DNA from: a virus
Length of the DNA stretch: 52,144 bases
Virus record (IMG/VR): IMGVR_UViG_3300009506_000046
Coordinates: 1 to 52,144 of that record
Strand: one strand, 5' to 3'
Part shown: positions 1-52,144 of the stretch, piece after piece
Numbering within the stretch: position 1 is the stretch's first letter
How the letters are laid out: each line of letters opens with the position of its first letter
Made by a program: the position numbers and the translations under genes
Notes under the pieces: generated by a model
What the model saw: only the letters and a program-made list of their open reading frames with translations
Databases searched by the model: none
Told to the model about the DNA's origin: nothing

Positions 1-914
1 ACAGAGAGCTATGGAGTTGAAAGCGCAAGGGGTAACCGTCAATCAATGGCGACTTCGGGAAATGGAAAGGTATAAAGCCTTGCATGCACAAACTGTTGCG
101 CAGTTCAACAGATATGCAAGCTACGCTGACGGATACATCTCTGACGGCCAAAGGGAGATCGGTCATCTTGGCATTGCCCATTCCCAACAGGCAATCCAAC
201 TCTCTTATTGGCCCCGAGTGGATGTCACGTTCAATCGCTTGCCTTTCGAGGCAGTTGAGAACATGGTGGGCCTTGCGGGGAACGGTCAACCTTTGGGGGA
301 GTTGTTGAAACAGCGAATGGTCATGAGCGCCAGTGGTGAACCCTTGCCCGACGTGTGGGATAGATTGACCCGAACTCTCGTAGAATCCACCGCCATAGGC
401 CGCAACCCGCGCCAAACCGCCACCCTGATGAGGGATGACCTGGCAGGCGGGTTACAAAAGGCCCTCACCATCGCTCGCACCGAGCAACTCAGAGTGTACC
501 GTCAACTCCATGCCGACTCATACGCCGCCAGCAACGTCGTGAGGGGCCAAAAGCGACTCACGGCTCACGACGGTCGAGTTTGTGCTGCTTGCCTCGCCGA
601 CGAGGGTACGATATACTCAGTCTATGAGATTCTCCCTGACCACGTCATGGGCCGCTGCACCTCTGTCCCCGTCCTTGACGAAGGGCCACAAGTTGATTGG
701 TTGAGTGGCGAGGATTGGTTGAAAACCCAACCCATAGATGTTCAACAAGCCATAATGGGCAAGGGGAGGTGGGAGGCTTACAATCGGGGTGAGTTTGCTT
801 TCGGGGACATCGTGCGGCATACTCATGACTCTGTTTGGGGCGGGGGGATAGGGGTTAGGAATTTATCTGATTTGGTTGCCAGGCAAACCGAGTATTACGA
901 GAGCACAGCTGTTG
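1..914. repeat. Left copy of imperfect direct terminal repeat
   Basis: These 914 nt match 51224-52144. The first ~150 and last ~115 nt are identical; between them there are about 27 substitutions, mostly at third codon positions, and the right copy has an extra 7 nt (ATCTCTG in tandem). The repeat lies inside the minor head gene, so the genome closes on itself here. The unit length is about 51.2 kb. Confidence 0.9.
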
Positions 915-1417
915 GTGTAGGGGGCGAAGATCCGAGAGTCGTTGCTGAGACTTGGGGCGCGACACAGGCGGAGCTTCAAGGTATTTCCTTCAGTCATAAG
1001 CCCTTGGCTGGCTACTCCGAAATTGACAGTCAAACTTTTCGATCTGGTGATGGTCGCAGGGTAGGGGGCGTTTATTCAAACGTTACCAGAACGGTTCATG
1101 TCCCCCCAAATGCTACATCAGCCACCATCATGCACGAAGTTGGTCACCACGCTACCATGAACAGATACCAACGTTTGACCAATGCCGTTAAAGCAAAGTT
1201 CAAGACCCTGAAGGAAGAGCGCAACTATGCCTATAGAGCTCAAGATAAGCATACTGGGTTAAGGGATTATTCCTACAAAGACCATCTAGAGTTTATGGCC
1301 GATTCTTATATGGTGTTGAAGATCGGTAGTCTAACGCAGAGAAAAAATCTTATCGAGTTTGTCAAATCTTATGCAGGTGTGGATTTGACTCCACTTACTC
1401 AATTGGAGTATGATTAG
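2..1417 (+). CDS. Minor head protein (Mu gpF / SPP1 gp7 type) with C-terminal zincin-like domain, 5' end cut by the window edge
   Basis: MuF-family minor head proteins bind the portal inside the procapsid and help DNA ejection. The reading frame is open from base 2. Its true start is the TTG at 51075, giving about 521 aa across the join. The MuF signature is at about nt 560-665 (HDGRVCAAC, then MGRCTSVP, a variant of the usual HPNCRC). After about nt 900 an extra domain follows. It has HEVGH (H375, E376, H379, counted from the ATG at 11) and a downstream HLEFMADS (E427), the layout of a gluzincin metallopeptidase. MuF proteins fused to effector or toxin domains are an established class; the protease activity here is inferred. 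The gene lies downstream of portal and upstream of scaffold, the normal position. Confidence 0.85.
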   Translation, partial: QRAMELKAQGVTVNQWRLREMERYKALHAQTVAQFNRYASYADGYISDGQREIGHLGIAHSQQAIQLSYWPRVDVTFNRLPFEAVENMVGLAGNGQPLGELLKQRMVMSASGEPLPDVWDRLTRTLVESTAIGRNPRQTATLMRDDLAGGLQKALTIARTEQLRVYRQLHADSYAASNVVRGQKRLTAHDGRVCAACLADEGTIYSVYEILPDHVMGRCTSVPVLDEGPQVDWLSGEDWLKTQPIDVQQAIMGKGRWEAYNRGEFAFGDIVRHTHDSVWGGGIGVRNLSDLVARQTEYYESTAVGVGGEDPRVVAETWGATQAELQGISFSHKPLAGYSEIDSQTFRSGDGRRVGGVYSNVTRTVHVPPNATSATIMHEVGHHATMNRYQRLTNAVKAKFKTLKEERNYAYRAQDKHTGLRDYSYKDHLEFMADSYMVLKIGSLTQRKNLIEFVKSYAGVDLTPLTQLEYD

Positions 1418-1598
1418 CATGTTACAAGACTTTGACCCCGAAAAGCACAAGGGTTTGCCATTACTTGAGCTTATCACGGTTGAGAGTGAAAGCCAACCGG
1501 GGGTTTTTGAAACCGTCACCCGCCCCGCCGAGGTTGACTTTGAAACCGCCAGTCTCACACCGTGGTATTACGTCGTTGAGGTGGAAGATGAAAGTTAG
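1410..1598 (+). CDS. Small hypothetical protein after minor head gene
   Basis: A 62-aa acidic protein starting inside the last codons of the minor head gene (ATGATT overlap), so probably translationally coupled. GGAG lies about 5 nt upstream of the ATG at 1410. An in-frame ATG at 1419 (MLQDFDPEKH) is an alternative start. No family is recognised. A 23-codon reading frame (1588-1659) overlaps its end and has no support. Confidence 0.6.
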   Translation: MISMLQDFDPEKHKGLPLLELITVESESQPGVFETVTRPAEVDFETASLTPWYYVVEVEDES

Positions 1599-1661
1599 TC
1601 TGTGTCATCGCCAGAGGTGCGGGGGAGAAGCATCCCCTTCCCTGTACCCCTGGCGTTGAGG

Positions 1662-1694
1662 CGGCCTAACGCTAGTGGCAAGAGGCCGATAGCG
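1662..1694 (+). other. Possible RNA fold (pseudoknot-like) in scaffold 5' UTR
   Basis: In the 115-nt gap before the scaffold gene, CGGCCT (1662-1667) pairs with AGGCCG (1683-1688), and CGCTA in the loop (1670-1674) pairs with TAGCG (1690-1694). The two stems interleave. The linkers are short for a classical H-type pseudoknot, so this is tentative. The rest of the gap holds only the scaffold ribosome binding site (AGGAGG, 1702-1707). Confidence 0.25.
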
Positions 1695-1713
1695 AAACCA
1701 ACAGGAGGGCGAG

Positions 1714-2349
1714 ATGCCTAACGATAAAGACCAACCAACACCACAACCTCAGCCGGGGCAGGGAGATCCCCCCGCGCAAGGTAACGGGGAACCGAGAAGC
1801 GACCCCATAACCATTGAGGACTTTGACAAGTGGCTAGCATCCCAACCGCCAGAGGTGCAATCAGCATACCAAACGCATACGTCCGGCCTCAGGTCGGCGC
1901 TCCAGTCCGAGAGGGACCGCGCCAAACAGCTTGAGAGGGAAAAAGCCGACCGTGCCCGCGCCGAGAAGGACGCAGAGGCACAACGGCTTGAGGAGCAACA
2001 AAAGTGGGAGGAACTAGCCAAACAGAGGCAGACCGAACTTGACGAACTCCGGGCGCAAGTCCAGGAGCTTGAGCCGCTATCCGCTCAAGTCGAGCGCTAC
2101 ATGACTGCACTCGGCTCATACCTGGAGGCGGCAAGAGACGGTGTGCCTACTCACATCATTGAGCTACTTGACAAGATGGATCCGGTTGACCAACTCACTT
2201 ACATCACCGAGCACGCCGACGCCCTAATCCCGCAAGAGAACAACCGCGGGAGCGGGCCGCCTAAAACCCCCAGGGCGAGGGAGCGAGGTGACACCTTGAC
2301 CGAAGACGAGCGCCGGAAAAAAGCGGTCAGTAGCCGAACTTTTTGGTAA
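1714..2349 (+). CDS. Capsid scaffolding protein
   Basis: A 211-aa, highly charged protein. It has a Pro/Gln-rich N-terminus, a long coiled coil rich in Glu, Arg, Gln and Ala (about residues 60-130), and a short basic C-terminus ending RRKKAVSSRTFW. This build and its place between the minor head and decoration/capsid genes are typical of scaffolds that template procapsid assembly and are then lost. A good AGGAGGGCGAG site precedes the ATG. No protease gene was identified upstream, so the scaffold may leave intact. Confidence 0.75.
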   Translation: MPNDKDQPTPQPQPGQGDPPAQGNGEPRSDPITIEDFDKWLASQPPEVQSAYQTHTSGLRSALQSERDRAKQLEREKADRARAEKDAEAQRLEEQQKWEELAKQRQTELDELRAQVQELEPLSAQVERYMTALGSYLEAARDGVPTHIIELLDKMDPVDQLTYITEHADALIPQENNRGSGPPKTPRARERGDTLTEDERRKKAVSSRTFW

Positions 2350-2370
2350 ATTTGGCAAAGGAGTAATTCA

Positions 2371-2778
2371 ATGGCCGATCTTTCGATAACCGCGACGGAC
2401 GTTGCTCCGGTCAAGGTCATCGAGCAAGTCACCGGACCAGCCGCCGCCGCCATTGACGCGGGGGAAGCGGTTTACTACGTCGCCGCAGATGGTACTTTCA
2501 ATCTCGCCGACGAGGATGTAGCCGCGCCCGTCAATGAGCCGGAAGGCATCGCCATCACCACGGCGAACCAAGCCAACATCACTATTACGGTGGTTAAAAA
2601 GGGCCTGCTGGACCTCGGGGACGCGCTCGATGGCATGGGCTATGGAGCAACCGTCTACTTGAGCGCCACCGCTGGCAAACTGGCCGACGCCGACCCCGGT
2701 AACGCGGTCGTTATCGGCGAAGTTGTCCCCGCGTGGGGTGCTACTACCGCAGATAAACTTCTGCGGGTGGATCTATAG
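2371..2778 (+). CDS. Head decoration (capsid cement) protein, DUF2190-like
   Basis: A 135-aa beta-rich protein with the pattern of small capsid-stabilising proteins: an N-terminal region leading to AGEAVYYV, a central LGDALDGMGYGATVYLS, and a C-terminal IGEVVPAW...DKLLRVDL. It lies directly upstream of the major capsid gene, the usual place. AAAGGAG precedes the ATG. The family assignment is from pattern memory; decoration of the HK97-type shell is the expected role. Confidence 0.7.
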   Translation: MADLSITATDVAPVKVIEQVTGPAAAAIDAGEAVYYVAADGTFNLADEDVAAPVNEPEGIAITTANQANITITVVKKGLLDLGDALDGMGYGATVYLSATAGKLADADPGNAVVIGEVVPAWGATTADKLLRVDL

Positions 2779-2791
2779 GAGGTGAGTGAAC

Positions 2792-3856
2792 ATGGCTAAT
2801 ACACTCGCCTATGGGTTCGTTGGCCTAGAGTCCTTAATGGCCGAGCGTGTCACCACCGTTGGTGTCAACGTGGTAACCACCGCCATTCAGGAATCAGCCG
2901 CCGAACATACTCGCACGATTAACGCGCTCATGTCCGCTTTCGTGCGCCGCACAACCGAGCATCAGAAAAGGTTCAAGCTCCCCGGCGTCGGCACCCTCCA
3001 GCCTCTGGATGAGTGGGGCAACCCCCTGCCCGTCCGTGAGGAAGGGTACTATGACGTCGCATTCCCCATCCAGGGGGGCGGTACCGCGTGGGGCGATAAC
3101 CGCGTAGCGCGCGCCTTGATGGACGTCGCTTACGCCAATCGTATGACCGTTGAAGCCCTACGTCGTGACGCTGACTGGATGCGGCGTCATCTCTTGGCCG
3201 CGATCTTCGACAATGCCACCTGGACCTATGCCGATCCAGAGTACGGCGATCTGACCGTTCAGCCTTTGGCAAACGGCGATTCCGTTACTTACGTTCGCAC
3301 AGGCGGGGCAGCGTCAACCGATACGCACTATCTTGCCCAGGCCAACGCCATTGACGACTCGAACAACCCCTACGGCACCATTCACGATGAGCTATCCGAG
3401 CATCCGTCTAACGCTGGCGCGAACATTATAGCCTACATCCCAACCAACTTGGTTGCAGCGACGGAGGCCCTAACCGCTTTCGTGGAAGTCGGGGACCCCG
3501 ACATCCGTTACGGCTCTGGCGTAGACACCCTTGCGGGGACTGTTGACCGCGGGTTCGGCGACGAAGTACTAGGCAAAGCGAACAAGGTATGGATTGTTGA
3601 GTGGAAGTTCTTGCCCGACAACTACATCATAGCCCATGCCCAAGGCAGTACCGTGCTTGCGATGCGTGAGTACAATGCTACCGAACTCCAGGGGTTCTTT
3701 ACCGAGAACCACACCCCCGATGGCAACCTGCAGGAAACTCGCATGATCCGCTATGCGGGGTTTGGCGCAGAAAACCGCATCGCCGCGCTGGTCTACCGCA
3801 TCGGGAACGGCACCTATGGTATCCCGACCGGGTACGCCGCGCCCCTGGCGGTCTAA
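2792..3856 (+). CDS. Major capsid protein
   Basis: A 354-aa protein that builds the icosahedral shell, presumably with the HK97 fold. The ATG at 2792 is chosen because AGGAGG (2778-2783) sits 8 nt upstream; the in-frame GTG at 2786 would overlap that site. Position, size and order (scaffold, decoration, capsid, connectors) support the call. No long cleavable delta domain is evident, consistent with a separate scaffold. A strong GC-rich hairpin follows the stop. Confidence 0.8.
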   Translation: MANTLAYGFVGLESLMAERVTTVGVNVVTTAIQESAAEHTRTINALMSAFVRRTTEHQKRFKLPGVGTLQPLDEWGNPLPVREEGYYDVAFPIQGGGTAWGDNRVARALMDVAYANRMTVEALRRDADWMRRHLLAAIFDNATWTYADPEYGDLTVQPLANGDSVTYVRTGGAASTDTHYLAQANAIDDSNNPYGTIHDELSEHPSNAGANIIAYIPTNLVAATEALTAFVEVGDPDIRYGSGVDTLAGTVDRGFGDEVLGKANKVWIVEWKFLPDNYIIAHAQGSTVLAMREYNATELQGFFTENHTPDGNLQETRMIRYAGFGAENRIAALVYRIGNGTYGIPTGYAAPLAV

Positions 3857-3879
3857 CCTTAGCTTGGTCACCTGGTTTA

Positions 3880-3908
3880 GTTGTGGGGTGGCATCCCCAC
3901 CCCACAAC
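3880..3908 (+). terminator. GC-rich hairpin after major capsid gene (no U-tract)
   Basis: A perfect 12-bp stem (3880-3891 with 3897-3908) around a CATCC loop. No T-run follows, so it is more likely a transcript-stabilising or partially attenuating element than an intrinsic terminator. It could set a high capsid-to-downstream ratio. The core GGGGTGG/CCACCCC recurs in the hairpin at 28315-28345. Confidence 0.6.
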
Positions 3909-3928
3909 CAGCCATAAAGGAGCACGAA

Positions 3929-4471
3929 ATGAACCAAACGAACTTCAAACTTTCGCCAGCGGTGAAGCTAATTGCTCTCCTGGTCCTGGGCGCCTTGCTC
4001 TTTGGTGCCGGCTATGGCCTCCGCGCTTTCTTGGAGGATGACGTCGCAGAATTCCAAACCCAAGGCATTAGCATCCCCGGTGTGCCAAGGACTCGTGTCA
4101 CCGGTCAACTCATCGCTGACTTGCTGACCGTCAATTCCCTATCTGAGTTCACCGGCGCCGCTGACTTTGCCAGCACCTTGCAGTTTGGGACCGACAACCT
4201 ATACACTCTCGGACATGCATCCTCTGGCAAGCAACTTGTATGTGGGACGACTGGCACTTTCACCGCTACAACCGCGCTTGATCTCAGCGGGTCACTCACC
4301 ACGGTTGACGCTATCCTGGTCAGTCAGATCACAGATGCTGCCAGTACGGGCGCGTTTGTCACAGCTACTGACCCGACTACTACCACCGTGACTGTAAAGT
4401 CTTGGGAAGCCGATGCAACCGCGGGAACGACCGGGGTGGATGTCCATTACTGTGCGGTCGGTGGACAATGA
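3929..4471 (+). CDS. Membrane-anchored or signal-bearing protein in capsid operon
   Basis: A 180-aa protein starting at the ATG at 3929, which has AAAGGAG 6 nt upstream; the longer frame from 3881 would run through the hairpin. Residues 12-30 form one strong hydrophobic helix after a short basic N-terminus. The rest is Thr/Ser/Ala-rich beta-type sequence with two cysteines. A transmembrane or export segment is unusual between capsid and connector genes. Function unknown; a head-surface or virion-membrane protein is possible. Confidence 0.65.
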   Translation: MNQTNFKLSPAVKLIALLVLGALLFGAGYGLRAFLEDDVAEFQTQGISIPGVPRTRVTGQLIADLLTVNSLSEFTGAADFASTLQFGTDNLYTLGHASSGKQLVCGTTGTFTATTALDLSGSLTTVDAILVSQITDAASTGAFVTATDPTTTTVTVKSWEADATAGTTGVDVHYCAVGGQ

Positions 4472-4812
4472 AAAAGTCAATAGCTGCAGCGCGCAGGCTT
4501 GACGCCGAACGCAGCATAACCGCCAGTGCGGGAAAGCTGGCCGATCGGTTTGGTGTACAGCCTCCACTCATTATCACCGTCCAGGACCCCGCGAGCCGCA
4601 GCGTCCTACAGCTTGAGGCGATAGCTAGTTTCCTGGAGCGGCTTTCTGTAGCAGGCTCTTGGGGAGAGCTTGAAGCTGTTATTGTCCAGCGGCTTGTAGC
4701 GGCAGGGTATGGCTCACCAGCCTCTGTCATCAGTGCTGATGACGGCGAACTGCTCAGAATCGAGGGCATAGGCCCCGCGACCTTGAAGCGCATCCGTGAG
4801 GTACTAGCATGA
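4468..4812 (+). CDS. Small head-region protein with C-terminal helix-hairpin-helix
   Basis: A 114-aa basic protein beginning at the ATG that overlaps the preceding stop (ATGA). The C-terminal 25 residues (GELLRIEGIGPATLKRIREVLA region) form a typical helix-hairpin-helix, a non-specific DNA-binding element also used in SAP/Rho-like small head proteins. It ends 4 nt into the next gene. A role at the head-DNA interface is inferred. Confidence 0.6.
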   Translation: MKKSIAAARRLDAERSITASAGKLADRFGVQPPLIITVQDPASRSVLQLEAIASFLERLSVAGSWGELEAVIVQRLVAAGYGSPASVISADDGELLRIEGIGPATLKRIREVLA

Positions 4813-5222
4813 CAGCGCCGACCAGTTACACCGAAGACCAACTCAAGGGCTTTATGCACCGCACCCTGGGCGCGGTTGCGTCGGTGCTTAACTGGGACGT
4901 TTTCACCAACGCCTATGACGAAGCGGCTATAGAAACTCTGTTGGCCTACGGTGTTGACACTATCGCCGAGGCAACCGACATGCGTAAGCTGAGAGCCTTG
5001 GCCCGTCGTGAAGTCTGGCGCGCCGTCATGCACGAAACCGTAGGCGACTTTGACTTCTCCGCTGACGGAGGGAGCTATAACCGCAGTCAAATCCACGCTC
5101 AGGCTGTAACGCAGTTCAGCCGGGCAGCCGACGACGCCCTTGAGTATGATGATATCAATTGGCGCGTGAGCGTCGCCACACTCACGCAAGAGTACGACCC
5201 TTACGCGCCTCCGGAGGATTAA
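4809..5222 (+). CDS. Head-tail connector (adaptor) protein, gp6-like
   Basis: A 137-aa, mostly helical protein with a Tyr/Asp-rich C-terminus. Size, helical character and order directly after the head genes match the first neck adaptor that binds the portal ring (HK97 gp6 / SPP1 gp15 type). It starts in a 4-nt ATGA overlap with the previous gene. The call rests mainly on position. Confidence 0.55.
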   Translation: MTAPTSYTEDQLKGFMHRTLGAVASVLNWDVFTNAYDEAAIETLLAYGVDTIAEATDMRKLRALARREVWRAVMHETVGDFDFSADGGSYNRSQIHAQAVTQFSRAADDALEYDDINWRVSVATLTQEYDPYAPPED

Positions 5223-5227
5223 AAACT

Positions 5228-5566
5228 ATGGCAGCAGAAACACTCACTATCCAAAACGTTGCCCGAACCGGCGCGCAACTCTCTCTTGAGTCCGTCACCA
5301 CCGCTGACGGATTCAGGTTCCTTAACGATGGCCAAACCATCCTCTACATTGAGGAACAAAACGCCGGAGCGGTCACGTTGACGTTTACTCCCACGTTGAA
5401 GGTGGATGGCCTGACTCCCGCAGGTCGTGCCGTCGTCGTCACCGCATCTCAGAACTGGTTTATGGGCCCCTGGCCTCAGCAACAGTACAATGACTCGGAT
5501 GGTTACCTTAACGTCGCCATCACCGCAGATGAGGCGAGTGCAGTAGCCGCTATCAGTGTGCGATAA
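5228..5566 (+). CDS. Small beta-rich structural protein
   Basis: A 112-aa protein from the ATG at 5228, which has GGAGG 9 nt upstream; longer in-frame starts overlap the previous gene. The sequence alternates hydrophobic strands (FRFLNDGQTILYIE, VTLTFTPTLKVDG) and contains MGPWPQQQYN. Such proteins sit in the neck region of many siphovirus operons and may decorate the head or neck. Specific function unknown. Confidence 0.6.
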   Translation: MAAETLTIQNVARTGAQLSLESVTTADGFRFLNDGQTILYIEEQNAGAVTLTFTPTLKVDGLTPAGRAVVVTASQNWFMGPWPQQQYNDSDGYLNVAITADEASAVAAISVR

Positions 5567-5874
5567 TGAAACTCAGAAACCAAAGAGGTGACACCGTTTT
5601 GCTCAAGTTCCGCAACCGACCGAGGCAGATTAGGAACCTTCTTGAGCAGGGCTTCACGGTGGTTGGTGAACCCCTGTCAGGTGAGTTCCCCACTTGCCCT
5701 CAATGCGGGGAGCCTCTTGTTTGCCTTGCGGCTTGTCACTTGTGGTATCACGCCGAGAGTGAGCCGCAAAAGGCCACAAGAAGCCGCAAGAAACCGCGGA
5801 CAGCGCCGGTTCCCCGCGGTAAGCAGCAAGAAACCGCCACTAAGGACGGCGAAGGCGAGGAAGCCGCCGAATGA
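5566..5874 (+). CDS. Small zinc-binding protein with basic tail
   Basis: 102 aa. A CPQCG knuckle (C44, C47), followed by C53, C57, H58 and H62, suggests one zinc site. The C-terminal third is Lys/Arg/Thr/Glu-rich and probably disordered. The ATG overlaps the preceding stop by one base. A small zinc protein at this point of the neck operon has no role I can name. Confidence 0.55.
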   Translation: MKLRNQRGDTVLLKFRNRPRQIRNLLEQGFTVVGEPLSGEFPTCPQCGEPLVCLAACHLWYHAESEPQKATRSRKKPRTAPVPRGKQQETATKDGEGEEAAE

Positions 5875-6254
5875 GGCACTTTACCGCTGGTGAGTTGTCA
5901 CGCTTGCAATCCACGCAACAGGGACACATGCAGGATATCTGCATGGTTCAGAGGTACAGCGCCTTTGAGGATGCGTACGGCAACCCCTCGCCTGATTACA
6001 CCGACCAACCCGCTATCTCCTGCGGGGTGGATCAGTCTAGCCCGACTGAGCTTCAAGGCAGCGGCAGGGTACCGGAGATTGACCTTTCCCTGCGGTTGCC
6101 TGTCGGTACAGTTATCGACCCCCGCGACCGCATCAAGGTCACGCACCGTTACGGCCTGGCACTTGCTACTGCAGAGGTGTATGCCATTGTTGGCCCGGTG
6201 GAACGTGGCCCGTCCGGCCTGGTTGTGAGGCTCAAAAGGCACAAGGGAATCTAA
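5871..6254 (+). CDS. Head closure / head-tail stopper protein
   Basis: A 127-aa protein with the layout of head-tail joining proteins (SPP1 gp16 / HK97 gp7 type): VIDPRDRIKVTHRYG in the middle and a C-terminal YAIVGPVERGPSGLVVRLKR strand pair. It overlaps both neighbours by 1-4 nt. The stopper closes the filled capsid before the tail joins. Assignment from sequence pattern plus position. Confidence 0.65.
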   Translation: MRHFTAGELSRLQSTQQGHMQDICMVQRYSAFEDAYGNPSPDYTDQPAISCGVDQSSPTELQGSGRVPEIDLSLRLPVGTVIDPRDRIKVTHRYGLALATAEVYAIVGPVERGPSGLVVRLKRHKGI

Positions 6255-6634
6255 TGTCAGGTAAAGTCGCTTGGTACGGCGACAAAGTCACCGCTATGGT
6301 CGATGATGCCGCCGACTTAATCATAGAGCGTATCGCGTTCTACGTTGAGGGCGCAGCCAAGACCCGCGCTCCGGTAGACACCGGCTTTATGCGAAACGCG
6401 ATCTACACCATAGCACCCGGTGGCTCGGGTAGATCACAAGCAACAGCACAGGCCAAATCCGTGGCCAACCGCGAGGTAGCGCCATCGCCGAGCGTGGGAG
6501 AACACGAAGCAGCAGTCCACGCAGCAGCAGGTTATACCATCTATCAAGAAAACCGGGTCGGTTTCTTGTGGGGTGGTTTGGAGGAAGCAGCGGGTCAATT
6601 CCCAAACATCGCCGGGGTGGTGCGTCTTGGTTGA
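6254..6634 (+). CDS. Neck/tail-completion protein, HK97 gp10-like
   Basis: A 126-aa protein carrying the hallmark APVDTGFMRNAIY near residue 40 and a GYTIYQENRVGF segment near the C-terminus, as in the HK97 gp10 family of tail-completion proteins. It begins at the ATG joined to the previous stop (TAATG) and overlaps the next gene by 8 nt. It probably sits at the head-proximal end of the tail. Confidence 0.75.
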   Translation: MSGKVAWYGDKVTAMVDDAADLIIERIAFYVEGAAKTRAPVDTGFMRNAIYTIAPGGSGRSQATAQAKSVANREVAPSPSVGEHEAAVHAAAGYTIYQENRVGFLWGGLEEAAGQFPNIAGVVRLG

Positions 6635-7016
6635 TCTAAACTCTGTCATCAAGGCTCATCTCGTAACTTGCGCCGACCTGGCCGACTTAATCTCTAACCG
6701 AGTTTACTCAGCCAGGGACGTCCCGCCGCCAGGTTACGACCTTGACAGTGGTGCCTGCGTCACCTTCCGCGTTCGCGGGGGTGACATTGACTATCCCGAC
6801 GCCTTACACCGCCCTTCCGTTCAGTTCAAGTGCTACGGTCAGAACGACCGCGAGGCGTGGCAAGTCTATCGCGCTCTGTATGATGCGCTTCAGAATACCC
6901 ATTCTGCAAGCATCCTCCATGCTCAACTTGAAGTCCAGGGGCAGTCATTGGAGGAACCAGAAACCGACTGGCCCTTTGTGCTAACGTACTTTCGCTTTTT
7001 AATCAGAGAGTCTTAG
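6627..7016 (+). CDS. Tail terminator protein
   Basis: 129 aa from the TTG at 6627, preceded by a GGGGTGGTG ribosome site and overlapping the gp10-like gene. The pattern NRVYSARDVPPPGY ... CVTFRVRGG ... PSVQFKCYGQNDREAWQVYRAL resembles DUF3168-type tail terminators, which cap the tube at the neck. Its position between the gp10-like gene and the tail tube gene agrees. The longer start at 6573 would overlap the upstream gene by over 60 nt and is less likely. Confidence 0.65.
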   Translation: MVDLNSVIKAHLVTCADLADLISNRVYSARDVPPPGYDLDSGACVTFRVRGGDIDYPDALHRPSVQFKCYGQNDREAWQVYRALYDALQNTHSASILHAQLEVQGQSLEEPETDWPFVLTYFRFLIRES

Positions 7017-7026
7017 GAGGTTCCAA

Positions 7027-7644
7027 ATGGGAACACCGTCAGTAACCAACATCATTCACTCTGGCGCGTGGTTGTACCATGCCCCAGTGGGTGAAACTAT
7101 CCCCGATGAGACCAGCGTAGCTCTCGGGGCGGCTTGGGGTGGCAACTGGGAGCGTGTCGGCTACACCGATGCCCCCTTGACCCTAATCTATGAGTCGGAG
7201 GAAGCCGACATCGCGGTAGAGGAGCACTTGGCCCCCGTCAAGCGTCGGCGTATCTCAGAGAACTTGACCGCCGAGACTGTGCTTGCCGAGTTGACGGCCG
7301 AGTATCTTCAACTTGGCGCCGGTGACCAAGACGCCGTCTCGACCACTGCGGCAGGCGCCTCACAAAAGGGCTATGAGGAAACCGGCCTCGGCGACGAACC
7401 AATCATATCTGAAAAGTCTTGGGGCTTTGAGTGTCGTCACATCGACGCCTCCGGCAACGAGCACCCGTTGAGAGTCTTCATCCACATCGGCACAGGCACG
7501 CTCAACGGTGAGTTGACCTTCAGCCAGAAGGCGGAGGACAAGGCGGGTATCCCGATCCAAGTCAAGGCGTTAGTCGATCCAACTCAATCTGTCGGTCAGC
7601 GCCTGTGTTTGTTCCAGAGGGTAACCGCCCCGGCGACTAGCTAA
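7027..7644 (+). CDS. Major tail (tube) protein
   Basis: A 205-aa beta-rich protein preceded by a strong TAGGAGGTTCC site, as expected for an abundant product. It lies directly before the tail assembly chaperones and tape measure. Segments such as GNWERVGYTDAPLTL and SWGFECRH fit tail-tube proteins of long flexible tails. Confidence 0.75.
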   Translation: MGTPSVTNIIHSGAWLYHAPVGETIPDETSVALGAAWGGNWERVGYTDAPLTLIYESEEADIAVEEHLAPVKRRRISENLTAETVLAELTAEYLQLGAGDQDAVSTTAAGASQKGYEETGLGDEPIISEKSWGFECRHIDASGNEHPLRVFIHIGTGTLNGELTFSQKAEDKAGIPIQVKALVDPTQSVGQRLCLFQRVTAPATS

Positions 7645-7662
7645 AGTGATAAAGGGGATGCG

Positions 7663-8070
7663 ATGAAAACAGTAACCATAGTTCTTGACGGAACAGAGTA
7701 TACAGTTGAGGAACTCCGTAGTCGCAATAACGCAGAGTGGCGCGCGGAGTTGGAAAAGCACTTTAGCGAGATCGCAAACGCAATCGAGGAGCTTGGCGTA
7801 GGTGGTGAAGTGGAAGTGAACGACTTTGACGCTATCGCTGGCCTGGTCCGTTCCTTCAGCGGCAAGCTCCTTGGTTCGGTGGGCATCGTTCACGAAATGG
7901 TCAAAAGCTACCTCCCGCCGAACTTGCATAGTACCCTTGACGATGCCTATGATTCTGAGATCATCGAAGCCTTTATCGCCATCCTTGGTTTGGCCTACCC
8001 TTTTGGATCCGCGGTGGGCAAACTGGTTCAGCTTTGGGAGACGATTGGCTCAACGCCGCGTCAGACATAA
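7663..8070 (+). CDS. Tail assembly chaperone (gpG-like)
   Basis: A 135-aa, largely helical acidic protein between tail tube and tape measure, the slot of lambda gpG. AAGGGGATG precedes the ATG. A canonical slippery heptamer (7998-8004) near its 3' end lies where a second frame (-1) is open to 8306, so a fraction of ribosomes should make a longer gpG-T fusion (114 residues plus about 100). The chaperone coats the tape measure during tube polymerisation. Confidence 0.75.
   Translation: MKTVTIVLDGTEYTVEELRSRNNAEWRAELEKHFSEIANAIEELGVGGEVEVNDFDAIAGLVRSFSGKLLGSVGIVHEMVKSYLPPNLHSTLDDAYDSEIIEAFIAILGLAYPFGSAVGKLVQLWETIGSTPRQT
7998..8004 (+). promoter_or_regulatory. Programmed -1 frameshift site C_CCT_TTT
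   Basis: The heptamer fits X_XXY_YYZ in the zero frame: the last C of TAC, then CCT (P113) and TTT (F114). The -1 frame is open from 7959 to 8306 and continues into the second chaperone part. Slippage gives WIRGG... after F114. This mirrors lambda G/GT. Confidence 0.6.
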
Positions 8071-8306
8071 CGGAGTTGGCGTTATCTCAATGGGGCCTTT
8101 GGGATGACCAATTAGACATACTGACCTTGGCAACCTTGCAAGTGTCCTACATAAGGCGCAAACGATGGGAAGCCAAGCTTCTGGCGGGCGAAGTGTGGAA
8201 AACACTGAGTGACGCTATGAGTCAAAGAGGTCAGGCGCGGAACATTGACTTGTCCGGCTTTATGTCCCAAATGGGTCATCCTGGATTAAAGGAAGGTGCA
8301 GAATGA
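8004..8306 (+). CDS. Tail assembly chaperone, frameshift-encoded C-terminal part (gpT-like)
   Basis: A -1 frame extension of the first chaperone gene. It is read from 8004 after slippage and yields about 100 residues containing WGLWDDQLDILTLATLQVSYIRRKRWEAK. The only independent start is a TTG at 8034 with poor ribosome site support, favouring frameshift expression. The T part normally binds tail tube subunits and recruits them to the tape measure. Confidence 0.65.
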   Translation, partial: WIRGGQTGSALGDDWLNAASDITELALSQWGLWDDQLDILTLATLQVSYIRRKRWEAKLLAGEVWKTLSDAMSQRGQARNIDLSGFMSQMGHPGLKEGAE

Positions 8307-8596
8307 AAGGCAAAGGAATGTCACAAGGTCAAGCGGAAGCAACGGTGCAGAAGGTGCTTGACTTGATGACAACCGACGAAGTTGATGAGATCGTGCCAGA
8401 CGGTGACCCGACCTTTCAACTCATCAGCGATGCGATTATGGCGTGGTACGTGCTCTTGTGGGCATCAGGCGTCTTTCGAACCAGGACCAACAAACAGAGG
8501 CAAGCGGTTGAAAGGACCCTGGCTGGTTCCCTACTCATCCTGGGAACGCTTGTGAAATACACTTATGCTTTGGGGATGCGTAAGGACTCTGACTAA
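8303..8596 (+). CDS. Hypothetical protein between chaperones and tape measure
   Basis: A 97-aa protein whose ATG overlaps the preceding stop (ATGA), so coupled. It has an acidic N-half (DEVDEIVPDGDPT) and two moderately hydrophobic stretches (AWYVLLWASGVF, GSLLILGTLVKYTYALGM). Possibly a third chaperone-like factor or a small membrane protein; no family recognised. Confidence 0.6.
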   Translation: MKGKGMSQGQAEATVQKVLDLMTTDEVDEIVPDGDPTFQLISDAIMAWYVLLWASGVFRTRTNKQRQAVERTLAGSLLILGTLVKYTYALGMRKDSD

Positions 8597-11143
8597 TTGA
8601 GTGTCAAACTCGGCGATGCTCTTGTATACATCAAGGGAGATCGCACAGACTATGACAGCGACTTAGACAGCGCCGAAAAGAAAACCAAGGGATTTGTTTC
8701 CCGAGCAGGCTCGGCGATAAAATCAGGCCTAGGCACCGCCTTTTCTATGGCGAGTGGTATGCTGATTGCCCAAGGCATCGGCAAGATCACAAGCGCCATA
8801 GGCGAGATGGTTTCTGAGGTCCCCCGCGTTGATGCTATGGCCCAAACCTTTGACAAACTGATCCAGTCTGTTGGGGGTGACACCGCCCAGGCGATGCAAC
8901 AACTCCGTGAAGCCACTCGCGGGATGGTCTCTGACGCTGACCTTCTTTACGCTGGCAACAAGTTCCTTGCCATGGGTTTGGCTGAATCATCCGACGAAGC
9001 CGCAAAACTCGCTGAGGTCGCCACTCAATTAGGATTGGCGATGGGCGAGGACGTAACATATAGTATGGAAAATTTTGCTCTGATGCTTGCGAATCAGAGC
9101 ATCCCGCGCCTAGACTCTTTCGGCATCTCCAGCGGCAAAGTTCGCGAACGCATCAAAGAGCTAATGGAGGCCGATTCGTCATTGACCCGCGAGACCGCCT
9201 TCATGACAGCTACCCTCGAGCAAGCCGAGCTCACGATGGCGAAGGTTGGTGAGCAAGGTGACAATGTGGCGGCGTCACAAGCGCGAATGAAAGCCAAGAT
9301 GGAGAATGCCAAAATAGCGATTGGCCGATCCATTCTCCCAATGTGGCAAAAGTTTACTGGGTTCTTGGCCGACACAGCATCTAAGTACATCCCCCTCATC
9401 GCTGACGCCTTTCAAAAGAAAGTCATCCCTTTCCTGCAGAACAAAGTTATGCCCATCCTGGAGGAATTGGGGGGCTGGTTGGGCAAGATGTTGCCCAAGG
9501 CTATCAAGGTCGTCAGCGGTTTTATCACGTCGGTTTTTATTCCCTCCTTCAATCGCTCCGTCGAGGCCGCCGAATTAGTCATCAGCGTCGTCCGTGGCAT
9601 CATTGAGGCTATTCAGCACTTCCTCCAATGGGGCGAGGTGATGGGACCCGAAGAGTTTATCCCAGGGTTTGCCAGTATGCCTGAGTGGCTACAGGGTATA
9701 ATCAATACCGCCTTTGAAATCATGTGGGGCATCGTCGCCTTCATTCAAGATACCCTCATCCCAGGCATTCAGGAGGGGATGGAGTTCCTGTCCACAACCG
9801 TCATCCCGATCATCGTCGCCGTCGCCCAAACCATAATGGAAAAGCTTAACGAGGCTATAGCCTGGGTTCAAGAAAACTGGACGATGATTTCTACTATCAT
9901 TGGCACCGTGCTACAAGTGGTCTATGATACTGTCGTCTCTGTCCTAATCGAGGTTGTGTCCGAGATTATGGACAAAGTCATGATCATCGTCAACTTCATC
10001 CGTGAGAATTGGGACTTAATTCAGCAAACCATTGTCACGGTCATGACAGCCATCGCCACAGTCATAGGCGCGGTTTTGTTTATTATTTACAAAGCGTGGG
10101 AAGAGTTTGGCGATGAGATTACGGCGGTGGTTAAGTTCGTTTGGGATTTGCTCAACACGATCATAGAACAAGCCATGCACCTGATCTTGGGTATCATCAA
10201 AGTTGTCATGCTTGCCATAAATGGCGATTGGTCGGCGATCTGGACCATGATCAAGGACTTTGCCGCCAATATCTGGAACACCATTAAGAGCGTAGTCGAG
10301 TCTATCGCCAATGCTTTGAAAGATGCCATTATCGGCATCATCTCCGCTTTGCAGGGGTGGCTGTCGGGCGCCTGGTCAAGCATCAAATCAACCGCGAGCG
10401 CTACCTGGACCGCGCTGAAGCTTGCGGTTGAATCTCTGGTCAACAACCTACGCACCGCCATTAAAGACATCATCTCCAATGTGCAATCCTGGCTCTCTGA
10501 CCGCTGGAACGATATCAAGCGTGCTGCGGCTGATGCCTGGGAAGCGGTCAAGGCGATTGTCTCAACCAAGGTCAACACTCTCAAAACCAACTTGCAATCC
10601 GCTTTTGAGAACATAAAAACGGTCATCTCTAACATTTGGGACGCCATCAAAACAGTTATCTCCCGTGCCTGGGAAGGAATCAAGGGCATAGTCTCCGACT
10701 CTATTAATGCCGTGTTGGGAATCCTGCGTGGCATTGTCGGTCAGTTCGAGGCCGCGGGTCGTGCCGTGGTTGACGCCGTGCGTAACGGTATCGCCAACGC
10801 CTGGGATGGTCTTGTTGGATGGTTCAAAGACAAACTCAACGATCTACGTAACATGCTCCCGTTCAGTGAACCGAAAGCAGGCCCCGCCTCGCCATTGTAC
10901 GGGTTAGGAAAAGCGGGAGAGGCCATCATTGGCAATCTGGCTCAGGGCGCCGACCGAGCTCTGAGCGCGGGCGGTCTTGGTGTGTTGGCAAACTTGCCGC
11001 AAGCCATTGCCTCAGCGATAGCCAGCACCAGATTGACAACCGCTTCTGGCCCTATCTTCAACATCGACGCTCACTACGCCTACCGGGAGGAAACTGACCT
11101 GGTGACCGATATACAGATGCTGAGAAAGTTGTACGGGGGATAG
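8597..11143 (+). CDS. Tail tape measure protein
   Basis: An 848-aa protein, the longest in the tail block after the hub. It starts at a TTG directly after the previous stop. The N-terminus (VYIKGDRTDYDSDLDSAEKKTKGF) and first hydrophobic segment (SGLGTAFSMASGMLIAQGIGKI) are typical. Hydrophobic helices follow at about 390-520, then Trp-containing amphipathic repeats (W..IK......W..LK) at about 550-740. At roughly 0.15 nm per residue it would set a tail of about 127 nm, consistent with a siphovirus. Confidence 0.9.
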   Translation: MSVKLGDALVYIKGDRTDYDSDLDSAEKKTKGFVSRAGSAIKSGLGTAFSMASGMLIAQGIGKITSAIGEMVSEVPRVDAMAQTFDKLIQSVGGDTAQAMQQLREATRGMVSDADLLYAGNKFLAMGLAESSDEAAKLAEVATQLGLAMGEDVTYSMENFALMLANQSIPRLDSFGISSGKVRERIKELMEADSSLTRETAFMTATLEQAELTMAKVGEQGDNVAASQARMKAKMENAKIAIGRSILPMWQKFTGFLADTASKYIPLIADAFQKKVIPFLQNKVMPILEELGGWLGKMLPKAIKVVSGFITSVFIPSFNRSVEAAELVISVVRGIIEAIQHFLQWGEVMGPEEFIPGFASMPEWLQGIINTAFEIMWGIVAFIQDTLIPGIQEGMEFLSTTVIPIIVAVAQTIMEKLNEAIAWVQENWTMISTIIGTVLQVVYDTVVSVLIEVVSEIMDKVMIIVNFIRENWDLIQQTIVTVMTAIATVIGAVLFIIYKAWEEFGDEITAVVKFVWDLLNTIIEQAMHLILGIIKVVMLAINGDWSAIWTMIKDFAANIWNTIKSVVESIANALKDAIIGIISALQGWLSGAWSSIKSTASATWTALKLAVESLVNNLRTAIKDIISNVQSWLSDRWNDIKRAAADAWEAVKAIVSTKVNTLKTNLQSAFENIKTVISNIWDAIKTVISRAWEGIKGIVSDSINAVLGILRGIVGQFEAAGRAVVDAVRNGIANAWDGLVGWFKDKLNDLRNMLPFSEPKAGPASPLYGLGKAGEAIIGNLAQGADRALSAGGLGVLANLPQAIASAIASTRLTTASGPIFNIDAHYAYREETDLVTDIQMLRKLYGG

Positions 11144-11144
11144 C

Positions 11145-12026
11145 ATGGCGACCATCTCTGTAACCATTGACGGAATAGAATACGACCTCAGCAACACTTT
11201 CAACTTTCTCGGTCATGACAGCCTTGGCATGCCTGCCCAGCACCGATTGGCCGAGCGCGCCCCGCAACAGCATGGCCAGACGGATAGGGGTTTTCGGCTC
11301 GACGCAAGAACTTTCAGGTTGTATTTTGGCCTTGATGGGTCAGACATAGCCGATCTTTACGACAAGCGAGAGCAATTCCTAAGGCTTTTCAAGCCATCCA
11401 ATCAAGTTATTAGAGTCACGTTTAGTCTTGACAATGGCTACACCCGCCGCATAGATGCTCACTACAATGGAGACATTAACTTTGCCAGCGCAGACAAACA
11501 GGGATTTTACTTGAGGGTGGTTGTTGCCCTGGTGGCCCCCGACCCCACTTTATACAATCCCGTTGAGCAAGCTGAAGTGTTCGCCCTCGGGGCGGGTGGT
11601 GGCGCGTTTGCCGTCCCTATGGAAGTCCCTCTCGCTGTGGGTGCATCTGTCCTCAATGTCAACAGGGTAGTGGATTATGCCGGCAGTTGGGTGTCTTACC
11701 CCTTCATTCGCATTGTAGGACCCATCACGTCTGCCAAGGTTTACAATGTCACCACCGGCGAACAAATCTACTTTGGCGGGGTGACAATAGACGCAGGCGA
11801 CTACTATGACGTCGATTGTCGCTATGGCCAGAAAACCGTAGTCGACTCGGAGGGCAACAATAAGATCGGCGACTTGTCCACCGACTCGGATCTTGGCACG
11901 TTTCACCTTGAGGCCCCGCAGGGACTTGCTACAAGCCTACCCAATGACATTCAAGTGACCGGCAGCGGGGTAACCTCCGCAACAGAGGTGTACTTGCGCT
12001 ACGCCGAGCGCTTTATCGGAATTTAG
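11145..12026 (+). CDS. Distal tail protein (Dit-like)
   Basis: A 293-aa protein directly downstream of the tape measure. The N-terminal half (TISVTIDGIEYDL, QTDRGFRLDARTFRLYF, FLRLFKPSNQVIRVTF) fits the Dit hub fold that forms the ring between tube and tail tip. The C-terminal half has a beta-sandwich character. It starts 2 nt after the upstream stop. Confidence 0.75.
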   Translation: MATISVTIDGIEYDLSNTFNFLGHDSLGMPAQHRLAERAPQQHGQTDRGFRLDARTFRLYFGLDGSDIADLYDKREQFLRLFKPSNQVIRVTFSLDNGYTRRIDAHYNGDINFASADKQGFYLRVVVALVAPDPTLYNPVEQAEVFALGAGGGAFAVPMEVPLAVGASVLNVNRVVDYAGSWVSYPFIRIVGPITSAKVYNVTTGEQIYFGGVTIDAGDYYDVDCRYGQKTVVDSEGNNKIGDLSTDSDLGTFHLEAPQGLATSLPNDIQVTGSGVTSATEVYLRYAERFIGI

Positions 12027-12043
12027 GAACCCAGGAGGGTGTC

Positions 12044-13036
12044 ATGGCAGAAAAGTCTATCTTTTGGACCACCGGCAGCACCGGTGATGGCGCAACAGAA
12101 TATACCCAAGCGGAGCTGATCCGCTGGGTGCGCCAATGGATGATTGGTGACTCCACCACTGAGGGAGTGCATAAAAACTACCTCAACGAACTGGAGGTCA
12201 CTGGCACGTCCTCGCCAGTCTCCGTCAACACCGGCGCGGCTATCGTCTACGGTTTTCCCTACTGGAACACCGCGAGTGAGACTGTAGCCGTCCCGACCCC
12301 GTCGTCCTCTACTCGCATCGACAGGATCGTACTTGAGGCAGACTGGACAGCGCAAACCGTCAGAATCACCCGCGTCGCCGGGACGGAAGGGGCAGGTGCG
12401 CCCAGTCTCACTCAGACGGATGGCGTGGAGTGGCAAATACCGCTCGCGCAGGCCTCCATCACTACCGGAGGGGTGATTACTGTCACCGACGAACGAGCGT
12501 TCGTACATCCCAATATCGAGATCGAGACGAGCATGATTGAGGATGAGGCGGTGACCGCGGCCAAGATCGACAATAGGACACGGACGGTTTTTATCCCTTG
12601 TAGCCAAGCGCATGTGTATCTTTCCTCGACTGTACGAGATGTTGAGGCTCAGGGATGGGTCATGTCGGACGATGGTTATACAACCGTTTGCAAGGGTTGG
12701 GGCAGAGTGCCAGAAGACTTTGCCAGCGGATTGACCATCGAGGCGGTCATTGTCGGCAGCACTAGCGCGACGGGCAATATCTACACCTACAATGCGGCAT
12801 ACTATGGCGCCGTTGGCGAATCTTACACCAACCATACCGCTGGTGCGTCGTGGGCAACGGTCAACTTGGACACTACCAACGAGATATTTGAAGCACGGAG
12901 CATGTCTCTGTCCAGTGCCGCTGCTGGTGACCATGTTAGCCTAGAGTTCCAGCGTAACCCCGGACATGCCTCTGATGTCCTTAGCTCAGACTGTTACTTC
13001 GCTGGTTGGTTGATGACCTATACAGCGGACAGCTAA
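12044..13036 (+). CDS. Tail fibre / baseplate protein
   Basis: A 330-aa protein with a good GGAGGGTG site. The N-terminus (IFWTTGSTGDGATEYTQAELIRWVRQWM), then the ...INTGAAIVYGFPYWN-like segment, a RIDRIVLEADW strand and MIEDEAVTAAKI are typical of fibre proteins attached to Dit in long-tailed phages. The C-terminal 150 residues are a separate beta-rich domain that may bind receptor. The stop overlaps the next ATG (TAATG). Confidence 0.65.
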   Translation: MAEKSIFWTTGSTGDGATEYTQAELIRWVRQWMIGDSTTEGVHKNYLNELEVTGTSSPVSVNTGAAIVYGFPYWNTASETVAVPTPSSSTRIDRIVLEADWTAQTVRITRVAGTEGAGAPSLTQTDGVEWQIPLAQASITTGGVITVTDERAFVHPNIEIETSMIEDEAVTAAKIDNRTRTVFIPCSQAHVYLSSTVRDVEAQGWVMSDDGYTTVCKGWGRVPEDFASGLTIEAVIVGSTSATGNIYTYNAAYYGAVGESYTNHTAGASWATVNLDTTNEIFEARSMSLSSAAAGDHVSLEFQRNPGHASDVLSSDCYFAGWLMTYTADS

Positions 13037-16000
13037 TGGCAGCCACCAAGCAACAAATCCTGGATTGGGTCGCGGGCTTAACCAGCCGCGGCGATCGGCG
13101 CGTCATCATAGGTCAACAGATCTGCGGTCGCGCCCTCGATATACAATCCTGCTACGACCATTACTTTCTTGACCTGGAAACCGCCACCGGGCAACAGCCT
13201 GCCCTAATCGGTTTTCAATGGCGACGCTACAATCCCACCTTTACCGCCCAAAACATAGCCTTGATGTCATCGCTTGCACAAGACCACTGGGACGCTGGCG
13301 GCCTGGTGGTTATCATCCCCAACTTCCCGAACCCCTGGAACGAATCCTACGCCAATGATACCGACCGGCCACTATGGGGGCTTGAAGATCTTGTAGACGA
13401 CCAAACCGCGGTTTATGATACCTGGCACTCCATGATTGACGACATGATGGAAGAGTTCAAGGTTATGACCGATGAGGGAGTCATTATCATCTTCAGACCG
13501 TTTCGAGAGTGTACGGGCGGCTGGTATTGGTGGGGTCCCGTGCCCGACGCTGGCAATGAGTGGAATCTAAACCAGTCACGTTATATCGCTTCCTTTGTCG
13601 CCATGTGGGAGGACCTGCGGGATTACGTTGAGCAAGAGCACGGCATGGCCGACAAGCTCATCTGGCTCTACACTACCGCGAACCGTGACCAGGGGCGCGA
13701 CTTGTCAGCTCAATGGCCTGGTTCAAGCTATGCCGATTGGGCAGGGGCGTCATGCTACGAGGATGACGCTGAAATCACATCGCCGGGCTACACCGAGCTG
13801 GACGGCATAAGCGGTGCCGAAATCTGTTACTCGGAGCACGGCCCTTACTATCCCAACACAGGTAACTATAACTGTATGGTCCCCCTGAACAAGATCAAGA
13901 CGGGCGGTTACTCCAACATGGTCATGATCATGTGGTGGGCGACGTGGGGTGAGGATTACCAGGAAGCTATTGTAGACAATGCCCAGGCATCTAACCTCAT
14001 GAACGATCCCTGGTCAATCGTGCTTGGGTTGGTTGAACCTCAAGAGGGAGCGCCGCCAGAACCGCCAGAGGAGTCGACAGAGGTATATAAAGACGATGAC
14101 AGCTTGGTCGGCTTTTGGGCTATGGAGGAAGCCTCGGGCACGCGGTACGATCAAAGCGTGAGGCTCAACCACCTGACCGACAATAACACCGTGAGTCAAA
14201 GCGCAGACCAGAAGGAAGGTACTTACAGCGCAGACTTTGAATCCGGAAATAACGAATACCTAAACATCACCGACGCCAACCAATCGGGGTTGGCGCTTTC
14301 TGGCGAGTTCACCATTTGTATGTGGATCAAGGCCGAGTCCGTTGCTGCCTCTCAGGTTCTGGCGGCAAAGTACGTCACATCTGGAAACCAACGGAGTTAT
14401 ATGGCGTGGTTGATCTTGTCGGGCGGCAGCGTCTACCCGCGGTTGAATGTCTCAAGCAATGGAAGCACTTACTCGGCAGTTCAGGCCGACACTCCGGTAT
14501 CAGCCGGGACATGGGTGCATCTTGCCTTTGTCTATGATGGGTCTGAACTCATCATCTATCGCGACGCAGAATCTGATTGCACCCCGACTTCCTTCTCTAG
14601 CGCAGTTTTTGACTCCACCTCAGAATTCCGCTTGGGGCGGCATCCCGAAAACACGTGGCCTTACGATGGCTTGATGGATGAGGTCTTGGTTTTCAATCGT
14701 GCACTGACAGCGACTCAGATCAATGATATCTACACCAATGGCATTCGCAACCCGCCGGTCTACGACACTGACGTGAACCTGCGCGCCCTGTATCGCCTTG
14801 AGGAAACCAGCGGTACAAGGTATGATAGCTCCCCCAATGATGACAATGACTTGACTGATGGTAACTCGGTGGGGTACTCGACCGATTCGCAAGAGGGAGA
14901 CAACTCAGCTGACTTTGAGGATACGAGTAGCCAATATCTAACTATTGCTGACGCCAGCCAGACGGGGTTGGACCTAAGTGACCGCTTTACCTTGCTTTGT
15001 TGGGTGAAACCGGAGACTCTTACCGCCGTGAGCCGCCACGCTCTTGTGTCCAAATTTGACATTGATGGTGGCGACAGGGCTTACCAACTCTCTTTATTAT
15101 TAGACACCGGCAATTACTACGCTCGCATCTCTGTATCTCCTGACGGTGCGGCTGCAACTCACCACAGGGGAGATACCGCCATCTCCGCTGGCACTTGGTA
15201 TCACGTCGCCGCTGTCTACGACGGTTCAGAGCTCCGCATCTATATTGACGGAGATCTTGACTCTGCCCCAACTACAAGTTTCACCAGCTCGCTCAACAAC
15301 TCCGACGCGGCGTTCGAGCTTGGCCGAGGCCAAAACGACACTTTTTACTACGATGGCCTCCTTGACGAAGTAGCAGTTTTTGACCGCGCCTTGCTCCAGG
15401 GTGAGATACAGTACATCATAGCCAGTGGGATCGTGGCCCCATCGGCTCCCCCCGCCGAGGAACCCATCCCCCCTCCCCCGTCCCTGACCCCCGGCATGGT
15501 TTATGACGTCCAATACCGTCTTGACTTTCTCAACATCAGCGGCGTCAAGGTTGCCGAGGTATGGGACTTTCTTGGCCTATCCTATGTCAAGAAGGTTAAC
15601 ACTTACGGTTTGTGTCGGTTCCTCCTTCCTGGAGATCACCACTCTATCGCTACCCTCGGTCATCGTTATATCGTGGAGGTTTGGCGCAGGGTTCCCAATG
15701 CTGGCCTTGACTGGTATCGTGACTTCCAGGGGCTGTTTTTGGATCAGCGCCGGTTTTGGTCCGGTGCTTCCTACTTTGAGGGAATTGCCCCCGGCATCCT
15801 CTGGCTTCTCTCCACTCGTCATGTGGCCTGGAAGGCCGGGACCGCGAACCGCAGTCAATTTACTTCATCTCCGGCCGAGACTATCCTCAAGCGCCTTGTG
15901 GATTACAACTGCGCAGCCAACGCCACAACTGCAAACGGCAGGGAACGCGCAGGGGTAATCTCTGGCCTGACCGTCGAGGCAACAAGCTCAGGAGGCAATA

Positions 16001-16596
16001 CCATAACCTGGGCATGCGCTTGGAAAAACGTACTTGCCGAGTTGACCAAGATAGCCGACATCGCCGGCGGCGACTTTGACCTTGTAGAGCAATCCGCTGC
16101 CAATTGGGAATTTCAATGGTTTGCGGGGCAGCGTGGTAGTGACCTGTCAGCAAGCCTGACATTCAATCTCGAGCGTGGTAACATGGGCAATCCCTCTTAT
16201 CGCATGAACCGTATCCAGGAGGGCACCGTTGCCATTGTCGCCGGCAGGGGGCGCGAAGATTCGCGAGCTACGCGCATAGTCGCGGGTCCAGATTACAGCG
16301 CAAGCAATGACGTGGAGATATTTGTTGACTCCAGCCAGAGCTTGACGCAAGCTGCTCTGCAGGCGGTTGGCAATCAAAAGCTCAGTGAAACGCAAGCCAA
16401 AGGCGTCTTGACCTTTGATGTTCTCCAAACTCCGGCCACGATGTACGGTATACATTACTGTGTGGATGGAGTAATGGGCGACCTTGTCACCGCCGACTAC
16501 GAGGAAGTCGAGGAAACCCACAAGGTCATCCAAGTCTCCGTTGCATTATCTCAAGATGGGACCGAGAGAATTGACATCCAAACAGAGGCAAACTAA
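13036..16596 (+). CDS. Tail hub protein with GH26 glycosidase and two LamG domains
   Basis: 1186 aa in four parts. Residues 1-340 resemble glycoside hydrolase family 26: FRPFRE gives acid/base E158 with following GGWYWWG, and YSEHG gives nucleophile E267. Residues about 350-560 and 570-800 are two related LamG/concanavalin-like domains (each with DGL.DEV.VF.RAL). After a Pro-rich linker, the last ~370 residues resemble the ReqiPepy6 gp37-like/Tal hub of siphovirus tail tips. The enzyme would cut a mannan- or glucan-like surface polymer while the hub attaches it to the tail tip. The start is the ATG in the TAATG overlap; the longer frame from 13006 lies within the upstream gene. Confidence 0.8.
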   Translation: MAATKQQILDWVAGLTSRGDRRVIIGQQICGRALDIQSCYDHYFLDLETATGQQPALIGFQWRRYNPTFTAQNIALMSSLAQDHWDAGGLVVIIPNFPNPWNESYANDTDRPLWGLEDLVDDQTAVYDTWHSMIDDMMEEFKVMTDEGVIIIFRPFRECTGGWYWWGPVPDAGNEWNLNQSRYIASFVAMWEDLRDYVEQEHGMADKLIWLYTTANRDQGRDLSAQWPGSSYADWAGASCYEDDAEITSPGYTELDGISGAEICYSEHGPYYPNTGNYNCMVPLNKIKTGGYSNMVMIMWWATWGEDYQEAIVDNAQASNLMNDPWSIVLGLVEPQEGAPPEPPEESTEVYKDDDSLVGFWAMEEASGTRYDQSVRLNHLTDNNTVSQSADQKEGTYSADFESGNNEYLNITDANQSGLALSGEFTICMWIKAESVAASQVLAAKYVTSGNQRSYMAWLILSGGSVYPRLNVSSNGSTYSAVQADTPVSAGTWVHLAFVYDGSELIIYRDAESDCTPTSFSSAVFDSTSEFRLGRHPENTWPYDGLMDEVLVFNRALTATQINDIYTNGIRNPPVYDTDVNLRALYRLEETSGTRYDSSPNDDNDLTDGNSVGYSTDSQEGDNSADFEDTSSQYLTIADASQTGLDLSDRFTLLCWVKPETLTAVSRHALVSKFDIDGGDRAYQLSLLLDTGNYYARISVSPDGAAATHHRGDTAISAGTWYHVAAVYDGSELRIYIDGDLDSAPTTSFTSSLNNSDAAFELGRGQNDTFYYDGLLDEVAVFDRALLQGEIQYIIASGIVAPSAPPAEEPIPPPPSLTPGMVYDVQYRLDFLNISGVKVAEVWDFLGLSYVKKVNTYGLCRFLLPGDHHSIATLGHRYIVEVWRRVPNAGLDWYRDFQGLFLDQRRFWSGASYFEGIAPGILWLLSTRHVAWKAGTANRSQFTSSPAETILKRLVDYNCAANATTANGRERAGVISGLTVEATSSGGNTITWACAWKNVLAELTKIADIAGGDFDLVEQSAANWEFQWFAGQRGSDLSASLTFNLERGNMGNPSYRMNRIQEGTVAIVAGRGREDSRATRIVAGPDYSASNDVEIFVDSSQSLTQAALQAVGNQKLSETQAKGVLTFDVLQTPATMYGIHYCVDGVMGDLVTADYEEVEETHKVIQVSVALSQDGTERIDIQTEAN

Positions 16597-16889
16597 TGAC
16601 TCTGAGTAGACAGTTTTTCGAGAGCTTGCTTGAGCAAATATCTGCACTTGAGACGCGCTTGGCGATCCTGGAGTCGAGGGAACCTCTTGCGATTGGTAGC
16701 TACTCAGAGAATGACGTAGGGAATCCACCCACCCTTGAACAGATCGAGGGGGCACTGGGGGCTTCTACGGATGTGGGAACCGGCGCCATTGGTGTAATCA
16801 ACGACAATGGCGCCGGGTCCAACGTTTGGTTCTGCGTCTCTCTTGGCTCTGACGGTTGGTGGTACGAGGCGCTTACTGCGGCCTCCTAG
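16596..16889 (+). CDS. Small tail-tip protein with N-terminal coiled coil
   Basis: 97 aa. Residues 5-28 form a short coiled coil (LLEQISALETRLAILES); the rest is Gly/Asn-rich with VWFCVSLGSDGWWYEALT. It is the last gene of the plus-strand structural block and may trimerise as a tip or fibre accessory. It starts in the TAATG overlap with the hub gene. Its TAG overlaps the stop of the convergent gene. Confidence 0.6.
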   Translation: MTLSRQFFESLLEQISALETRLAILESREPLAIGSYSENDVGNPPTLEQIEGALGASTDVGTGAIGVINDNGAGSNVWFCVSLGSDGWWYEALTAAS

Positions 16890-17119
16890 ATTGGTTCTCC
16901 GACAATTGCCAACGATGGGAACAAAACCTCACAAACCTCAGCTTGGTTCATAATTTGGCTGCCCTGTAATGGCTCTCCGTTATAGGCGCAACGGTAAAGC
17001 CGATACAAGCAAGTGCCATCCGATTCTTTTCTGAGCACCAGGGCTTTGACGACGAAATACATTTCGTCACCTTGCTTGATCTCTGCAGGCACAACGGTAT
17101 AGGCGTTAACCACTGGCAT
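16886..17119 (-). CDS. Small hypothetical early protein
   Basis: 77 aa from the ATG at 17119, which has a strong GGGGGTGAG site; the longer frame starts inside that site. Beta-rich sequence (VVNAYTVVPAEIKQGDEMYFVVKALV). Last gene of the 18985-16886 operon. Its stop shares the CTAG with the convergent tail gene, so there is no space for a terminator. Confidence 0.65.
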   Translation of the reverse strand: MPVVNAYTVVPAEIKQGDEMYFVVKALVLRKESDGTCLYRLYRCAYNGEPLQGSQIMNQAEVCEVLFPSLAIVGEPI

Positions 17120-17423
17120 TGATCTCACCCCCTTTCTTTTTCTCATTCAATCGCCCAAACTCGGCCAACAAGATAGCGATTTCCTTTTTTGTTTCTATTG
17201 CCCAGCCGGGGTCATGTGGGAGGATCGGCTTGACGACTTCTCCCAACAGAGCAATGGCGCGCTCTGTCAACTCCCGGCGTCTGTCCTCCTGCATGGCCTC
17301 ATGATACAGTCGATCAACCGCAACAGTGACAGCGGTCGTCTCTGTCCCATAGATCTTTTTCAACTCTGCAAGCTGCTCGTTGGTGATATCTCCTATTCTC
17401 AAACCCTTCACCATCTTAGCCAT
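17106..17423 (-). CDS. Small hypothetical protein, possible ribbon-helix-helix region
   Basis: The frame extends to 17513 (GTG), but the start is uncertain. The ATG at 17423 gives 105 aa (MAKMVKGLRIGDI). ITNEQLAELKKIYG with TVAVDRLYHEAM resembles a ribbon-helix-helix DNA-binding segment, and the rest is helical. The 3' end overlaps the next gene by 14 nt. Confidence 0.5.
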   Translation of the reverse strand: MAKMVKGLRIGDITNEQLAELKKIYGTETTAVTVAVDRLYHEAMQEDRRRELTERAIALLGEVVKPILPHDPGWAIETKKEIAILLAEFGRLNEKKKGGEINASG

Positions 17424-17554
17424 AACTTTGTCTCTTTCTCCCTGTCGAATCCACACCCGACCCTTGCGATAACTCAGCATCTCCCCTGCGCGTGGTTGGT
17501 GGTGGCGACTCACGCCTTCCAGGCTACAGGTTCGGGGTCGGGTGTGGCTGCGGA

Positions 17555-17788
17555 TTACTCTCCCACTTCCTCAGAGCGGTCGATCACGTCACACGGTGGC
17601 TCATGTTCTGGCAAGATGACCTCACAGATTTCCTCGCGCTCGATTTCTCTGCCCTTGGCCTTCAACCAATCACGGTTGCATTGTTGCTGGGTGTAGGCCC
17701 AGGCGCGCCTCTTGTGGGTCGAGGTCAACATACCCTCTGAGTCATCCTTGTATCTGTACCAGGTTGTTACTCTGTAGCATACGGTCAT
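17555..17788 (-). CDS. Small hypothetical early protein
   Basis: 77 aa with a GGAGGAC site and an ATGA overlap with the upstream gene. It contains a Tyr/Arg-rich N-half (YRVTTWYRYKDD) and an acidic C-terminus (EREEICEVILPEHE). No family recognised. Part of the 18985-16886 operon. Confidence 0.65.
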   Translation of the reverse strand: MTVCYRVTTWYRYKDDSEGMLTSTHKRRAWAYTQQQCNRDWLKAKGREIEREEICEVILPEHEPPCDVIDRSEEVGE

Positions 17789-18093
17789 GACGCTTGTCCT
17801 CCATAGACTTTCAAGAAATGGGTGGCGCTTAACACTCGAACCGGCCTCCCCTTGCTCTCCTTTTCCTGCGCGATCCGCGCCAACTCCCCCATGTGAACTC
17901 TCTCGCAGTTCTTGAGGATTGTGGAGAGTGCAACAAGGTCGCTCTCGTACGCCGCTCGCCCGCCATCCTCCGGTTTGTGCCGAATGATAACTCTATGCCA
18001 TAAACCACGCGGCAACAGCCTGAACAAATAGTCATCTGGGCCTATGCCGCCTTGTTTCATTGTACATGGTCCGCCCTTGAATTTCGTAGGCAT
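17785..18093 (-). CDS. Small hypothetical early protein
   Basis: 102 aa, TAGGAGGACATC before the ATG. The sequence includes DDYLFRLLPRGLWHRVIIRH and a helical C-half. No recognisable domain. Tightly packed with its neighbours in the same operon. Confidence 0.65.
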   Translation of the reverse strand: MPTKFKGGPCTMKQGGIGPDDYLFRLLPRGLWHRVIIRHKPEDGGRAAYESDLVALSTILKNCERVHMGELARIAQEKESKGRPVRVLSATHFLKVYGGQAS

Positions 18094-18102
18094 GATGTCC
18101 TC

Positions 18103-18357
18103 CTAAAACCAGAAGTAAACTTGCTGCACAACCGACACCGGCACGCGATGCTCTCCCCCATCCGTCGTGTACCCCACCATCTTATCAACCGGGCCGAATC
18201 TCACCGATTGACAGTCGAACGATTCTATCTTCCCGCCGCGCCAATTCAGGACAATGACGATCCCTGCCGGCTTTGGCGCTCCCGGCGCGGTGGTCAACTT
18301 GCGCAACTCCTGTACGTTGTTTTCAAAGCTGTCGTCCGTTGCGTAGAATCTGAACAT
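18103..18357 (-). CDS. Small hypothetical early protein
   Basis: 84 aa with GGGGGAT upstream of the ATG. Two likely beta-strand stretches (GIVIVLNWRGGKIESF, VPVSVVQQVYFWF) suggest a small beta fold. Unknown function; middle of the early operon that starts at 18985. Confidence 0.65.
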   Translation of the reverse strand: MFRFYATDDSFENNVQELRKLTTAPGAPKPAGIVIVLNWRGGKIESFDCQSVRFGPVDKMVGYTTDGGEHRVPVSVVQQVYFWF

Positions 18358-18369
18358 GATCTATCCCCC

Positions 18370-18597
18370 TTAGTTAATTGACACTTTGCACAAAACCTCA
18401 AGAGGTTTGCACTTGCGTCCTACTTCCGAGTCGTCAACATCTTGAGTGTAATAAACTCCATTATTAAAGATGATGTGCCACAAGCCGTATCGTTCGACAT
18501 AGTCATTGAATCCAACGCCTGCAATAAGGTCATCGAACGATGCGGTTCGAGGCATATCTGCCCAGTCCACGGTGAAACTTCCGTCGATTTTACTCAT
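18370..18597 (-). CDS. Small hypothetical early protein
   Basis: 75 aa, GGGAGAGG site located inside the upstream gene and an 8-nt overlap with it. It contains FDDLIAGVGFNDYVERYGLWHIIFNNGVYY. No family recognised. Confidence 0.65.
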   Translation of the reverse strand: MSKIDGSFTVDWADMPRTASFDDLIAGVGFNDYVERYGLWHIIFNNGVYYTQDVDDSEVGRKCKPLEVLCKVSIN

Positions 18598-18985
18598 TCT
18601 TTAACCTCTCCCTAATGACTTCCACCGGCTGATATTCAAAGTATGGGTCAAGCGCCTCAATGCTCATCCCATTTGCTTTCAAGAGTTGCACAACCTCGTG
18701 GTTGCTCCGGGGAGGCATCTGCACCCGCAGGATGTCAGTCGGGGGGATCGTCCCGCAGAACTCGGCCCAAACATCATTGACCATCCGGAAGCGGGGGTCC
18801 TCATTGTCAACCTCGAACTCAATGTGGATCCTCTGTCCAGGCCCTGGGTTATCATACTGATCCACACTCATCAGAACAAAGGGCAATCTCTCCCCGGCGT
18901 CTGCGTCTCTCCCGGGCATGATGCCGTGGGTCAGGATTGACTTCAGGCTATCCCTATAGCTGTAGTGATAAGCTTTGACCTTCAT
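18590..18985 (-). CDS. First gene of early operon; possible ADP-ribosyltransferase-like fold
   Basis: 131 aa with a GGAGGTCAAG site, first gene after a class I promoter. YHYSYRDSLKSILTHGI (6-22) resembles the start of KptA/DarT-type ART proteins, which begin with a His/Tyr strand and a helix ending in Gly-Ile. FVLMSV follows, and then AEFCGTIPPTDIL with E75 resembles the conserved Glu region. Phages use ARTs to modify host proteins or DNA early in infection. This is a weak pattern match and the catalytic triad is unproved. Confidence 0.5.
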   Translation of the reverse strand: MKVKAYHYSYRDSLKSILTHGIMPGRDADAGERLPFVLMSVDQYDNPGPGQRIHIEFEVDNEDPRFRMVNDVWAEFCGTIPPTDILRVQMPPRSNHEVVQLLKANGMSIEALDPYFEYQPVEVIRERLKNE

Positions 18986-19028
18986 TTTGCTTGACCTCCA
19001 TCGTACTATTGAATATCATCATATAACC

Positions 19029-19057
19029 ATTGTATAACAGATGATCTTATAAGTCAA
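19029..19057 (-). promoter_or_regulatory. Class I early promoter (copy 1)
   Basis: -35 TTGACT (19057-19052), 17-nt spacer, -10 TACAAT (19034-19029). The spacer ends in CTGTTA and the -10 is followed by GGTTATA, so GTTATA occurs twice with an 11-nt period. The same arrangement is found at 21795 and 44207. It drives the 18985-16886 operon. Confidence 0.75.
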
Positions 19058-19080
19058 TACATTTTCTGCGGCTTAACATT

Positions 19081-19130
19081 AAAAAGTCCCAATGCAACCC
19101 CCGACTCGATACATTGGGGGTTGCATTGGG
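19081..19130 (-). terminator. Intrinsic terminator of the 19139-20930 operon
   Basis: A perfect 15-bp stem (19088-19102 with 19116-19130), then ACTTTTT on the minus strand. It lies 8 nt after the 19139 stop and just before class I promoter copy 1, separating the two operons. Confidence 0.8.
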
Positions 19131-19138
19131 CGTTTGCT

Positions 19139-19534
19139 CTACTCTGTTTCACCCTTGATTAGGTCTTCTGCCTGGGTCAGGGCCTGCAATCTTGCTAGCG
19201 CCTCCATGTAATACGTCCTCTGGCTGGCGGTCATCGTCGCCAATGCCGTGAGGTTGGTCGCTTTCCCAATTGCCCACAAGGCGACGTCCTCATAGTCGAG
19301 TACGTTCCCTGAGTCAACGTGACCGTGGTAAGTATCTGGAAGTTGGTCGAGATGATTCAGCAAACGGGTCGCTTCGTCCCTCATAGTCTCCAGGTACTCC
19401 CTCATGCTGTCCCCCAACTTCCGGCGCTCGTACTCAACTTGGGTCATCGCTAACCTGGTCGCTTGTTCGGCCGCTTTCTCAAGGGCAATCTGTACCCCGT
19501 CAAGTGCTACTTGTACACTACGCTCGTTATCCAT
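19139..19534 (-). CDS. Helical early protein, paralogue of the next gene upstream
   Basis: 131 aa, almost wholly helical. The C-half (YEDVALWAIGK ... YYMEALARLQAL..AEDLI) aligns with the neighbouring gene at 19527-19868 (LEDIANWVIGK ... HLLEAQAALEAL..EEDYR), and the preceding helices also match (LETMRDEATRLLNHLD versus LRTVKEEAERFTDYLD). This indicates a tandem duplication. Function unknown. An intrinsic terminator follows. Confidence 0.7.
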   Translation of the reverse strand: MDNERSVQVALDGVQIALEKAAEQATRLAMTQVEYERRKLGDSMREYLETMRDEATRLLNHLDQLPDTYHGHVDSGNVLDYEDVALWAIGKATNLTALATMTASQRTYYMEALARLQALTQAEDLIKGETE

Positions 19535-19868
19535 CGTGTTCCTCCGGGAGTTGCTTCAGATCCTGATGCAATCGGTAATCTTCCTCGTACTGTAGGGCTT
19601 CTAGCGCAGCCTGCGCCTCTAGCAGGTGAGTTCGATGCATGTTCAAAACCATCGCTTGATCCAACCACCCTGGCACTTTGCCGATTACCCAGTTGGCGAT
19701 GTCCTCCAAGCCCACGCTATTGTTGAGGCCATCTCCATTGTCCAGGTAGTCAGTGAACCTCTCCGCTTCCTCTTTTACCGTTCGCAAGAAAACTCTGAGA
19801 TCCTCTTCCAGGCGCCCTGCGCTGCGCTCTACGTTCGCCGCGTAGTAATTCTCCCCATGCTCTTTCAC
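19527..19868 (-). CDS. Helical early protein, tandem paralogue
   Basis: 113 aa, paralogous to the gene at 19139-19534 and overlapping it by 8 nt. The shared core is an E-rich helix, ED(V/I)A.W(A/V)IGK and a C-terminal EA.A.L.AL helix. The start overlaps the upstream stop (ATGA). No known family. Confidence 0.7.
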   Translation of the reverse strand: MKEHGENYYAANVERSAGRLEEDLRVFLRTVKEEAERFTDYLDNGDGLNNSVGLEDIANWVIGKVPGWLDQAMVLNMHRTHLLEAQAALEALQYEEDYRLHQDLKQLPEEHDG

Positions 19869-20164
19869 GGCACCCTCCTGATGTCAACCGCGCCGACCAG
19901 CCCGGGCGACAATTCCTCCCGCACGACTGGCGAGCCGTTGTCCCACGCGAGGAAGGTCAATCTCTGCCCCGCCTTAGCGATGACATCCACATCTCCCCAG
20001 TCATCGGGTCCAGCATACAGCAAAACGCGGTACAGATGCTTGCCCTCTCTGTCAAAAACATCCACCCTGGCGCCCTCTGTCCCCGGTTTAACCTGGCAAA
20101 CCTGGACTTGTAGCGCCGGGTCATCCCTTATCTGAAACTCTGGCTTACTCCCTGTCTCTACCAT
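19865..20164 (-). CDS. Small beta-rich early protein
   Basis: 99 aa from the ATG at 20164, which follows AAGGAGAAGGTC; the longer frame begins within the upstream gene. It contains ARVDVFDREGKHLYRVLLYAG and QRLTFLAWDNGSPVVREEL, a likely small beta barrel. Function unknown. Confidence 0.65.
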   Translation of the reverse strand: MVETGSKPEFQIRDDPALQVQVCQVKPGTEGARVDVFDREGKHLYRVLLYAGPDDWGDVDVIAKAGQRLTFLAWDNGSPVVREELSPGLVGAVDIRRVP

Positions 20165-20216
20165 GACCTTCTCCTTGTGCCCGCCCGCCCGCCCTCTTGA
20201 TTGACCGTTTCCCTGA

Positions 20217-20930
20217 TTACTCCGTCTCTGCCAAGTGCGCCCGCAGTTCCCGCAGGTCATCCAGCACGATTGCTTCATTCATTCTGTGCTCCAGGCGCGC
20301 CCGTCCCCATTTGAAATTGCTACCCGTGTAGCTTCCCTCGATAAAATCTGAGTTGGCGGCGACTTGCACATCCTCGACAAAGTTATGCAGCACACCCGTC
20401 GAGCGTGACCACGGTCGGTTGACAGCATCGGCGCGGTTGATCCTCTGTTGAGCCTGGTTTTCGATCTTGCCCAGCGTTTCGAGCCAATCCCCGGGTGCCG
20501 TTTCCCACATCCAAGTGAGAGCCATGCGGTTCAAATCCCTCCGCGCTTCTCCCAAGATCAACTCGTCGCCCTTCCAAGCGAACCGATCAGCGATACCATA
20601 CCCGCGCTCGTGTGCTTCCTGCAGCTGATTCAGCACGCTAGCAACTCGACCTTCGCCGTCGTCAACCGCTCGCCACAACTCGTAGGTAAACTCCGCCAAC
20701 AACTCGGATGCGGTAAACGGTTGCGGGAACTTTTGCAAGTCCTCAAGCTCCAGCTCAATCTCGGCGATACGCTCCGCCCGCGCCTTGCCCTCGTAGCGCT
20801 TCTGCTTTTCCTCCAGGTCCTTCAGTTCCTCTCGCAACTTTCTTGCTTCTGCACTCTCCAGGTCCCACTGTTCCTGTATTGATTTGAACAAACCCGCATC
20901 TTCGATAATCGTAACACTGTTCTTGCCCAT
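20217..20930 (-). CDS. Coiled-coil early protein
   Basis: 237 aa from the ATG at 20930 (AAGGAGGAAGGTC upstream). Residues 20-75 are a strong coiled coil (EARKLREELKDLEEKQKR). The remainder is helical with several Trp residues and has a faint resemblance to the two small paralogues downstream. Function unknown; it belongs to the same small-gene operon. Confidence 0.65.
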   Translation of the reverse strand: MGKNSVTIIEDAGLFKSIQEQWDLESAEARKLREELKDLEEKQKRYEGKARAERIAEIELELEDLQKFPQPFTASELLAEFTYELWRAVDDGEGRVASVLNQLQEAHERGYGIADRFAWKGDELILGEARRDLNRMALTWMWETAPGDWLETLGKIENQAQQRINRADAVNRPWSRSTGVLHNFVEDVQVAANSDFIEGSYTGSNFKWGRARLEHRMNEAIVLDDLRELRAHLAETE

Positions 20931-20953
20931 GACCTTCCTCCTTGCTTTTCTAT

Positions 20954-21007
20954 GTCCACCTACGCCGGTGGACTGACCGTTGGGCCGGTTACCTTGTTCC
21001 GGCCCAA
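20954..21007 (-). other. Twin hairpins between early genes
   Basis: Two adjacent perfect stems: 7 bp (20954-20960 with 20967-20973) and 9 bp (20980-20988 with 20999-21007). Neither has a U-tract on the minus strand. They fill the 92-nt gap between the 21023 and 20217 genes and may act in transcript processing or pausing. Confidence 0.5.
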
Positions 21008-21022
21008 GCGTCAGGCCAGCGA

Positions 21023-21286
21023 CTAAAACAAGTACCCTCCACCCAGGTACTGATGACATCGGGAGCATCCCACGTCTACCCGCCCGGTGTGGGAGTCCTC
21101 AACCTCTTCCCTGTGCCCGATCAGGGGGCAAATTACCCGCCCCGCAACCTTGGCCTTGACATCGGTCAGCACGAACCCGATCTTGAGTAACAGAGTTGGC
21201 ACCGGTCTCTTGTCGTCATACCCGCGCATGATGTTCTCAGCGTAGGCCTCATGGTCCAGTTCCTGCAAGTACTTCTTGATCTTCAT
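21023..21286 (-). CDS. Small zinc-ribbon-like protein (DUF1660-like)
   Basis: 87 aa from the ATG at 21286 with a GGGAGGAGATG site. The C-half has ICPLIGHRE (C53, H58) and GCSRCH (C74, C77), the spacing of small phage zinc proteins of the DUF1660 type, which typically read C..xGH then CxRC. The N-half is helical and charged. Function unknown. Confidence 0.65.
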   Translation of the reverse strand: MKIKKYLQELDHEAYAENIMRGYDDKRPVPTLLLKIGFVLTDVKAKVAGRVICPLIGHREEVEDSHTGRVDVGCSRCHQYLGGGYLF

Positions 21287-21347
21287 TGTCATCTCCTCCC
21301 GGTGAAGTCGGAGGGGGGTTCCTCCGACCTCCACCTCTGTTTTTTGG

Positions 21348-21716
21348 TTAGTTGTTTGCCAGGTGCATCAAGTGACTGTGGTAAATTGCTCTTTGGACCT
21401 TGGGGTCAGTGACATTATATTGAGTGCAGTAGCTTTCGGCGTAGTCCTCAGCGCGCTTTTTCAATTCCTCGCTTCGAGCTTTGGCCTCTGCTTCTCGCCT
21501 CTCCTGCAGTTTCCTTTCGAGATACTTGATCTCTGCGTCGAGTTCCGCAAGCGCTTCCTCGGGACCTTCCCCGATTCCGAACAGTCCGTCGAGGTGCTTC
21601 AATTTGCAGGAAAACACAGCTATAAAAGTAATCCCTCCACAGTCGTCCTCGACGTCGATGATGATGTTTACCTTCGATTCCTTTTCTTTGAGCATAACTT
21701 CCTGTAGCCCTGTCAT
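21348..21716 (-). CDS. Coiled-coil early protein behind class I promoter
   Basis: 122 aa from the ATG at 21716 (GGAGGAAAG upstream); the longer frame reaches into the promoter and is rejected. A beta N-third (NIIIDVEDDCGGITFIAVFS) precedes a long Glu/Lys/Arg coiled coil (residues about 65-100). First gene of the operon that runs to the terminator at 19130. Confidence 0.65.
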   Translation of the reverse strand: MTGLQEVMLKEKESKVNIIIDVEDDCGGITFIAVFSCKLKHLDGLFGIGEGPEEALAELDAEIKYLERKLQERREAEAKARSEELKKRAEDYAESYCTQYNVTDPKVQRAIYHSHLMHLANN

Positions 21717-21767
21717 TTCTTTCCTCCGTTCTATCATTGAATATTCTTGATTTGTCATTGTATAACC

Positions 21768-21795
21768 ATTGTATAACAGGTTTAGGAGAAGTCAA
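21768..21795 (-). promoter_or_regulatory. Class I early promoter (copy 2)
   Basis: -35 TTGACT (21795-21790), 16-nt spacer ending CTGTTA, -10 TACAAT (21773-21768), followed by GGTTATACAATG. Same motif as at 19057 and 44207. It drives the gene starting at 21716. Confidence 0.75.
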
Positions 21796-21868
21796 TACTC
21801 CTAACATTAAAATTTCCCAATTCAGACCACAAACCGCCGTCACAAGTTCTTGCACCCCTCCCCTCCAC

Positions 21869-21902
21869 AAAAAAAACCCCCGCTCTTGGTGAGAGCGGGG
21901 GT
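21869..21902 (-). terminator. Intrinsic terminator of the 21908 gene
   Basis: An 11-bp stem (21876-21886 with 21892-21902), TGGTG loop, followed on the minus strand by a run of 8 T. It lies directly after the stop at 21908 and upstream of class I promoter copy 2. Confidence 0.9.
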
Positions 21903-21907
21903 CTCAT

Positions 21908-22288
21908 TCAATCGTCGTCGCCTATCACCGTGAAATCTCTAGGGATAGGCATACGGTCAAGGTCGCTATTGTACCATGGGGGATACTGTTGCATTGGCTG
22001 CCCAAGCTGTGGGTACTGCCCGGGTTGTATCACCACAACCGGGGGTTGTTGCGGTTGCGTCCGCGTCTCCGTCTCTCTGCTCTGTTGGGTTTGCCTGTAA
22101 CGCATCAGTATAACCGTGCCTATCATTGTAGCAGGCACGCCAAACGCCAGAGCGCAAACCGCGCCGAGCACGGCTGAAATAGCCGACTCATCCAACCTTG
22201 TCGCTATCACCGCACCCGCGCCGATACAAAACGCGATGACCAGCAGCGCGAACCCTCTACTTGCCCGACCCCCATTGCTCGAATCCAC
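21908..22288 (-). CDS. Two-helix membrane protein with Pro/Gln-rich tail
   Basis: 126 aa starting at a GTG with GGGAGGCC upstream. Hydrophobic helices at about 12-29 and 37-62 are followed by an Arg-rich junction, a Pro/Gln/Tyr-rich cytoplasmic tail and an acidic end. It lies directly downstream of the FtsK-like gene and may be a membrane partner of that translocase. An intrinsic terminator follows. Confidence 0.65.
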   Translation of the reverse strand: MDSSNGGRASRGFALLVIAFCIGAGAVIATRLDESAISAVLGAVCALAFGVPATMIGTVILMRYRQTQQSRETETRTQPQQPPVVVIQPGQYPQLGQPMQQYPPWYNSDLDRMPIPRDFTVIGDDD

Positions 22289-22304
22289 CTTTGGCCTCCC
22301 AAAA

Positions 22305-22380
22305 TACTACTACTACCTTCCCGCGAACCTCCGGATGTTGCTTTGACCGCAAAAAAGCCCTTGTGCGGGTAGTAGTAGTA
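22305..22380 (-). repeat. Trinucleotide inverted repeat (TAC/GTA) flanking a hairpin
   Basis: A perfect 13-bp inverted repeat made of TAC triplets (22305-22317) and GTA triplets (22368-22380) encloses 50 nt. The enclosed part has its own CCGCA/TGCGG stem around a poly-A/T tract. It fills the whole gap between the FtsK-like gene and the 21908 gene and could modulate expression between the two. Confidence 0.55.
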
Positions 22381-22384
22381 GTCT

Positions 22385-23689
22385 TTACGCTTTTTTTGGT
22401 CGTTTTTCCTGTTCCAGCATCGTGCAAACCTTGGTCACCGCCCTGCCCCTATGGCCTGCCGTGCTTGTGTCACCGTCCCCGAATATGGCTGCGGCGATCT
22501 TGCCCTTGCCTCCCCACTCATACTTGCCGCTCTCCCCGTCATAGATTTGACTCCAAACGGGCCTGGCTAACTCGACTCTTTCACTCAACAAGTCATCGTG
22601 TGGGTCATCATCGTGTGGCTCTGGCAATTCGGGCAAGCCTACGGGAGAACTTGACTGCGACTGAGAGATATTGGTCACCTCTGCCCACAACTCACGTGAG
22701 CCAATGTAGGCGGCCTGGAACCTCGTAACTTGACCGCCAGTGACAGCCATAAAGTCACCCTTGCCGGTCAACCGATCGGCGCCCGTCCCGGCGTAGCCCG
22801 TCGCCACCTTTGCATCCTCCGGTGATGTCACTCGCCCGACCAACCTTACGGGAAAGTTGGCTTTGACCAGTGACCCTATCACCGCCGCCGAGGGTTTCTG
22901 AGTGCAAGCGATTACGTGTATACCCGCCTCTCTTCCCCTCTGCACCAACCTTGTGAGTGGCTTCTCTGCCTCCGGTTCGCTCATGAGCAAGTCGACCAAC
23001 TCATCTATCACGACGACTACCCGAGGTTCTCCCCCCTCGCCGCTGTCGGGCATAATGCCTTCTTGGTCGCGCTTAATCATTAGCCTCACCAACCTGTCGA
23101 GTGCATCCTTGACCTCTTGCCCCTCAGACAATACCGGGGTAAGCAAGTGAGGCAACAAACCAAAATGCTTAAATGCTCTCAGCTTTGGGTCAACGAGCAG
23201 GAACCCAACTCGCTCAGGACTCCAGCGCCGCGCCAACGATGCAATAATGGTTTTAGCCAGTGCGCTCTTGCCGCTGCCGGTAGTGCCAGCGATGAGCAAG
23301 TGACTCACTTGCGGCGAGGGCAACCGCACCAACAGAGGCGCGCCGTCGTCAGCCAGCCCAAGCACGGCGCTGAGGAATGGCCTGTCGGCAAGGTTTTCCT
23401 CCATTGACATCAGGGAGACTATAGACGGGTCAGCCCTGGGAATCTCGATCGTCATCAAATTACCTTGTCTTGCCACCCTGCATGTATCTGTGTCCAGGCT
23501 GAGCGCCAATTCCTCCGCTAACCCTCTCACTTTCGCCACCCTGGTCCCCAACGCTGGCAGTACCTGGAACTGAATCCACCTAGGCGAAACCATCCCCCCG
23601 GTCACCCGCGCTGAGACCTTGTGCCGGGCGAGCACTGCCTCGATGCGGTCGGCCTGGAACTCAAGTACTCGTCGGTTCGTTTTGCTCAT
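22385..23689 (-). CDS. FtsK/SpoIIIE-like DNA translocase
   Basis: 434 aa. The N-terminal part resembles the FtsK beta domain (IQFQVLPALGTRVAKVRGL.EELAL ... IEIPR). The motor has Walker A GTTGSGKS (about 135-142), Walker B VVVIDEL (about 224-230), and an ACTQKP segment. The C-terminal 70 residues may hold a winged-helix DNA-binding element. There is no N-terminal membrane domain; the adjacent genes encode membrane proteins. The start is taken at 23689 (GGGGGTG upstream). FtsK-like motors are known from plasmids and some phages; here it may serve partition, conjugation-like transfer or DNA ejection. Its role in this phage is open. Confidence 0.85.
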   Translation of the reverse strand: MSKTNRRVLEFQADRIEAVLARHKVSARVTGGMVSPRWIQFQVLPALGTRVAKVRGLAEELALSLDTDTCRVARQGNLMTIEIPRADPSIVSLMSMEENLADRPFLSAVLGLADDGAPLLVRLPSPQVSHLLIAGTTGSGKSALAKTIIASLARRWSPERVGFLLVDPKLRAFKHFGLLPHLLTPVLSEGQEVKDALDRLVRLMIKRDQEGIMPDSGEGGEPRVVVVIDELVDLLMSEPEAEKPLTRLVQRGREAGIHVIACTQKPSAAVIGSLVKANFPVRLVGRVTSPEDAKVATGYAGTGADRLTGKGDFMAVTGGQVTRFQAAYIGSRELWAEVTNISQSQSSSPVGLPELPEPHDDDPHDDLLSERVELARPVWSQIYDGESGKYEWGGKGKIAAAIFGDGDTSTAGHRGRAVTKVCTMLEQEKRPKKA

Positions 23690-24335
23690 CATGCACCCCC
23701 GCAAACTCCTGTGCTTCCCTTGCCCATCCCCTCAGTGAACTATCACTCGGTGGGGAGAACCCGGCCTCTGTCACAAGCTCTCGCACTTTTGCCGCGGTCA
23801 TGTCGTGACTTGTGCCATTACCACGGTAAATTTCCCGCCAATCGTCGACGGTTGCGGTTGGCTTATTGGCGCTTTCCCGTGGCTTTTCGCCACTTGCTGA
23901 CGGTTTCTCTGCAATTTCCCGCCTCTTTTGCGCGTACCCGACAGCAATTACCGTCACTCCGGTGCTACTTGCGACGGATGCGCTCCAGACCCACCACAGC
24001 CAGCCATCACTTAACACTTCTTTCAACGGCAACTCCCGCACGTTCGCCGCCACGTACGGGGCGAGTATCACGGTGAATGTCAACACCATAGCAATTGCCA
24101 TCGGCGCAAGCAATTTGCTGCCTTTATCTCTCTGCACTCTCCAGGCATTCAGCACGTAGGAAATAGCAAAGGCCTCGACCACGGCCATTCCCAAGGACAA
24201 TAGTGCGGCGACGACCCTCCACCACTCCAGCCACTCTTGGGGCAGGGGAGTGCCTTCTGCTATCATCAAAGCACCAGTCCATCTCGGTATGGCGGTCAAC
24301 ACAGCGGCGATCTTGATTGCTTTGGCTTCGTCCAC
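23661..24335 (-). CDS. Three-helix membrane protein with C-terminal HTH-like domain
   Basis: 224 aa, GTG start. Hydrophobic helices at about 41-63, 76-97 and 113-134 are followed by a polar linker and a C-terminal domain (DWREIY ... AAKVRELVTEAGFSPPSDSSLRGWARE) that looks like a winged helix or HTH. This layout resembles the membrane partners (SpdB/DUF2637 type) of FtsK-like TraB translocases of actinobacterial plasmids, which agrees with the FtsK-like gene immediately downstream (29-nt overlap). Homology not proved. Confidence 0.65.
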   Translation of the reverse strand: MDEAKAIKIAAVLTAIPRWTGALMIAEGTPLPQEWLEWWRVVAALLSLGMAVVEAFAISYVLNAWRVQRDKGSKLLAPMAIAMVLTFTVILAPYVAANVRELPLKEVLSDGWLWWVWSASVASSTGVTVIAVGYAQKRREIAEKPSASGEKPRESANKPTATVDDWREIYRGNGTSHDMTAAKVRELVTEAGFSPPSDSSLRGWAREAQEFAGVHDEQNEPTST

Positions 24336-24336
24336 C

Positions 24337-24579
24337 CTACACCTCTATTGGGTTTCCGGGTGCGGCAAAGTGCGTCACGGCAAGGTCGGGTAGCTTGGCC
24401 CCCTCGATGCAAGAGTTGAAAACCCAAACCGACTCAATGGAGGCCGGTGTGTCCCCGATGTATCGGCAAATCAGCGACTTTCTCAGCCCCACCGCTAGCA
24501 ATACTCCAAACCCCCTCGGCGTTTTAACCAATGGTTTCTTGTACGTCATTAAAACTTGAAGTAGCTCTTGTGGTTCCAT
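24337..24579 (-). CDS. Small hypothetical protein
   Basis: 80 aa from the ATG at 24579, which follows AAAGGGGATG. The sequence has one hydrophobic strand region (GFGVLLAVGLRKSLICRYIGD). Its stop is 1 nt from the next GTG start, so it probably belongs to the FtsK cassette. Function unknown. Confidence 0.6.
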   Translation of the reverse strand: MEPQELLQVLMTYKKPLVKTPRGFGVLLAVGLRKSLICRYIGDTPASIESVWVFNSCIEGAKLPDLAVTHFAAPGNPIEV

Positions 24580-24593
24580 TGTGCATCCCCTTT

Positions 24594-24758
24594 CTATTTG
24601 ATCTGCCTCCCGCACCGGAGGCAATACCACCGCCCCAAGCTTGGTGCAAACCAAGCTTGGAACTTTTTACCTTCTCTATTGGTCACGCAATTGTCAAACT
24701 TGCATTGCTTCGGCTTGCGTGTCCAACGCTTCGACCAGACAACCGCCCCCGATGTCAC
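24594..24758 (-). CDS. 54-aa zinc-ribbon protein coupled to DUF5131 gene
   Basis: The frame starts at the GTG overlapping the upstream stop (GTGA, 24758-24755) and runs to TAG at 24594. Four cysteines in two knuckles (CKFDNC: C19, C24; YCLRCG: C46, C49), a basic N-half (SKRWTRKPK) and aromatic residues between the knuckles make a convincing small zinc ribbon. Translational coupling to the DUF5131 gene suggests a related job, perhaps nucleic acid binding. Two copies of CCAAGCTTGG and a GCCTCC/GGAGGC stem lie inside its 3' half. Confidence 0.65.
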   Translation of the reverse strand: MTSGAVVWSKRWTRKPKQCKFDNCVTNREGKKFQAWFAPSLGRWYCLRCGRQIK

Positions 24759-25543
24759 GCTAGCTCAATCGGGAAATTCCTCACCGCCAAGTCCTCGGGT
24801 ATAGCAACCGTCTTTGGCCTCACCCCCGCCATCTGTTTGAAAAAGAAAGGCACGCTCCAACGGTTGCAAGTGTCCCTGATCGCCCTCGCCCACTCGGGAT
24901 CCATCGGGCGGTAGTTCGGTCCGCTCTCCCCGCCGACAATGACCCAATCAGTCATCACGACCCAACCCGACAGGTCAACAAACTCGAGCAACGGCTCCAC
25001 GCTCAGAAATGTCTTACAAGATGGATTGTCCAACAAGATATCTCGCATCATTGGAGCGCGCTTGTCAAGCGTTTCCTGGTCCTCTATGCTGGTTCCCAGC
25101 CAAAGATTGTCGGCAAGTTGCTCCGGGCTCTCCCTGAAAAAGTCGCGCGCCTGGCGTGGTCGCTTGGTCAAAACCAACCACTGAAGCTCTGGTCTGGTTT
25201 TGGCAATCATGTCGAACAACTCATAGCGCCACTTCATCAGCGAGGGGTTATCCTCAAACACATCGCACAACGACCCGCAGAAGACTTTCAGCGGGCTGAA
25301 ACCGTCGCCGCCCTCCGCTTTTCTTTGCACCTCCCTCATCCACCTGAATGGTTGCCCCCAATACTGGTCAGTCGTTCTGACCCGCGTGCTGGTTTCAACT
25401 GGTCCCCAAGAATTCGCCCACCTATCCTTGCGGGTCATTTCCCGCTCGGCGTAGCAATTGGCGCAGCCCGCAGAGACTTTTTGACACCCAACCCAAGGAT
25501 TGAATGTCGCATCTGTCCATTCTATCCCACTCTGTTTTCCCAC
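24755..25543 (-). CDS. Phage Gp37/Gp68 family (DUF5131) protein
   Basis: 262 aa. The N-terminus GIEWTDATFNPWVGCQKVSAGCANCYAE carries the CX6CX2C three-cysteine motif (C20, C27, C30) of the family, a radical-SAM-like variant; further matches are DVFEDNP, WLVLTKRP, NLWLGTSIEDQE, PSCKTFLSVEPLL and WVIVGGESG. Family members often pair with TcmP proteins, which I do not see here. An enzymatic iron-sulfur role is inferred from the cysteines; the substrate is unknown. It starts after CGTGGGAAAAC-type spacing with GGAGG upstream. Confidence 0.9.
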   Translation of the reverse strand: MGKQSGIEWTDATFNPWVGCQKVSAGCANCYAEREMTRKDRWANSWGPVETSTRVRTTDQYWGQPFRWMREVQRKAEGGDGFSPLKVFCGSLCDVFEDNPSLMKWRYELFDMIAKTRPELQWLVLTKRPRQARDFFRESPEQLADNLWLGTSIEDQETLDKRAPMMRDILLDNPSCKTFLSVEPLLEFVDLSGWVVMTDWVIVGGESGPNYRPMDPEWARAIRDTCNRWSVPFFFKQMAGVRPKTVAIPEDLAVRNFPIELA

Positions 25544-25570
25544 GGTTTAGCCTCCTTGTGTTTTTTTATG

Positions 25571-25723
25571 TCACACTGACGTTACATTCACCAACCGGGC
25601 GGGGAGCGCACCCGATAAAGTTCCCCGGTTGGTTAGCAAAAGCCATTCCCTTATCAGTCGGCTAGATCGGATGCTCAGTCCATCTATGCCAGGTTCCCTT
25701 TTCTCCTTTCGGTTAGGGGTCAT
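25571..25723 (-). CDS. Possible 50-aa protein in intergenic region
   Basis: A minus-strand frame starting at ATG 25723 with GGGGAG about 6 nt upstream, rich in Arg and Leu. It fills most of the 222-nt gap between the 25766 and 25543 genes. A 10-bp inverted repeat (ACCAACCGGG with its complement, about 25589-25632) lies across it, so the region could equally be a regulatory spacer. Confidence 0.3.
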   Translation of the reverse strand: MTPNRKEKREPGIDGLSIRSSRLIREWLLLTNRGTLSGALPARLVNVTSV

Positions 25724-25765
25724 GTGTGCTCCCCGGTGGTTCCTGCTTTATCTCTTGTGCGGCTT

Positions 25766-26077
25766 CTATGACGGAGCGAAGCCCAATATTTCAAACAGCT
25801 GCAATCTAATCTCTCCGGCCAATTCCTGCAGCTGATCGCCCAACCTGCCAACGTCCTCCGGTGTTGCGCAGGAGATCAAAAGTTGCTCGGCGATGCATGA
25901 CATATCTTCCTCATCGCCAGTCAACGCAAGCAAAAGCTTTATGGCCAACCTAATGAATCCGCTGGCCTCGCGGTCGTTAACGTATGGGACAAGGGCTTGA
26001 TACAAGTCTCCGTCCATAACGATTCGCATCGTCTTTCTGTTGGGTTGGTCGTACTCCCTCAAGTTTTCAAGTCTCAT
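25766..26077 (-). CDS. Small helical protein, possible ribbon-helix-helix
   Basis: 103 aa. TMRIVMDGDLYQALVPYVND..ASGFIRLAIKLLLAL resembles a ribbon-helix-helix DNA-binding module (strand, then two helices). The C-half is an amphipathic helix pair. The start overlaps the RecA-like gene stop by 4 nt, so it is co-translated with it. Could be a small regulator of the recombination genes; unproved. Confidence 0.55.
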   Translation of the reverse strand: MRLENLREYDQPNRKTMRIVMDGDLYQALVPYVNDREASGFIRLAIKLLLALTGDEEDMSCIAEQLLISCATPEDVGRLGDQLQELAGEIRLQLFEILGFAPS

Positions 26078-27159
26078 TGCTTTCTCCTAATCGCTAGGAC
26101 CTTAGGCAGGGGTAGCTCAGTCGCCTCAACAATTTCTTTGTTCGTTGCGCCCGCCGCAATCATGCTCACCGCTGTGTCCTCCTTGTTCAAGGCTGTGTCC
26201 TCCTTGTTCAAGACGCTGACTGTTTCTGTTCTCTTTGTTTCTTTTTCACTTGTGCCTTTGCTGAGTTGTTCCCTCGCCCCGAGTATCATGAGCTCCATCT
26301 GTTTGTCGGTCAACAGATCGCTTATCATCTCGCGTTCGTTCTCGCTCAACACTTCCCCGGGTGCGGGATTGTCCAAGTTGGCAGGGTGGGCCCTGTACTG
26401 TTCTATCGCTTTCCAGCTGAACTCGGGGATCCGCTCTGGTAGAATCTGACGTACGCTCCACCCGCGGCCATCGCCATCAGGCTCAATCTTGCCGATCCTC
26501 GCCTTCAGCACCAGGGCAGCAGGCGCGCCGGTCGGTGAATCTCCTGGCACCAGCCAAAACATGCCAGATGACAACGTAGTAAGCACCTTCATTCTGCCAC
26601 CGGGTCTGACTTTCCCCACGACTGGTTGGTCGCTGATCCACACGTTTTTCAGATGCGAGGTCAAGATAATGTCCTTTACCCCTCTTTGTGCAATTGCCTC
26701 AAGCAAACCTTGGTACAGAGGCCTTACTCCCTCCGTTTCCATCCGACCGTAGGCGCGGGTTCCTGACCAGCCAAACACTCGCCGCCCCGCCTCAACCGCC
26801 GCGGTCATCGCCGCTTCAATTGGGCCAACGGTGTCAATTCCCACGGCCAGGTACTTACCATTCTCAAGTTGCTCATTGAGGACTTTGATCAGGTAATCAT
26901 AATACCCCACAAGAGCATTTCTGCCGGCCTGATCCACCCAAGGCACTTCACCCCTCGCCAGCCGGTCAAGCATGTCCCCGCCGACCCTCAAGCGATCGTA
27001 CATCCTGACGTGTTTGAATCCAAGGCCAATCATATCACTCATGGAGTCCTCGGTGTCAAGCACCAGAAGTTTGTCAATGTCCTTGGGCGGTAAGAACGTA
27101 ACGATAGCAGTACTCTTTCCCGACCCTTTGTTCCCTGAAATTACCCAAACCTTTTTCAT
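26074..27159 (-). CDS. RecA-like / Sak4-type AAA ATPase
   Basis: 361 aa. Walker A GNKGSGKS is at residues 9-16, a LLVLDTEDS segment follows, and VGIDTVGPIE is a Walker B candidate. Phage ATPases with this minimal RecA core (Sak4 type) work in single-strand annealing or recombination with an SSB. After residue 260 comes a charged linker with a 7-residue tandem duplication (NKEDTAL/NKEDTAV) and an HTH-like end (ATNKEIVEATELPLPKVLAIRR). It lies between an ERCC4-like nuclease gene and a small RHH-like gene. Confidence 0.7.
   Translation of the reverse strand: MKKVWVISGNKGSGKSTAIVTFLPPKDIDKLLVLDTEDSMSDMIGLGFKHVRMYDRLRVGGDMLDRLARGEVPWVDQAGRNALVGYYDYLIKVLNEQLENGKYLAVGIDTVGPIEAAMTAAVEAGRRVFGWSGTRAYGRMETEGVRPLYQGLLEAIAQRGVKDIILTSHLKNVWISDQPVVGKVRPGGRMKVLTTLSSGMFWLVPGDSPTGAPAALVLKARIGKIEPDGDGRGWSVRQILPERIPEFSWKAIEQYRAHPANLDNPAPGEVLSENEREMISDLLTDKQMELMILGAREQLSKGTSEKETKRTETVSVLNKEDTALNKEDTAVSMIAAGATNKEIVEATELPLPKVLAIRRKQ
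26171..26212 (-). repeat. 21-nt perfect tandem duplication inside ATPase gene
   Basis: Two exact copies (26171-26191 and 26192-26212) encode the NKEDTA repeat in the linker before the C-terminal HTH. The lack of any mismatch suggests a recent in-frame duplication. Confidence 0.85.
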
Positions 27160-28028
27160 GACGCTGTTCCTTTCATTATATGATGGAGCTTCTCTATTCG
27201 TTCCTTGGTTGCGCCCGAACCTCCGTCCAGGGTAACCACAAACTCGCCGTCACTCAATCCTAACCATTCCCTTACCGCCAGGAGAGTTTTTTTTCCTATC
27301 CCCTGCGGCCTTCCTAGCGCCTTCTGCAGGCTGGCAGTCGTCAGATAATGCAAGGCGCCGTTGAGCGTTTGGTATTCCTTCGGCAAGAACTCAGCTATGG
27401 CTTGAGCGCCTTGGGGACCCAGTCCCCTAATCCCTGTCAGGGGCGCCCACCAATGCTCTTCGTACCTCACCGCCTGAACTGGGGGGCGGTCAATGATGAC
27501 TTTGTCCTCCCCCAATCTCCTAAACGTACTCTCATGCCACCGCGCCAGCCAACCCGCGATCTTGTTTGCGCTGTGCAACTGCGTTACATGCCCACCCCGC
27601 AGTTGCCACCAATCGAGCGCGGCGGTGATTTGCTGATAGTTGAATGATGTACTAACCCACTTGCGGCCGATATACACCGCTCCGTCCTTGCGCTCCTCAA
27701 ATTGCCCAATGACCAACAGCCACGGCCCCATCGCACCGCACCATTCAAGCATCCGTCTTTCGATGTCGGCCAAGTGGGGGATGGATGACAAGAGATCCTG
27801 CCCATCCTTGCGCTGGATTAGCACGCCTGCCTCAGTGTGTTCCCTCAGCGCCTTTTGATGCGGGATGCCTTGTGTCAACACGGCGGGCAGTTTAGGACTC
27901 CTAAGTGGAGAGACAAGCAAATCGGCCCCGGTGAAGTGTTCCAGACCCTGAACTTGTATCGCGGCTTGCTGCACCGCCTTAGGCAAGCGTGAGTTGCTTC
28001 GCGCCTCTGTTGGGTCAATGGCTATCAT
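27156..28028 (-). CDS. ERCC4-type nuclease with helix-hairpin-helix
   Basis: 290 aa. GADLLVSP (34-41), then AGVLIQRKDGQDLLSSI (67-83), matches the ERCC4 nuclease core, where the ERK-D motif (here QRKDGQD) binds metal. LTGIRGLGPQGAQAIAEFL (about 197-215) is a helix-hairpin-helix that binds the DNA backbone, and a second HhH may follow (LGRPQGIGKKTLLAVREWL). XPF-like nucleases cut branched DNA, which suits the neighbouring RecA-like ATPase. It overlaps that gene by 4 nt. Confidence 0.65.
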   Translation of the reverse strand: MIAIDPTEARSNSRLPKAVQQAAIQVQGLEHFTGADLLVSPLRSPKLPAVLTQGIPHQKALREHTEAGVLIQRKDGQDLLSSIPHLADIERRMLEWCGAMGPWLLVIGQFEERKDGAVYIGRKWVSTSFNYQQITAALDWWQLRGGHVTQLHSANKIAGWLARWHESTFRRLGEDKVIIDRPPVQAVRYEEHWWAPLTGIRGLGPQGAQAIAEFLPKEYQTLNGALHYLTTASLQKALGRPQGIGKKTLLAVREWLGLSDGEFVVTLDGGSGATKERIEKLHHIMKGTAS

Positions 28029-28294
28029 ATCCCCAGGCGCTTTCTTGTCGCTTCTAGCATGGCTATAAACTCGTCAAGCTGTTCGGTGTGCACCAAGATG
28101 GGCGAACCCAACTTTGGCATACTTGTCACTCGGTCAACAATTGACTCAAAGATCAGGATACCTCGCCCCGCGCCATCGCCGGTGACATTGACTCTATGGT
28201 CTTGGTTAACTGGTATCATCTCATCGTCAATGCTGTAGGGGTCGTCATCCTCTGTCATGTGGACTGTCTTCGTTGAAAGCGTGATATTTGGCAT
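28025..28294 (-). CDS. Small hypothetical protein
   Basis: 89 aa from the ATG at 28294 with AAGGAAAAGG upstream. An in-frame start at 28312 would give 6 more residues. It overlaps the nuclease gene by 4 nt. Beta N-half with several Asp residues, helical C-end (QLDEFIAMLEATRKRL). Function unknown. Confidence 0.6.
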   Translation of the reverse strand: MPNITLSTKTVHMTEDDDPYSIDDEMIPVNQDHRVNVTGDGAGRGILIFESIVDRVTSMPKLGSPILVHTEQLDEFIAMLEATRKRLGI

Positions 28295-28314
28295 GACCTT
28301 TTCCTTGTCCATAG

Positions 28315-28345
28315 GCGGGGTGGGGGAGTTGCACCCCCACCCCGC
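28315..28345 (-). terminator. GC-rich hairpin after the 28374 gene (no U-tract)
   Basis: A perfect 12-bp stem (28315-28326 with 28334-28345) with a 7-nt loop, placed between the 424-aa protein gene and the next ribosome site. It shares the GGGGTGG core and the no-U-tract design of the post-capsid hairpin at 3880-3908, so both may be partial attenuators or 3'-end stabilisers. Confidence 0.6.
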
Positions 28346-28373
28346 ACGATTTGAGCCAACACTTAAGGCGGGA

Positions 28374-29648
28374 TTAGACCTTATCCCACCAACTCAGTAC
28401 CTCTTCCGGCGTGGTCATGTACTCTTCGGCGAGTCGTTTGGCCATCCCCGTCAACGCTTTCTTGACAACGGGCATCGGGCGGTTTTTCCCGTCGAGTACG
28501 GTTTCCCTGATCTCATTGACAGCAGTGTACCAGTCATCGGGGTACTCCCTCCATGCCTCCGGTACACTATCGCCCGAACTCGCGGTCTCCTCGGTGTCAG
28601 ATTCGGCGTCAGGCTCGGCGTCAGGTTCGTCTGCACTTACCTCAATCTCCAAGTCCTCGCGCTCCGCTTTTGCGGCGGTAGTCGCCGTCCTCTCGCTGGT
28701 GTAGAATGCGGTCACGACGGGAACTCGATTGCGGCGTGCTTGACCTTCCGGCGTCGTCCAAACGTCATCCACCCGAGGGGATGGGACCTGGATCACTCGA
28801 CAGAACACCGCATCTTCCCAGTTGTGGGTAGCTACCATAAGCGCTTCCTTGAGCTTGTCGCTCTCGGTCTTGTCGGGGTCGCTGATCTTTGCATCCTTCT
28901 CCCCGAGCGCGGCCCATAGGTCAATGCGCCGTTGCCAGAGTACACTCTTGTCGTACCCCACTTCCCCGTTGCCGACCATCCGTTCCTCAAAGTCGGCGGT
29001 GACAATGAACTCATCGTCAGGCACCAAGAACTCGCCCAGATCAAAGCCAGGAGACTTCCACTTCATCAGCGTGGCATAGGCAGCAACCAGGGAGGGCAAA
29101 GTCATCCCGTGCCATCGCCACCAACTCGGGGAGTTCTTTGCAATCCCCTTTTGTTCCACGCTGAAGACCATGACATCGGTTTCGAATTTCTCCTTTCCCT
29201 CATCAGAGATGGTCAGCACGTCAGCGATGGGCATTTCCAACCGCCACAGATGCGAGGGTCGGCGGTCAAACGGTCTTCCCGATCGGCTAGCAGCGGGTTC
29301 CTCCAAGTTCAACAGTCGTGCCAGAACCGCCGCTTGGTCAGGATCGCGGTAGATGTAGTTGAACTTGTCACCGGCGCGGGACGTTTCGATTAGGTCAGCT
29401 ACACCGTGCTCTCTGACCAGCAGGTCCACCCATCGCTCGTTGGTCACCTCGTCGGTTTCGTCCAGGACGGTGCGTAGGTCGTTATTGTAATCGCTGTATA
29501 GTTGTTCAAGGTTGAACTCTACCCAACCCACAGCGTATACATGTCCAGCCTTCGCCGGGCCGATCCAGGCACTTGGCGCAAAGCTCGTGCCTACAGGCGT
29601 TTCGTGTGATTCTGTTCCCAATTTAAATATCTTGTGCGGCATTGCCAT
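28374..29648 (-). CDS. Unknown 424-aa protein under operator-controlled promoter
   Basis: Strong class II promoter 100 nt upstream and AAGGAG before the ATG suggest high early or middle expression. The N-half mixes strands and helices (VYAVGWVEFNLEQLYSDYNNDLRTVL, FNYIYRDPDQAAVLARLL). Residues about 320-350 are an acidic low-complexity linker (DEPDAEPDAESDTEE). A helical C-terminal domain follows. The adjacent nuclease and ATPase suggest DNA metabolism. I recognise no family. Confidence 0.65.
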   Translation of the reverse strand: MAMPHKIFKLGTESHETPVGTSFAPSAWIGPAKAGHVYAVGWVEFNLEQLYSDYNNDLRTVLDETDEVTNERWVDLLVREHGVADLIETSRAGDKFNYIYRDPDQAAVLARLLNLEEPAASRSGRPFDRRPSHLWRLEMPIADVLTISDEGKEKFETDVMVFSVEQKGIAKNSPSWWRWHGMTLPSLVAAYATLMKWKSPGFDLGEFLVPDDEFIVTADFEERMVGNGEVGYDKSVLWQRRIDLWAALGEKDAKISDPDKTESDKLKEALMVATHNWEDAVFCRVIQVPSPRVDDVWTTPEGQARRNRVPVVTAFYTSERTATTAAKAEREDLEIEVSADEPDAEPDAESDTEETASSGDSVPEAWREYPDDWYTAVNEIRETVLDGKNRPMPVVKKALTGMAKRLAEEYMTTPEEVLSWWDKV

Positions 29649-29743
29649 TTTCTCCTTGTGTTTTTCTACTTCAAATTGAATACCGATAACCGTCTACTCC
29701 CGTTGCCCTATTGACTTACCTTGTACCTCCTTTCATCTCATAC

Positions 29744-29783
29744 GATACATTGATAATGTATCATATTATTACAAAGTTGTCAA
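29744..29783 (-). promoter_or_regulatory. Class II promoter with palindromic operator (copy 1)
   Basis: -35 TTGACA (29783-29778), 17-nt spacer, -10 TACATT (29760-29755). The -10 lies inside the palindrome GATACATT-GAT-AATGTATC (29744-29762, plus-strand reading). The same operator and spacing recur at 35628-35667. The position over the -10 suits a repressor. It drives the 29648 gene and those after it. Confidence 0.75.
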
Positions 29784-29784
29784 G

Positions 29785-30396
29785 TCACGCCCAATCGAAC
29801 ACTACCATGAGCTTGAGCATGTTCCTTGTGACTCCGGTCCACCCCGCAAAGTGCATGACGTGGATGGCGCAGTTGAACCAGCGATTAGTTACCCAACAAG
29901 GGTAATACTTGATCCAACGACCTTCCTTAATCGCTAATTCGACGCCTTCGCGGTCAAGGCTGGAGTCGAGCCCATACTTCAATTCGTTCCCCTCCATCGT
30001 CATGGAGGGCAGGATAGCCACGCTGCCCTCCATTATCTTGCTGAACCCAGGCACAAGCGAAAGGGCACGGAGCAAGTCTTGATTATGCACACTCTCGATA
30101 ATGTATCCAACCGTTGGTTGGTCACCATGAGCCGTTGGGTGTGCTTGCGAGGGGTTGCCCTCGTAAAACGCACTATGGAGTGGTGGGCGACTGTCAATGT
30201 GCTTAGTGGGCATACCGCAGAACTCATCCCAAAACTCGTCCTCATCATCGTCAAGGGACAGCACGGGCACAGGCGCATCTTCAATGCTGCCGTAGGTGAC
30301 TTCTAACTTGTTGGCGATTTCCCAATCAAAGCGTGGGTCATCCTTTGCGGCATCGTTAATGCCGCAAAGGAATATAAGATAAGGGTCAACTGACAT
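29785..30396 (-). CDS. Hypothetical protein
   Basis: 203 aa. It contains an acidic segment (LSLDDDEDEFWDEF) and a C-terminal aromatic region (WIKYYPCWVTNRWFNCAIHVMHFAGWTG). It overlaps the upstream gene by 11 nt and ends 2 nt from the -35 of class II promoter copy 1. No family recognised. Confidence 0.65.
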   Translation of the reverse strand: MSVDPYLIFLCGINDAAKDDPRFDWEIANKLEVTYGSIEDAPVPVLSLDDDEDEFWDEFCGMPTKHIDSRPPLHSAFYEGNPSQAHPTAHGDQPTVGYIIESVHNQDLLRALSLVPGFSKIMEGSVAILPSMTMEGNELKYGLDSSLDREGVELAIKEGRWIKYYPCWVTNRWFNCAIHVMHFAGWTGVTRNMLKLMVVFDWA

Positions 30397-30826
30397 TGCT
30401 TTTGCCTCCCTGTCGCAGATATGCCGTCAGCACATCTTCAAAGTCGAGGTCATCATAGTCCAGGTCGGTCACAGGGGGCAATCCCCGGTTGTCTCTATGC
30501 TCATTTCTTTCCCTGTTGAGTCGAGCAACATACTCCCGGCCCCACCTCTCGATGTCGGTGATGGTCACGGTGATGCACACTCCGGCATCAAGCTCTAAGT
30601 TGCGCCTGCGGTACTCGTCAGCATAGTCTCGGTCGGGGTAGATTGCAGCGTAAAACACACCATGCCTAAATTCCCCCGTCCATTCCTTGTGACCGTACAG
30701 AGGTCGGGCGGCATTGTAGATTTCCGCTCCTTCGGCCAGGTCGGGCGGTATCCCCATCGCGCGAGGGTTCAGGTGACTGTCGGCGGGCATCCCTTCTACA
30801 AAGATTACTTCCTTTGTGTCGGTCAT
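30386..30826 (-). CDS. Hypothetical protein (possible small beta domain)
   Basis: 146 aa. An N-terminal beta hairpin (KEVIFVEGM), then GVFYAAIYPDRDYADEYRRRNLELDAGVCITVTITDIERWGREYVARL, and an acidic C-terminus. It overlaps its neighbours by 4 and 11 nt. Function unknown. Confidence 0.65.
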   Translation of the reverse strand: MTDTKEVIFVEGMPADSHLNPRAMGIPPDLAEGAEIYNAARPLYGHKEWTGEFRHGVFYAAIYPDRDYADEYRRRNLELDAGVCITVTITDIERWGREYVARLNRERNEHRDNRGLPPVTDLDYDDLDFEDVLTAYLRQGGKSNVS

Positions 30827-31284
30827 GATTTCACCTCCGGGGCAAGCACGATCAGTTCCTTCGAGATGAAAGTTCGTGGGTCATCCCTCTGCTCGACAAA
30901 GTCAAGGTCAAGATGCGGTGCGGCTTTCTCAAAAGCCTTCGCATCCAGCTTGAGGAACTTACCAAGCGTCGTGCAGAACTTCAATGCCGCTCCCTTATCA
31001 TAGACCAAGTTGGTATACACCCTGATTTCAACAGAGGGGTGGGGCTTCTTGGTCCCGTCGAACTCATAAGCCTCTAGCGCGGCGTGGCGCAAGTGTACCT
31101 CCGCTTGCAGCCGGTCACTCTTCGCCGTCTCTAGCGCCTCATGCTTCTGGTCCAGAATCTGCCCGTACCGTGCCGCTACCATCTCGGCAACCTCGGCCTC
31201 AATTGCTGCAACCTCATCCTCGAGTTGTTCCTCAACCTCCCGCGCCCTCGCTAACTCACTCACCAACTGGTTGATCTTCTGCAT
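30823..31284 (-). CDS. Coiled-coil protein of phage recombination region
   Basis: 153 aa from the ATG at 31284, 8 nt after AGGAGG; nearer ATGs at 31290 and 31305 sit too close to or before the site. Residues 5-60 are a coiled coil. The C-half (YEFDGTKK..PSVEIRVYTNLVYDKGAALKF ... LKLDAKAFEKAAP ... FISKEL) is a pattern I associate with a widespread uncharacterised phage protein near recombinases. A Gam-like nuclease inhibitor is an alternative. Confidence 0.65.
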   Translation of the reverse strand: MQKINQLVSELARAREVEEQLEDEVAAIEAEVAEMVAARYGQILDQKHEALETAKSDRLQAEVHLRHAALEAYEFDGTKKPHPSVEIRVYTNLVYDKGAALKFCTTLGKFLKLDAKAFEKAAPHLDLDFVEQRDDPRTFISKELIVLAPEVKS

Positions 31285-31489
31285 GGCCATTTCCTCCTTT
31301 TTCATCTATAAACTCCCACTCATCCAGTCCAGGGATGAGGCCCAATCCAGAGCCGCGATCCCAATCCACGAACATGGTCCCGCGCCCGTCTACGCCTGTG
31401 ACAGTGCCTTCGTCGCCAGGTTGAACCCTGGTTATTTCGTCATCCGTGTAGATGAGTCTCACCCTGCGCCCTATGTTTGCATTGCTCAT
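31256..31489 (-). CDS. DUF4314-like small protein
   Basis: 77 aa. The pattern GRRVRLIYTDDEITRVQPGDEGTV.GVDGRGTMFVDWDRGSGLGLIPGLDEW is that of DUF4314, a small SH3-like beta protein found in many phages and plasmids. AAGGTAAGTCA directly precedes the ATG. It overlaps the 30823 gene region by about 30 nt. Role unknown. Confidence 0.75.
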   Translation of the reverse strand: MSNANIGRRVRLIYTDDEITRVQPGDEGTVTGVDGRGTMFVDWDRGSGLGLIPGLDEWEFIDEKGGNGHAEDQPVGE

Positions 31490-31528
31490 TGACTTACCTT
31501 TCTGTTGCCCACCCTCCCGCCCGATTGA

Positions 31529-31714
31529 TTACTTTTCAATCACTTCAAACTCGTGTGCCCACACTTTGACCTTTTGCCCAGTGTCACCTTTGACAACGGC
31601 GTACCCGCTTCGTCCAGGCGAAAACTCTAAGACCTCATACGTCTTTCCTTTGAGCATGCCGTGACAATCTTCAACGGGGACATCCTGAGTCAACTTAATC
31701 CTCAACGCCTTCAC
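31529..31714 (-). CDS. Small beta-barrel-like protein
   Basis: 61 aa from the GTG at 31714, preceded by GGAAGGAG and overlapping the helicase stop by 20 nt. Short strands (ALRIKLTQDVPVED, GKTYEVLEFSPGRSGYAVV, KVKVWAHEFEVIE) suggest an SH3- or OB-like fold. Possibly an accessory to the helicase. Confidence 0.65.
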   Translation of the reverse strand: MKALRIKLTQDVPVEDCHGMLKGKTYEVLEFSPGRSGYAVVKGDTGQKVKVWAHEFEVIEK

Positions 31715-34403
31715 CTCCTTCCTCGACTAATTCTACCTCTGTTTCCTCATCTTCAATCAATGCCTCTTGGTCGTAAACCTCCAACTCTTGGGCGAACCTC
31801 GACGGGAACATAGCGGAGTTTCTGTACCTCTGCACTCCGCTGAGGTGACATTCCTCTTTTGCTCGACTGACAAGCACAAAAGCGATACATCTTTCATCTT
31901 CAACTCTTGACATCCCGCCAGTCGGTAGCACCCCGGCGTTAGGGGGTGGTATCATTGAAAAAGTATGAGGCAGCAAGCCCCGCGGTTCTCCAGTTCGGAT
32001 GTCATACCCTTCACTTAACCCAATGCCATACACCACCTTTCGCTCCAGGCCCTTCAATCGGTGCACCGTGCTCAATACCACGTACTCATCCCAATCTTTA
32101 TCCTTGACGCTCTCGGCCGCTTTCACCGCTTGCGCCACATAGTCAAGGAACTCTTTTGCATCGTCAAATTCTGCAGCGATGTCAATAACCGTCTCCAGGT
32201 CATCAAGCTTTGCTGAGTCGCCATCGTCAACGATTCCCTCTTTGTGAACCAGGTACTTGCGGTAGCAGTGGTCAATGATGTATCTCAGCGGTTGCGCTGC
32301 GTTCTCCCCTGCAGCTAACTCCGCTTGTAACTCTTGAACAAACCCGGTCAGGTCTGAAACACCAGGCTTCCAACTGCGTCTTTGCCCTGCCGCGTGCCAA
32401 ATCCTCCGGTAATCTTCCCCGCACGCTGACAGGAACGCTCTCCCCAAGTACCGATGTGGGCAATACTCATCTTTCTTTTCGCCCCACAAGTGAACGTTGT
32501 AGTTGGAAGCGATGTTATACACTCGCTTGAAAGCCTCCCGATCGGATTCGTCATACGCCAGCCGCAGATACCCGATGACATCGGCTACGTGCATCATTGT
32601 CCAAAAGCTCCCGCCCGTAATATTGATAAACGGGATCTCGGACTTTATCAGAGCGCCCTCCATGTACCCCAACTGGGCGCGGGTACGGGCGCCCACAAAG
32701 TAATCTCCGGGCTCCCTCCCGTTCGCCAATCCCTCAATCAAGGATGCGGTGAGGGAAATTGCCTCTATCTCCGGTGATGGGTGCATTGTAAAACTGACGG
32801 GGTCCCCGTCCGGTGCATCCTCCCGCGGTCGTAGTTCCTTCAGGTACTTGTCATCATACGGCCCGCCCTCTTGCTGATAATTGTACCTAATCAGTCTCAA
32901 TTGGGCGTCGATGATCTCCTTTGTGGAGCGGTAATTAGTCTCCAGCTTGATCAGCACGCCATCGGGGTAGCGCTCCTCGAACCCCTCATACAGGTTGCTT
33001 TCCGGCGTGGCGCCTGCAAACCTGTAGAGCAATTGGTCAGTATCCCCGACAATGTAGAATCTGTTCTGTGGTTCTGCCAGGGTGGTGAGGATCCGCATAG
33101 CTTGGGCGCTTGTGTCTTGCCCTTCGTCCACGATGATGTACTGGTAGCGCTCTTGGAACTTTTCGCGGAAGCCCCGATCGGTTTTGAGTTTGATTTCTGC
33201 ATCTAGTAGCATATCGGAGAAGGTCAACAAGTTCTCGCGCTTCATCCGTCCGTCAAATTGCCGGCGCGCTTCGTGCAATTGCCGTCCCACATTCCGACCG
33301 TAGCAGTCAACACATTGGGAAAAGAAGTCCTGGTCATCGCCACTGGTCAATCCCTCTATCTTTGCGGCGTTGACCCACGCTAAGACCTCTGCCCACCCCG
33401 GTTGATCTCCCCCGGGTCCCCAACTTTGCTCAATCGCTTCCTCCATGTACTTTTCCTGTTGCCAGAACTTTGCAACTCGACGCCCGTCGCCATCCTCGCG
33501 TAACATCCGGAAGCACAGGGCATGTATTGTACAGACCTGATCTTCTGCCGCAGTCCCTTGCGCCTGCGGGTTGACCTTGATAATCCGCTTGAGCAACTCC
33601 GCTGCCATGTCTTTGTTGAATGTCACGGCTACAATGTTATTGGGAGATGCGCCATTCGCAATCAGGTAAGAGTAACGTCGGGCGACAACGAACGTTTTAC
33701 CCGCGCCAGGCCCTGCAAGCACCCGCACCGCAGAGTCGACAGGCGCCTCAATTGCCGCCATCTGTTGCGGGTTGGGCGTCGGTCCCGACAACTCAACTTT
33801 GTTTGGTTCAAGGAGCGTTACCAATTCCTCCGTTTCCCCGTCAATCTCCGTCACGTGAGCCTCATCGCCCAACCTGAACGGCGAGGCGGGAGGGGAGGCC
33901 GGTGCCTCAGCACCGACCTCCGAGGAAGGTGTATCGTTTCCGGGGGGAATTGGGCCTCCCGCCTCTGTCAGTGTCGAGGAATCACTCATCTCGGTTTGCT
34001 CTGTTTCCTCCATCGACTCCTCAACACTGACAGGTTTGCGCCCCTTGCTATCCTCGAGCGCCAACTTCCACAGTTCTCTCAATTTAGCAACCATGCGATC
34101 CTGCCAACCGGGTTGGCGCGTGGTCCAGCGATCAAACTTCCCGAGCGCAAACCACTCTCTTGCTTTAGGGTAGTAGTACTCAACCCACAGCCGGATAGAA
34201 TCTTCTCCGGTGTCACCCGCAATCCCGACCTTTGGGTCAATGCTCGATCTAATGACGATGCGCTTGTTTGTCCCGGCGACTTTCATTGTATAGGTCAATT
34301 CCTCTTTGACAGTCGCCAGGAACTCCCACAGGGGTTCCCCCGTTGCTTTGTTGACGGGCAGCGCCGCCTCAAATTGCTCCCTGGTGAATCTTTCAATAGT
34401 CAT
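31695..34403 (-). CDS. UvrD/Rep-like superfamily 1 helicase with N-terminal extension
   Basis: 902 aa. The helicase core begins at about 205: Q-motif TPNPQQMAAIEA, Walker A AGPGAGKT (230-237), motif II VDEGQDTS, motif III GDTDQLLYRFAGA, motif IV LETNYRS and motif V VLSTVHRLKGLE, all in order. An extra N-terminal domain of about 120 residues (GTNKRIVIRSSIDPKVG ... WTTRQPGWQDRMVAKLREL) and an acidic Pro/Ser/Glu linker precede the core. 3'-5' DNA unwinding for replication or recombination is expected. The ATG lies 1 nt after the upstream stop. Confidence 0.9.
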   Translation of the reverse strand: MTIERFTREQFEAALPVNKATGEPLWEFLATVKEELTYTMKVAGTNKRIVIRSSIDPKVGIAGDTGEDSIRLWVEYYYPKAREWFALGKFDRWTTRQPGWQDRMVAKLRELWKLALEDSKGRKPVSVEESMEETEQTEMSDSSTLTEAGGPIPPGNDTPSSEVGAEAPASPPASPFRLGDEAHVTEIDGETEELVTLLEPNKVELSGPTPNPQQMAAIEAPVDSAVRVLAGPGAGKTFVVARRYSYLIANGASPNNIVAVTFNKDMAAELLKRIIKVNPQAQGTAAEDQVCTIHALCFRMLREDGDGRRVAKFWQQEKYMEEAIEQSWGPGGDQPGWAEVLAWVNAAKIEGLTSGDDQDFFSQCVDCYGRNVGRQLHEARRQFDGRMKRENLLTFSDMLLDAEIKLKTDRGFREKFQERYQYIIVDEGQDTSAQAMRILTTLAEPQNRFYIVGDTDQLLYRFAGATPESNLYEGFEERYPDGVLIKLETNYRSTKEIIDAQLRLIRYNYQQEGGPYDDKYLKELRPREDAPDGDPVSFTMHPSPEIEAISLTASLIEGLANGREPGDYFVGARTRAQLGYMEGALIKSEIPFINITGGSFWTMMHVADVIGYLRLAYDESDREAFKRVYNIASNYNVHLWGEKKDEYCPHRYLGRAFLSACGEDYRRIWHAAGQRRSWKPGVSDLTGFVQELQAELAAGENAAQPLRYIIDHCYRKYLVHKEGIVDDGDSAKLDDLETVIDIAAEFDDAKEFLDYVAQAVKAAESVKDKDWDEYVVLSTVHRLKGLERKVVYGIGLSEGYDIRTGEPRGLLPHTFSMIPPPNAGVLPTGGMSRVEDERCIAFVLVSRAKEECHLSGVQRYRNSAMFPSRFAQELEVYDQEALIEDEETEVELVEEGGEGVED

Positions 34404-34404
34404 C

Positions 34405-34695
34405 TTAGTGTCTCCCGTACTCTTTGCGCATTTCCTTCACCCACTCAATCGCTTGATCTATGCGCTCGGCATAATTCGTGCCGTCCTTGACCTCCTTGCG
34501 CAATCCCTGCAGTCGTCGTAACTCGTAGGTCGCTTTGGGGTAAAAGCTGTATGCTTGCTGCATCGTGTTCCAGACATGCCTACCGGCTGCTCTGCTGTAA
34601 TGGCCTGCGCATAGTTGGAGGAATGCCCACCGGATTAGTCCGGTGTCTACGTCATCCTCGAAAACTCTCTCTGGGTTCCAGTGTGACTTTGGCAT
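34405..34695 (-). CDS. Small hypothetical protein
   Basis: 96 aa from the ATG at 34695 (GGAGG upstream); a longer start at 34713 is possible. Helical, with HYSRAAGRHVWNTM, a segment that loosely resembles the end of the 37513 gene product. It sits directly upstream of the helicase gene. Confidence 0.6.
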   Translation of the reverse strand: MPKSHWNPERVFEDDVDTGLIRWAFLQLCAGHYSRAAGRHVWNTMQQAYSFYPKATYELRRLQGLRKEVKDGTNYAERIDQAIEWVKEMRKEYGRH

Positions 34696-34696
34696 C

Positions 34697-35221
34697 TTAG
34701 ATTTCCTCCGCAAATTGCTCTTGTTCCTCTCGCATCTTTCGCCAGAACATTACTCCGAGCGATGCGGCGGGTGAGTTTCCCTTTGACCAAGACTGTTCAG
34801 CTTTTTCCTCGCGGGTGGGTTCGGGTTCTGGTTCGGGTTCCTCTTCGTAGACTACCATCCACAGTTCCCCAACTCCATTGGCGGGGATGCACTTGTAGAC
34901 CTTCCCGCCGATACGTCCCAACCTCTGAGCATTGGCCTCTGTCGCGCACCAACTGATTGTCTTGTTCAGTTTGGCGGCGAGGACCTCAGCAACGGCGATG
35001 CTGTGATAACATACTGTCCCGTTGCCATTCCCCAAGCACAAGTTCCCCCGTAGGGTCCCACGACATTCAAAAGAGATCACTCCGTTTCGCTCGACTTTCA
35101 CTCTGTACTGCTTCCCTCTTGATCCTGGGACAATGAATGTATTGGGGGAACTTTCAGCGGTGAATATCGCTGCTGCTTTGGCCTTTTTGATGCGGTTTGC
35201 CAAGTTTGTTTTGGAGGTCAT
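34697..35221 (-). CDS. SWIM-like zinc-finger protein
   Basis: 174 aa. FECRGTLRGNLCLGNGNGTVCYHSIAVAEVL (C53, C62, C71, H73) resembles a SWIM zinc finger, a short motif of DNA-repair and SNF2-associated proteins. A five-fold Glu-Pro repeat at about 128-137 is a rigid linker to a helical C-terminus. It overlaps the 35218 gene by 4 nt. Confidence 0.65.
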   Translation of the reverse strand: MTSKTNLANRIKKAKAAAIFTAESSPNTFIVPGSRGKQYRVKVERNGVISFECRGTLRGNLCLGNGNGTVCYHSIAVAEVLAAKLNKTISWCATEANAQRLGRIGGKVYKCIPANGVGELWMVVYEEEPEPEPEPTREEKAEQSWSKGNSPAASLGVMFWRKMREEQEQFAEEI

Positions 35222-35592
35222 GAGATCGTCTCCACAAGGCGCAGGCCTGAGCCCTTGCTCAATCTGAACAGATCCCCAAACGCTAAAAACCCGTCAGCCT
35301 CCATGACGGTCAGCATCAAGGTTTCTGCATCGCTCAGGTCATCAAAATCTTTCATAAAGATGTCAACTTGCGGTCGGGTTGCTCTGTTGACGTAGGGCGT
35401 CATCGCTGCGACTCGGAACTTGCCCCGAACATTCAGGAGGGTGAGGCGGGCGGTTCCGGTTAGGTCCGTCACTACCTCAATCAGCTTTCCCCCGAGCTGG
35501 GAGACAAATCTGTCGGTGTCTTCGCCCGACCCGTTCCTCAATCTCGACTCCAATTTGTCAACCTGATCTTGTGCCCAATCTTTTTGATCCAT
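35218..35592 (-). CDS. Hypothetical protein behind class II promoter
   Basis: 124 aa from the ATG at 35592, which follows AAAGGGGAAG; the longer frame runs through the promoter. Likely a compact alpha/beta protein (KLIEVVTDLTGTARLTLLNVRGKFRVAAM). First gene of the second operator-controlled unit. Could encode or affect the regulator; unproved. Confidence 0.65.
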   Translation of the reverse strand: MDQKDWAQDQVDKLESRLRNGSGEDTDRFVSQLGGKLIEVVTDLTGTARLTLLNVRGKFRVAAMTPYVNRATRPQVDIFMKDFDDLSDAETLMLTVMEADGFLAFGDLFRLSKGSGLRLVETIS

Positions 35593-35627
35593 CTGACTTC
35601 CCCTTTCTTGAACTCCGGAATTGATAC

Positions 35628-35667
35628 GATACATTGATAATGTATCATATCTCCGCGAGTTTGTCAA
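35628..35667 (-). promoter_or_regulatory. Class II promoter with palindromic operator (copy 2)
   Basis: -35 TTGACA (35667-35662), 17-nt spacer, -10 TACATT (35644-35639), again inside GATACATT-GAT-AATGTATC (35628-35646). Apart from the spacer it matches the copy at 29744. The rest of the 162-nt gap to the DinG-like gene shows nothing else clear. Confidence 0.75.
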
Positions 35668-35754
35668 GAGGGAAACTTGAAACTCATCAGAGTCCATTAA
35701 ATCCAATGCGCTCCCAATGCACTATCCACACACGACCGCGTCACTCCAATATAA

Positions 35755-37383
35755 TCAAGCGTCAATGACAGACTCTTTCAGAGATTGCGGCAAGGAGTTC
35801 TTGACCCTTCTCCAACTGCCGTCAGCTATCGCCACGAACCCGTTGAACTCATCGCCAAGGTCATAATCCTCCGGCCTGCCCCTGCGAGTTCTCCCCAATC
35901 CCTGCGCCAGTGTGTTCCCTGCTTGCCACAGATACCTTTGCATTGAATAGGCTCTCCAAGCGGCCTCAAACGAACTCCCCGACCCCCACAGCGGATAAGG
36001 CACTTTGGCGGCGATGCAAATCTTCTCATCCACGCCATCATACCCGACCCAAAAACTCCAAGTGATACAGATGCTGTTGGGCACTCTCGACTTGCGTTGT
36101 TCCCATTCAATGACTTGCCGATCGGTTGCTACATAGTCATCACCGCCACCGGGCGTTACCCAAACTCTGTCCTCCAACCCCCTCCGCGCCAGTCTATCTG
36201 CAAGTATTCCGGCCTCTGCTTTTCTTGTCACAAGAACCAACCCCGGCCAATCATAGGGACAGTCTAAAATCGACCGTGCTATCTCATCCGCTTGGCGATT
36301 GAAGTCGATCTCTGATGCTTTCGCGCCCATGCTTGGTACGTCCAGAGCGTAGACCGATCTGGAGTCTGGCGGGAACTGGTTTTCAACCGTCAAGCTGGTA
36401 TAATCCTCTATGCCCAATTCCTCCGTGAATGCTCCCAACTCGCCGATTGTCGCGCTCATTAAAATTGTACTAGGCGCATTGATAAAGTACCCTGGAAAGT
36501 GATGCTTGGCAGTTAACGGTTTTGCCACAAATCCAGGCATGATTCTACTTCCCCACCCGGCCGCTCTTTTCCCGCTCTTGATGTACCATTCTGAGTTGTT
36601 CCTAACCAAGGCGTCGCGCGTTGCTCTCAGTTTCCTCCCCAATCTCTCGGCCCTTCTCTTTTCCCTCAATCCCTCTTTTGTTTCGGCGAATCTCAATCTA
36701 AGCCAATGCTGGACCATTAGATCCCTCGACACGTTCAACCACTCCACCGCCTCAGGCACAGGGTCAGACTCATCTATCATCATACCCCCGCCCTTCCTCG
36801 GGCGTAGCTCCGGGAACTCTGGCAATTCCCACGTCTTTCTGTCCTTCTCTGTAATGGTGCATCCTGCCCAATCGGTTACTACCTTGTGAAGCTCATGTGC
36901 CTCATCAAGCACCAGGCATGACGCCGGGTTCTGCCTTGGCCACTTTGCGCTCAAGTAATAGGCATAGTTCAAGCTCGCCTTATCGCTCTGTTTGGCGATT
37001 TCCTTCTGAACCACGTACGGGCAAGATTTGACATGAGGGCACTCGTACATGTTGGAGTTGTGGAGGCAATCCGCTGCCGTTGCTTCTAATAAAGCTTCCT
37101 CATGAACACACTCGTAGTTTCCCTTGCCAAACAGCACATCAAACTCATACACCCTGCCGTAGTTCTCAGATTGTAGGTTCTTGGTTCTACAAAGTGCTAT
37201 CACTGACTTTGTGTTCCCTACTCCCGCGGCGTAGGACGTTTTCCCGCTCCCCGTTGGGGCCTCAATAACTCCCACGCCTTCTAAGTTGAGGCACCAATCA
37301 ATCGCCCCGGCTTGTCCTGGCCTCAAGTTCTCATGAGGCAATCCATAATCACGTTCCTCTTGCTTATCCTGCCCGTTGTCCAT
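35755..37383 (-). CDS. DinG/XPD-like iron-sulfur helicase
   Basis: 542 aa. Walker A EAPTGSGKTS (41-50), then four cysteines C92, C106, C115 and C121 in the position of the XPD/DinG 4Fe-4S cluster, DEAH box LDEAHE (159-164), a SATIGE segment, and motif VI QGLGRTRRG near 500. It should unwind 5'-3' in a structure-dependent manner. It lies next to an AT-rich nested inverted repeat, so it is a candidate replicative or repair helicase. CAAGGAGGAAAAGG-type site upstream. Confidence 0.9.
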   Translation of the reverse strand: MDNGQDKQEERDYGLPHENLRPGQAGAIDWCLNLEGVGVIEAPTGSGKTSYAAGVGNTKSVIALCRTKNLQSENYGRVYEFDVLFGKGNYECVHEEALLEATAADCLHNSNMYECPHVKSCPYVVQKEIAKQSDKASLNYAYYLSAKWPRQNPASCLVLDEAHELHKVVTDWAGCTITEKDRKTWELPEFPELRPRKGGGMMIDESDPVPEAVEWLNVSRDLMVQHWLRLRFAETKEGLREKRRAERLGRKLRATRDALVRNNSEWYIKSGKRAAGWGSRIMPGFVAKPLTAKHHFPGYFINAPSTILMSATIGELGAFTEELGIEDYTSLTVENQFPPDSRSVYALDVPSMGAKASEIDFNRQADEIARSILDCPYDWPGLVLVTRKAEAGILADRLARRGLEDRVWVTPGGGDDYVATDRQVIEWEQRKSRVPNSICITWSFWVGYDGVDEKICIAAKVPYPLWGSGSSFEAAWRAYSMQRYLWQAGNTLAQGLGRTRRGRPEDYDLGDEFNGFVAIADGSWRRVKNSLPQSLKESVIDA

Positions 37384-37400
37384 CCTTTTCCTCCTTGTCG

Positions 37401-37525
37401 TTTATTAATTAAGCTTGATTAACTAATTAACTCTTAACTTTCCTGTGATAATTAAAAGTTAATTAATTAAAGCGTCTGTAACACTCTTATGTGTTACAGG
37501 TCATTTAATTAATTAACTTTTAATT
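37401..37525. repeat. AT-rich nested inverted repeat, candidate replication origin
   Basis: A perfect 22-bp inverted repeat (37450-37471 with 37504-37525) encloses a second perfect 9-bp repeat (37476-37484 with 37491-37499; loop TCTTAT). Further TTAATTAA elements lie at 37401-37440. The outer arm overlaps the 3' end of the upstream gene. No U-tract follows on either strand, so a simple terminator is unlikely; a cruciform or unwinding element next to the helicase gene fits better. This explains the 129-nt gap. Confidence 0.6.
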
Positions 37526-38088
37526 GATCTCCAAAACCCGCGCCCTGCCGCTGAGCTATACCCCTCTCTTGATGCTACGTTTTTCATTAGTGACCAATCT
37601 TGCTCGTCTCTTATTATGCCCTCGATCTCTGCTGCAGCTTTGATGTCTCCGACCTCGTACTCCTCGCCATTGGCAAGCAACTCTTTCAACCATTCAAGCA
37701 TCGCTTGTGTTTTGGTCGCCGGGGTGGGGGATTTTATAGCGTACGTCCTCAGAAATTCCTCATAGTCGATTTCATGTGCTTCACAAAACTCCCCAAAGTC
37801 TGCTAGCCCCATACGCTCATACAACTCGGCTAGTAGCTCCTGGTCGGACGAATCCGCTTGCCTTCTTAGGGCTTCCAGCTTTGTAATAATGGCAATAGTC
37901 TTTCCGTCAACTTTATCACCTAACTCATCCGACACCGCTTTAAGTCCAGCGAACCAGATATGATTGATTGCTCCGGTTTTACTGGTCCCGAGTGCTGCCC
38001 AAACTTTGATAAACTGCGTCTCCAACTCAAGTACCTCATCCGGTGAACCTCTGGAGTAGACGGGGTAGACTCTAATCACTTGTGCCAT
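37513..38088 (-). CDS. First protein of the minus-strand block; unknown
   Basis: 191 aa, first gene behind the main minus promoter, preceded by AAAGGAAAAAAC. Helical. The C-terminal region (VGDIKAAAEIEGIIRDEQDWSLMKNVASREGY) looks like a winged-helix/HTH of phage replication proteins. The last codons coincide with a tRNA-like stretch and the arm of the inverted repeat. It may be an initiator or regulator; unproved. Confidence 0.65.
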   Translation of the reverse strand: MAQVIRVYPVYSRGSPDEVLELETQFIKVWAALGTSKTGAINHIWFAGLKAVSDELGDKVDGKTIAIITKLEALRRQADSSDQELLAELYERMGLADFGEFCEAHEIDYEEFLRTYAIKSPTPATKTQAMLEWLKELLANGEEYEVGDIKAAAEIEGIIRDEQDWSLMKNVASREGYSSAAGRGFWRSIKS

Positions 38089-38137
38089 GTTTTTTCCTTT
38101 CTGGTGGAGTTAGGTTGGTGGAGTTGGGATTGAAACA

Positions 38138-38278
38138 AAAAAAGCCCTTTGCGCGAGTCCGGCCCCAAGGTAAGTCAGTGAGTTGGGGCCGGGCCAGCCC
38201 CTTAAGAAAAGGGCCGGACCCGTGCAAAGAGCTTTTTTGAGTGCGGTGCACAGTTGTCAAGGTTGCCACTGACTTACC
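38138..38278 (-). promoter_or_regulatory. Leader with mutually exclusive stems and bidirectional terminator
   Basis: The outer stem (T/A tracts plus CTTTGC 38147-38152 with GCAAAG 38224-38229, and 9 bp 38157-38165 with 38211-38219) makes an intrinsic terminator readable from both strands. Inside it, an 8-bp hairpin (38161-38168 with 38183-38190) uses the same bases as the outer stem. Its loop (38169-38180) is exactly complementary to 38267-38278, which is transcribed earlier in the minus leader. This is the geometry of an attenuation switch. Confidence 0.6.
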
Positions 38279-38340
38279 CTTTCTTGCTTGCCCCGTCTGC
38301 GGGTTGCCCAATCCCGCGGGGTTACTTACAACGCACTGCC

Positions 38341-38369
38341 ATTCTAACACATTTCTTACCGTTTGTCAA
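38341..38369 (-). promoter_or_regulatory. Main leftward (early) promoter
   Basis: -35 TTGACA (38369-38364), 17-nt spacer, -10 TAGAAT (38346-38341). The -35 boxes of this and the rightward promoter are 20 bp apart in inverted orientation. A transcript from about 38334 reads through the attenuator-like leader before the 38088 gene. Confidence 0.8.
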
Positions 38370-38389
38370 GCATTCGTTAGATGTCTCTG

Positions 38390-38418
38390 TTGACATTGGC
38401 CCTTTTCTATGCTATACT
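38390..38418 (+). promoter_or_regulatory. Main rightward (late) promoter
   Basis: -35 TTGACA (38390-38395), 17-nt spacer, extended -10 TGC-TATACT (TATACT 38413-38418). Near-consensus sigma-70 type. Transcription should start near 38425, about 30 nt before an intrinsic terminator. Confidence 0.85.
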
Positions 38419-38455
38419 GGACCGGACGAACGGGGAGACGCTGCCCGATTCGGTG

Positions 38456-38491
38456 CCCGCGGTATCCCTGTCGCCCGCGGGTTTTCTTTTT
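38456..38491 (+). terminator. Leader terminator downstream of the late promoter (tR'-like)
   Basis: A 7-bp all-GC stem (38456-38462 with 38475-38481), 12-nt loop, then TTTTCTTTTT. It sits between the late promoter and the holin gene. A preceding hairpin (CGAACGGG 38427-38434 with CCCGATTCG 38444-38452, one bulge) fills the leader. Without antitermination the product would be an RNA of about 65 nt. Confidence 0.8.
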
Positions 38492-38513
38492 CCGTCACCG
38501 AAAGGAGCTGCCT

Positions 38514-38810
38514 GTGGATCTACAAGAGTTTTTAGTATGGGTCTTTGGCGGCGGTGGTAGTATCGCCGCGGCTTACCTCTTGGTCAAGTACATCTCATTT
38601 CTTGACAACCTCGCCAGCGAGCCCAAGCGATATGCTTCCCTTGCCATAGCATCCGTTCTTGGTGGGGCGGCATTCTACCTCAGCACGGTTCTTGGTTACG
38701 TTGACACCCCGGAAAGCGCCAAAGCGTGGATCGAGGCACTATTTGCCATCGCCTGGGTAGTTGTGACCGGCTCTCAAGCCGTCCACGGTCGACTTGACCT
38801 TAGGGAGTAA
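38514..38810 (+). CDS. Holin (three membrane helices)
   Basis: 98 aa from the GTG at 38514, which has AAAGGAG 7 nt upstream; the longer frame from 38409 would cross the promoter and terminator. Hydrophobic helices at about 7-26, 41-60 and 72-90 and a charged C-terminus (HGRLDLRE) give a class I holin topology. It precedes the amidase gene. The holin pores the inner membrane to release the endolysin. Confidence 0.7.
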   Translation: MDLQEFLVWVFGGGGSIAAAYLLVKYISFLDNLASEPKRYASLAIASVLGGAAFYLSTVLGYVDTPESAKAWIEALFAIAWVVVTGSQAVHGRLDLRE

Positions 38811-38833
38811 CCATTACCTTGATACCTTTTTTA

Positions 38834-38935
38834 AGGGCAAGCCGCGATAAACCACGCGGTGCCGCCGCCCGCCGTGGTAAGCCGTTCCTCCTTGCGGCTT
38901 GCCGCTACTCCCCGCGGCTTGTTGCGGCTTGCCCT
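38834..38935 (+). ncRNA. Candidate multibranched structured RNA between holin and lysin
   Basis: A perfect 12-bp closing stem (38834-38845 with 38924-38935) encloses three further stems: 38851-38859 with 38869-38878 (one bulge), 38879-38884 with 38895-38900, and 38901-38905 with 38914-38918. TTGCGGCTTGCC occurs twice (38892-38903 and 38922-38933), so the 5' arm can pair with either copy. The region has no plausible gene. It may be a phage RNA, a processing site, or a DNA site such as an iteron or packaging element. Confidence 0.45.
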
Positions 38936-38972
38936 ACGCTACAATGGCTTTCCCTCGCTATAAGGTGACATG

Positions 38973-39638
38973 ATGACAGACCAAAACCCCCTGCAGCTTG
39001 CTACTCAGATGCTCGGCCTCACGAACCAACTTATCGACTCCCTAAGGGGTTTGCCCAAACCTCCTCCTTGGCGCAACATCATTGGCGAACTCGCCACTAA
39101 CCCCGGCCCTTATTCCAACGTTTATCTCAACCGCAGCGGCGGTTGGTGGCAGAGGTCCATGGATGAAATTACAGGCATGACCTTTCACCATACCCTCAGC
39201 GACAGCCCCCACGCTACAGCCGCCCACTATGTCAATTATGGAGGCGGCAGGCCAACCACCCCGTACTCAATTTGGATCACTCAGACCGGCGAGATTCTCC
39301 TTTGCGTCCCTCTAACCTCTGGCTTGTGGCATGACCACACCGGCCACCGAAACACTAACTTATCCATCGGTTTGGCTGGCAAGTTGCATATTTACCAACC
39401 CGCCGATGTCCAACTTTACGCCGCGGCCAAGCTCGTCAAGTGGTTGTTGCACTCTCCTGACTTTCCCCGACTAACTTCAACCGCACAAATCAAAGGCCAC
39501 ATGGACGTAGGAACCTGCAAGAACCGAACAGAGTGCCCCGGCTGGATGACCATTGACGCTGAGCGCGGGGTACAACTCGAGGACCGTTGGAAGAACCGCT
39601 TCCAACGCATCATAGCCAAGGTCTTTGATGCTAACTAA
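38973..39638 (+). CDS. Endolysin: N-acetylmuramoyl-L-alanine amidase (Amidase_2)
   Basis: 221 aa. The zinc ligands of the T7-lysozyme/PGRP fold are visible: H72 in TFHHT, H176 in KGHMD and C188 in TECPG. GLWHDHTGHRN lies between them. It cuts the bond between MurNAc and the peptide stem. An N-terminal helix of about 35 residues precedes the catalytic domain; there is no separate wall-binding domain. AAGGTGAC precedes; the ATG at 38970 is an alternative start. Confidence 0.9.
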   Translation: MTDQNPLQLATQMLGLTNQLIDSLRGLPKPPPWRNIIGELATNPGPYSNVYLNRSGGWWQRSMDEITGMTFHHTLSDSPHATAAHYVNYGGGRPTTPYSIWITQTGEILLCVPLTSGLWHDHTGHRNTNLSIGLAGKLHIYQPADVQLYAAAKLVKWLLHSPDFPRLTSTAQIKGHMDVGTCKNRTECPGWMTIDAERGVQLEDRWKNRFQRIIAKVFDAN

Positions 39639-41595
39639 CCCCGGCTTTGAGCAAGATTGGTCTGACGGTGGAACACACCAGGCCTTAGTCATCCCCGCGA
39701 GTCTAGACCCGTATTTCACCGAGCTTGGTAACGTTTTCTCCCCACCGGGTTGGTCAACTTGGTACAGACACGAAGGCGAGTTCGCCCAACCTGAGGTGCG
39801 TGAGTCTTTTTCAATCAATCCCGATCGGATGCGCTCCGGGCTAAAGGGTCTCCTTCTTTTCACGTTCTACCGCAAGCATGACGCTGGATTCTACCAACGA
39901 GTTTTTGTCACCCCGGGCCAAACTTACAGATTGTCAGCCTACGCCCATGCCTGGTCAAACCATCAGGACCCCGCCAGACCTGACAAGTTCCCGCACCCCG
40001 ACGATCCATATTGGAGCGAGGGGGCAGCATACAATCCCTACTTTGCCAAGGTTGGCGACACCGAAGATGACGACCTGCGCAATTTTACCTTTCAGGTGGG
40101 TATTGACCCAACTGGAGGCATCCACCCCCTTTTGCCAAGAGTGGTTTGGGGGGAGGGCGCCCACATCTATAACACTTTCTACCGCGTTCCAAGTGTAGCC
40201 GTAACCGCCGAAACTGACATTATCACCGTTTTCCTGCGCTCATCCACCCTCTGGCCTTTCAAGCACAACGACGCCTATTGGGACGACGTCGAGCTTGAGC
40301 TTGTCGCCGCCCAACGCGGCGCGCCTCGGGTCCAGTACGCCAGAACGTATGTTCTGCTTCCACCCAACTCTAGTTTGGATCTGTGGTATCAGGCAGTGGA
40401 TGAGTTCGCCGGTCTTGACCATACCATCGGCAAAAGCGCCGACGACGCTGGGGTAGGTGACCTTGACCAACGAGTAGTCAAAGCGGTCAATCCCGAAGAG
40501 TGGGGCGCGGGCGAGGATGGCACCGGACTCGCGGGCTTTTTCGCCAAGTACTACCCGGGCGTGGATTTCCAAACCGTCTCCCTTGGCGGTGGGGGAACCG
40601 AACCGCCACCCGTCGAGCTTCCAGAGGGGGAGCGGTTGAGCATCCACCTACAGACGGAAGTCGTGGGGTGGCTGGCGCTCATCAAGGCTATGGCGCGGCG
40701 CGCTATTACCCCCAACGCTTACAAGGCGCAACTTGCAGAGGCTGTTGCAGTCACTACCGGGTACGTCTCCACCGTCAAACCAACTTGGGTCAAGCTCGTT
40801 GGCAACTTTGAGCTTGCCGATGACATCAGGCGAGCCTCACCTGACACGAGGGTGCTTATCCGCCAGCACATCAGTAACCAAGAACCATATTACTCCGGGG
40901 ACCCTGTCGCAGGAGCAAAAGCCTACATTGACACTTTTTGGGATGCGGTCATCGCCAATCCCGACATTGACGGTGTATCCTCACTCAATGAGGAAGTTCC
41001 CACAAACAACCTCAGCAAGCTCATGCAAATCATCGCTTTTGATCTCGCGTTTTCTGATGAGGTGGCGCGTCGCTCGAAAGCTCTCGGCCGTCACATCGTC
41101 GCTGTCCTATTGGAAATTGCGGTTGGGAACCCCGAGCATTCCGAGATGAAGCACCTTGTTCCCATTGCCGAGAAGTGCCTAGAGCATGACCACGCCATCG
41201 GGTACCACGCTTACTTCCCGTGCCATCCCGATTATGCCGAGGAGTGGTTTGAGAAGTGGGGCTATCATTACCACTTCCGTACAAGGTCAATGCAATCCGA
41301 GTTCGACAAGCACGGCTTGCGCCCTCGCTACCTCTACACCGAAGCCGGAGCGGTGGCGGGTGAGCCAACCGCTGACGGTCGGGTAGGCGTGCTCAACGCC
41401 GGTGCGGGGTGGCGACACCCAACTTGCTTGGTCGGCAACCTGGACCGCTACATCAATCTCTTGCTGCGTCTCCGTGATGAGGATGATTTGGCCGAAGTCG
41501 CCACCATCTTTACAACCGGTATGGACTACATCGGGTGGAAGTGGTTTCTATTTAACGGACCTGAATTGTCGAGATTATCCAGTGCCCTAGCATGA
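39628..41595 (+). CDS. Carbohydrate-binding and clan-A-like glycosidase protein
   Basis: 655 aa. Residues 1-235 look like a jelly-roll carbohydrate-binding module (LTNPGFE start, FYQRVFVTPGQTYRLSAYAHAW). From about 340 a TIM-barrel glycosidase-like domain follows, with SSLNEE (E455 as acid/base candidate) and YTEAGA (E572 as nucleophile candidate), 117 residues apart as in clan GH-A. It overlaps the amidase gene by 11 nt; CAAGG lies 6 nt before the ATG. Its place in the lysis group suggests it helps degrade wall or sheath polysaccharide. Confidence 0.65.
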   Translation: MLTNPGFEQDWSDGGTHQALVIPASLDPYFTELGNVFSPPGWSTWYRHEGEFAQPEVRESFSINPDRMRSGLKGLLLFTFYRKHDAGFYQRVFVTPGQTYRLSAYAHAWSNHQDPARPDKFPHPDDPYWSEGAAYNPYFAKVGDTEDDDLRNFTFQVGIDPTGGIHPLLPRVVWGEGAHIYNTFYRVPSVAVTAETDIITVFLRSSTLWPFKHNDAYWDDVELELVAAQRGAPRVQYARTYVLLPPNSSLDLWYQAVDEFAGLDHTIGKSADDAGVGDLDQRVVKAVNPEEWGAGEDGTGLAGFFAKYYPGVDFQTVSLGGGGTEPPPVELPEGERLSIHLQTEVVGWLALIKAMARRAITPNAYKAQLAEAVAVTTGYVSTVKPTWVKLVGNFELADDIRRASPDTRVLIRQHISNQEPYYSGDPVAGAKAYIDTFWDAVIANPDIDGVSSLNEEVPTNNLSKLMQIIAFDLAFSDEVARRSKALGRHIVAVLLEIAVGNPEHSEMKHLVPIAEKCLEHDHAIGYHAYFPCHPDYAEEWFEKWGYHYHFRTRSMQSEFDKHGLRPRYLYTEAGAVAGEPTADGRVGVLNAGAGWRHPTCLVGNLDRYINLLLRLRDEDDLAEVATIFTTGMDYIGWKWFLFNGPELSRLSSALA

Positions 41596-41598
41596 CCA

Positions 41599-41895
41599 AT
41601 GCCTGCAGAACTCATCAATGTCCTACTTCAACTGGGCGTAGCGGGGGTCTTTATATGGTTTTTATACAATCAGCTGGACCGTCGCGAGAAGCGACTGACC
41701 GAGTACGAAAAGGAAGTCTGTAGGCTGCGGGATGAGTATGACGAACTCCTTATGGCGCGCATTCACGATAAGGAACGGCAAGAAACCATCCTCTGGCAGA
41801 TCGGGCGGGCCCTGCAACAACTCGCAGAATCGGAACGGCGCAGAAATGGAAAGAAGGCTGGTGGAAGCACAGACTCGCCTCGAGAGCGCTTATAG
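41599..41895 (+). CDS. BhlA/UviB-like holin-associated protein
   Basis: 98 aa. One N-terminal transmembrane helix (about 5-23, NVLLQLGVAGVFIWFLY), then a charged junction (DRREKRL) and a coiled coil to residue 80, as in BhlA/UviB bacteriocin-type holin proteins. It follows the glycosidase in the lysis group. A one-component spanin-like role is also possible. Confidence 0.65.
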   Translation: MPAELINVLLQLGVAGVFIWFLYNQLDRREKRLTEYEKEVCRLRDEYDELLMARIHDKERQETILWQIGRALQQLAESERRRNGKKAGGSTDSPRERL

Positions 41896-41953
41896 TTTTT
41901 TTCTTACCGCCGTACATGACGTGAAAAAAGCGGCGACGACAGAGGGGGAATAG
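41846..41953 (+). CDS. Possible 35-aa helical protein
   Basis: An overlapping frame with ATG at 41846 and TAG at 41951, in the gap before the ParB-like gene. An amphipathic helix (ERRLVEAQTRLESAYSFFL) is plausible but the ribosome site is weak. It has no lipobox cysteine, so it is not an outer-membrane spanin partner. Confidence 0.35.
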   Translation: MERRLVEAQTRLESAYSFFLTAVHDVKKAATTEGE

Positions 41954-42538
41954 ATGCCACAGGCTTACCATAAAAACCCGCGGGTCATTACCAGGAAACA
42001 GAGGGATGACCTCGCCGAGTGGCTAGAGGAACTTGGTGACATCAGCGGCATAGTCCACGACTTGAACTCCGACGAACTCCCTTGCGGGAACCAGCGATCG
42101 GACATCATTGACATTGGTCAATGTGAGATCGTCTTAACCGAAGAGCTTAACGAGCCCGACGAGCAAGGAACCGTTGCTTGGGGCTATGCACTCTGGAACG
42201 GCAAGAAGTACAACTACCGCGCCGTGAGCTGGACCCCCGAGCAATGCGAGAAGGCTAACATCATAGCCAACGCCTCCGGTGGTGACTGGGATTGGACAAT
42301 GCTAGCTTCTGACTTTGACGCCGCGGATCTCCTAAAGTGGGGAATTGACGGTATTGACCTGGCCCTAAAACCCAATGGCGGGAGGGGCAAGGCTGGCGAG
42401 ATTGACCTTTCCCAATTTGAGCAAATCGATGCGCCCAATGTGTTCTATCGTGTAGTCATCGACGGCTTAACCCTCTCCGGTGCCAACAAGATAGCGGAGG
42501 ACTTTGAGGGCGCAAGGGTGGAGCAATACCGTGAGTGA
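41954..42538 (+). CDS. ParB/sulfiredoxin-fold protein
   Basis: 194 aa. LGDISGIVHDLN, GNQRS (45-49), QGTVAWGYALWNGKKYNYRAVSW and ANIIANASGGDWDW (101-114) are the conserved elements of phage ParB-like proteins often encoded beside terminases and DNA-modification genes. GNQRS corresponds to the ParB GxxR region that binds nucleotide. The next gene, a glycosyltransferase, overlaps by 8 nt. A role in DNA modification or partition is inferred. Confidence 0.7.
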   Translation: MPQAYHKNPRVITRKQRDDLAEWLEELGDISGIVHDLNSDELPCGNQRSDIIDIGQCEIVLTEELNEPDEQGTVAWGYALWNGKKYNYRAVSWTPEQCEKANIIANASGGDWDWTMLASDFDAADLLKWGIDGIDLALKPNGGRGKAGEIDLSQFEQIDAPNVFYRVVIDGLTLSGANKIAEDFEGARVEQYRE

Positions 42539-43943
42539 CATCGGCAGCCTTGGCGTGGTTGCGGTTATGCCGTTCTGGTCAAACTCCGACAACCTCAACA
42601 CTGACAGCAACTACGTTTTTGTGCGTGTCGTGCTACCTGAGCTATCCAAGCTCATGCCGCACTCTGTCATCTTGCTCTTTTTCCCTGACCCTGCCTACGG
42701 CCGCGACAAGTGGTACTACACTCCCGATGGACTGCAATCGGACCGGATTAGATTCATTTCTTGGCCTTACGACACCGCCATGCGCTCATCCGTTCTCGGG
42801 TTCTCAACGGAGCGCTTTGGCGAGATCGAAACCGACTATGCCCCCGTCGTCTATTGGCTTCACCAAGTCGAGTCCGGGGCTTCAATGAAGGGCGGCTTCA
42901 AGCAACACTTTAACTATGCCTCCCAACCGAGTATCGTAGCACAGCACCATTACATCATCCACAAAAGCCTTCCATACCCCTTTGAGGGCATGTTCCCTAG
43001 GCTGTGGCATCAGATGGGCGGTTCAATCGCTGCCGATGCCGTGGTTTACAACTCCGACCACTGCATCAGTATGGCGCGGGACTCTTTCGGCATGTATCTC
43101 AATTCCCAACAGATGGACCAACTTGAGAAAAAGTCCCAAGTACTGCGGTTTGGCCTCTTGCGTGGGGACGAACCGCAGGCGCCCAACGCCAACGGCGACG
43201 AACCGCCCATCGTGCTTTACAACCACCGCTTTGAGAACTACAAGCAACCCAAGACAACCTTTGCTGTCCTTGACAGCTTGCGTGAGGCTCACAACTTTCG
43301 AGTGTGGGCCACCCAGGTCAGTGGTCAAGATACAAAAAGCTATAACATCGACGAATTTCTTTACGAGCCCAACAGAGCATCATATCTCGCCCGTTGCGCT
43401 GTCCCTGCAATCAATACTATAAACTCCATTCACGAAACCTTTTGCATCTCAATCCTTGACTCTCTGGCCATGGGTCATTTGGTAGTTTTGCCCAACGCCT
43501 TGACCTTCCCTGAGCTTGTGCCACCCGACTATCCTTACCTATTCAAGAACGAAGTTGAGCAAGAAGCGATGCTCTCCAGTATCATGGCCAACTGGCCTGA
43601 TTCCTTCAATGAATGGTCAAACGCATTATCCACTCACGCCAGGGAAAATTTTAACGTTGAGGCTTACGCTCGTCGTTACCTTGAGGTGCTCGAGCTTGCC
43701 GAATCACGTTACCGCAGGTTTGTCAAAAAAGACCACATACAAGTGGCCATGGATCGCTTTTTCGCTTCTTTCAAGGTTGGGGAGGAATACGACTTGCTCA
43801 CTGCGGGGCGCAAGTGTCGCCGCAATGCCAAACTCAGCGACCAGGCTTGCCCCAACCGCCGCGTAACCCGCGAAGCTATGATGTATGGTGGTATCGGTGT
43901 CAAGTGGGCAGATGGAGGGATTAGGCTCTACCGCTATGACTAG
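42531..43943 (+). CDS. GT4-type (GT-B) glycosyltransferase
   Basis: 470 aa from the GTG at 42531 (GGTGGAG 7 nt upstream, GTGAGTGA overlap with the ParB-like gene). The C-terminal domain has the GT4 nucleotide-sugar signature HETFCISILDSLAMGHLVVLPN (H301, E302, D310), then the ...LTFPELVP segment. The last 100 residues are an additional helical region with four cysteines. Possible acceptors are phage DNA, a virion protein or host surface glycan; the ParB-like and terminase neighbours slightly favour DNA. Confidence 0.75.
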   Translation: MSDIGSLGVVAVMPFWSNSDNLNTDSNYVFVRVVLPELSKLMPHSVILLFFPDPAYGRDKWYYTPDGLQSDRIRFISWPYDTAMRSSVLGFSTERFGEIETDYAPVVYWLHQVESGASMKGGFKQHFNYASQPSIVAQHHYIIHKSLPYPFEGMFPRLWHQMGGSIAADAVVYNSDHCISMARDSFGMYLNSQQMDQLEKKSQVLRFGLLRGDEPQAPNANGDEPPIVLYNHRFENYKQPKTTFAVLDSLREAHNFRVWATQVSGQDTKSYNIDEFLYEPNRASYLARCAVPAINTINSIHETFCISILDSLAMGHLVVLPNALTFPELVPPDYPYLFKNEVEQEAMLSSIMANWPDSFNEWSNALSTHARENFNVEAYARRYLEVLELAESRYRRFVKKDHIQVAMDRFFASFKVGEEYDLLTAGRKCRRNAKLSDQACPNRRVTREAMMYGGIGVKWADGGIRLYRYD

Positions 43944-43944
43944 T

Positions 43945-44145
43945 TCAACGCATCAACTTGGTTACCGTGGGCATGGGAACCCTTTTCTTGGTTGTCCTAC
44001 TGTAAGCCTTGATAGCATCAATATACGCTTGAGCTGCAATCCTCGCGGACTCTTCACTAACCTGTCCTTGGTAGAATGCCGCCTTAAGGATCTCGAACGT
44101 TTTCCGGGCACTTCTAACGGCGTCTCCTGGTGTGTTCCCTGTCAT
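43945..44145 (-). CDS. Small helical protein transcribed against the late operon (moron-like)
   Basis: 66 aa with GGGAGGCC upstream. Helical and basic (AVRSARKTFEILKAAFYQGQVSEESARIAAQAYIDAIKAYSR). It has its own class I early promoter and lies on the minus strand between two plus-strand late genes, 1 nt from the end of the glycosyltransferase gene. It is therefore expressed early, independent of the late block. Function unknown. Confidence 0.7.
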   Translation of the reverse strand: MTGNTPGDAVRSARKTFEILKAAFYQGQVSEESARIAAQAYIDAIKAYSRTTKKRVPMPTVTKLMR

Positions 44146-44179
44146 TTCTTGGCCTCCCTCTGTATATCATTTATAAAAC

Positions 44180-44207
44180 ATTATATAACAGACTGTGGTA
44201 GAGTCAA
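44180..44207 (-). promoter_or_regulatory. Class I early promoter (copy 3)
   Basis: -35 TTGACT (44207-44202), 16-nt spacer ending CTGTTA, -10 TATAAT (44185-44180), followed by GTTTTATA. Same motif as copies at 19057 and 21795. It drives the isolated 43945-44145 gene. This accounts for the 116-nt gap. Confidence 0.8.
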
Positions 44208-44261
44208 CTCCCTAAACTCCAATTGCACGCATGGAGTGCACAGATTGAGGTTTTACGCCTA

Positions 44262-44759
44262 ATGCCTAGCAATCGTTGGAAGGAAAGCAACAAAGCGCAT
44301 ATTGAGATCAGGCGCACTTGGGTGGCGCGCTTTCTCGCTATAGGGATGAAGCGTTGGGAGATTGTCAATCAACTTGGGGACATCCCCTTACTCAATCCTG
44401 CCACTGGCTTACCTTATGACCCATCTACCATCTCGCGGGACATTGGTGTTATCACCAGGCGTTGGCAAGAGGATGCAGTTGAGCACATCGCCACGCTCAA
44501 AGCGGCACAACTGGCTGAACTCAGAGCGGCACGGCGCCAGGCGTGGACCAACAAAAGTATGTCTGAGGTTCGTCGTAATCTTGAGTTTGAGGCTAGATTG
44601 ATGGGTACAGAGGCCCCAATTAAGCACGACGTATCTTCACTCAATGTCAACGCCCAACTCTCTCCGGAGGACTTTGGCTCTCTGAGCGACAAGGAACTGC
44701 GTGACTTTCGCTACTATGTCGATGAAGTTTTGGGGATTGGCGGCAATGGTAACCGCTGA
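44262..44759 (+). CDS. Terminase small subunit-like DNA-binding protein
   Basis: 165 aa from the ATG at 44262; an upstream TTG at 44223 lacks a ribosome site. The N-half holds an HTH (VARFLAIGMKRWEIVNQLG ... DPSTISRDIGVI), then an Arg/Ala-rich helical part. Position immediately before TerL and the HTH support a packaging-site recogniser. Confidence 0.65.
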   Translation: MPSNRWKESNKAHIEIRRTWVARFLAIGMKRWEIVNQLGDIPLLNPATGLPYDPSTISRDIGVITRRWQEDAVEHIATLKAAQLAELRAARRQAWTNKSMSEVRRNLEFEARLMGTEAPIKHDVSSLNVNAQLSPEDFGSLSDKELRDFRYYVDEVLGIGGNGNR

Positions 44760-46314
44760 GCGCCCTGTTGAACTTCCCGCAGTCGCCCAGAGGCTGAATC
44801 AAGAAAACATTGGCTTGTTTGATGTCGGGCTTGACTTGGCCCATGTTGACCGGTTCGGTTTCAAGGGGTACGTCGAGCGTGCTTGGGTCAGGGTGCGACC
44901 CCATGAGTCATTTATTGACGGTTGGCATATCGACGCTATTTGTGAGCACCTCGAAGCCATCAAGTCGGGGGAGATTCGTAACCTTATTATCAACGTCCCG
45001 CCCCGGCACACCAAGAGCTTGTTGACGTCCGTCTTTTTTCCTACCTATTGTTGGATTGATCTCCCTGGCTCCTGTTGGCTCACCGCATCATACGCTATCC
45101 CCCTGGCTGTCCGTGATGCCACTCGCTCGCGCCGCTTGATGCAATCTCCTTGGTGGCAAGCGCGATGGGGCAGCTCTTTCAAGTTTGCGGGTGACCAGAA
45201 CCAAAAAAGCAGGTACGAGAATAACCAAGGAGGCCACCGTATTGCCATTGGCGTGACAGGCATGGGCACCGGCGAGGGCGGTGACTTTATCATCGTGGAC
45301 GACCCGGTGAAAGTCGCTGACGCTGATTCCGATCTTGCTCTTGACAATGCCAACACTTGGTGGGCTCAAACGATGTCAACGCGCACCAATGACCCCCGCA
45401 CAGCTGCAAAAGTCGTCATCATGCAGCGGTTGCACGAAAACGACTTGACTGGCCATCTCCTTGATGAAATGAAGCACGGCGGGGAGCATTATGAGCTACT
45501 GCGCCTGCCGGCCGAGTTTGAACCTAACAGGCACTTTGTCACCTCTATTGGTTGGTCTGACCCTCGCACCGAGGAAGGCGAGTTGCTTAACCCAGAGCGG
45601 TTTGGCAAAAGGGAACTCGCCAACCTCAAAGCTGTATTGGGTGAGCAAGCAACGGCGGGGCAGTTGCAACAGCGCCCCGCGCCCGCAGGCGGCGCGATCT
45701 TTCAGCGCAAGTGGTGGGAGGACGACAATCGTTACGACCCCAACGATACCGCCCTATGGCAAACCACTGTAGGACGCTGGTTGTCAATTGACACTGCCCT
45801 GAAGGACAAAGAGACAAACGACTACCACGCTCTCGGCGTTTGGGAGATGACAAAAGATTACCGCTTGGTTCTCCGTGAGGCCCAATGGAAGCGACTGCAA
45901 TTCCCCCAACTTGCCGATTGGATTCAAGAGGAAGCTCTGCGCTGGCGAGGGAGGGATTTCCTCAAAGGCATCCTCATTGAGGACAAAGTTAGTGGGACAT
46001 CAGCCCTTCAAACCCTGCGTCAAGAGGCACCTGAGTGGCTAGCCGACTTACTTATCGGCTTTGAGCCTCGTGGCAGCAAAGAGGGCAGAGCGCGACAAGC
46101 CGCCCTTTGGTGTGACCGTGGTTGCATCCTCTTGCCAGAGCCAAGCACGGGCGCCCCCTGGCTGTTTGAGTTCGAGGAAGATTTCTTGTACAAGTTCCCG
46201 ATGGGTAAGTTTGACGACCCGGTAGATCAGCTGTCTCAGATGGTCATCTACCTGGAGCATTATCTCGCCCAAGGGTGGCGGTCGAGGGTAAGGGTGGAAT
46301 ATGGCGATAGTTAG
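44746..46314 (+). CDS. Terminase large subunit
   Basis: 522 aa from the ATG at 44746. The ATPase has Walker A NVPPRHTKS (83-91) and Walker B FIIVDD (D185, D186). The nuclease has acidic candidates D349 (LSIDTALKD), D413 (IEDK) and D494 (DDPVDQLSQ), the RNase H-like triad. It pumps and cuts genome concatemers. It overlaps TerS by 14 nt and portal by 14 nt. Confidence 0.93.
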   Translation: MVTAERPVELPAVAQRLNQENIGLFDVGLDLAHVDRFGFKGYVERAWVRVRPHESFIDGWHIDAICEHLEAIKSGEIRNLIINVPPRHTKSLLTSVFFPTYCWIDLPGSCWLTASYAIPLAVRDATRSRRLMQSPWWQARWGSSFKFAGDQNQKSRYENNQGGHRIAIGVTGMGTGEGGDFIIVDDPVKVADADSDLALDNANTWWAQTMSTRTNDPRTAAKVVIMQRLHENDLTGHLLDEMKHGGEHYELLRLPAEFEPNRHFVTSIGWSDPRTEEGELLNPERFGKRELANLKAVLGEQATAGQLQQRPAPAGGAIFQRKWWEDDNRYDPNDTALWQTTVGRWLSIDTALKDKETNDYHALGVWEMTKDYRLVLREAQWKRLQFPQLADWIQEEALRWRGRDFLKGILIEDKVSGTSALQTLRQEAPEWLADLLIGFEPRGSKEGRARQAALWCDRGCILLPEPSTGAPWLFEFEEDFLYKFPMGKFDDPVDQLSQMVIYLEHYLAQGWRSRVRVEYGDS

Positions 46315-47842
46315 GCGGTTTTTCGGTGGGGCGGTGACACAAGCTATACCTACATCGCTTCCATACTACTACGAAGCAACTAGCCAGTACCGCGCCTTTC
46401 ACGATTTGCTCAGAGCGTACTATCTCAGCAATGGCCTTTACGACGAAATACGCACCGCCCTGCAGGTGACCGGCGCGGAGGATGAGTCGCTTAAACCCCT
46501 GCGCAACCCCGCATCCCGCGCCGTGGAGTTCTATGCCGCCAAGTTGTGGCCCGGCACTCTCCCCGACGCTTTGCCCATCGTCACTGACAACCAGGCAATC
46601 ATTGAGCCGGTGAAACAAATATGGACCTGGTCAAACTGGTCTCACCGGAAACAGGTGGCCGCTCGGTGGTTGGCCATGTACGGCGATTTGTTTATCAAGG
46701 TCGGATCGAGTGAAGGCAAGGTCTTTCTACAAATCATCGACCCGCGCCACTCCCCCTATTATGACCTTGATGACAGAGGTAACCTCACTCACTTCCGCGC
46801 TGACATCCCCATTTCTGCAATCGACGCAGAGACGGGCGAGCTAACCATCGAGTCATTCACCGAGGTATGGGACAAGGGCTTGCAGTGGTATGCCCAGTGG
46901 ACGCACACGGAAAACTTTGGCGTCAGCCTCTCCCAACTCGGTACGCCAGATTACACCGCCGACTTTTCCGAGTTTGGCGTTGACTTTGTCCCCGTCGTTC
47001 ACGTCAAGCATAGAGACATTGGCGATGACCACGGCGACGGAGTGTTCTCCCACGTCATCGACAAGATAGACGAGGCGAACCGGCAAGCCACTCGCTTACA
47101 TCAGATGCTCTATCGCTCAAACCGCAGCCTTTGGGTTTTGCAAGCCAACCTCCTTGATGCCCAGGGCAGGCCGATGCCTGCCCCGACCATTGGTGACTCC
47201 AATGAGCTTGAGATAGGCGACGACACTCTATTTCGACTCCCCGGTAATAGTACCTTGCAATCAATGGTGCCCCAGCTTAATTACACTGATGCTCTTTCGA
47301 TCTTGAATGCTCAACTTGACGAAATCGAGCGTGACTTGCCAGAACTGAACTACTACCGCATCAAAGAAATGGGAGGCAACATCTCGGGTCGGGCGATTCG
47401 TCTATTACTCTCAGACGCTGTTGACAATGTGCTAGAGGTTAGGGGTAACGCCGAGGCGGGCCTTGCTCGTGCTGACATGATGGCCCTGACTATAGGGGCC
47501 AATATGGGGCTGGAGGGGTTCAATGTAGGATCCTATGAGGCGGGTGACCTTGAGCACTCTTTTGCCGAGCGCGCGGTGATAGAATCAGAACCCGACGAGC
47601 GAGCCGATACGTTGCAAAAGTATCGCGGGGCAGGCCTTGCTCTTACCACAGCTATGCGCTTGACCGGTTTCAGCGAGGAAGAGATTGTCAGAGCGCAAAC
47701 CGATCTCCAGATGGAACAGGCGCAGGCGACTACGTCTCTGGCGTCGGCTCTGTTGGAGCAACAAAGGCGTTTTGATCAGGAACAGCAGGCGCAGTTGGGT
47801 GGACCTCGGCAAGAACCAGGGACACCAGAGGGATTAGTTTAG
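46301..47842 (+). CDS. Portal protein
   Basis: 513 aa following TerL. LYDEIRTALQVTG.EDESLKPLRNPASRAVEFYAAKLWPG, LAMYGDLFIKV and IDPRHSPYY are typical of SPP1 gp6-like portals; the C-terminus is a Gln-rich helix. The portal ring is the DNA gate and nucleates the capsid. MuF lies about 3.2 kb downstream instead of directly adjacent, with fibre-like genes inserted between. Confidence 0.88.
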   Translation: MAIVRRFFGGAVTQAIPTSLPYYYEATSQYRAFHDLLRAYYLSNGLYDEIRTALQVTGAEDESLKPLRNPASRAVEFYAAKLWPGTLPDALPIVTDNQAIIEPVKQIWTWSNWSHRKQVAARWLAMYGDLFIKVGSSEGKVFLQIIDPRHSPYYDLDDRGNLTHFRADIPISAIDAETGELTIESFTEVWDKGLQWYAQWTHTENFGVSLSQLGTPDYTADFSEFGVDFVPVVHVKHRDIGDDHGDGVFSHVIDKIDEANRQATRLHQMLYRSNRSLWVLQANLLDAQGRPMPAPTIGDSNELEIGDDTLFRLPGNSTLQSMVPQLNYTDALSILNAQLDEIERDLPELNYYRIKEMGGNISGRAIRLLLSDAVDNVLEVRGNAEAGLARADMMALTIGANMGLEGFNVGSYEAGDLEHSFAERAVIESEPDERADTLQKYRGAGLALTTAMRLTGFSEEEIVRAQTDLQMEQAQATTSLASALLEQQRRFDQEQQAQLGGPRQEPGTPEGLV

Positions 47843-47864
47843 TATGGATGTAACCGAGTAGATA

Positions 47865-49574
47865 ATGCCAGACACCGGAGCTTGCTCACCATCTGCCAAC
47901 GGAGATGATTATACCGGCTGGACCAACGCGGCCAACTGTTACACCAGTGATGATAGCGACGGATATCCCGCATCATCATACGCCGCTCACGACTGGTATA
48001 ATTTCAGCTTCAGCATTCCCGGAGGCGTTACAATTGATGGCATTCTCGTATCCGTCGAGGCGGCCAAGTCATCGCCTGGCGGCTCATCCGGTGACGCCAT
48101 CGAGCTATCGTGGGATGGAGGATCGAGCTACACTAGCTCCGGTTATTCGGTTAGTTACAATAACGATGTAGCAGACAATATCTACACTGCTGGAGGATCC
48201 AGCGACAATTGGGGCAGATCCTGGTCAGATTCTGAGTTTTCCAACACGAATTTTCGCATACGTCTAACCAGCACAGGTACAAAACGCGAAGACGTCGACC
48301 ATATTCAAGTTACAGTTTACTACACGTCAGGCGTAACTCGTGAGTTTTCGGCCACTCTTACCGGCACATCAAGCACCCCAGCGCCAAAGTTGGTTGTTGC
48401 TAGACCACTATCGGCTTCTCTTTCTGGTGTGTCATCTACCCCGGCGTCAGTTCTCGCCGTGCTAAGGGAATTTGGTGCTATCGCCACTGCCGCATCATCG
48501 TCAGCCGATAACACTTTACTTCTTGCTACATTGGAGTTTGCCGCGACCCCCTCGGCGGTGTCGGACACTCCCGACACTGTAGTTTTGGCAATCCTCCATG
48601 AACTAACCGCCACCCTATCTGCGGTGACTTCCATCCCTGACGCCAAGCTTGCCGTTACGAGGGGGCTAACCTCTGTTCTGTACGGGGCAACATCAGCCCC
48701 TGATGCAGTTCTAAACGTGTCTCGACCGATGAGCGCTACGCTGACAGCGACCACGACCACCGCTGACAACGCTTACTTGCTCATCATAAAGACCTTTGCC
48801 GCAATCGCAACAGCGAACACAACCACCCCCGATGCAGTTTTGGCCGTCGCCAGAAGTTTTACCTCGACTTTTACCGCGGCGAGCAGCACCCCTGATAGCG
48901 TGGGGTTGGCAGTCGCCCGCGCTTTTGCCGCCGTCCTAACCGCGGTGTCATCTACTCCGGACACGGTTGATCTAGTTGTATCTGGTGGCCCGCTGGAGTT
49001 CGCCGCCATTTTAACTGCTGCATCCACGACCCCGGACGTCCAACTATCAATAGTCAGGCCAATGGATGCGGCGGCGCTGGCTCAATCATCCACCCCTGAC
49101 GTCATTCTATCCGTGCTCAGGGAGTTCCAGGCAACCGCAGCGGCAGCGACGGTCACCCCCGACGACGTTGACTTGATTGTAGCCCTCGCCATGTCAGCAG
49201 TCATGACCGCTGTCACAAGCACAGCAGACACGGCGATATTGGCCGTTCTGCGTGAGTTCGCAAGCGCATTGGTGGGGACAACCACCACCACGGAACAGGC
49301 AGATTTGAACATAATCCGCCCAATGATTGCTTCACCCTCAGCTGTGTCAAGTACATCAGAAGTGATGCTTTCTGTCACAAGAGCATTATCTGCCCAATTG
49401 AAAGCCGCATCTCTTACAAATGACCAAGTTATTTTAGTCGCAGAAATTATAGGCCTGGCGGTGGGTTTAGTCATCACCGTAATAAGAGGCGCTCGCCCAA
49501 GCGTGTCAGCAGCGGGGCGCCAAGTAGGGGTTGACGTCTCTGGAGGTCGGCCCGAAGCAGGAACAGACCAATAA
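47865..49574 (+). CDS. Repeat protein: beta-sandwich plus about 16 short repeats
   Basis: 569 aa. Residues 1-155 look like a carbohydrate-binding beta sandwich (GVTIDGILVSVEAAKSS, FRIRLTSTGT). Residues about 157-510 are 21-23-residue repeats with consensus REF.ATLTA.SSTPD.VL.V. The end has a hydrophobic helix (VAEIIGLAVGLVITVI). The regular 63-nt periodicity suggests repeat expansion and a beta-solenoid or fibre-like stalk. It lies between portal and MuF, so a head fibre is plausible. No family is recognised. Confidence 0.7.
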   Translation: MPDTGACSPSANGDDYTGWTNAANCYTSDDSDGYPASSYAAHDWYNFSFSIPGGVTIDGILVSVEAAKSSPGGSSGDAIELSWDGGSSYTSSGYSVSYNNDVADNIYTAGGSSDNWGRSWSDSEFSNTNFRIRLTSTGTKREDVDHIQVTVYYTSGVTREFSATLTGTSSTPAPKLVVARPLSASLSGVSSTPASVLAVLREFGAIATAASSSADNTLLLATLEFAATPSAVSDTPDTVVLAILHELTATLSAVTSIPDAKLAVTRGLTSVLYGATSAPDAVLNVSRPMSATLTATTTTADNAYLLIIKTFAAIATANTTTPDAVLAVARSFTSTFTAASSTPDSVGLAVARAFAAVLTAVSSTPDTVDLVVSGGPLEFAAILTAASTTPDVQLSIVRPMDAAALAQSSTPDVILSVLREFQATAAAATVTPDDVDLIVALAMSAVMTAVTSTADTAILAVLREFASALVGTTTTTEQADLNIIRPMIASPSAVSSTSEVMLSVTRALSAQLKAASLTNDQVILVAEIIGLAVGLVITVIRGARPSVSAAGRQVGVDVSGGRPEAGTDQ

Positions 49575-49587
49575 AGGAGCATGCATT

Positions 49588-50421
49588 ATGGGAAGTATAA
49601 CTGACTTTCTGGCTAAGGAGCTGTTGGACCATGTGTTCAATGCGTCGTTTAGTCCTGCGGCCACGCTCTATCTATGCCTGTGCACCGCTGACCCGACCGA
49701 CGCCGCGACCGGTGCGAGTATGAACGAAACCGCCAATGCACAAAGCTACGCCCGTACCGCCATCACGTTCGCGGCGGCGGCCTCACGTACGGTTGACCAG
49801 ACCGGGGATGTAGATTTCCCGCAAGCGTCGGGCGACTACGCTTCACCCATCACTCACTGGGCTATCGCTGATACCAACACTTACGGCTCTGGCAATGTCT
49901 ATGCCCATGGAGCGTTTGCTGCATCCAAGACTATCTATAGCGGCAACACTCCAAGCGTCAACGCCGGGGCCAATGACGTCAATGTGACCTTCAGCGCGGG
50001 GGAGATCAGTAACTACCTAGCCAACGCCTTGCTTGACTTTGCATTCAGGAACCAGGCATTCAGTCAGCCCGATACTTACGTTGGATACACCACCGAAACC
50101 ATTGAGGACACCGACACCGGCTCAAGCATTACCGAGGTAAGCGGTGGGTCCTACGCCAGAGTTCAAGTCAATCCTAACGGCGGGTCAACTCCGACTTGGG
50201 ACAATGCGGCGGGTACAGGTACTTGCTATGTTCAAAACACTCACGCTGTCACTTTCACCACCGCTACGGCAAGTTGGGGCACCGTTACTTCCGCTTTTGT
50301 CGCTGATGCTGTCAGCGCTGGCAATCTCCTGATGTATGATAACGCGATGGGAGATCAAGCGGTCGGTGATGGCGATACGGCCACTTTCCCGATCGGTGAC
50401 CTGGACTGTCAGATGAGCTAA
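49588..50421 (+). CDS. Head/tail fibre-like protein with duplicated domain
   Basis: 277 aa from the ATG at 49588 (AAAGGAG upstream); the longer frame from 49531 lies in the preceding gene. Two related halves (2-139 and 141-277) each have a start helix (TDFLAKELLDHVF versus NYLANALLDFAF), a SYAR motif and a late G...F..G segment. The domain is common in phage head or tail fibre-like proteins. Tandem duplication followed by divergence. Confidence 0.65.
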   Translation: MGSITDFLAKELLDHVFNASFSPAATLYLCLCTADPTDAATGASMNETANAQSYARTAITFAAAASRTVDQTGDVDFPQASGDYASPITHWAIADTNTYGSGNVYAHGAFAASKTIYSGNTPSVNAGANDVNVTFSAGEISNYLANALLDFAFRNQAFSQPDTYVGYTTETIEDTDTGSSITEVSGGSYARVQVNPNGGSTPTWDNAAGTGTCYVQNTHAVTFTTATASWGTVTSAFVADAVSAGNLLMYDNAMGDQAVGDGDTATFPIGDLDCQMS

Positions 50422-50425
50422 TCTT

Positions 50426-50770
50426 ATGCCTACGATTCTAACGACCGGCGCGGTAGAGGAATCCACTTTCGTTGTCACCTTAACGTTTACAGACGAGGAC
50501 GATAATGCTGTCACTCCGGGGACTCTCACTTGGTCACTCTTTGACTCTGGCGGGAGCATTGTCAATAGCCGGCAGGGTGTCAACGCCAATCCCGCCAGCG
50601 AAGTTGTGAACATTGTCCTACAGGGCGATGACTTGGCCATACTCTCCGCGTCAGATGATAGGATGCGCATGTTGACCGTGTCGGGTACTTATGACTCTGA
50701 CTTGGGCAACGATTTGCCCATTCAGGATGAGGTTGTGTTCCAGATTATACCTCTGTTGGGGGTTACTTGA
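50426..50770 (+). CDS. Ig-like small structural protein
   Basis: 114 aa of alternating strands (TFVVTLTFTDEDDNAVTPGTLTWSLFDSGGSIV ... VFQIIPLLG), an Ig- or fibronectin-like beta sandwich. It follows the fibre protein and may be part of the same head appendage. Function inferred from fold type and position. Confidence 0.6.
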   Translation: MPTILTTGAVEESTFVVTLTFTDEDDNAVTPGTLTWSLFDSGGSIVNSRQGVNANPASEVVNIVLQGDDLAILSASDDRMRMLTVSGTYDSDLGNDLPIQDEVVFQIIPLLGVT

Positions 50771-50889
50771 TGCGTTATATTCTGACTCTCGTCGTGGGCT
50801 TTGCCTGCGGGATGGTCGTCACCCTGGGTATGCTCGACCGTCTCGTCGGCTCATGCCCACATCTTGATGAGGTTATGAGAGTGCCATAG
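50770..50889 (+). CDS. 39-aa membrane protein
   Basis: The ATG overlaps the preceding stop (TGATG), stop at 50887. One transmembrane helix (YILTLVVGFACGMVVTLGML) and a short polar tail with a Cys. Small single-pass proteins are common in phage structural operons; function unknown. Confidence 0.55.
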   Translation: MRYILTLVVGFACGMVVTLGMLDRLVGSCPHLDEVMRVP

Positions 50890-50903
50890 TTTGGTGTATC
50901 CTG

Positions 50904-51074
50904 ATGCCAGTTCAGCAATGTACTCTTGACGGTAAACCCGGTTATAAGTGGGGTGAAAGTGGTAAGTGTTACACCTATACTCAAGGAAGTGAAGTAAGTC
51001 GCAAGGGGGCAATCCGCAAAGCGCAGGCGCAAGGCGCGGCGGTGAGAGCGACAGGATGGAAGGAAAAGAAATAG
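50904..51074 (+). CDS. 56-aa conserved phage protein before minor head gene
   Basis: Reads MPVQQCTLDGKPGYKWG, then SGKCYTY and a basic Arg/Lys/Ala tail ending WKEKK. I recognise this short pattern (CT.DGKPGYKWGESGKCYTY) from many siphovirus head regions; no function is known. The Lys-rich end contains the ribosome site (AAGGAAAAG) of the following TTG start. Confidence 0.75.
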   Translation: MPVQQCTLDGKPGYKWGESGKCYTYTQGSEVSRKGAIRKAQAQGAAVRATGWKEKK

Positions 51075-51374
51075 TTGGCTCAATCTTCCGACCCCGCTGT
51101 AGTCATCGCCATGCGTGAGTTCAAGCAAGGCATTATCGCCAGAGAAGCGGTGCAGATGACGCAAATGGCGCGGCAATGGTTGAGTGTTGAACAGGCACTA
51201 CAAGGACACATTGAGCTAACCGCACAGAGAGCTATGGAGTTGAAAGCGCAAGGGGTAACCGTCAATCAATGGCGACTTCGGGAAATGGAAAGGTATAAAG
51301 CCTTGCATGCACAAACTGTTGCGCAGTTCAACAGATATGCAAGCTACGCTGACGGATACATCTCTGATCTCTGA
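51075..51374 (+). pseudogene. 5' part of minor head gene, frameshifted in this copy
   Basis: The TTG start at 51075 gives the true N-terminus of the MuF protein (MAQSSDPAVVIAMREFKQG). From 51224 it repeats the left end. A 7-nt tandem duplication (ATCTCTG) at about 51358-51371 shifts the frame, which stops at 51374. Beyond it the old frame remains conserved to the window end with mainly synonymous differences. In the joined genome the first 149 nt plus the left copy make an intact gene of about 521 codons. Confidence 0.75.
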
Positions 51375-52144
51375 TGGTCAAAGGGAGATCGGTCATCTTG
51401 GCATTGCCCATTCCCAACAGGCAATCCAACTCTCTTACTGGCCCCGAGTGGATGTCACGTTTAATCGCTTGCCTTTCGAGGCAGTTGAGAACATGGTGGG
51501 CCTTGCGGGGAACGGTCAACCTTTGGGGGAGTTGTTGAAACAGCGAATGGTCATGAGCGCCAGTGGTGAACCTTTACCCGACGTGTGGGACAGATTGACC
51601 CGAACTCTCGTAGAATCCACCGCCATAGGCCGCAACCCGCGCCAAACCGCCAGACTGATGAGGGATGACCTGGCAGGCGGGTTACAAAAGGCCCTCGCCA
51701 TCGCTCGCACCGAGCAACTCAGAGTATACCGTCAACTTCACGCCGACTCATACGCCGCCAGCAACGTTGTGAGGGGCCAAAAGCGACTCACGGCACACGA
51801 CGGCCGAGTTTGTGCCGCTTGTCTCGCCGATGAGGGTACGGTATACTCAGTCTATGAGATTCTCCCTGACCACGTCATGGGCCGCTGCACCTCTGTGCCC
51901 GTCCTTGACGAAGGGCCACAAGTCGATTGGTTGAGCGGGGAGGATTGGTTGAAAACCCAACCCATAGATGTTCAACAAGCCATAATGGGCAAGGGGAGGT
52001 GGGAGGCTTACAATCGGGGTGACTTTGCCTTCAGGGACATCGTGCGGCATACTCATGACTCTGTTTGGGGCGGGGGGATAGGGGTTAGGAATTTATCTGA
52101 TTTGGTTGCCAGGCAAACCGAGTATTACGAGAGCACAGCTGTTG
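51224..52144. repeat. Right copy of imperfect direct terminal repeat
   Basis: 921 nt aligned to 1-914, with about 27 substitutions and one 7-nt insertion. The frameshift lies in this copy. The repeat runs to the window edge, so the join is inside the minor head gene. Confidence 0.9.

Follow-up and report, generated by a model that had tools for sequence, protein, structure and literature searches.

A strong promoter and a predicted terminator before the late genes of an uncultured tailed phage: a possible gate on late transcription

The late genes of this phage are preceded by a strong promoter and, directly after it, by a predicted terminator; this raises the question of whether the late operon is held at its leader and released by a phage factor. 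The window analysed is the whole virus record of 52,144 bases, which comes from an uncultured tailed phage. The stretch between 16.9 kb and about 38.1 kb carries minus-strand genes, which include helicases, an FtsK-like protein and many genes without assigned function. Plus-strand genes fill the part beyond 38.5 kb as well as the first 16.9 kb of the window; they encode lysis, terminase, portal, head and tail functions. In a relative, L090, homologues of the window's last and first late genes lie side by side; the ends of the record therefore probably join, giving a late arm of about 30 kb. The 30-kb late operon proposed in the initial annotation stands if they do.

The first late gene presumably encodes a holin; this reading is based on three hydrophobic segments and on the neighbouring Amidase_2 gene. 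Its product has no match in Pfam or PHROGs; the earlier assignment as a holin gene draws on segments and position, not on family. Coordinates of this and the other features are collected in Table 1.

Table 1. Features of the divergent region between the early and late arms, in order of position
Feature	Position	Strand	Description
First annotated early gene	37513..38088	-	191 aa; candidate DNA-binding regulator
Possible early leader ORF	38072..38269	-	GTG, 65 codons; AAAGGGTAAGTCAGTG fits the start-region motif of four early sites
Large early-leader terminator hairpin (predicted)	38137..38238	-	28-nt arms, 89% complementary; T7 at end
Early terminator loop sequence	38169..38180	-	12/12 complementary to 38267-38278 (leader-ORF ribosome site and start codon)
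Divergent early promoter P- (predicted)	38341..38369	-	TTGACA-17 bp with TG-TAGAAT; 11/12 plus TG
Late promoter P+ (predicted)	38390..38418	+	TTGACA-17 bp with TG-TATACT; 11/12 plus TG; start predicted at about 38425
First leader hairpin (predicted)	38427..38452	+	CGAACGGG...CCCGATTCG; ViennaRNA fold; present in the terminated fold
Competing antiterminator-like helix (predicted)	38427..38473	+	-22.5 kcal/mol while the 3' arm is still missing
Terminator hairpin (predicted)	38455..38482	+	7 G-C pairs plus 1 G-U; 12-nt loop; -14.6 kcal/mol
Read-through hairpin (predicted)	38475..38517	+	-16.9 kcal/mol; joins the terminator 3' arm plus T-tract to the Shine-Dalgarno and GTG of the holin-like gene
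T-tract	38482..38491	+	TTTTCTTTTT, from sequence; predicted 3' end of the 62-67 nt RNA
Shine-Dalgarno of holin-like gene	38501..38507	+	AAAGGAG, from sequence
Holin-like gene	38514..38810	+	98 aa; GTG start; three TM-like segments (hydropathy), position; first late-operon gene
Endolysin, Amidase_2	38970..39638	+	Pfam PF01510 (7.8e-12); phrog_1493 (6.2e-12)

Two promoters, P+ and P-, stand back to back between the late and early arms. The parts of P+ are a -35 element TTGACA at 38390-38395, a spacer of 17, TG at 38410-38411 and a -10 element TATACT at 38413-38418 (TGcTATACT). P+ and P- are the only extended -10 promoters in the whole 52-kb window that score at least 11/12 with TG, and the initial annotation was right to describe P+ as near-consensus. 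Dinucleotide shuffles of the window gave 0.08 sites per strand at 11/12 or better, none of them with TG. On the plus strand P+ is the sole promoter at 11/12 or better; the remaining sites at 10/12 lie within genes or in the early arm. P+ was scored as a sigma70-type promoter; use of sigma70 is assumed, and this consensus may not be that of the host.

The stem of the leader terminator begins 31 nt past the predicted start. Its arms, CCCGCGG (38456-38462) and CCGCGGG (38475-38481), are extended by one G-U pair, and TTTTCTTTTT follows with nine T in ten positions; after this come AAAGGAG, the GTG of the holin-like gene, the amidase gene and the rest of the late operon. The GC hairpin and T-rich tract described earlier at about 30 nt downstream are therefore present, and the predicted transcript of 62-67 nt from a start at about 38425 agrees with the short RNA of about 65 nt proposed at that time.

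The hairpin alone is unremarkable, since shuffled versions of the 52-kb window yield 0.75 terminators at or below -14 kcal/mol on each strand. For a stretch of 70 nt next to the best promoter the expectation falls to roughly 0.75 x 70/52144 = 0.001, which makes the place of the hairpin remarkable. A control on 2.7 Mb of fetched phage sequence gave 69 strong promoters; three have a terminator 25-150 nt downstream, and P+ is the strongest of these. Upstream of P+ the genes are on the minus strand and no plus-strand gene is found; consequently, the terminator has no other evident job. Within the late arm there is neither a strong plus-strand terminator nor another strong plus-strand promoter, so the leader would control the whole arm. 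The succession of promoter and terminator is confirmed and the combination is beyond chance; termination itself is predicted.

We consider the chances about even that the late arm is held by the terminator in the P+ leader and relieved late by a phage factor. P+ would be an always-on promoter of the host sigma70 type. Host RNA polymerase would start at about 38425 and would mostly stop at 38482-38491, releasing the 62-67 nt RNA, and the late operon would be kept off despite a fully active promoter. Late in infection, a putative phage factor would allow polymerase to pass the terminator; the holin, endolysin, packaging, head and tail genes would then be transcribed as one unit. The promoter, terminator, ribosome site and gene order are given by the DNA sequence; from them we infer real initiation and termination, the existence and identity of an antitermination factor, and the timing. 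One point against the gate is the size of the loop, as the best intrinsic terminators have loops smaller than 12 nt. In its favour, L090 has a very strong terminator (-26 kcal/mol) directly before its late genes; no promoter was found past it. Promoter-terminator arrangements are proven to gate the lysis genes of lambdoid phages (PMC6606751) and the alpBCDE lysis operon (PMC9371919).

The initial annotation compared the leader with lambda pR'-tR'. The layout supports this comparison: the late promoter, intrinsic terminator, lysis genes and long late operon are shared with the Q-dependent pR'-tR' regions of lambda and phage 21 (PMC6606751). Two features of the Q class can be recognised here: the late operon directly follows a strong sigma70 promoter, and the leader ahead of its first gene contains a predicted intrinsic terminator. 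Membership of the Q class does not follow from the other features. Among the early proteins scanned, neither Pfam nor PHROGs revealed a Q- or N-type protein, as the initial annotation had already noted for Q. In contrast to lambda and phage 21, there is no -10-like sigma-pause element (NANNNT) in +1 to +11 of the transcript; the nearest candidate is GACGCT (2/6) at +12/+13, and the same scan finds AACGAT in lambda. The P+ spacer, TTGGCCCTTTTCTATGC, also lacks the 6-bp direct repeat of a Q21-type site; other Q types use other sites. Unlike in those phages, the early genes diverge from the late arm and do not carry a Q just upstream of it, and a leader terminator follows the early promoter as well.

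Two further systems can be compared. The AlpA-PalpB-tB system of Pseudomonas aeruginosa also places a promoter-terminator gate before cell-lysis genes (PMC9371919). AlpA has no sequence homology to 21Q, yet it works in the same way (PMC9371919); missing homology therefore does not exclude a Q-like protein. No AlpA-like protein was found here, and the -10-like element that AlpA also needs (PMC9371919) was not found either. The put RNA of HK022 resembles this leader in being a promoter-proximal RNA of about 65-75 nt with two stem-loops (PMC9378689), which are predicted here. It differs in that the second stem-loop of the present leader is itself a terminator with a T-tract, whereas put lets polymerase pass distant terminators (PMC9378689).

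If the gate exists, terminator-gated late transcription would extend to a phage lineage that is remote from the lambdoids and has no recognisable Q; an unrelated antitermination factor would then await discovery among the early genes, most of which have no assigned function. As it stands, this is a single sequence-based case with a familiar layout.

Control might also lie in the RNA itself. Before the 3' arm of the terminator has been made, the leader can form a competing helix, which takes part of the terminator 5' arm and most of its loop. This helix is matched by 50 of 1000 dinucleotide shuffles of the first 29 nt and by 8% of mononucleotide shuffles. The read-through hairpin is equalled by 27/1000 and 18/1000 shuffles (2-3%), and the holin start is the fifth most buried among 51 starts. 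These folds are consistent with an attenuator in which the terminator competes with the antiterminator helix, the latter stabilised by an RNA-binding protein or another signal; after read-through, burial of the holin site would delay lysis. Attenuator and riboswitch leaders likewise have mutually exclusive helices around a leader terminator, and a pairing with the ribosome site can be drawn here as in those leaders; in contrast to them, statistical support here is about 0.02-0.08, and the leader matches neither a known aptamer nor an RNA family. The probabilities are borderline, several structures having been inspected; the 101-nt leader as a whole folds no better than shuffles (z -1.19), and the completed terminator is thermodynamically favoured over the competing helix by about 5 kcal/mol. 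An Rfam scan of the leader gave no match at gathering score and low-scoring unrelated ones below it. RNA-level control is suggestive at this locus, and we hold a full attenuator to be unlikely. MIR-type Rfam matches in an AT-rich palindrome were taken as composition effects.

Other roles for the hairpin were also considered. If the terminator were leaky and no antitermination took place, it would merely set the level of late transcription or delay it passively. A strong promoter can afford a leaky stop, and no antiterminator or loading signals were found; this reading is nevertheless unlikely, as a 7-8 bp GC stem with nine T in ten is predicted to be efficient and a 30-kb operon behind an efficient stop would be poorly expressed. 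Lysis genes are often under translational control, and the hairpin sits in the holin 5' UTR with a 3' arm able to pair with the ribosome site. That the hairpin does not terminate transcription but shields the mRNA or regulates holin translation is still quite improbable: a stem directly 5' of TTTTCTTTTT is what a classic terminator looks like, and a T-tract is not required for the other roles. The layout of strong promoter plus terminator is also that of a small-RNA gene, in which case the short RNA would be the product, acting in trans as a regulator, and the operon would be read by leakage. This is very improbable indeed, given that no convincing target exists among the start regions of the window. 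The best match was the holin site, which overlaps the RNA itself and was rejected as a trivial artefact.

Searches of phage, plasmid and IMG/VR sequences found no close relatives of the leader, early genes or lysis genes by DNA or protein, and the leader DNA had no meaningful match in phages or plasmids. TerL profiles led to L090 and L160 (57%), which have head genes in common with the window, not lysis or early genes. The P+ leader has no counterpart in L160; L090 has just the analogous strong terminator before its late genes. No such leader was found in the amidase relatives L234-L236 (for L234 just 299 bp of upstream sequence is available, and L236 extends past its contig end). The leader is not conserved in any fetched sequence, the nearest genomes sharing head genes alone; there is consequently no evolutionary evidence that it matters.

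The early promoter has a leader of its own. The region 38072-38369 (minus strand) contains a promoter, a 5' hairpin, a possible leader ORF and a giant predicted terminator, and resembles a translation-coupled attenuator. The whole early leader folds at about -89 to -92 kcal/mol. The ORF runs through the early terminator and overlaps the start of gene 37513-38088. Loop and ribosome site are complementary over 12 nt; the longest stem in 60 shuffles was 11. The start region of the ORF, AAAGGGTAAGTCAGTG, resembles those at 35599, 31495 and 29717; the motif AAAGGKAAGTCARTG or a near form is common to four early sites on the minus strand (38275, 35599, 31495 and 29717).

These predicted features support attenuation of both arms and do not prove it. 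They allow a wider, unlikely proposal: the region would be a divergent hub, its late arm gated by the short terminator with antiterminator and ribosome-site-masking alternatives and its early arm by the giant ORF-threaded terminator, the loop of which is antisense to the ORF start; a single unrelated regulator, for which the 37513-38088 product is a candidate, would relieve one or both. With the early promoter gated as well, the divergent region would be a compact two-way switch open to experimental test.

The 37513-38088 product has no sequence relatives in the searches made. At full length, the 191-aa protein gave a poor structure model and meaningless fold matches, which were discarded. The C-terminal 74 aa gave a three-helix AlphaFold2 model (pLDDT 74.6). 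Foldseek returned five matches for this model, all non-significant (E above 2); three of the five are helix-turn-helix or winged-helix transcription regulators (a GntR-family regulator, CooA and DhdR). The C-terminal domain may, on this weak indication, be a DNA-binding winged helix. The initial annotation had named this protein as a candidate antiterminator; it may bind DNA, and any binding to polymerase would be hypothetical. At the 3' end of its ORF, 37530-37570 (minus strand), the sequence GGGGTATAGCTCAGCGGCAGGGCGCGGGTTTTGGA resembles the 5' half of a tRNA; neither ARAGORN nor Rfam reported it. Between the helicase gene and 37513-38088, a 35-nt inverted repeat (89%) with TTAATTAA runs lies at 37450-37525; it is possibly a terminator or a replication site.

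L090 has two other features of interest. A gene at 8421-8651, flanked by the strong pre-late terminator and the holin-like gene, encodes a LuxR/sigma-region-4-like helix-turn-helix protein; 21Q also has a sigma-region-4-like fold (PMC6606751). At 6626-8016, an OrfB_IS605/Cas12f1-like TnpB gene is followed by three repeats of 30-36 nt at a spacing of 61-62 nt; in this phage relative they may form a mini CRISPR array.

Other promoters in the window fall into sets. Two early promoters (TTGACA-17-TACATT with TG) carry an identical 19-bp palindrome, GATACATTATCAATGTATC, over the -10 element at 35628-35646 and 29744-29762 (minus strand). Sharing of this palindrome has an expectation of 0 by chance, and the two copies are probably operators of one regulator. 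Three minus-strand promoters, at 21795, 19057 and 44207, have CTGTTATAYAATG around the -10 element; the last lies inside the late arm, and the three are perhaps another promoter class.
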